NCBI GenBank assembly: GCA_015064125.1
Contig: SVSV01000008.1
Span: 1 to 32,157 of the forward strand
DNA: 32,157 nt
DNA from: Oscillospiraceae bacterium
GTDB lineage: Bacteria > Bacillota > Clostridia > Oscillospirales > CAG-272
Direction of reading: 5' to 3'
The notes under the pieces were generated by a model, which saw nothing but the letters and a program-made list of their open reading frames with translations, was not told the origin of the DNA and did not search any database. Numbering within the stretch: position 1 is the first letter of the stretch; the number at the start of each line of letters is the position of its first letter. Shown here in pieces: positions 1 through 32,157 of the stretch. A program made the translations under genes and the position numbers.

Positions 1-300
1 CCGGCTTGACGGAGGGTAGCCACTGTTCTGTATGTAACAAGGTGCTCGTGGCACAGACGGTTGCACCTAAGACCGAAGACCACACGCCCGTCACCGACGC
101 GGCAGTTGCCGCGACTTGTAAGGACACCGGCTTGACGGAGGGTAGCCACTGTTCTGTATGTAACAAGGTGCTCGTGGCACAGACGGTTGCACCTAAGACC
201 GAAGACCACACGCCCGTCACCGACGCGGCAGTTGCCGCGACTTGTAAGGACACAGGCTTGACGGAGGGTAGCCACTGTTCTGTGTGTAATAAGTTTTTCG
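1..300 (+). repeat. 126-bp (42-aa) in-frame tandem repeat, two full copies plus a diverged partial third copy
   Basis: TEGSHCSVCNKVLVAQTVAPKTEDHTPVTDAAVAATCKDTGL repeated with period 126 bp (ccggcttgacgg at 1 and 127, caggcttgacgg at 253). Confidence 0.95.
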
Positions 301-1751
301 TCAAACAAGTTGAGACTCTCAAGGAACCGCACAACTATATTGACGGATATTGTGATTTTTGCAAAGGAAAGAAAGTCTCCGAGGGCTTGAAATTCGAAAA
401 CCATGACGGCTATGCAGCGGTTATCGGAATAGGCAGCTGCATGGATACGGTTATCATTATTCCCGATGTAGCACCGTCAGGTTTGCCTGTTAAGGAAATT
501 GGTATGCAAGCCTTCAAAAATTGTACTAACATCAAGGAAGTTATCATCCCCGATGCAGTTGTGGCTATTCTCATAGAAGCGTTTATGAATTGCACTTCCT
601 TGGAAAAAATCACTCTTCCCGCCGAATATTGGGATATGCAGTTGAGAACCTTCAAAAACTGTACCGCGCTAAAGGAAGTTGTTATTCCAAATAATGTTTT
701 CCGAGTTGGTGTGGAGTGCTTTGCGAACTGCACTTCCTTGAAAAATGTGACGATTCCAACCTCGGTTACTACCTACTCCAAGGATGCATTTAAGGGCTGC
801 GCGATTGCAAATCTTTACATAAGTAGCTTAGAGACATGGCTTGATAGCAAATTTAATAATGCCAATTCAAATCCCTTATACTGTACCGAAAGTCTATATT
901 TGAACAATGTGCTTGTTACCACAGTAGAAATCAATAGAAATATTCCTGCTGGCGCATTTATGGGATATGAGAAACTGACAAAGATTGTTCTTGGAAATTC
1001 TGTTAAAACGATCGGTGGTTCTGCTTTTTACGGATGCAGCGAACTTGCCGAGGTTGTATTCGGAAATAAGCTTGAAACTATCGGCACATCGGGATTTTAT
1101 AATTGTGCCAAGTTAACCGCGATAAATCTTCCTTCATCCTTAAAAACAGTATCGAACAAAGCGTTTTACGGATGCTCCGCTTTGCAAACGGTTACCGTTG
1201 CAAGTGGTTTGCAGAGTGTGGGAGATTACGCTTTTAGTGGTTGTATTGCCTTGCGCACAATCGATTTCCCCGCAACCGTAACGTATATGGGAATTTCCTG
1301 CCTTGAAAAATGCGCGTCTCTTGAAAGCATAACTGTTCCGTTTGTGGGTGTTTCCACTTGTTCCGGTCAGTATGAAGCGTTCGGAAGTTTGTTTGGCAGT
1401 ACCCAATATGATGGCGGCGAGATGATTACCCAAATAAACGGCTCCATCGGAACGCAAGCTTATGAGTATAGCTACTGTATTCCCAAGGGACTAAAGGAAG
1501 TTAAGCTCCTTAAGCATGATGAGTACTCCTCCACTCGGGCTTTTCATAATTGCAAATATATCGAAAGCATTACCTTTGGCAAAGGCGTTACGAGAGTAGG
1601 AAGCGGTGACTTTACAGGTTGTACTGCGCTGACATATATTTATTACGAGGGTACGAAGGAAGAGTGGAAAAATCTTCGCTATAGCGAATCTTTTGATTCC
1701 ATTGAAACACTTACCATTATGTGCTCTGATGGAATCATTGATAAGAATTAA
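1..1751 (+). CDS. BspA-like leucine-rich repeat (LRR_5) surface protein with N-terminal CxxC repeats; 5' end truncated by window edge
   Basis: Open from the window start to 1751; repeated 'F.NCTSLK.VTIP.SV..I...AF.GC' LRR_5-type units after tandem TEGSHCSVCNK units. Confidence 0.85.
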   Translation, partial: GLTEGSHCSVCNKVLVAQTVAPKTEDHTPVTDAAVAATCKDTGLTEGSHCSVCNKVLVAQTVAPKTEDHTPVTDAAVAATCKDTGLTEGSHCSVCNKFFVKQVETLKEPHNYIDGYCDFCKGKKVSEGLKFENHDGYAAVIGIGSCMDTVIIIPDVAPSGLPVKEIGMQAFKNCTNIKEVIIPDAVVAILIEAFMNCTSLEKITLPAEYWDMQLRTFKNCTALKEVVIPNNVFRVGVECFANCTSLKNVTIPTSVTTYSKDAFKGCAIANLYISSLETWLDSKFNNANSNPLYCTESLYLNNVLVTTVEINRNIPAGAFMGYEKLTKIVLGNSVKTIGGSAFYGCSELAEVVFGNKLETIGTSGFYNCAKLTAINLPSSLKTVSNKAFYGCSALQTVTVASGLQSVGDYAFSGCIALRTIDFPATVTYMGISCLEKCASLESITVPFVGVSTCSGQYEAFGSLFGSTQYDGGEMITQINGSIGTQAYEYSYCIPKGLKEVKLLKHDEYSSTRAFHNCKYIESITFGKGVTRVGSGDFTGCTALTYIYYEGTKEEWKNLRYSESFDSIETLTIMCSDGIIDKN

Positions 1752-1767
1752 AAAAGGAGATCAACTT

Positions 1768-2532
1768 ATGAAAAGAACATTAGTACTTTTACTCACTCTT
1801 GCACTGCTGTTCTCAACACTTGCAGTGCTTTCGTCGTGCAACGAGCACGAGTGTACCTTTGCAACAGAATGGTCGCACGATGATACCGACCACTGGCATG
1901 CTTGCGTTGGAGAGGATTGCGTTGAGATATCCGAAAAAGCCTCTCACACATGGAACAACGGAGAGATTACGACTAAAGCAACTCAAGAAGCAGATGGAGT
2001 GAAAACATATACTTGCTCGGTTTGTTCGCATACGAAGACGGAGTCGGTTCCTTTTACGGGAATGACCGAGGACGAGTGGGATCTAATAATTCATCTTAAT
2101 AATTTCAAAAACTATACCTTGGACATAAAAATGCTTATCGCCACTCCGAGTGTAGATGCGCAGTTTAATTCAAAATTGATATTCAAATTCACAGAAGACG
2201 CTACCTATATGTATGCACAGTCAGCAGGCCAGACCAATGAAGAAACATATGAAGGCTCTTCTATGGATTTAGCAGCCGATGTAGTTTCTATGTTTGATTA
2301 CGATAATTTCACCTATGATGCAGATATAAAGGCATATCGCGCAAAGGGAAAAATTTCCGTTCCATGGGACGACTCTGAGCCGACTGATGCAACTATCAGA
2401 TTCGAAAACGGTAAACTTGTCGAAATGAAGTATTCGTACACAACAAAGGATGAGGACAGCCAGCTGGATATGAATTTTGACAACACCGTAAACTTCACCG
2501 ATTATGGCACAACTGTCATTCCCAATTCATAA
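1768..2532 (+). CDS. Putative secreted lipoprotein with Cys/His-rich repeats
   Basis: aaaaaggag RBS upstream of ATG 1768; signal peptide MKRTLVLLLTLALLFSTLAVLSSC with lipobox-like LSSC; then HxC / CSVC motifs. Confidence 0.8.
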   Translation: MKRTLVLLLTLALLFSTLAVLSSCNEHECTFATEWSHDDTDHWHACVGEDCVEISEKASHTWNNGEITTKATQEADGVKTYTCSVCSHTKTESVPFTGMTEDEWDLIIHLNNFKNYTLDIKMLIATPSVDAQFNSKLIFKFTEDATYMYAQSAGQTNEETYEGSSMDLAADVVSMFDYDNFTYDADIKAYRAKGKISVPWDDSEPTDATIRFENGKLVEMKYSYTTKDEDSQLDMNFDNTVNFTDYGTTVIPNS

Positions 2533-2585
2533 TAAACTGATCACTTGGTTTTTATGTGTCGGTATTTATTAAGGAAGAATAACAC

Positions 2586-2622
2586 AAAAAAGAAAACACC
2601 CCTCGGGGGTGTTTTCTTTTTT
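2586..2622. terminator. Bidirectional intrinsic terminator between convergent genes
   Basis: AAAAAAGAAAACACCCC-TCG-GGGGTGTTTTCTTTTTT perfect palindrome. Confidence 0.9.
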
Positions 2623-2674
2623 GCTCGCGAAGCGAGCGTGCAGCTAACTGCGCGACGTGGGCTTTGCAGCCCTA

Positions 2675-5236
2675 TCAGACGGTGACGGTATGGCAGCCGG
2701 GGGTGAGGGTCATGGGGGCCTTGCCAGGTAGCTCGAGCACAGCCGTTGTATCGAAGGGCACGCTCACGGTTACGCGGTAGCCGCTCTTAGTCTGCTTCCA
2801 TGCCGTTTTGATCGTGCCCATGGGGGAGTTGTAGCTCATGGATACGTGGGTGAAACGGTGGTTGAGCTCCGGACGGATGCGGAAGGTGTGGAACCCGGGG
2901 GAGGTCAAAGTAAGACCGCAGATGTGCTCGTACATCCACTGAACGATACTGCCGTAGGTGTAGTGGTTCAGGGAGTTCATGCCCGTGCCTGAGATCTTGC
3001 CGTCGGGCAGGACCGAATTCCAGCGCTCCCAAATGGTGGTCGCGCCCATGTCCACCTCATACAGCCAGCTGGGAAAATCGTTTTGGAAGAGCAGCGTATA
3101 GGCGGCTTCGGTATAGCCCGCCTGTGAGAGGGTCTTGCACAGGAAGGGGGTGCCCACAAATCCTGTTTGCAGGTGCATATTGCTTTGCTCGAGAAGCTTT
3201 GCCAGCGCCTTACCGACGGCGGGGCGATGTTCTTCCTTTGCCAAACCGAAGGCCAAAGCTAAAACATGGGCAGTCTGGGTGCGGATACTGATAGTGCCGT
3301 CCTCGGCAAAGTATGCTTTTTGTATAGCGGCCTTGGTGCGCTCGCTGATAGCCCCGTAACGGGCGGCATCCTCTGTGCGCCCGAGCACGGTGGCAGCCTT
3401 GGCTACCAGCTGGGCAGAGTACTTCAGATACGCTGAGGCCACGTAGGTGGTGTCTGTGCCGCCATAGCGGTCATCCTTTTGATCGGGGTCGCCGTCCAGC
3501 GCCAGCCAGTCACCAAACTTGAAGCCGTGCTCCCATAGACCCTGCTCGTTTAAAACAGTACGGTCGATCCAGTCTACCCAGCCCGTCATGCTCGGGTAGC
3601 ACTCTTCGAGGATGGCGGTGTCGCCGTAATGCTCATATAACGTAAAGGGGATAATGACGGCAGCATCGCCCCAGGCGCAGGAGCCGCCCTGCCAAAAGGC
3701 ATTGTATTTGCTGTAATCCTTGAAGAAGGAAGGCGCCACGTGACCGACACGGCCGCCAAATTCCTTTTGCTCGACCCAAATGTCGCGCAGGTACTTGCGA
3801 TAAAAGGCGTAGGTGTCCATGTTATAGCAGGCCGTTTTGCAGAACATCTGGGCATCGCCCGTCCAGCCCATACGCTCATCTCGCTGGGGGCAATCGGTGG
3901 GCAGGTCGAGGAAGTTGTCCTTTTGGCTCCACTTGGCGTTGAGATACAAGCGGTTGATGCGGGCATCGGAGGTTGTGATAAAGCCTGTTTCGTCAAGGTC
4001 GGAGTAGACCACGCAACCGACAAAATCATTCAAGTCGACGGGCTTCGTATTTCCGGAAATTTTCACGTAGCGGAAGCCGAAGAACGTGAAATAGGGGCTC
4101 ACCGTAGCCTCGGTGCCATCGGAAATATAGGTGTATTCGGCCTTTGCATAGCGCAGGTTTTCGTTGTAGAAGCAGCCGTCCTGCAGGATCTCGCCGTGCT
4201 GGAGCCTGATGGCTGTGCCAGAGGGCTCGTTTACGTGGAAGGAAAGCCATCCGACGATGTTCTGACCGAGGTCCAGCACCGTTTCGCCCGCGGGTGTGTG
4301 AATGATCCCGACGGGCTTTACGGTTTCCTTGACGACGATAGGCAGGGACAGGCGGTCGGCCAATACACCAACGCCCTCTGCTTTGGTAGCGACCATGCGA
4401 TCCCAGCCACTGTCATTAAGCGTGGGCTGGGACCAGTGGGCGATGGCACGGCGGGCATCATAGACCTCACCGCCGTAGATGCTGTCCTCGACAATGGGGG
4501 AGGGGGCGCAGCGCCAGCTTTCGTCGGTCGTGATGATCTGCTCGGTGCCGTCGGCCATCGTCAGTCGCAGCTCGGCTTTCAGCAGATATTTGTCAATAAA
4601 GGGGGTCTGTGCCCGATGCGACGAGGAGGCGCCAAAGGCGGCCTTATACCAGCCGTTGCCCATCATAAGCCCCAGTACGTTGTTGCCGCTTTGCACGTAG
4701 TCGCTGAGGTCATACGTATAGATCTGACCCAAGCGGTCTATCTGGGTACAGCCGGGTGCCAGAAAATCGTTGCCGACCTTCTTGCCGTTGACCTCCAGAT
4801 AATAAAGCCCCAAGCCCATCACGTACAGCCGTGCCTTCTTCACGTTGGTTGCCTCAAAGGCTTTGCGCACGTAAGGGCTTTCGTCCCACGGCGTGGTGAT
4901 CCACTGACCTAAGAGGGGCTCCTCGCGCTTACCTGTTTCAAAACAGTTTACGGCCGAAACGGCGGTGTCGCCGCCGTCGCCCCAAACCTGCACGGTCCAG
5001 TAGTAGGCTGTGCGTGGCATCAGCGAGAGGGGGAGCTTAACGCCGGTTTGGGAAAGGTCCGCTTTTGTGACGTCATAGACGATCTGTGTCATGGCCTCGT
5101 CTAGTGCTACCAAAACACGGGCCTTGGCTTGATGCTGAGAAATATTGCTTTCGCTTACCCAGGATACCGTGGCGCTTTCCATGGCGAAGCCGAGCGGTGC
5201 GGTAAGGTGGTTGGTTTTGCAGTTAAAAATCTTCAT
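2675..5236 (-). CDS. Alpha-L-rhamnosidase, GH78 family
   Basis: ORF 2675..5434 trimmed to MKIFNCKTNHLTAPLGFAMES at 5236 behind an aaagga RBS; 'LDLPTDCPQRDERMGWTGDAQMF' and 'WERWNS..' GH78 signatures. Confidence 0.9.
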   Translation of the reverse strand: MKIFNCKTNHLTAPLGFAMESATVSWVSESNISQHQAKARVLVALDEAMTQIVYDVTKADLSQTGVKLPLSLMPRTAYYWTVQVWGDGGDTAVSAVNCFETGKREEPLLGQWITTPWDESPYVRKAFEATNVKKARLYVMGLGLYYLEVNGKKVGNDFLAPGCTQIDRLGQIYTYDLSDYVQSGNNVLGLMMGNGWYKAAFGASSSHRAQTPFIDKYLLKAELRLTMADGTEQIITTDESWRCAPSPIVEDSIYGGEVYDARRAIAHWSQPTLNDSGWDRMVATKAEGVGVLADRLSLPIVVKETVKPVGIIHTPAGETVLDLGQNIVGWLSFHVNEPSGTAIRLQHGEILQDGCFYNENLRYAKAEYTYISDGTEATVSPYFTFFGFRYVKISGNTKPVDLNDFVGCVVYSDLDETGFITTSDARINRLYLNAKWSQKDNFLDLPTDCPQRDERMGWTGDAQMFCKTACYNMDTYAFYRKYLRDIWVEQKEFGGRVGHVAPSFFKDYSKYNAFWQGGSCAWGDAAVIIPFTLYEHYGDTAILEECYPSMTGWVDWIDRTVLNEQGLWEHGFKFGDWLALDGDPDQKDDRYGGTDTTYVASAYLKYSAQLVAKAATVLGRTEDAARYGAISERTKAAIQKAYFAEDGTISIRTQTAHVLALAFGLAKEEHRPAVGKALAKLLEQSNMHLQTGFVGTPFLCKTLSQAGYTEAAYTLLFQNDFPSWLYEVDMGATTIWERWNSVLPDGKISGTGMNSLNHYTYGSIVQWMYEHICGLTLTSPGFHTFRIRPELNHRFTHVSMSYNSPMGTIKTAWKQTKSGYRVTVSVPFDTTAVLELPGKAPMTLTPGCHTVTV

Positions 5237-5249
5237 ATTGCAGATTCCT

Positions 5250-7211
5250 TTAGGTTTCAGGGATGTTGTTGCTGCCGTTTGAGTGCATATAGAAGTAGCG
5301 TGCAGCGTAGCCTGCGCCCACGTTAAAGTGGTCGTAGCAGGTCTGGAAATAGACCTCGCGCTTTGCATACTCGTCAAAGAAGGTGCCAAAGAGCAATGCC
5401 GCCTCGCGGAGCTTGCCCTCGGCGGCAAGGGCAATGGGCTCGGCTACACCGATGAGAAAATCAAGGTAGAAGTCAAGCAGGCGCATCGACACGGTCTGCA
5501 CGCGCATGGGCATATTTTTGTGCGCCTCAAGGAAGGGCTTAAGGGTGGCGGCAAAGCGCCCGAGCTCGCGCACCTTAGGTGCCATTTCGGGGGCGTACAG
5601 GCGGTGCTGATCCTTATCCTTGCACAGCTTGCCTGCCAGATATGCTTGCGGTACGATCTCGCCAAGGCTTGTGAGGAAGTCAAGCACCCTGTGCCACTCC
5701 TCGCCATAGGCGTGGGAAAAATAATCTTCTACGATATCCTCAAATTTGACGTTTACGTCAAACAGGGTCGCGGCATAGGTGTAAAAGGGCAGACCGTGCG
5801 GCCAGTAGGAGCGCTGTGAGCCGTCCTCAATGATGCCGTGGAAGCCGTGGGCGTAGTAGCCCTTGACATCCTCGTGAATGATGCGGGCATAGTTTATGCT
5901 GCCCGGGTTGTAGTATTGATTATAGCAGAAGTGATATTCATAAAGAAAGGTGTTTACGCCATACTGTGCCATGGAGGACTTGGCATAGGGAATATACTCG
6001 TCGATATCCAGCGGCAGCGTGATATCGTTGTGCTTAAAGGGCACAAAGGGAAATTCCTTGGGCTGTGGGTCTACCGAGCGATAATAGGCACGCGTGATGG
6101 GTGCGAACAGCATGGTAAAGCGCGCGGGATTTTTGATATTGACGGTCTCGGATTTCCAGATGGTTTCGTAGTAGCAGATAAACACGATGCGGGTGTCCAG
6201 CTCACGGCGCGTCAGCTCCTCGTCTATTTCGTTCATCAGCATGATGTACCAATCCGTGACGATCCTTTTGCGGCATGCCTCGCACTCGCAATGGTTGTTG
6301 TAATAGTCTGCCAGCCAGATGTGCAGAAAGTCGACGTTGGTATTCAGCGCGGCGTAATCCGCTACGCTCTTGACCCACAGACGGCGTGTTTCGGGATTGG
6401 ACATACACACGTTGGTGTTCAGCGGCACACCGAGGTAGAGCTGGCGCTCGCCGTTCAGCATCGCCAGGTGCTGAAAGGCCTCGGGGGGAACGGCGTTGGC
6501 ATCGCTTGCCTTCCAGCCAAGTGAGGAGTTGATGCCGTAGGGCTCGGCCGTCCAGCCGTGCCCCATATCGTGGTATTGCAGACCGCGCTTAGAGATCTCA
6601 GCCTCGCACTGGCGTTTCCATTGCAGCACCTGCGCCTCGGTCACGGGCTCGGGCTCGCGGGCGTTGTTGAAGGCATGATCGTAATAGCTATCGTAATATG
6701 CCTTGGGGTTGTCAAACTCCTGCATAAAGATATTCATACCAAGCTTGGGGGTAAAGTCGATGGCCTCTATCATCTGCTGCTGATATTCGCCCCCTTCATT
6801 GCACTGCCCGCGATAGCGGCAGTCAGCCATCTTGTGGTACTTGGCGGCAGTTATTTGCTTGGTGGGAATGAACTCGCCGTCAACACCCGGAAACAGCCAT
6901 CTGCAGCCGTTTAGCGTGAGGTAGCGATAGACCGCAAGCAGCACCGAGCGGGGGTTAGAGCCGGCAATGATGCCGTTGCCCTCCCCGTCCACGTCTACGT
7001 GCAGGATGTCGTCAAGCGTGAGGTCCTCGGCCTCACTCGTATCAAGCCCGAGATCGCTCATGACACCAAGGCGAAAGCCCTGTGTTGCGGTGGGATCGTA
7101 GGCAATGTCGATCTCGCCGCAGCGCGGCATCATCATACGCAGATATTTTTTCAGCTCCTCTGCGGCAAAGTCAACAACGTGACTTGAGGTGATCTTAAAA
7201 ATCTTAAACAT
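5250..7211 (-). CDS. DUF4838 domain-containing protein (putative glycosidase-like)
   Basis: ORF trimmed to MFKIFKITSSHVVDFAAEELKKYL; 'CRWLFPGVDGEFIP', 'HIWLADYYNNHCECEACRK' resemble DUF4838 proteins. Confidence 0.75.
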   Translation of the reverse strand: MFKIFKITSSHVVDFAAEELKKYLRMMMPRCGEIDIAYDPTATQGFRLGVMSDLGLDTSEAEDLTLDDILHVDVDGEGNGIIAGSNPRSVLLAVYRYLTLNGCRWLFPGVDGEFIPTKQITAAKYHKMADCRYRGQCNEGGEYQQQMIEAIDFTPKLGMNIFMQEFDNPKAYYDSYYDHAFNNAREPEPVTEAQVLQWKRQCEAEISKRGLQYHDMGHGWTAEPYGINSSLGWKASDANAVPPEAFQHLAMLNGERQLYLGVPLNTNVCMSNPETRRLWVKSVADYAALNTNVDFLHIWLADYYNNHCECEACRKRIVTDWYIMLMNEIDEELTRRELDTRIVFICYYETIWKSETVNIKNPARFTMLFAPITRAYYRSVDPQPKEFPFVPFKHNDITLPLDIDEYIPYAKSSMAQYGVNTFLYEYHFCYNQYYNPGSINYARIIHEDVKGYYAHGFHGIIEDGSQRSYWPHGLPFYTYAATLFDVNVKFEDIVEDYFSHAYGEEWHRVLDFLTSLGEIVPQAYLAGKLCKDKDQHRLYAPEMAPKVRELGRFAATLKPFLEAHKNMPMRVQTVSMRLLDFYLDFLIGVAEPIALAAEGKLREAALLFGTFFDEYAKREVYFQTCYDHFNVGAGYAARYFYMHSNGSNNIPET

Positions 7212-7274
7212 GGCTTTTTTCCTTTTTGAAAGAATTTTTGAGGGATAATGCGTTACAAGCAACGATGAATACCG

Positions 7275-9398
7275 TTATTCCTCTAAGGAGTCGGCAAATG
7301 GGATAGTCAGGGCAACGTAAGAGGCAAAGCCGTGGTCAAGACTGCCGTAGCCGTCCCTATATTCCCACAGGGTGCCCGTGGTGCGGCTCATATGCAGGCA
7401 AAACGTTTCAAGATTTTTTGCTAAAAGCTCCTTGTCCTTCATATGCATCAGCACGTTCATTCTCAGATAAAGCCCGATAAAGGCGTTCTTGGGGCAGAAG
7501 GTGTTTTCACCGGGATCAAAGCTTTTGAAATCGTTGATCACGTAGCTCTTCAGCTTTGCATATTGAGGCGCGTCAAGGTCAATGCCGCCGTAGAGTATGG
7601 CGTAATACTGGCAAGCCTCGGAAATATGCTTTTGATTTTCAAGCGTGTTGTCGGGCGTTCTTACTGCGTGGTCGACAAACACCTCGCCGTTAAACGAAAG
7701 TGCCGCGGTCTTTTTGCGCAGCTCCTCGGCCTTTTTGAAAAGGCGGGGCATAGAAAACGTCTTTGCCACGGCACATAGCAGCGCCGCGTAAAGGAAATTC
7801 GTAGGGTAATTGACGTCCTGCGTCCAGGAGTTCGCATCCGACCATTCAACAAAATTCCAGGAGGGGAGCCTTTCAAGCAGCCCGTCCTCATTTTCATAAC
7901 GCTCAAGGAAGCTGAGGACACCCATCACGGAGGGCCTGAAGATCTCTTTGTCCTTGTCGGGATTGCGCTCGTCAAGATATTCGCAGACCTCAAGCACGTA
8001 CCACATATTCCATTGAGGAATAAACTTATTGTTCAGGTGTGCGTCGCTCGGGTAGCACATAGGCAGCACGCCCTCGGGAAAGGTGCCGTCTCCTTGGTAC
8101 AGAACGTAGTTTTCAAGAAAAGCATCCTCAATTTCTGTTGTTCCAAAGAGAAAATGCTCGGTGCGAGCGGTAAAAAACGAATCGCAAAGCCAGCCGGCGC
8201 GCTCACGCGAGGGGCAGTCGGTAAAAATATCCACGGCATTGTGCGCAAAGGTGCGCAGAGCCGCCCGATATATTTCATTGTGCGCGGGCTTTTTGAAGCT
8301 GCGGGGGGTCGCCGACGTCATATCTCTTTCAAACGTACGGTATCCCACGGAGTTCAGGCACAGGGTGCCTTCTTTGACAAAAACGGCCACGTGACGGAAG
8401 GTATAGGGCTCAAAAGACTCCTCGGTCGCCTTGCCTGCTGAAAGCTTATATTCTATGACGCTCTGAATGTTGATTTTACGGAAGGAAAACGGATCGCCCT
8501 CGCACAGCTCGCTGAAGGCAACGATCACGTCGCAATCGCTTTTCACGTCGGCGTCAAGGCGTATAAATCCGGCCACGATCATCTTAAAATCAATCATCAG
8601 CCATTCTCCGGCCGAGAGCGTGACAGGCAACGTCCCCTCTCCCGAAAGCTTGGTTTTATGAAGGCTACCTACGTAGCGATAGGGCTTATCCTTGATTTCA
8701 TCGGGTGAAAAAAGGCCGTAAGCGGGCTCCTTTTCAGGAGGGAAGCTGTAGGCGTTTTGCTTGGCGCCCGTGCCGAATTCCTTGCTGTCCGCTCGTCCGT
8801 CCTCTGCCACGGTAAAGGCGCCGCGGGACAGATATTTTTGCGTGTCGCACACCTCATATGACGGATGGGGCACGCGACGGGGGATAAACTGAATATCCTG
8901 TGCGACGGTAACGGCTTGTACGGGCTGCTTGTCAGCGCCATGTGCGTCATAGATCTCGCCAAAATGTCTTTGCACCGAATAGCGCTCCACCTTTCGCACA
9001 CGGCGCGTGTTTTCAAAGCATTGAAAATCCTTGCCCGTGTATTTGGTTACCTTGCCTTTTTCTACGATCTCTGCGCAAAAGAAGGAATCCTGAAAAACGG
9101 TAGACAAGCTCTTGCAATGATAGCCGGCCACCTCTATTACGATCTCGTTTTCTCGGTTATCGGCGGCCTTGATTTTTGATAGATCGTACGCATCGACCCT
9201 TGCATAGCCCTTGGCGGTACGCGCGGGGCCAAAGCCAACGAAATTTCCGTTTACGGTAAGACGGTAAAAATACGCCGCGGCAATCTGTATCGTGACACCG
9301 TCAAGCGATTTTACGCCCTCGCGAAAGATCAGGTGGCGGTTCAGCTTTTCGGAATCGTTTTTATAGCTTCCCCAAACGGGGATGGCCTTGGTAAACAT
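7275..9398 (-). CDS. GH78-like (alpha-L-rhamnosidase-related) six-hairpin glycosidase
   Basis: Start MFTKAIPVWG at 9398 with ggagg RBS; 'DIFTDCPSRERAGWLCDSFFTA' is a divergent form of the GH78 motif. Confidence 0.75.
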   Translation of the reverse strand: MFTKAIPVWGSYKNDSEKLNRHLIFREGVKSLDGVTIQIAAAYFYRLTVNGNFVGFGPARTAKGYARVDAYDLSKIKAADNRENEIVIEVAGYHCKSLSTVFQDSFFCAEIVEKGKVTKYTGKDFQCFENTRRVRKVERYSVQRHFGEIYDAHGADKQPVQAVTVAQDIQFIPRRVPHPSYEVCDTQKYLSRGAFTVAEDGRADSKEFGTGAKQNAYSFPPEKEPAYGLFSPDEIKDKPYRYVGSLHKTKLSGEGTLPVTLSAGEWLMIDFKMIVAGFIRLDADVKSDCDVIVAFSELCEGDPFSFRKINIQSVIEYKLSAGKATEESFEPYTFRHVAVFVKEGTLCLNSVGYRTFERDMTSATPRSFKKPAHNEIYRAALRTFAHNAVDIFTDCPSRERAGWLCDSFFTARTEHFLFGTTEIEDAFLENYVLYQGDGTFPEGVLPMCYPSDAHLNNKFIPQWNMWYVLEVCEYLDERNPDKDKEIFRPSVMGVLSFLERYENEDGLLERLPSWNFVEWSDANSWTQDVNYPTNFLYAALLCAVAKTFSMPRLFKKAEELRKKTAALSFNGEVFVDHAVRTPDNTLENQKHISEACQYYAILYGGIDLDAPQYAKLKSYVINDFKSFDPGENTFCPKNAFIGLYLRMNVLMHMKDKELLAKNLETFCLHMSRTTGTLWEYRDGYGSLDHGFASYVALTIPFADSLEE

Positions 9399-9466
9399 AC
9401 TGTTCCTCCATTCATTTGAAAGCAGTGATACATATCCTTGCCTTGGCAAGAGGTACATCTACCCTC

Positions 9467-9494
9467 ATCATACCAAAAAACACGGGTTTGTCAA
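9467..9494 (-). promoter_or_regulatory. Putative sigma70-type promoter for the glycosidase operon
   Basis: Minus strand TTGACA-N16-TATGAT. Confidence 0.7.
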
Positions 9495-9510
9495 GCGCCC
9501 CTTATTCAAA

Positions 9511-9552
9511 TAGTAAAAATGCGCATAAATATAGTTAAAATCGAGCATAAAC
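9511..9552. promoter_or_regulatory. Imperfect direct repeats upstream of the -35 (candidate activator operator)
   Basis: TAGTAAAAATgcGCATAAA at 9511 and TAGTTAAAATcgaGCATAAA at 9532, 21-22 bp apart. Confidence 0.5.
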
Positions 9553-9798
9553 AGCGTCTTTATCATACAACAAAGTTCAAGGCTTAACATAATATATTTT
9601 CAGATAAATTTAAATTATCTGTTTGTCACCGGGAGCGGGAAAAATTCTTGCAGCAAGGTAGAAAATGAGGGACGCGGGTTACAAATGCAAACAAAAATTT
9701 CCAATACGGCCACTTGAAAATCCTTAAATTACAGCTGAAAATCACAGTTTTTTCTTGAAATGCAACCGCGTGTTGCGAAAAGTTCAAAGCAAAGTTGA

Positions 9799-9827
9799 TT
9801 GCATCAAGCGACAAGATCTGCTATAAT
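9799..9827 (+). promoter_or_regulatory. Putative glmS promoter
   Basis: TTGCAT-N17-TATAAT. Confidence 0.65.
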
Positions 9828-9952
9828 ATTCTAAAATCTTACAATAGGGAATTGCTTTTTAAAGCCATGCTCGGATTTTTATGCCGACTAAAAATAGGCT
9901 ATTAGAAAAAAGCAGCCCACGACCGCAATGAACAGTAAAAGGAGAAAAACCT

Positions 9953-11785
9953 ATGTGTGGTATTATCGGCTATACAGGTACAAGATCTGTCCTGCCCATT
10001 CTGCTGGAGGGACTTTCTACCCTCGAATACAGAGGCTATGATTCTGCGGGTGTTGCAGTACATCAAAACGGACTGCAAACGGTGAAAAGCAAGGGGCGTC
10101 TTGCACTGCTTGAGGAAAAGCTGCAGGCAAGAGCGCATCTTGAGGCCGCTACCTGCGGCATCGGTCACACACGCTGGGCTACGCATGGCGAGCCCTCTGA
10201 CCAGAATTCGCACCCTCACGGCACCGATCGTCTGGCGCTGGTGCACAACGGCATCATTGAAAACTATCTGGAAATTGCCGCGTTTCTTGTGGAGCAGGGC
10301 TATACCTTTTCTTCCCAAACGGACACGGAATCCGCGGCAAAGCTGCTCGATTATCATTACGCAAAAAGCGGCGATCCGCAAGAGGCTATTTTCAAAACCC
10401 TTGCTATGCTGCGCGGCTCGTATGCTCTTGGCATTTGCTTTGCCGATTATCCCGAGCGCATTTATGCTGTTCGCAAGGATAATCCGCTGATCGTGGCGAA
10501 AACGCCCACGGGCGCGCTCATTGCCTCTGATGTTCCTGCTGTGCTGGCACACACCAACACCTATTGGCGCCCTGAGGAGGGCGTGCTTGCCGTTTTGGAA
10601 AAGGATGCCGTTCGCTTCTTCAAGAGCTCGGGCGAGGAGGTTTCTCAAAAGCAGGAATGTGTCGATTGGAATGTGGCGCAAGCACAAAAGGGCGGCTTTC
10701 CGCACTTTATGCTCAAGGAGATCCACGAGGAGCCGACTGCCATTTCTCAAACCGCTTCCGCTTATATGAAGGATGGATTGCCCCACTTCAATCTGGAGCT
10801 GCTTGACACGGATCGCCTGAAAGAATTTCGCGCCATCCATATCGTTGCCTGCGGCACGGCTATGCACGCCGGGTTAATTGGCAAAAGCGTTATCGAACAG
10901 CTTTGCCGTGTTCCTGTTTCCGTGGAGATCGCCAGTGAATTCCGCTACCGTGATCCTATTTTGCACGAGCAGGATCTGGTCATTTTGCTTTCGCAATCGG
11001 GCGAAACTGCCGATACGCTGGCCGCCCTGCGCCACGCTAAGGCAAACGGCGTGCATACGCTGGCTATCGTGAACGTGATCGGCTCTACGGTGGCACGCGA
11101 GGCAGACAGCGTGCTTTACACCTTAGCGGGCCCTGAAATTGCCGTTGCCAGCACCAAGGCTTACAGCGTGCAATGCACACTTCTTTATCTTTTGGCGTTG
11201 CGCCTTGGATTGGTTAACGGTAAATTAAGTGCCCAAACGGTACGTGAAATTTGTGAGAAGCTACGCGTACAGGTTCCCGCTGCCGTTGAGGAGGTGCTGA
11301 AGAGCTGTGATAAGGTGCGCGCTGCCGCTGAGAAAGTGGTTGATGCAGAGCATATGTTTTATATCGGGCGCGGTGTCGATTGTGCGCTTTGCACTGAGGC
11401 CTCGCTCAAGCTCAAGGAAATTTCCTATATCCACAGCGAAGCCTATGCGGCCGGTGAGCTGAAGCACGGTACCATATCGCTTGTCGTGGACGGGACGCCT
11501 GTTGTGGCGCTTTCTACCGTTTCAAGCGTTGCCGAAAAGATGCTGTCAGGTATTCGTGAGGTTGCCTCGCGTGGCGCAAAGATTCTTTGCGTGACCACCA
11601 AGCAGATCAGCGAGCAATATGACCTGCCTGCCGATATCCATCTTGTTTTGCCCGAGATCGACGAGCTGCTGGCTCCTTTTCCTGCCATTTGCGTCATGCA
11701 GCTGCTGGCGTATTACGTGTCCGCCCTGAAGGGCCTCGACGTGGATAAGCCCCGTAATCTCGCGAAATCCGTGACGGTAGAATAA
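9953..11785 (+). CDS. glmS: Glutamine--fructose-6-phosphate aminotransferase (isomerizing)
   Basis: MCGIIGYTG N-terminal Cys; LEYRGYDSAGVAV; SQSGETADTLAALR; C-terminal PRNLAKSVTVE; RBS aaaaggag. Confidence 0.97.
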   Translation: MCGIIGYTGTRSVLPILLEGLSTLEYRGYDSAGVAVHQNGLQTVKSKGRLALLEEKLQARAHLEAATCGIGHTRWATHGEPSDQNSHPHGTDRLALVHNGIIENYLEIAAFLVEQGYTFSSQTDTESAAKLLDYHYAKSGDPQEAIFKTLAMLRGSYALGICFADYPERIYAVRKDNPLIVAKTPTGALIASDVPAVLAHTNTYWRPEEGVLAVLEKDAVRFFKSSGEEVSQKQECVDWNVAQAQKGGFPHFMLKEIHEEPTAISQTASAYMKDGLPHFNLELLDTDRLKEFRAIHIVACGTAMHAGLIGKSVIEQLCRVPVSVEIASEFRYRDPILHEQDLVILLSQSGETADTLAALRHAKANGVHTLAIVNVIGSTVAREADSVLYTLAGPEIAVASTKAYSVQCTLLYLLALRLGLVNGKLSAQTVREICEKLRVQVPAAVEEVLKSCDKVRAAAEKVVDAEHMFYIGRGVDCALCTEASLKLKEISYIHSEAYAAGELKHGTISLVVDGTPVVALSTVSSVAEKMLSGIREVASRGAKILCVTTKQISEQYDLPADIHLVLPEIDELLAPFPAICVMQLLAYYVSALKGLDVDKPRNLAKSVTVE

Positions 11786-11830
11786 CCGCTTACGTCAATA
11801 GGCTGATCATATGCGTGAAAAACGCAACTA

Positions 11831-11872
11831 AAAAGGCGAGCGGGTCACCGAATGGTGACCCGCTCGCCTTTT
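11831..11872 (+). terminator. Intrinsic terminator of glmS
   Basis: AAAAGGCGAGCGGGTCACC-GAAT-GGTGACCCGCTCGCCTTTT. Confidence 0.92.
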
Positions 11873-11914
11873 GCGATCTCCCCGGATTGTTGCCGCAAAT
11901 TTGATTTTTAAATT

Positions 11915-11950
11915 TTTTTATTTTATATTTACTTTTTATTTTATATTTAC
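11915..11950. repeat. Exact 18-bp tandem duplication (TTTTTATTTTATATTTAC x2)
   Basis: Read directly at 11915-11932 and 11933-11950. Confidence 0.9.
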
Positions 11951-12009
11951 AAATTGATTTCAGGATGTTATACTTAGCATAGGTCATATTACCAGAGGAA
12001 TCTTTATGT

Positions 12010-12368
12010 ATGAAAGCAGGATTTGCAGAGGTTGAATACACACCGATAAAGGGCTTTATGCCCGGAGAATTTGATGCCTACTATGCCAAGGGGCGTACAC
12101 ACCTTTGCAGGCAAACGCCGCAGCGTTTACAAGCAATGAATAAACGGTAATTCTCATTTCCGCCGACCATCTGATGTTCTCCAATAGCTACGCAAATGCG
12201 ATCCGTAGCCAAATCGCAGAGCAAACGGGTGTGCCGATCGATAACGTGCTGCTTGCTGCTTCGCATACGCATATGGGCCCCTCCTTGGATATACCTTGCT
12301 GGAAATCTCCCGCTGAGCCCGAGATCGCTCAGGCGGTGGCACTACTGAGGAACGTACCCCTATCATAG
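12010..12368 (+). pseudogene. Degraded fragment of a neutral/alkaline ceramidase-like protein
   Basis: MKAGFAEVEYTPIKGFMPGEFDAYYAKG // frameshift near 12091-12096 // YTPLQANAAAFTSNE* (TAA 12141-12143) TVILISADHLMFSNSYANAIRSQIAEQTGVPIDNVLLAASHTHMGPS...; 3' part missing. Confidence 0.75.
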
Positions 12369-12428
12369 AATTTGTCGAAAAATATTCGAGTTGATATTTG
12401 GCGTTATCAATCAACAAAGAAAGGATAA

Positions 12429-13925
<1,497 letters not shown>

Positions 13926-13947
13926 CCCCGATGAAAGAGTATGCTTA

Positions 13948-13992
13948 AGGGGCAGGCACCTAACGGTTTCCGTGAGGTGCCTGCCCTTTTTT
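13948..13992 (+). terminator. Intrinsic terminator
   Basis: AAGGGGCAGGCACCT-loop-AGGTGCCTGCCCTTTTTT. Confidence 0.9.
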
Positions 13993-14001
13993 GGTTTGCT
14001 A

Positions 14002-15099
14002 TTATTTTACCAAAAGGGTTTTGACGTTTTTCTGAGATTTGGCATAGGCGATCGCCTTGTTGATCTCGGTGACCTTGAAGCACGTGCCCAGCTCCTTGAT
14101 TTTCTCGTGCAGCTCGGTGTGGGTTGACAAAAAGTCAAGATAAATGCCGACGTCACACATAGAGTACTGCGAGGAGCCGATGATATGCAGAGCCTTGAAG
14201 GTGATGAGCTGGGGCTGGATCGCGATCTCGCCCGAGGCGCTGTACTGACCGGGAACCAGATAAACACCTCTGTTTCGAAGAATATCCATGCCCTGCACGA
14301 CTGCGGCAGGTGCACCCGAGCATTCGATCGTGAGATCGACACCAAGCCCACCGTTTTCTGCTTGCAGTGCCTTCGTGACAGCCTCAACGCCCTCACGGGT
14401 GAGATTAAAGACCTTATCGGCACCGATCGCGAGGGCTGTGTTCTCTCTTGTGGTGTCGTTGCCGGCGGTGATGGCATAGACGGTCTTCACGCCCAGTGCC
14501 TTCAGATACATCACGGCAAAGGTGCCAACGGGGCCAAGGCCCTGTACCACGGCCACGTTGATGCTTGAGAAATCAACGTCCGCTTTTTTTGCCAGCTCAC
14601 AGGCGTGAATGGCCGTGGGGCCGGGGCAGGCAAAGGTGGCGGCAACTCTGGGGTCGATGCTCGCGGGAATTTTCACGAGATTTGACAGGGGCGTGTAGTT
14701 CACCTCGGCATAGCCACCGTAAAGATAGGGGGCCACGTCAATGCTGCCGCCGTTGGTGACCTGCATATTGACGCAGTTGGCATCGTCGCCGTTTTTGCAA
14801 AGAATACATTCCCCGCAAGGAATGGCAATATCGGCAATGACGTGATCGCCAATGGCAAGGCCGTATTTTGCGCCCTCTTTTTCATCAAGATCGGTAATTC
14901 TGCCAACGAATTCGTGGCCGATCACCGTCGGGGGGTTAATGGCCAGCTTGCCGTTGTGGAAATGCAGGTCGGTGCCGCAAATACCGCTGGCGACCAGCTC
15001 CATTTGTCCATATCCCTTGGGGGTAGGTGTGATCTCAAATTCACGCACCTCAAAATCCTTGTGCGGCCCCATAAAAACAGCTGCTTTTGCTTTCATCAT
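14002..15099 (-). CDS. Zinc-dependent medium-chain alcohol/polyol dehydrogenase
   Basis: SGICGTDLHFHNG catalytic-Zn region, GHEFVGRI, structural-Zn CGECILCKNGDDANC, Rossmann VVQGLGPVGTFAV. Confidence 0.9.
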   Translation of the reverse strand: MMKAKAAVFMGPHKDFEVREFEITPTPKGYGQMELVASGICGTDLHFHNGKLAINPPTVIGHEFVGRITDLDEKEGAKYGLAIGDHVIADIAIPCGECILCKNGDDANCVNMQVTNGGSIDVAPYLYGGYAEVNYTPLSNLVKIPASIDPRVAATFACPGPTAIHACELAKKADVDFSSINVAVVQGLGPVGTFAVMYLKALGVKTVYAITAGNDTTRENTALAIGADKVFNLTREGVEAVTKALQAENGGLGVDLTIECSGAPAAVVQGMDILRNRGVYLVPGQYSASGEIAIQPQLITFKALHIIGSSQYSMCDVGIYLDFLSTHTELHEKIKELGTCFKVTEINKAIAYAKSQKNVKTLLVK

Positions 15100-15105
15100 T
15101 ATTTC

Positions 15106-15870
15106 CTACCTTTCTATTTTTACTGAAAAATATGTTTTATAAATTGCTTCGATTTCACCAAGCTCCTCTTTTGTGAGAGGATGCTGTGCCCGATAGGGAT
15201 AGTCAAGCCCCATGGCCTCGTATTTCGCGCTCCCCAGTCGGTGAAAGGGCAACAGGTCAACGTGCTTTGTCGAAAGCTCCCGCAGGCACTCGCAAATGGC
15301 ATGTGTCGCCTGTGGCGAGGTATTAAAGCCCGGGATCAGGGGGATGCGAATGAAAACCGTCATACGGTCCTCGCGCAGTCGCCGAAGATTGTCAACAACG
15401 CGCGACAGATCACCGCCGATCTCGCTGTATTTTTGTGCGTCTGACGTTTTGAAATCAAACAAATAGCCCGTTACAAAGGGATTTAGCTCCTGAAAAAGGG
15501 CGTACGGCACGCACCCTGCGGTGTCTACCAGAAGCGATACGCCGTTTTCCCGTAACGTCCGTGCCAGCGGCACAAGCCTTGCTGCTTGCAGCATCGCCTC
15601 GCCACCCGAAAAGGTCACGCCGCCGTTGCTTTCGTCAAAAAAGGCTTTGTCCTCCAAAAGCTCAGGCAGGAGCTCTTCTGCCGACAAAAGCTGTCCGAGC
15701 ACCTCGGTCTTGTTCGTGGCGCGGTAGTGAAGGGAAACGGGCTCCCCACTTAGGTTTTCGGGATTGTGGCACCAGGGGCAGCGCAGGTTGCAGCCCTTGA
15801 AGAATACGGTGGTGCGGATCCCCTCGCCGTCCCCCACGGAAAAATGCTGGATCTTTGAGATATTGAGCAT
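15106..15870 (-). CDS. Glycyl-radical enzyme activating enzyme (radical SAM, PFL-AE-like minimal form)
   Basis: GDGEGIRTTVFFKGCNLRCPWCHNPEN (CxxxCxxC); FSGGEAMLQ; directly downstream of the GRE with RBS AGGAG overlapping the GRE stop. Confidence 0.92.
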   Translation of the reverse strand: MLNISKIQHFSVGDGEGIRTTVFFKGCNLRCPWCHNPENLSGEPVSLHYRATNKTEVLGQLLSAEELLPELLEDKAFFDESNGGVTFSGGEAMLQAARLVPLARTLRENGVSLLVDTAGCVPYALFQELNPFVTGYLFDFKTSDAQKYSEIGGDLSRVVDNLRRLREDRMTVFIRIPLIPGFNTSPQATHAICECLRELSTKHVDLLPFHRLGSAKYEAMGLDYPYRAQHPLTKEELGEIEAIYKTYFSVKIER

Positions 15871-15873
15871 AGC

Positions 15874-17976
15874 TTACTCCTGCTGGGTGCGGTTTAAAAT
15901 ATCGAGCTGCACGTCCTTTTCAAGGGTCACGTAGAATGCAGAAAAGCCCGAGACGCGCACAACCAGATTTTGGTATTTTTCGGGATGGTCTATCGCGTCC
16001 ATCAGTGTTTCGCGCGAGGTGGCATTGATCTGGATCTCCTGCCCGCCCTGCTTAAAATAGGTCTTGATCAGCGCCATCAGCTTTTTGCGCTTTTCTGCGT
16101 CAAACATAGAAGGGGAAAACTTTTGGTTTACCACGCTGCCGCAGGCGACCTTGGTGTAATCGGGCCTCGAGAGGCTGATCAGGGTGGAGGTGGCGCCTCG
16201 GGTATCCCGTCCGTAGGTGGGAGAAGCGGCATCGGAGAGGGGCTCACCGCGCAATCTGCCGTCGGGGGTGGCGTTGATGATCCTGCCTGCGTAAATATTG
16301 CTGATGTTGGCGGCTGCCGCAATATAGATGCCGCCACCGTCACGGGTCTTATGCTTGGCAAACAAAGCGCTGAGGCACTCAATAAACCACACGGCATATT
16401 TGTCAGCAAAAGCATCGTTGTTGCCGTATTTCGGTGCAGCCAACAGCTTTTGGCGCAGCTCCCCGTATCCCTCAAAGTTGGCATTCATGGCATCTCGGAG
16501 GTCAGCAAGCGTTGCGGCGTGATCGACAAATACCACCTTTTCAATGGCGGCAAGCGAATCGGCAACCGTGCCGATCCCCATCACCGCCGCGCCGTGAACG
16601 GAGGGGTAAATGCTGCCGCCGCAGTTGAGGTCAAGCCCTCTTTCAATACAGCCCTCGCAAAAGCAGGATAAAAACGGCTCGGCGAAAAAGGCCTGATTGA
16701 TGGCATCGTTCGATGCGTTAAATCTGAACACATATTCGTCAACGCCAAAGGCAAGCTGCTTTTCAAAGGCGGCCATAAAGTCGCCTATTGAGGTGATATC
16801 CTCAAGTCTGCAAGGCTCAAGCCCCAGCGACTGATTGGTGGCGCTCATGCCGTTGTTGAAAATATAATCAAAAAATCGCGGGGTGTCAAAGCGCCCGTCG
16901 GACCACGGCGGCTGTTTGCCTGTGATGAAGTTTTCAATACAGCCTACCATAGAATAATTGTAGACGTCCTCATCGGCATAGCCGTATTTTTTCAGCGCGG
17001 CAATATTCACGTCATCGTTCATAATGGCGGGATATCCAAGCCCCGTGCCGATGGTTTCAAGACATTCGTCCAAAAAATCGTCTGGGGTGCTTTGCGTATA
17101 GCGCAGTGAGAGATTGGGGCCGGGGACGTTGCAATTTCTGACTGCACGCAGAATGCAGCGGCTGAGGGGATTTACCTCGCACTTGCCGCTTTTGCTTTGC
17201 CCGCCGATGCAGATATTGATGGTGTCGTTTTGAAGCTTGATGAAAACGTTTTCCAAAAGCTCAATGGCAAACGCGTCGCTTAAGGCCTGCTTTTCAATAT
17301 CCGACTTGTAAAAGGGATACAGATATTGGTCAAGGCGACCGAGTGCCATGGCACGCCGTCCCTCCATCGAAAAGGCCAGATGGCAAAACCATACCAGCTG
17401 AAGCGCCTCGGGGAAGCTTGCGGGCGGGCCGCTCAGAATGGCGCGGCAATTGTCGGTGATAAACTGCAAGCGCTGCGCGTCAAGATCGGGGGAGCCCTTC
17501 AGTGCTTCGGCCCGAAGCATATAATTTTCGATCATTTTTGAAAAGCCGCATAGGCTTTTTCGCATGGCCTTAAGTGTCGCGGTCCTTTCAGGGTCGCCTT
17601 GATGTACCTCCAGCGATGCTTCGATCTCGCCGATCATACCGGGCAGACCTGTGCGAAGAATATGGCTGTAATCGGGGGCATAGTGGTCTTTGTTGGTGAT
17701 AAAGCTTCTCTGAGAGAATTTATCCACCAGGCCCCTCGCGTAATTCAGCACAAGCGCGCTTTCATCACAAAACAAAGATGCTTGGTTTCCTGCTATCCAC
17801 TCGCTTTTAAGAATAACGGGCACGGGGACCGCAAACAGGGAGTAAATGCCGTTTGCACGCAGGGTGGCATAATCGGCACTAAGATCCTCCTTGTAGCCCA
17901 AATAGCGGAAATAATACGGCGCATAGGTGCCGCTGTTTTGCTTTAATTCCTCATTTAAGCTTTCAAACAGCTTCAT
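15874..17976 (-). CDS. Glycyl radical enzyme (PFL/diol-dehydratase superfamily), substrate unknown
   Basis: Cys-loop NYSMVGCIENFITGKQPPWSDG; C-terminal radical loop VVRVSGFSAFYVTL; start at 17976 gives 7-nt spacing to AGGAGG. Confidence 0.92.
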   Translation of the reverse strand: MKLFESLNEELKQNSGTYAPYYFRYLGYKEDLSADYATLRANGIYSLFAVPVPVILKSEWIAGNQASLFCDESALVLNYARGLVDKFSQRSFITNKDHYAPDYSHILRTGLPGMIGEIEASLEVHQGDPERTATLKAMRKSLCGFSKMIENYMLRAEALKGSPDLDAQRLQFITDNCRAILSGPPASFPEALQLVWFCHLAFSMEGRRAMALGRLDQYLYPFYKSDIEKQALSDAFAIELLENVFIKLQNDTINICIGGQSKSGKCEVNPLSRCILRAVRNCNVPGPNLSLRYTQSTPDDFLDECLETIGTGLGYPAIMNDDVNIAALKKYGYADEDVYNYSMVGCIENFITGKQPPWSDGRFDTPRFFDYIFNNGMSATNQSLGLEPCRLEDITSIGDFMAAFEKQLAFGVDEYVFRFNASNDAINQAFFAEPFLSCFCEGCIERGLDLNCGGSIYPSVHGAAVMGIGTVADSLAAIEKVVFVDHAATLADLRDAMNANFEGYGELRQKLLAAPKYGNNDAFADKYAVWFIECLSALFAKHKTRDGGGIYIAAAANISNIYAGRIINATPDGRLRGEPLSDAASPTYGRDTRGATSTLISLSRPDYTKVACGSVVNQKFSPSMFDAEKRKKLMALIKTYFKQGGQEIQINATSRETLMDAIDHPEKYQNLVVRVSGFSAFYVTLEKDVQLDILNRTQQE

Positions 17977-18012
17977 AGGCATACCTCCTCTTTGATGAAT
18001 GAGCCTGATTTC

Positions 18013-18041
18013 ATTTTACTGCTGCAGGCGGCAGGCGTCAA
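18013..18041 (-). promoter_or_regulatory. Putative promoter of the GRE operon
   Basis: Minus strand TTGACG-N17-TAAAAT; spacer contains a tandem 7-mer GCAGGCG x2 (plus-strand sense). Confidence 0.65.
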
Positions 18042-18060
18042 TAAACAAAAATAAAAAATC

Positions 18061-18089
18061 TTGACAAAATTAATATAAAGTGCTATCAT
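18061..18089 (+). promoter_or_regulatory. Putative promoter of the AraC-family regulator
   Basis: TTGACA-N17-TATCAT. Confidence 0.75.
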
Positions 18090-18125
18090 AAACCTAAGGA
18101 CATACCAAAAACAGAGGTGCTTATC

Positions 18126-18926
18126 ATGCAGACCTATGAGATCGAAGCGTTGCCGCGTGTGGAGTTCGCACACGTCTATCACGCAAACACCTATTTCAAC
18201 ACCTTCCCCAAAAGAAAAAACGCCCTGGAGGTCACCTTCATCTCCGAGGGGTCGATCACGGTTGAATATAACGGTAGGGAATACGTGGCAAGCAAGGGTG
18301 ACATTGTTTGTTTGCCGTATGACCAAGCCAGGATCCGTATCAGGGCGCACGCCTATCACGAGCACCATACGGTCCTTGCGCAATTGAAATGGTGCTTGCA
18401 GGACGATGGAAACGGCTTATATCTGCCGATCGTGACGCCTGTGCAATTTGATACACGCGCTGCGGCCAATATCATCGATCAGCTGATATCCAACCAGCTG
18501 ATCTTCAAGACCTCGCCTACAAAGGGGGCAACGATGTTTCTTGGCTTGCTTTATGAGATCGATCAATGCAACAGAAAGCAAAAAAAGCTGACTTTGCCGA
18601 GCGAGGCGCTATATACGCTGCGCGCCAAGGAATACGTGCAACGCAGGCTCTATGCACCTATCACACAAAAAGAGGTGGCGGAGCATCTTTCGATCTCCCC
18701 CGAATATCTGTGCGCGGTGTTTAAAAAGACAGAGGGGATCACCTTTATGAAATATGTCAATACTGAGAAATTGGCGGCCATCAGAGCGCTGATGGAAAAG
18801 GAGGGGATCCATTTATACGAGGCGGCGGCGCTCTTTGGCTATCATGACGCAAACTACGTCAGTCGGTTGTTCAAAAAATATTACGGATATAATATTACAG
18901 ATCGGAAAAATGACCTTTCCGAATAA
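18126..18926 (+). CDS. AraC-family transcriptional regulator (cupin-like N-terminus, HTH C-terminus)
   Basis: 'PITQKEVAEHLSISPEYLCAVFKKTEGITFMKYVNTEKLAAIRALM...ALFGYHDANYVSRLFKKYYGYN'. Confidence 0.93.
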   Translation: MQTYEIEALPRVEFAHVYHANTYFNTFPKRKNALEVTFISEGSITVEYNGREYVASKGDIVCLPYDQARIRIRAHAYHEHHTVLAQLKWCLQDDGNGLYLPIVTPVQFDTRAAANIIDQLISNQLIFKTSPTKGATMFLGLLYEIDQCNRKQKKLTLPSEALYTLRAKEYVQRRLYAPITQKEVAEHLSISPEYLCAVFKKTEGITFMKYVNTEKLAAIRALMEKEGIHLYEAAALFGYHDANYVSRLFKKYYGYNITDRKNDLSE

Positions 18927-18970
18927 AGATCTTGAAAGCAAGGGGCTGCGTCATTTACGCAGTCCCTGCG

Positions 18971-18997
18971 CAAAAAAGCCGACGGTAGGCTTTTTTG
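18971..18997. terminator. Intrinsic terminator (AraC gene side)
   Basis: CAAAAAAGCC-gacggta-GGCTTTTTTG. Confidence 0.85.
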
Positions 18998-19070
18998 ACG
19001 CGCGAAATTTGCGGTTTTTGCCTGCAAAACAGGCAAAAATTGCGGTGTTTAGCCGCAAAGCAAAAACGAC

Positions 19071-19112
19071 GGGGGTGAGTACCAAATGCATTTTTGCATT
19101 TGACTCACCCCC
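19071..19112. terminator. Long hairpin abutting the 3' end of the alanine dehydrogenase-like gene
   Basis: GGGGGTGAGTaccAAATGCA...TGCATTTgACTCACCCCC. Confidence 0.75.
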
Positions 19113-19118
19113 TGTTTA

Positions 19119-20288
19119 TTATAAGCTTTTGTAAAAATAGTCGGATCTTGTGGCAGTGGCAGGAGGGGCAGGGTCAAGGGGCCTTGTTGCGATCCCCAGA
19201 ATATCCTCGGGGCGGATCCAGGGCCTGCTCTGAACGGCACTGGTCTCCTCGTGGGTCAGATACCCCTTGTAGGCGACAAGGCTTCTGCGATAGAAGCCGT
19301 CCCTCGCGCAGCATTCCGTCACGCCGTGACTCAGGATGCTGATGATCATCGGCAGCATCTGTGCTGCGTAAGCGACTGAGGCGGAATGTGCAATGGCCCC
19401 TGGAATATTGGAAACACAGTAGTGAACAACGCCGTTTACCACGTATCTTGGGTTGTCGTGGTGGGTTTCATGGCTTGATTCTATGGCACCGGGATTGTCA
19501 TTGGAAATATCGACTAAAACACTGCCGGGGTCCATCAGCTTCAGCATTTCCTTGTCAATGAGGAAATCCGTGCGACGCTTATCCCACCTGACACAGTTTA
19601 AAACCATATCGGTTTGAGGCAATAGCTCGGCTATGCGTTCTTTGTTACAAAGTGCGGTGTTGATCTTGCCCCGGTACTGAGAAAGCAGCGTGCGCAGAAG
19701 CCCCACGTTAATATCCATTACGGTGCAGCACGCGCCCAGCGCAAACAGTACCTCAAGGGCGCTGCGACCGACAAGCCCCGCACCGAGGATCAGGACGTTC
19801 ATTCGGGGGGCGCCTGCAAAGCCGCCGACGAATTTGCCCTTGCCGCCGTGGATGGTAAGCATGGATTCCAGCCCAAAAAGCGCCCCCTGCTTGCCCGCAG
19901 CCTCACAGTTGGGTGAGCCGTAGCGATGCGCGTCCTCCGCTGTAAAGGCAATACAGCCGCTTTTGAGGATCGCATCTACCTCCTCGGGGTGCCCCGCAGG
20001 GTGCATACACCCGAGAATGATCTGATCCTTTCTGATAAGAGGGTACTCCTCCCGTGTAAGCTCCTTTACCTTTGCCACCATATCGCAGCCTGCCCATATT
20101 TGCTCAGGTGAGTAGACTATTTTGGCACCTGCCGCAGCATATTTTTCATCAGGAAAGCCCGCTGCCGCACCGCAGTTATGCTGCGCCCAGACCTCGTGGC
20201 CTGCCGCCACGATGCTTTCGACCTCTGCAGGGGTGGATATTACTCTGTATTCACCCTCCTTGACGTCTTTTAAAATTCCGTAGATCAT
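19119..20288 (-). CDS. Alanine dehydrogenase family protein
   Basis: MIYGILKDVKEGEYRVISTPAEVESIVAAGHEV; DMVAKVKE; NAD-binding VLILGAGLVGRSALE; HYCVSNIPGA. Confidence 0.85.
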   Translation of the reverse strand: MIYGILKDVKEGEYRVISTPAEVESIVAAGHEVWAQHNCGAAAGFPDEKYAAAGAKIVYSPEQIWAGCDMVAKVKELTREEYPLIRKDQIILGCMHPAGHPEEVDAILKSGCIAFTAEDAHRYGSPNCEAAGKQGALFGLESMLTIHGGKGKFVGGFAGAPRMNVLILGAGLVGRSALEVLFALGACCTVMDINVGLLRTLLSQYRGKINTALCNKERIAELLPQTDMVLNCVRWDKRRTDFLIDKEMLKLMDPGSVLVDISNDNPGAIESSHETHHDNPRYVVNGVVHYCVSNIPGAIAHSASVAYAAQMLPMIISILSHGVTECCARDGFYRRSLVAYKGYLTHEETSAVQSRPWIRPEDILGIATRPLDPAPPATATRSDYFYKSL

Positions 20289-20407
20289 ACATTACTCCTT
20301 TGGAATGAGTTATTACAGCTCCAAAGGTAGTATGGCACGGTTTTTACAAAAAAACAAGAAGGGATTGGTTGAATTTTAAAAAGGGGCACTTTACGGCTTA
20401 CGCCTCA

Positions 20408-22144
20408 TTACATTTCTATAAAATCATTGTCGCGGAATTGCAGGGCGTACAGGTCGCGATAGGTGCCGCCGCGCTCGATCAGCTGCTCGTGCGTGCCGCG
20501 CTCAGCGATCTCACCGTTCATCACCACGGCGATCTCATCGGCGTTGCGGATCGTGGAAAGGCGGTGCGCCACCACCAGCGTGGTGCGTCCGCGGCAAAGC
20601 TCGTCTAAAGACTCCTGAATCATCACCTCGGTGGTATTGTCAAGGGCGCTGGTTGCCTCGTCGAGAATCAAAATAGCAGGGTTTTTGAGGAAGATGCGCG
20701 CAATCGATAAGCGCTGCTTCTGACCGCCCGAAAGCTTTACGCCGCGCTCACCTATCTCGGTGTCATAGCCCTTTTCAAGCGACATGACGTAGTCGTGAAT
20801 ATTGGCGCGCTTGGCCGCCTCTATCATATCGGCCTCGCTCGCGTCGGGGCGCCCGTAGAGTATATTTTCGCGAATGGTGCCGACAAACAGGAACACGTCC
20901 TGTTGAACAATGCCGATATTACGGCGTACCGATTCGAGTGTGAGGGTGCGGATATCCTGACCGTCAATGAGGATACGGCCGTTGCCCTGCTCCAACTCGT
21001 AAAAATGGGGCAAGAGATGACAAAGCGTGGTTTTGCCGCCGCCCGAGGGGCCGACCAGTGCAAGCTTCTGCCCCTGCTTTACCAAAAGGCTGACGTCCCG
21101 TAAAACCTCCTTGCCCTCGTCGTAGCTATAGGTCACGTTCTGGAATTCGATCGTGCCCTGTACATTTTCAAGGGCCCTTGCATCGGGTGCGTCGGATTCG
21201 GGCACCTCCTCCATGATCTCTACAAAGCGTCGGAAGCCCGATACACCGCTTTGATATTGCTCCATAAACATAATCAGGGTATTCACAGGGGAAATAAAGA
21301 GGTTTACCGATACGATAAACGTGGAGTAGTCGCCAAAGGAGATGCGCCCCGCGTAGAGGAAAAGTCCGCCCGCGATCAGAATAAATACGTTGAATATATC
21401 GGTGATAAATGAGGTAGAGGAGTGGAATTTTGCCATCGCATCGTAGGCGCGATAGGAGGAATCTACAAATTCGTCATCGCCCTTGTTGAACTTCTCCATC
21501 TCTGCGGCGGTATTGGTATAGGCCTTGGTGACACGAATACCCGTAACGCTGCTTTCAACGGCTGCGTTGATGGTGGCATTGCTCTTGCGGCGGTCGTTAA
21601 AGGCCTCCTTCATTGCCTTGCGGTAATGCATGGTGACAAGCAGCAGGATCGGTACACAGGTAAAGATGATGAGCGTGAGGATCCAGTCGATGGTAAGCAG
21701 ATAGGAAAAGGATAAAACGATCATCACCGTGCTGATCAGCAGGTTTTCAGGGCCGTGGTGCGCCAGCTCGCACACCTCGAACAGATCGCTTGTCAGACGC
21801 GTCATAATGCGCCCCGTTTCGTTGTTATCGTAAAAACGGAAGGGGAGCTTTTGCAGATGAGAGAAAAGGTCACGGCGCATTTGCGATTGCATTTTAACGC
21901 CGATCACGTGCCCGTAATACTGTACAAAATAGCGCAGCAGCATGCGAAGGACGTAAAGCCCCAGCACCACGGCACCCGCGATGACGATGGTGGTATACAT
22001 TTTTTGCGGAATGTATTCGTTGAGCATCTTGTTCGTCACGATGGGGTAGACCATGCCGATGATGGAAATGAGAAGTGCTGCCAGCATATCAAGGGCCAGC
22101 ATTTTTTTGTGAGGTCTGTAGTAAGAAATAAAGCGTTTTAACAT
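20408..22144 (-). CDS. ABC exporter, fused permease/ATP-binding half-transporter
   Basis: Walker A GPSGGGKTT, signature LSGGQKQR, Walker B ILILDEATSALD; six-TM type N-terminus. Confidence 0.95.
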   Translation of the reverse strand: MLKRFISYYRPHKKMLALDMLAALLISIIGMVYPIVTNKMLNEYIPQKMYTTIVIAGAVVLGLYVLRMLLRYFVQYYGHVIGVKMQSQMRRDLFSHLQKLPFRFYDNNETGRIMTRLTSDLFEVCELAHHGPENLLISTVMIVLSFSYLLTIDWILTLIIFTCVPILLLVTMHYRKAMKEAFNDRRKSNATINAAVESSVTGIRVTKAYTNTAAEMEKFNKGDDEFVDSSYRAYDAMAKFHSSTSFITDIFNVFILIAGGLFLYAGRISFGDYSTFIVSVNLFISPVNTLIMFMEQYQSGVSGFRRFVEIMEEVPESDAPDARALENVQGTIEFQNVTYSYDEGKEVLRDVSLLVKQGQKLALVGPSGGGKTTLCHLLPHFYELEQGNGRILIDGQDIRTLTLESVRRNIGIVQQDVFLFVGTIRENILYGRPDASEADMIEAAKRANIHDYVMSLEKGYDTEIGERGVKLSGGQKQRLSIARIFLKNPAILILDEATSALDNTTEVMIQESLDELCRGRTTLVVAHRLSTIRNADEIAVVMNGEIAERGTHEQLIERGGTYRDLYALQFRDNDFIEM

Positions 22145-22174
22145 TGTGAAATATCCTTTTTACAAATATATAAA

Positions 22175-22203
22175 ATTATAGCACGCCTTACCAAAATCGT
22201 CAA
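22175..22203 (-). promoter_or_regulatory. Putative promoter of the ABC exporter
   Basis: Minus strand TTGACG-N17-TATAAT. Confidence 0.75.
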
Positions 22204-22281
22204 TAAAAATTTTTGCTTTATAGCCGCATGCTTGTTTTTTCGGTTTTTGTTTATAATGATAGCGAAAAAGGAGGTGCGGGT

Positions 22282-22341
22282 GTGAAAAGGGGAACGGTAC
22301 TTGAGAACCTTGAGGAAGCCAAGGCCTTTCCGTCGACATAA
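22282..22341 (+). CDS. Candidate 19-codon small ORF (GTG start), function unknown
   Basis: TATAAT 22252-22257, AAGGAGG about 7 nt before GTG, peptide VKRGTVLENLEEAKAFPST, terminator hairpin 9 nt after the stop. Confidence 0.35.
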   Translation: MKRGTVLENLEEAKAFPST

Positions 22342-22349
22342 CAACTAAA

Positions 22350-22380
22350 ACATGCCGCGCATTTAAAATGCGCGGCATGT
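22350..22380. terminator. Hairpin terminator, possibly shared by convergent transcripts
   Basis: ACATGCCGCGCATTT-taA-AATGCGCGGCATGT perfect inverted repeat. Confidence 0.8.
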
Positions 22381-22394
22381 TTGTTTGAATATTT

Positions 22395-24452
22395 TTAAGT
22401 TAAGCTGTCGTACTTGATGGGGTCGGTCTCAGGGGTGCCGTACAGCTTCATGATATCGTTGATGATCTTTTTGATGCGGCTGGATACCGTGTAAAAATCA
22501 CCCTCTCCGTTGACGGTGGTGTAATACTGGCGGGGCTGGGAGAGATTTTCATAGAAGCAGTATTCGCGCTCGATGATCTCGCCCGTTTCCTCAAAGCGTT
22601 CGGTTACCTCGTCATATTCGCGGGGTACGTATTTGATGCGAATGACCAACGTTGCCCCCTCCGTGCCTGTGGCACGGTGTGCAGCCTGCTGCGCAGCAGA
22701 TAGCGAGGAATAGCCCGAGCACATGGTATAAAGCAGCGACTGATAGAAGGTCTTGAACTGCTTGGCGTGCAGGGTCTTGCCTGCGGCATCCCGTACGGCC
22801 AGCTTCTCGGAGCCGACCTGCGTGGCGGCGCCGTATTCCTTTTCGAGCTGCGTAAAGGTCTCGGAGTTGTCAACGGTAAAGGTCTGCTCATATCCTGTTG
22901 GATATTTATCGGCCTTACCCGCGGCAATTTTGATATACAGCTCCTCCATATACGCAATATTGCCCGTAAAGAGGTCCTCGGAGATCCAGTCCTTCGTGGT
23001 GAAGAACAGGAACGGCAGCTGCGATTCGTCAAGGCCGATCACCATATTATAGCCATCTGCCATCTTGGTGAAATCACCGGTCTTATCGTCGTAAAGATAG
23101 CAGATATTATACACGTAATAAAGCCCGTCCTCCTGCTTTTCGCTGACAAGCACCGTGTGCTTTTCCTGGTCTGAAAGCTTTACGATGTCCTTGCGTGTCT
23201 CACTGTTGTAATCGCGCAGCTTGTTAAAGGTAAAGGTAAAGCGGTAGGCGTAGGAGTCGTAATCAAGGCCGTAGGTGGAAAGCCAATCGTTCAAGGAATC
23301 CTCCCCAACGGTATCGGCGGTGCCTATGGCTACCACCTTATCAGGCTTCCAGGTATAAAGTGCGTAAAGGGCTCTGTCAACGCTGTAGGAGTTGATCGAA
23401 TAGCCTGCAAGCCCGCCGTTTGCGACGTACGGGAAGCTGGAGTAGAACGTGTTTTGACGCTTGGTGATCGAGCCCGTATAGGTGAAGGCGATAAAGGGCT
23501 TGGCCTCGTTTTTGTGATAAAGCTTGAAATCGGTGACGTCAAAATAGTTGTTCGCGTCCATATTGGAGGAGGCGGTGGGGGGAATGACATAATCCTCCAC
23601 ACGCCCAAGCAGAGCCTGCTTGTAGGTGCCGTTATAGTCGCCCTCGGTCAGCTCCTTTAAAACGTAAACGGCGTCTCTGCCCGCATAACGGACGAAGTAG
23701 CCGTCGCCCGAGGGGATCTCGTCGCCGATGATGACCTTGTGTGTCGTGCCGTCAAGGGCGGTAATGATAAAATAATTGGTGGCGGTGGAGATGTCCTCGG
23801 GCAGGCCGTATTCGGCATAACCGAGCTCAAGCACACGGGTGGTATCAAGGCGGAGCATGGTGCGCGTATTGCCTGTGCAGTATATCAGCGTGGCAAACAG
23901 GATCGTTTGGTCAACGGGCAGATCGGGGCGGTCCTCGATCACAAATTTTACCGTGGTCTCCTTGGTGGTGGGATCGGTGTAGTCGGCGCGCTTGAAGGCA
24001 AAGGTGCCGTTTTCGTTGTGCACGCGGATCTCGGCGATATTGGCGCGCTCGAGAAGGGGATACAGCAGCACATCGTAGGCGTTATCGCTCACGTCGAATT
24101 TGATGGTTTCGCCGTCCTCTACCAGCACGGCGGCCACAGTGCTGTAATCGCCGCTTTCTTTGTCTACGTAAACGATGGTGCCCGCCGCGGTGACGTAGTT
24201 GCCGCCCTCCGTTTTGGGCAGCTCGTCGCCGTCAGTGGTCATCAGGACGTAAATGCCGTCCTTTTTGGCTACGTAATATTTGGTTTCATCGGTTGGGTCG
24301 ATAAAGGCTGTGCGTGAGGTGAAAAAGAGCACAAGCCCGAGCGCGACACCCAGCAGCGCCACCACGATCAGTAAAATGAGCGCGATGCGGCGCTGGCGGT
24401 ATAGTGCGGTTTTGGCGCGGACAACCGATTTATTCGTCAGCTTTTCCGTCAT
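22395..24452 (-). CDS. DUF4340 domain-containing membrane-anchored protein
   Basis: MTEKLTNK...RRIALILLIVVALLGVALGLVLFF TM anchor; extracytoplasmic beta-rich sequence; adjacent to GldG-like gene. Confidence 0.8.
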   Translation of the reverse strand: MTEKLTNKSVVRAKTALYRQRRIALILLIVVALLGVALGLVLFFTSRTAFIDPTDETKYYVAKKDGIYVLMTTDGDELPKTEGGNYVTAAGTIVYVDKESGDYSTVAAVLVEDGETIKFDVSDNAYDVLLYPLLERANIAEIRVHNENGTFAFKRADYTDPTTKETTVKFVIEDRPDLPVDQTILFATLIYCTGNTRTMLRLDTTRVLELGYAEYGLPEDISTATNYFIITALDGTTHKVIIGDEIPSGDGYFVRYAGRDAVYVLKELTEGDYNGTYKQALLGRVEDYVIPPTASSNMDANNYFDVTDFKLYHKNEAKPFIAFTYTGSITKRQNTFYSSFPYVANGGLAGYSINSYSVDRALYALYTWKPDKVVAIGTADTVGEDSLNDWLSTYGLDYDSYAYRFTFTFNKLRDYNSETRKDIVKLSDQEKHTVLVSEKQEDGLYYVYNICYLYDDKTGDFTKMADGYNMVIGLDESQLPFLFFTTKDWISEDLFTGNIAYMEELYIKIAAGKADKYPTGYEQTFTVDNSETFTQLEKEYGAATQVGSEKLAVRDAAGKTLHAKQFKTFYQSLLYTMCSGYSSLSAAQQAAHRATGTEGATLVIRIKYVPREYDEVTERFEETGEIIEREYCFYENLSQPRQYYTTVNGEGDFYTVSSRIKKIINDIMKLYGTPETDPIKYDSLT

Positions 24453-25981
24453 GCGTGTTTTCTCCTTATCATCACGTAAATGCCTGCGATGAATACAGCC
24501 GCGGTCGGGATGGTAACAAACAGTACGGTAAGGGTAGTGGCGGTCTTTGCGGTGATGGCCGCGATCTCCATGCTGGCATAGTATTTGCAATCCAGCGATA
24601 CGGGTACCACAAGGCTACCCATCGTGTTGCAGGCGTAGGAAAGCACCGATGCGTTACCGTAGCGGCTGTCAAGCGCTGCGTTTGCCGCAAAGTCGGAGGA
24701 GGCGCAGGCAAGCACAAAGGAGTGGGAGATCGTATGCGTGTCGTCGTTGACCACTGACTGGCAGGAAAGCATCATATAGGTAAAGGGATGGTCGGCGCTG
24801 GCCTCGCTCACCTCGCTGCCCTTGGACATGGCAACAGCCGTGGGGGAGGAGGTGAAAACGTTATAGGCGGATCGTCTGACGGCGTTGCTGGTGTAGGTAG
24901 CACAGCGATAGCCCTCAAAGAGCGTCTCCTGGTAAAGGGAGGAGAAGCGCAATGCTGTGGTGTTCGGGAAGGCGACCGTCTTGCGTACGCCCTCCTCGCG
25001 CATGTGCTTGGTGATATCCGCACCTGTGCCTGCCTCCTCGTATACACCCTTGTTGGTATAGCCGTTGATGGAAAGCGAGAAATCAAGATCGCGGATCACG
25101 GGCGTGTCGTTGTCGTCGGTGCGTGCGATCTCAATGCCCCATTCTGCAAGAAATTGCTCGATATTCTGTAAATAGGGGGTATCCTTGTCAAAGAAGACCA
25201 TCATTGAGTTGTTATCATTGAGATATTTTTCGAGCTTATCGATCTCCGAAACGTCGGAAATGCCGTCCTTTTCAAGGAAGTCACGCGTGGGATCAAAGAT
25301 CACCAGCAGGCGGCAGGCGGCGGGCAGCTCCTCCTTGGAAAGGTCAACGGTCTTGACCTCAAAGCCGATCTGCTCAAGGAGCTTGGCAAAGTTCTCGTCC
25401 CAGACCTCACCGTGGTTATTCGTCAGGCACGCCATCGGCGAAAATGCCTGCGTGACGGATAGCAGGGAGGAAACAAAGACCTGCTCACCGTCATAGCCCG
25501 ATACGTATCCGTTTTCGTCAAGGACGAAGAAGTCCTCAAGGTTGTAAACGCGCACCGCAGTTCCGCAGGTGATGATCACGCTTTGCTGGGTAATATTTTT
25601 ACCCGTCAGCTCCTTGTATTCCTTCACCGAAGAGGGATTGGTATAGATATCGGTATAGGTGACCTTGACGTTTTCAAAAGCCTTTTCGATATCCAGTGCG
25701 GTCTTTAAGATCTCCATTTGCACGGTATCCATCTCCCAGGCGTACTTTTCGTCGCAAAGGATGATCTCTACCTGTTGGCTCTCGTCCATTTCACCAAGCA
25801 GCGCTTTGGCCTCCTCGGAGAGCGTAAAGCGAGGCTCGGGGGTCATGTCTATGTACCACAGGTATTTTTCAGATAGCGCAGTAAAGATGGCGTTGAGTAA
25901 AATGACAGCGGCGATGACAATCACCGTCAGTGCCACGGAAATGCTGCCATGACGGAATTTTTTTGTATGGATCATATGCAT
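24449..25981 (-). CDS. GldG-like ABC transporter-associated protein
   Basis: Start MHMIHTKKFRHGS after AGGAGGT; N-terminal TM, 'YIDMTPEPRFTLSEEAKALL', C-terminal TM; operon context. Confidence 0.8.
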   Translation of the reverse strand: MHMIHTKKFRHGSISVALTVIVIAAVILLNAIFTALSEKYLWYIDMTPEPRFTLSEEAKALLGEMDESQQVEIILCDEKYAWEMDTVQMEILKTALDIEKAFENVKVTYTDIYTNPSSVKEYKELTGKNITQQSVIITCGTAVRVYNLEDFFVLDENGYVSGYDGEQVFVSSLLSVTQAFSPMACLTNNHGEVWDENFAKLLEQIGFEVKTVDLSKEELPAACRLLVIFDPTRDFLEKDGISDVSEIDKLEKYLNDNNSMMVFFDKDTPYLQNIEQFLAEWGIEIARTDDNDTPVIRDLDFSLSINGYTNKGVYEEAGTGADITKHMREEGVRKTVAFPNTTALRFSSLYQETLFEGYRCATYTSNAVRRSAYNVFTSSPTAVAMSKGSEVSEASADHPFTYMMLSCQSVVNDDTHTISHSFVLACASSDFAANAALDSRYGNASVLSYACNTMGSLVVPVSLDCKYYASMEIAAITAKTATTLTVLFVTIPTAAVFIAGIYVMIRRKHA

Positions 25982-25995
25982 AGCGGCACCTCCTA

Positions 25996-26739
25996 TCAGC
26001 CCCAACGGCGCTTTTCGTAAATGCGCACGGTGAGGAATACGAACACGCCCGCGATTGATACGTAGTACAAGAGGGCGGAGAAATCAAACAAACCCATAGA
26101 GAAATTATCGTAACGGCTGAGCACCGAGATCCAGTCGAGGACGGTTCGCAGCACGGGGGAGTTGACGTAAGCGGCAATGATACCGACAAAGACCATTGCG
26201 GCCAGCACAGCGATCGTCACGATCGCGGAGGCCAGCTGGTTTTCGGTCAGCGAGGAGATGAACAGGCCAACGGCGATAAAGGCCGCACCGATCAGCAAAA
26301 CGCCGATGAGGCACCCGACGATCTGCCCGCCGATAGGGCCGATATGCGTGTCGGCCGTCGAGATAGACTGCTCCGATATGGCGTAGCCGATGAGGGGCAG
26401 GAAGTTGATGCAGGAAAGCACTACCGTAGATGCAAACAGGGTAAAGGCTGCAAAGAATTTGCCCAGCACCATGCCCGTAATGGTAACGGGGGCGGTCAGC
26501 AGAAGCTGCTCGGTCCTTGATTTACGCTCCTCGGAAAACATACGCATCGTGAGAATGGGAATGAGAACGATGAGCAGAAACAGCAGATATTGAAAATATG
26601 CGGAGGTGTTATAGCTCGCCTGCTGCAGGGTGGTAAAGGCACAGATCAGCGCTGAAACGGCAAGAAAGATGCCGACGTAAACGTATCCGATAGGGGTGGT
26701 GAGATACGCGCGCAATTCCTTTTTAAAAATAGCAAACAT
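25996..26739 (-). CDS. ABC-2 type permease (GldF-like)
   Basis: MFAIFKKELRAYLTTPIGYVYVGIFL..., 'RMFSEERKSRTEQLLLTAPVT'. Confidence 0.9.
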   Translation of the reverse strand: MFAIFKKELRAYLTTPIGYVYVGIFLAVSALICAFTTLQQASYNTSAYFQYLLFLLIVLIPILTMRMFSEERKSRTEQLLLTAPVTITGMVLGKFFAAFTLFASTVVLSCINFLPLIGYAISEQSISTADTHIGPIGGQIVGCLIGVLLIGAAFIAVGLFISSLTENQLASAIVTIAVLAAMVFVGIIAAYVNSPVLRTVLDWISVLSRYDNFSMGLFDFSALLYYVSIAGVFVFLTVRIYEKRRWG

Positions 26740-26792
26740 ATCATTTCGGTTGGCGCTTGGCCAACGCTCCTTTCAGTATGCCTTACGGCGGA

Positions 26793-27863
26793 TTATTCGT
26801 CACCCTCCATGGGTGCAATTTGTTCTTGCTTGGCGGCAGTGGCGTCAAGGATCGACTGGGCAATGTCCTTTTCCGCCGTGTTTGTGCGCTGGCGGCGGCT
26901 CTTTGCCGTTTTTTTGGGATCACCCTCGGCGTTGGTCTTGTCCACCACGGAAATGAAGATGTCCTCAAGGTTAAGGCCCAGCGTTTCCATGCCGACGATC
27001 GGCCAGCCCTTGGCGCTGAAGGCGAAGAACAGCGATTTGCGGATATCCACGCCGCGCTGGCTTTCCACGTGATAGATGTAAGCGTCACCGTCGCGTGCGG
27101 CAAGCACCTCGGCATAGGCTACGTCTGCACGGTCGCGCAGCATGGCAAGCACCTCACGCTGGGGACCGCAGATCTTCAGCTGATAGCGGCAGGTGTTGGC
27201 GGCTACGCGGTTGATATTTTCGGTCAGCTCGTCCGCGACGATCTTGCCCTTGTTGATGATGATGATGCGGTCGCAAACGGCCTGCACCTCTTGCAGGATA
27301 TGTGTGGAGAGAATGACCGTGTGGTCGCGCCCCAGCGTGCGGATGAGGTTGCGCACCTCGATGATCTGCTTGGGGTCAAGACCGACGGTGGGCTCGTCAA
27401 AGATGATGACGGGCGGATTGCCGATCAAGGCCTGTGCTATACCCACGCGCTGACGGAAGCCCTTGGAAAGGTTTTTGATCAGGCGGTGGTATACGTCGGT
27501 TAATTTTACGACCTCGCAGATCTCCGCCAGATGCTTGGTGCGGTTCAGGGTGCACCCCTTGAGATTGTACACGAAGATCAGGTATTCCTCAACTGTCATA
27601 TCAAGATATAAGGGGGGCTGCTCAGGCAGGTAGCCAATGCGACGCTTGACCTCAAGCGGCTCATCCAGCACGTTGAGGCCGTCGACCGTGACGCGCCCCG
27701 CAGTAGAGGATAGGTAGCCCGCCAGAATATTCATCGTCGTACTCTTACCTGCACCGTTGGGGCCCAGCAGGCCGACGATCTCACCGCGTGCGACCTCAAA
27801 GCTGATGTCGTCAACTGCCGTGTTTGCGCCGTAGCTTTTGACCAGATGCTCGATTTTAATCAT
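26793..27863 (-). CDS. ABC transporter ATP-binding protein (GldA-like)
   Basis: GPNGAGKSTTMNILAGY, LSKGFRQRVGIAQ, VIIFDEPTVGLDP. Confidence 0.95.
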   Translation of the reverse strand: MIKIEHLVKSYGANTAVDDISFEVARGEIVGLLGPNGAGKSTTMNILAGYLSSTAGRVTVDGLNVLDEPLEVKRRIGYLPEQPPLYLDMTVEEYLIFVYNLKGCTLNRTKHLAEICEVVKLTDVYHRLIKNLSKGFRQRVGIAQALIGNPPVIIFDEPTVGLDPKQIIEVRNLIRTLGRDHTVILSTHILQEVQAVCDRIIIINKGKIVADELTENINRVAANTCRYQLKICGPQREVLAMLRDRADVAYAEVLAARDGDAYIYHVESQRGVDIRKSLFFAFSAKGWPIVGMETLGLNLEDIFISVVDKTNAEGDPKKTAKSRRQRTNTAEKDIAQSILDATAAKQEQIAPMEGDE

Positions 27864-27910
27864 ATCAGATTCCTTTCAGCGGCAAGGCCGCAATTTGTAC
27901 ATATAGAACA

Positions 27911-27946
27911 ATTTTATCATATTATAATGAAGAAATCAACTGTCAA
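27911..27946 (-). promoter_or_regulatory. Putative promoter of the GldA/F/G-DUF4340 operon
   Basis: Minus strand TTGATT-N17-TAAAAT; overlapping TTGACA and TATAAT alternatives. Confidence 0.45.
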
Positions 27947-28042
27947 TTTTTACTTTTTTACGTCTATGTGTGATGAATTTTTGAATTTTTATATGTTTTT
28001 GGCGCTAAAATTAAAAAAAGCCGTCCTCAGACGGCTGAAATA

Positions 28043-28675
28043 TTATGAACCGATCCCGAAGCAAAGCGGAAAAAATCCGCAGCAAAAATGGGCGATGGCA
28101 CATCCCCATACGGCACGCTGCTTTAAAAATATCCACCCCGTGACAAGTGAAAGCGCACCGGCTGCTAACATCATCTCAATGCCGTAAGCCACGTGAAAGG
28201 CTGCAAAGGTGAGGGCGCAAAGCAGATTGGCTGCGTGTGGGTGACGCCTGTCGAGCACCAATTCAAAGCTGTACAGCATTACGCTTTTGGCGAGGATCTC
28301 CTGAAAGGGGGCCACAACAAAATAGGTGACTCTTGAAATATCCCCCACAATGTGCCACGAAAACGAAGGATCTCTGCCGCTGAAAAAACAGATAATGGGT
28401 AAAAGGGCAACAAACAGAAGCCCCACGCCGCCACCCAGTGCAAGCGAGCGCCAAAGTGTGGCACGTGACACTAAAATACCCATTTCCTCAAAGCGCATCG
28501 GCGTGCTGAGGGCAAGTGCCGCAAACAAAAAAACAGCCAGCAGCTCTATCAGGCGTCCGTAAAAATATACGGGTAGATCGGTGCTTGCTGCCAGTGATTG
28601 CCACAACAGCAAATACAGGGTAAGTGTAATAACCAACAACAGCAGTGTGCGCGTGCCGCTACGTCGTGCTTCCAT
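28043..28675 (-). CDS. CPBP (CAAX protease/bacteriocin-processing-like) family membrane protein, divergent
   Basis: Multi-TM; FQEILAKSVMLYSFE, AFHVAYG, AHFCCGF resemble degenerate CPBP motifs. Confidence 0.6.
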   Translation of the reverse strand: MEARRSGTRTLLLLVITLTLYLLLWQSLAASTDLPVYFYGRLIELLAVFLFAALALSTPMRFEEMGILVSRATLWRSLALGGGVGLLFVALLPIICFFSGRDPSFSWHIVGDISRVTYFVVAPFQEILAKSVMLYSFELVLDRRHPHAANLLCALTFAAFHVAYGIEMMLAAGALSLVTGWIFLKQRAVWGCAIAHFCCGFFPLCFGIGS

Positions 28676-28801
28676 GCTTCACCTCCAACGATCTGCAGTA
28701 TCCTTGGGAGTGTTGTCAACGGTTATGTGATTTATACAAAGCGACGTTTTTTTGTGTAAAAAAGCCCTTGAAAAAACCTTGAAAAAAATTTATTTTTCCT
28801 C

Positions 28802-28830
28802 TTGACAAGCACTTTCCCTTGTGCTATAAT
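28802..28830 (+). promoter_or_regulatory. tRNA-Arg promoter
   Basis: TTGACA-N17-TATAAT, 25 bp before the tRNA. Confidence 0.85.
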
Positions 28831-28855
28831 ACATGGGTACGCCGAAAGGATGTAT

Positions 28856-28932
28856 GCGGCATTAGCTCAGCCGGATAGAGTGCCTGGCTACGAACCAGTA
28901 GGTCGGGGGTTCGAATCCCTCATGCCGCGCCA
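28856..28932 (+). tRNA. tRNA-Arg (anticodon ACG), CCA encoded
   Basis: Acceptor GCGGCAT/ATGCCGC, anticodon arm CCTGG-CTACGAA-CCAGT, T-arm GGGGGTTCGAATCCCTC. Confidence 0.95.
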
Positions 28933-28987
28933 TAACAAAAGCCCCGCCTTGTGCGGGGCTTTTGTTATGCTCGGAATGGGGCGAGGC
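28916..28987 (+). repeat. 72-bp exact direct repeat, copy 1 (tRNA-Arg 3' end + terminator + downstream)
   Basis: Identical to 29076-29147, offset 160 bp. Confidence 0.95.
28931..28969. terminator. tRNA-Arg terminator, 17-bp perfect stem starting inside CCA
   Basis: CATAACAAAAGCCCCGC-cttgt-GCGGGGCTTTTGTTATG. Confidence 0.9.
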
Positions 28988-29075
28988 GAAGCCCTGGAAG
29001 ATTTTAAAGAAATCAAGGGGCTTTGATAGCTTTGGGAAATCTTCCCCCGTCACGTAAGCGTGACGGAGAGCGAAC

Positions 29076-29147
29076 TCCCTCATGCCGCGCCATAACAAAA
29101 GCCCCGCCTTGTGCGGGGCTTTTGTTATGCTCGGAATGGGGCGAGGC
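29076..29147 (+). repeat. 72-bp exact direct repeat, copy 2 (orphan tRNA-Arg 3' end + terminator)
   Basis: tccctcatgccgcgccataacaaaagccccgccttgtgcggggcttttgttatgctcggaatggggcgaggc. Confidence 0.95.
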
Positions 29148-29164
29148 TTTTGTTATAAGCCCCC

Positions 29165-29193
29165 TTGAGATCCTTGCTTTTTTGTGGTATAAT
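29165..29193 (+). promoter_or_regulatory. Putative promoter of the small Cys-containing protein
   Basis: TTGAGA-N17-TATAAT. Confidence 0.75.
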
Positions 29194-29230
29194 GGTAGAA
29201 AAGCTTATGATGTTAAAGCGAGGTGTCAAG

Positions 29231-29431
29231 ATGAAAAAGGCTGAGAAAAAGGCAACGCCCTCCAATTGCGAGAGCTGCGAGTTTTACGATTATGATGAAT
29301 ATTACGAGGAGTACACCTGCAAGATGCGTCTGGATGAGGACGAAATGATGCGATTTTTGCAAAAGGAAACGGCCTCCTGCCCGTACTACCGTTATTACGA
29401 CGAGTATAAGAGTGTGCATAAGCAACTTTAA
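29231..29431 (+). CDS. Small Cys-containing acidic protein (DUF6472-like)
   Basis: MKKAEKKATPSNCESCEFYDYDEYYEEYTCKMRLDEDEMMRFLQKETASCPYYRYYDEYKSVHKQL; RBS, promoter and terminator present. Confidence 0.8.
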   Translation: MKKAEKKATPSNCESCEFYDYDEYYEEYTCKMRLDEDEMMRFLQKETASCPYYRYYDEYKSVHKQL

Positions 29432-29462
29432 AAAGGCTTCGGCTATGTGCCGAAGCCTTTTT
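29431..29462. terminator. Intrinsic terminator
   Basis: AAAAGGCTTCGGC-tatgt-GCCGAAGCCTTTTT. Confidence 0.9.
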
Positions 29463-29471
29463 AAAATATGT

Positions 29472-30461
29472 TTAAAGCGCGCCGCCAAGACGCAGGAAGA
29501 ATGCAGCGAGGAAAATAGAGAACGCACCGACAAGGGTCGACCACACCACCAGCTGCCCTGCAAGCGTAACGTCGCCGTTCATTTCCTGTACCATCGGTAC
29601 GCTCGGCACGGCTACGGGGGAGGCAAAGAGCGACACAAATGCGGCAAACTGCGCCTTACCGAGGTCGCCTCTGAAGCAGAAATAAGCAATGCCGAGTGCA
29701 AACAGGGGGACGATGACACAGCGCACAACGGTGCCGAAAATGATCTCCTTTTTAAGTGAAGAAACAGCGGAAAACTCAAATTGCGCGCCAAGCACCAGCA
29801 GCGCGAGGGGAATGGCGAGATTGGAGATATATTCGATGACCTGCATGATAGGCCCGACCTGCCCGAGGCGGAAATCAACGCCCCACGTGACGAACAGTGC
29901 ACGGAGGCCAAGTGCCGCAAGGCCCGAAACGATGCCGATAATAAGGGGGTTTTTGACAATACCCATCACGATACGCTTCACGCTGACGCGCTCGCCCGTT
30001 TCGTTGCCAAGGGCAGAAAGGCTGATCACGGCCAGGACGTTAAACACGGGAATCACGGCAGCGGAAAGCAGGGCGGCGGCCATAGCACCCTCCTCGCCGT
30101 AAAGCGACTGTGCAAGCGGTATACCGATGAGCGAATAGCCCGAGCGGAAGGAGGCCTGTACCAAAACGCCGCGGCGGTCCTTTTTGCCTGCCACCAGAAT
30201 AGAGGCGGGTACAGCCAAGGCGAATATAATCAGCAACGCCACCACTGCATAAAGGATAAAGGTGAGGTTGACGTGCGACATATCCTCGATGCGGTATATT
30301 TTCAAAAAGAGCATCACGGGCATGAAAATGCGAAAGACCAGCTTGTTGCCGGCGCTTGCAAATTCAGCGGGAATCAGGTGAATACGCTTTAAAAAATAGC
30401 CGATAGCCACCATCAGCACGATGGGTGCAATGGCGCTCAGCGCATAAATAAAAGAATCCAT
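29472..30461 (-). CDS. AEC family (auxin efflux carrier-like) transporter
   Basis: MDSFIYALSAIAPIVLMVAIGYFLKR; multi-TM; 'FASPVAVPSVPMVQEMNGD'. Confidence 0.9.
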   Translation of the reverse strand: MDSFIYALSAIAPIVLMVAIGYFLKRIHLIPAEFASAGNKLVFRIFMPVMLFLKIYRIEDMSHVNLTFILYAVVALLIIFALAVPASILVAGKKDRRGVLVQASFRSGYSLIGIPLAQSLYGEEGAMAAALLSAAVIPVFNVLAVISLSALGNETGERVSVKRIVMGIVKNPLIIGIVSGLAALGLRALFVTWGVDFRLGQVGPIMQVIEYISNLAIPLALLVLGAQFEFSAVSSLKKEIIFGTVVRCVIVPLFALGIAYFCFRGDLGKAQFAAFVSLFASPVAVPSVPMVQEMNGDVTLAGQLVVWSTLVGAFSIFLAAFFLRLGGAL

Positions 30462-30640
30462 ATGTTATCTCCGTTTATATTTTTGATCAATATGAAAAGC
30501 AACTCGCTTATTGTAGCATTTTTGGGGTGTAAAAAGCAAGAGTCTATTTGTTAAAAATATAGCGAATTTTTGCTTTCTTTTTGGTACATTTTTCGACTTT
30601 ATAATCCTCCTGTTATGATACGATAACGGGGGATGATATG

Positions 30641-30680
30641 AAAAAGAAAAGGAGCGGCATCAGCAGGATGCCGTTCCTTT
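30641..30680 (-). terminator. Terminator of the CysK-like gene
   Basis: Minus strand AAAGGAACGGCATC-ctgct-GATGCCGCTCCTTTTCTTTTT. Confidence 0.75.
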
Positions 30681-30685
30681 GCTCC

Positions 30686-31612
30686 TTATTCAAACAAGGG
30701 CGTGGAGAAGTAGCGCTCAGCAGTGTCGGGCAGAACGGTTACCACGGTTTTGCCGCGCCCGAGCTTCTTTGAAAGACGAATGGCGGCCGCCACGTTGGTG
30801 CCGCTGGAGATGCCGCACATAATGCCCTCCTCGCGTGCCAGGCGCTTTGCGGTGGTCAGGGCCTCCTCGTCGCCCACAATGCAGATGTCATTGTAGATGC
30901 TTTGATTGAGAATGGCGGGGATCAGCCCGTCACCAATACCCATTTGCAGGTGTGTGCCGATCGAGCCGCCCGACAGGATCGCGGCGTGCTCGGGCTCTAC
31001 CGCCCAGATCTCGATATCGGGGTTGGCGGCCTTCAGTGCTTCGCCAATACCCGTGATCGTGCCGCCCGTGCCGATACCTGAGCAAAAGCCGTGAATGGGG
31101 CCGTTCACCGCCTCTAAAATTTCAACACCTGTTTGGCGGCGTTGGATATCGACGTTGTTGGGGTTTTCAAATTGCTGGGGCACGAAAACGCGCGGGTCCT
31201 CGCGCTGCATACACAGGGCAGTTTGCAGGCATTTCTCAATGCACTCGCCGATGTTGCCTGCATCGTGTACTAATATCACCTCGGCACCGTAATGCTCTAC
31301 AAGCTTGCGGCGCTCCTCGCTGACCGAATCGGGCATGATAATTTTGGTTTTATAGCCGCGCACCGCGCCAACGAGTGCAAGGCCAATGCCCTGGTTGCCG
31401 CTGGTGGGCTCCACAATAATGGTGTCAGGACCGATCTTGCCCTCGCGCTCCGCCGCGCTGATCATATTGTAGGCGGTGCGCGTTTTGATCGAGCCACCGA
31501 TGTTCAGCCCCTCGTATTTGACAAGGATCTCGGCGCCGTCGGCAGGAGCCATGCGCGAAAGGCGGATGAGCGGTGTGTGGCCGATCGCATCTAAAACGGA
31601 ATTATAAATCAT
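30686..31612 (-). CDS. cysK: Cysteine synthase (CysK-like PLP enzyme)
   Basis: NSVLDAIGHTPLIRLSR, NIGGSIKTRTA (PLP Lys), PTSGNQGIGLA, SGIGTGGTITGIGEALK. Confidence 0.88.
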   Translation of the reverse strand: MIYNSVLDAIGHTPLIRLSRMAPADGAEILVKYEGLNIGGSIKTRTAYNMISAAEREGKIGPDTIIVEPTSGNQGIGLALVGAVRGYKTKIIMPDSVSEERRKLVEHYGAEVILVHDAGNIGECIEKCLQTALCMQREDPRVFVPQQFENPNNVDIQRRQTGVEILEAVNGPIHGFCSGIGTGGTITGIGEALKAANPDIEIWAVEPEHAAILSGGSIGTHLQMGIGDGLIPAILNQSIYNDICIVGDEEALTTAKRLAREEGIMCGISSGTNVAAAIRLSKKLGRGKTVVTVLPDTAERYFSTPLFE

Positions 31613-31641
31613 AGAATACCTCAAAAAAACAGTCTGTTGAT

Positions 31642-31670
31642 ATTTTATACTAAAATTGAAAAAATGTCAA
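31642..31670 (-). promoter_or_regulatory. Putative promoter of the CysK-like gene
   Basis: Minus strand TTGACA-N17-TAAAAT. Confidence 0.65.
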
Positions 31671-31746
31671 CAGTTTTGTTGGTGGGCGGTGTTAAAAGCC
31701 GTAATGGTTGAGGGATAAATAGGGAAGCTCGCCGTCGTAAGGCGAA

Positions 31747-31844
31747 CGGTATTCTTCCCACATGTTTTGCTTTGCAAAACATGTGGCTTCTCGTCCCCCG
31801 AGTCGTGCCAAATAAGAAAGGGCACCCGAATGGGTACCCTTTCT
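31747..31844. repeat. 98-bp direct repeat, copy A (terminator-containing)
   Basis: Matches 31937-32034 with 3 mismatches, offset 190 bp. Confidence 0.93.
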
Positions 31845-31936
31845 GAGAGGATATCAAAGGGGGCTCGTGTAATTCGCCTGCGGCGAATAAAACAGAATAC
31901 CTCGGCGGCTAAACGCCGCCGTTGGCAAAGCCAAAT

Positions 31937-32034
31937 CGGTATTCTTCCCATGTGTTTTGCTTTGCAAAACATGTGGCTTCTCGCCCCCCGAGTCGTGCCA
32001 AATAAGAAAGGGCACCCGAATGGGTACCCTTTCT
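31937..32034. repeat. 98-bp direct repeat, copy B (adjacent to tRNA-Val)
   Basis: cggtattcttcccatgtgttttgctttgcaaaacatgtggcttctcgccccccgagtcgtgccaaataagaaagggcacccgaatgggtaccctttct. Confidence 0.93.
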
Positions 32035-32041
32035 TATTTGG
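31998..32041. terminator. tRNA-Val terminator, long palindrome whose base is the encoded CCA
   Basis: CCAAATAAGAAAGGGcACCC-GAAT-GGGTaCCCTTTCTTATTTGG. Confidence 0.85.
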
Positions 32042-32115
32042 TGGAGACGAGGGGGCTCGAACCCATGACCTCACGGATGTGAACCGTGCGCTCTGACCAA
32101 CTGAGCTACGCCTCC
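32039..32115 (-). tRNA. tRNA-Val (anticodon CAC), CCA encoded
   Basis: Minus strand GGAGGCG...CACGG-TTCACAT-CCGTG...GGGTTCGAGCCC...CGTCTCC-A-CCA. Confidence 0.93.
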
Positions 32116-32157
32116 TGGTCGGAATGACAGGATTTGAACCTGCGACATCCTGGTCCC
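32116..32157 (-). tRNA. Partial tRNA, probably tRNA-Pro, truncated by window edge
   Basis: Minus strand 3' half ...GGGACCAGGATGTCGCAGGTTCAAATCCTGTCATTCCGACCA, abutting tRNA-Val with no spacer. Confidence 0.75.

Follow-up and report, generated by a model that had tools for sequence, protein, structure and literature searches.

The window, i.e. the whole 32,157-nucleotide stretch of Oscillospiraceae DNA that was analysed, encodes a glycyl radical enzyme (GRE) that falls with its homologues in a clade of its own, a widespread and sharply delimited family, and is set in a real module of AraC-type regulator, GRE, radical-SAM activase and zinc-dependent alcohol dehydrogenase (ADH). It is an oxygen-sensitive radical enzyme with its own activator and partner dehydrogenase, carried by uncultured gut bacteria. 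We give somewhat better than an even chance to the GRE being a C-O-cleaving radical eliminase of a carbohydrate-derived vicinal diol, the carbonyl product of which would then be reduced by the ADH. The features of the module are as follows.

14002..15099, minus strand: Zn-dependent medium-chain ADH, 365 aa, the partner oxidoreductase of the GRE
15106..15870, minus strand: radical-SAM GRE activase, 254 aa, with KGCNLRCPWCHN (CxxxCxxC) and without a Cys-rich ferredoxin-like insert
15874..17976, minus strand: GRE gene, 700 aa from the ATG at 17976 (residue numbering follows the 702-aa form)
15928..15957, minus strand: codons of the glycyl-radical loop, RVSGFSAFYV, residues 676-685 (coordinates from the 17982 start)
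16891..16944, minus strand: codons of the thiyl-radical loop, GCIENFITGKQPPWSDGR, residues 347-364 (coordinates from the 17982 start)
17977..18116, no strand: intergenic region between the divergent AraC and GRE genes, with an AGGAGG ribosome-binding site 7 nt before the ATG at 17976
18117..18926, plus strand: AraC-type regulator, 269 aa, divergent, upstream of the GRE

The GRE and its activase

In its longest form the GRE open reading frame spans 15874-17982 on the minus strand (702 aa from the ATG at 17982). The AGGAGG lies 7 nt from the second ATG (17976) and only 1 nt from the first, and the N-termini of close homologues correspond to the Met at 17976, so the likeliest start is 17976, giving 700 aa. 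The protein has the defining features of the PFL-like GRE superfamily: the Cys loop and the C-terminal RVxG[FWY] glycyl-radical loop are both intact (Pfam scores of 402 bits for PFL-like and 94 bits for Gly_radical), and a radical-SAM activase accompanies it. The translation contains GCIENFITGKQPPWSDG, and therefore Cys-x-Glu (GCIEN) and not adjacent Cys-Cys, as an earlier note on this DNA had read it. The unusual shortness to which that note pointed, at about 700 aa, is also genuine; residues 95-100 align to residues 160-164 of glycerol dehydratase (GDH), which leaves the protein some 65 residues short of GDH on the N-terminal side.

The activase gene follows the GRE stop codon after 3 bp and the ADH gene follows the activase stop after 6 bp, on the same strand; both genes are as the earlier note describes them. 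There are no Cys residues in the 53-aa segment of the activase between CxxxCxxC and SGGE, where an auxiliary-cluster domain would carry eight. The protein passes TIGR02494, the model of the GRE-activase subfamily (227.9 bits, cut-off 174), and fails PFLA (149.5 bits, cut-off 231.75), and four distant family members (L078, L083, L085 and L086) have an activase insert with 7-9 Cys. In the activase tree, in which several nodes are weak, the short forms branch from among the long forms and apart from PFL-AE, suggesting that the ferredoxin-like domain was apparently lost within the GRE family. The activase at one locus, L081, has an insert of half size with 4 Cys, a possible intermediate in this loss.

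The activase has PFL-AE as its nearest match in the PDB and carries no ferredoxin-like domain, and could on that account be taken to indicate that the GRE is a PFL-like 2-ketoacid formate-lyase. This is hardly credible, given that GCIEN has no adjacent Cys-Cys, that the NCBIfam PFL model scores 114 bits against a cut-off of 994, that C69, elsewhere in the genome, matches PFL-like far better (723 bits), and that activases with and without the domain group together in the tree, which argues for loss. Kinship of the activase itself with PFL-AE was rejected on the same tree, some nodes of which are weak, the short form apparently being a loss within the family.

A family of short GREs in uncultured Clostridia

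The signature GCIENF-x2-G-x-QPPW-x-DGR is nearly invariant across 66 homologues that are 40-87% identical and come from metagenome-assembled genomes of uncultured Clostridia, several of them from ruminants. Cys348, Glu350, Gly355, Trp360 and Asp362 are each present in 66 of 66 sequences of the family alignment, and Asn351 and Phe680 in 65. Almost 100 columns are fully invariant in an alignment of 41 sequences at 41-87% identity, and column conservation this strong suggests a single function shared across the family and not a decayed gene. The active-site loop described earlier as atypical is thus real and not a product of chance, but it is the signature of the whole family of 66 homologues and not peculiar to one protein. 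The radical loop RVSGFSAFY is present as noted, and its Phe in place of Tyr is also found in 12 of 40 other uncharacterised short GREs.

Within the same bacterial family, 52 of the 295 genomes sampled (about 18%) carry a family member, and within the class 17 of 391 do, the genome of the window being included in both searches. A profile search of 399 phylum-wide genomes found no additional member, the other matches being classical GREs of about 800 aa. A scan of genome contigs returned 11 relatives at 63-87% identity, followed by a drop to 32%; L014 and L015, sequence neighbours in that scan, were ruled out as members as they are only 32% identical. No paper on the family was found in the open literature, subscription papers being outside that search. 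GRE families without characterisation are common, and for many of the GREs that abound in the gut no function is known (PMC11574389), so the family is a good target and not a surprise.

Several genomes encode more than one GRE. L097 (G100:C115:2611-6898) has two family GREs in tandem, each approximately 61-62% identical to the window copy, and the same genome has a third (53%) on a separate contig. At six further loci (L009:12696-15613, L012:12699-15616, L082 (ORF 12), L064 (ORF 7), L065 (ORF 4) and L093 (ORF 7)) a second, distant GRE, 27-31% identical to the family GRE, lies near it. At L009 and L012 the activase adjoins the second GRE and none is beside the family GRE, so activases might be shared. 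Some class-level relatives (including G347, G337, G301 and G306) have approximately 9-13 GRE genes; in G347 seven of the ORFs lie within roughly 47 kb of one contig (L160-L162, G347:C24:22000-75000), several with their own activase. Most GREs of these relatives are short (650-760 aa) and make up many long uncharacterised branches. Among the short GREs sampled, about 10 of 40 have no Glu at Cys+2 in the alignment.

Relation to characterised GREs and the active site

Phylogenetic analysis with IQ-TREE (51 sequences) gives full support for monophyly of the family (100/100), and both this tree and a FastTree tree of 87 sequences show it as its own clade, apart from GDH, 1,2-propanediol dehydratase (PDH), HypD, CutC, HplG, YbiW, PflD and PFL. 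It lies outside the GDH/PDH clade, which has support of 97.7/100 in IQ-TREE, and the deeper nodes among short GREs have weak support. For IslA, HpsG and the decarboxylases the comparison is by profile and fold scores. The GRE is approximately 32-33% identical to the characterised references in the comparison set and at most 29% identical to the solved GREs listed by fold alignment, in line with the candidate new GRE specificity of the earlier note; no characterised member was found, and none of these references exceeds 60% identity, the example level that the note had set for a refutation. The GRE also falls far below the NCBIfam equivalog cut-offs for HypD (338 bits against 1100), CutC (330/1050), HpsG (329.5/1000), HpfG (308/1000), and the 4-HPA (234/1150) and indoleacetate (220/1100) decarboxylases. 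Its AF2 model (pLDDT 94.4, pTM 0.93) has glycerol dehydratase as closest PDB fold (TM 0.91), and glycerol dehydratase is also the top phmmer match.

The pocket was compared on the basis of sequence alignments, using residue equivalences to GDH. GDH His164, Cys433, Glu435, Asp447 and Gly763 correspond to His100, Cys348, Glu350, Asp362 and Gly679 of the GRE, each conserved in 66 of 66 family members. One alignment shifts Asp362 by a single column, but as W-x-D and the spacing of Cys+14 match exactly, it is taken as equivalent to Asp447. Among the references, Asp at Cys+14 is found in C-O eliminases only (GDH, 1,2-propanediol dehydratases and PflD). C-x-E is conserved among eliminases, its Glu being the base proposed to act on the hydroxyl from which the carbonyl arises (PMC7077986), and His160 and Asp339 are essential in HypD (PMC7077986). 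Cys348-Ile349-Glu350 is thus a normal eliminase motif (PMC7077986), as expected from the earlier assignment of C-x-E to dehydratase/lyase-type GREs, and an eliminase-type active site is the supported prediction.

On the substrate side, the family differs from GDH. Ser282 is replaced by Ala211 (66/66), Pro436 by Asn351 (65/66), Ser642 by Asn559 (66/66), Tyr640 by Ala557 and Tyr339 by Val or Thr, while His281 is mostly Tyr, but Arg in the GRE of the window (Arg210) and in the relative closest to it. These GDH residues are taken to line the glycerol pocket of the published structure. The His281-Ser282 pair and GCVEPQ, common to GDH, PDH and 9rco, are not kept, and the GCVEP(Q) form is indeed absent, as had been observed, with GCIENF (Pro to Asn) in its place. 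Loss of Tyr640 and Tyr339 could make the pocket larger. Since positions that meet the substrate in GDH are changed, the reaction type is not assured by analogy to GDH.

These comparisons bear on the idea that the GRE is a dehydratase of glycerol or 1,2-propanediol that has diverged, with the ADH making 1,3-propanediol or 1-propanol. Glycerol dehydratase is closest both in fold and in phmmer search, the His/Cys/Glu/Asp set is the same, the set of GRE, activase and ADH resembles a dehydratase plus aldehyde reductase, and there are alpha-L-rhamnosidases in the window, 1,2-propanediol being obtainable from rhamnose. We nevertheless consider it unlikely given the identity of about 32%, the position outside the well-supported GDH/PDH clade, and the replacement of residues common to GDH/PDH by the invariant Ala211 and the nearly invariant Asn351, with Asn559 and Ala557 also differing. 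Linkage to rhamnose or fucose genes is also inconsistent, rhamnosidase-type genes being found in near relatives only and otherwise distant. Cleavage of a C-N or C-S bond, with loss of an amine or of sulfite, is improbable: CutC, HplG and IslA likewise have C-x-E, and the sequence scores of CutC and HplG are close to that of GDH, but CutC, HplG and HypD do not have Asp at the Asp362 position and amine or sulfonate genes do not recur in the loci.

Gene context, proposed function and known systems

Across 67 family loci, many of which are ended by contig edges, an activase is found near the GRE in 45, an ADH in 37, an AraC-type regulator in 23 and a SASA-type carbohydrate esterase in 15. Genes joined or adjacent to family GREs encode GH38, GH31, GH28, GH78-like, GH2, GH20 and sugar-binding-type proteins; these carbohydrate genes differ between loci, while SGNH/SASA deacetylases and glycoside hydrolases as such recur. 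This context, taken as context only, supports a carbohydrate-derived substrate and singles out no compound, so the polyol or deoxy-sugar suggested in the earlier note is not picked out by it. Transporter, kinase and aldolase genes show no consistent linkage across the loci. Among the window ORFs scanned with Pfam there was no microcompartment (BMC) shell or aldehyde dehydrogenase domain, in agreement with the earlier note, and no shell protein (PF00936) was found in the genome, which is 76% complete. The arabinofuranosidase ArfA (12435-13925) is beside the GRE in the window only (1 of 67 loci), and a link to arabinose or arabinan was rejected, as ArfA is not conserved with the GRE. At 2678-9458 on the minus strand of the window, three genes stand in a row: that of an alpha-L-rhamnosidase (GH78), one whose 670-aa product matches no Pfam family, and another of GH78-like type. 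This row is also kept beside the GRE module in L003/L088. GH78-like genes are common only to near relatives, with others distant (24-26%), and a rhamnose link was not retained.

Sugar-related neighbours are also compatible with a C-O lyase that opens the ring of a cyclic sugar or anhydro-sugar, the way YbiW and PflD act on 1,5-anhydrohexitol 6-phosphates; PflD too has Asp after the Cys loop, and identity to YbiW (about 33%) is comparable to that to GDH. The chances of this are low, as low as those of a dehydratase of glycerol or 1,2-propanediol, since the loci have no recurring kinase, PTS or aldolase, while pflD is accompanied by PTS genes and ybiW has fsaA nearby, and YbiW and PflD belong to another clade.

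The ADH is encoded in 31 of the 295 same-family genomes, 30 of which also have the GRE (Fisher p=8e-26), and a GRE without a close ADH is found in 22 of the 52 GRE genomes, many of those 22 being incomplete. This asymmetry suggests that the ADH needs the GRE and not the reverse, which makes the product of the GRE the probable substrate of the ADH. The 16 genera with the ADH are all among the 21 that have the GRE, so the link does not come from counting a single clade many times, even if genera are not independent either. The functional tie to the Zn-dehydrogenase proposed earlier is therefore upheld by conserved operon and genome co-occurrence. Directly behind the second Rossmann strand of the ADH (AITAGNDTTR) no acidic residue is evident, and a preference for NADPH is possible. 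At L089 it is not the ADH that is joined to the GRE but an aldo-keto reductase, together with an SGNH esterase.

In the C-O eliminase scheme that we favour, the locus would encode a two-step, B12-independent anaerobic module. The activase would set a radical on Gly679, which would move to Cys348, and the Cys348 thiyl radical would abstract hydrogen from a hydroxyl-bearing carbon of a carbohydrate-derived vicinal diol or hydroxy-ether. The substrate hydroxyl would lose its proton to Glu350, which His100 would tune, and a ketyl radical would form with departure of the adjacent C-O group, leaving a deoxygenated aldehyde or ketone. The ADH would reduce this carbonyl with NAD(P)H, making the GRE-ADH pair an electron sink. 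The analysis establishes the family, its conserved catalytic residues, the fold, the operon and the co-occurrence in genomes; from these we infer the bond type (C-O and not another elimination), the step order and the carbohydrate nature of the substrate. The altered GDH substrate positions, the 22 GRE genomes without a close ADH, the variation in carbohydrate neighbours and the want of a consistently linked transporter, kinase or aldolase speak against the scheme. A narrower version, possible but doubtful, is that the GRE dehydroxylates a C4-C6 sugar or alditol in its free, unphosphorylated form, and that the dedicated ADH reduces the deoxy-aldose or deoxy-ketose to an excreted deoxy-polyol; if true, this would be an undescribed radical sugar route and electron sink in herbivore-gut Clostridia. 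The family is a clean target, having a single signature, an activase of minimal form and a dehydrogenase whose linkage has statistical backing. Product-driven oxidation of NAD(P)H by the ADH would serve as a simple coupled assay, a known substrate would predict electron disposal in these uncultured bacteria, and the activase is an apparent natural case of auxiliary Fe-S domain loss.

Among known systems, that of DhaB1 (PDB 1r8w) shares the fold (TM 0.91), the Cys/Glu/His/Asp/Gly catalytic set and the pairing with an activase and a partner reductase. It differs in sequence (28-32% identity), in its N-terminus, about 65 residues longer, and in Ser282, His281, Tyr339, Pro436, Tyr640 and Ser642, all changed in the GRE, while the window activase has no ferredoxin-like domain. 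DhaT, the partner of DhaB1, is iron-type, whereas the window dehydrogenase is a Zn-MDR. The 1,2-propanediol dehydratases (PDB 5i2g, 9rco) have the same eliminase active site with WxD after the Cys loop, but are approximately 32-33% identical, lie in another clade and show the same pocket differences as GDH, and the GRE system is without a microcompartment. PflD and YbiW of E. coli (anhydrohexitol-6-phosphate C-O lyases, PDB 8yjo, 8id7) are likewise CxE eliminases, acting on sugars, and PflD shares the Asp after the Cys loop; they differ in clade and loop motifs, and the GRE loci do not have their PTS or aldolase context. With regard to HypD, His100 corresponds to the essential His160 and Asp253 lies in the column of the essential Asp339, but the Phe340 and Thr645 columns have Val/Thr and Asn, and the Asp278 column Tyr/Arg. 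PflA (PDB 3c8f) is, like the window activase, minimal and without a ferredoxin-like domain; the window activase differs in fitting TIGR02494 and not PFLA, and in having family relatives that retain the Cys-rich insert. The radical-elimination chemistry would be of an already known class; the family itself appears to be uncharacterised.
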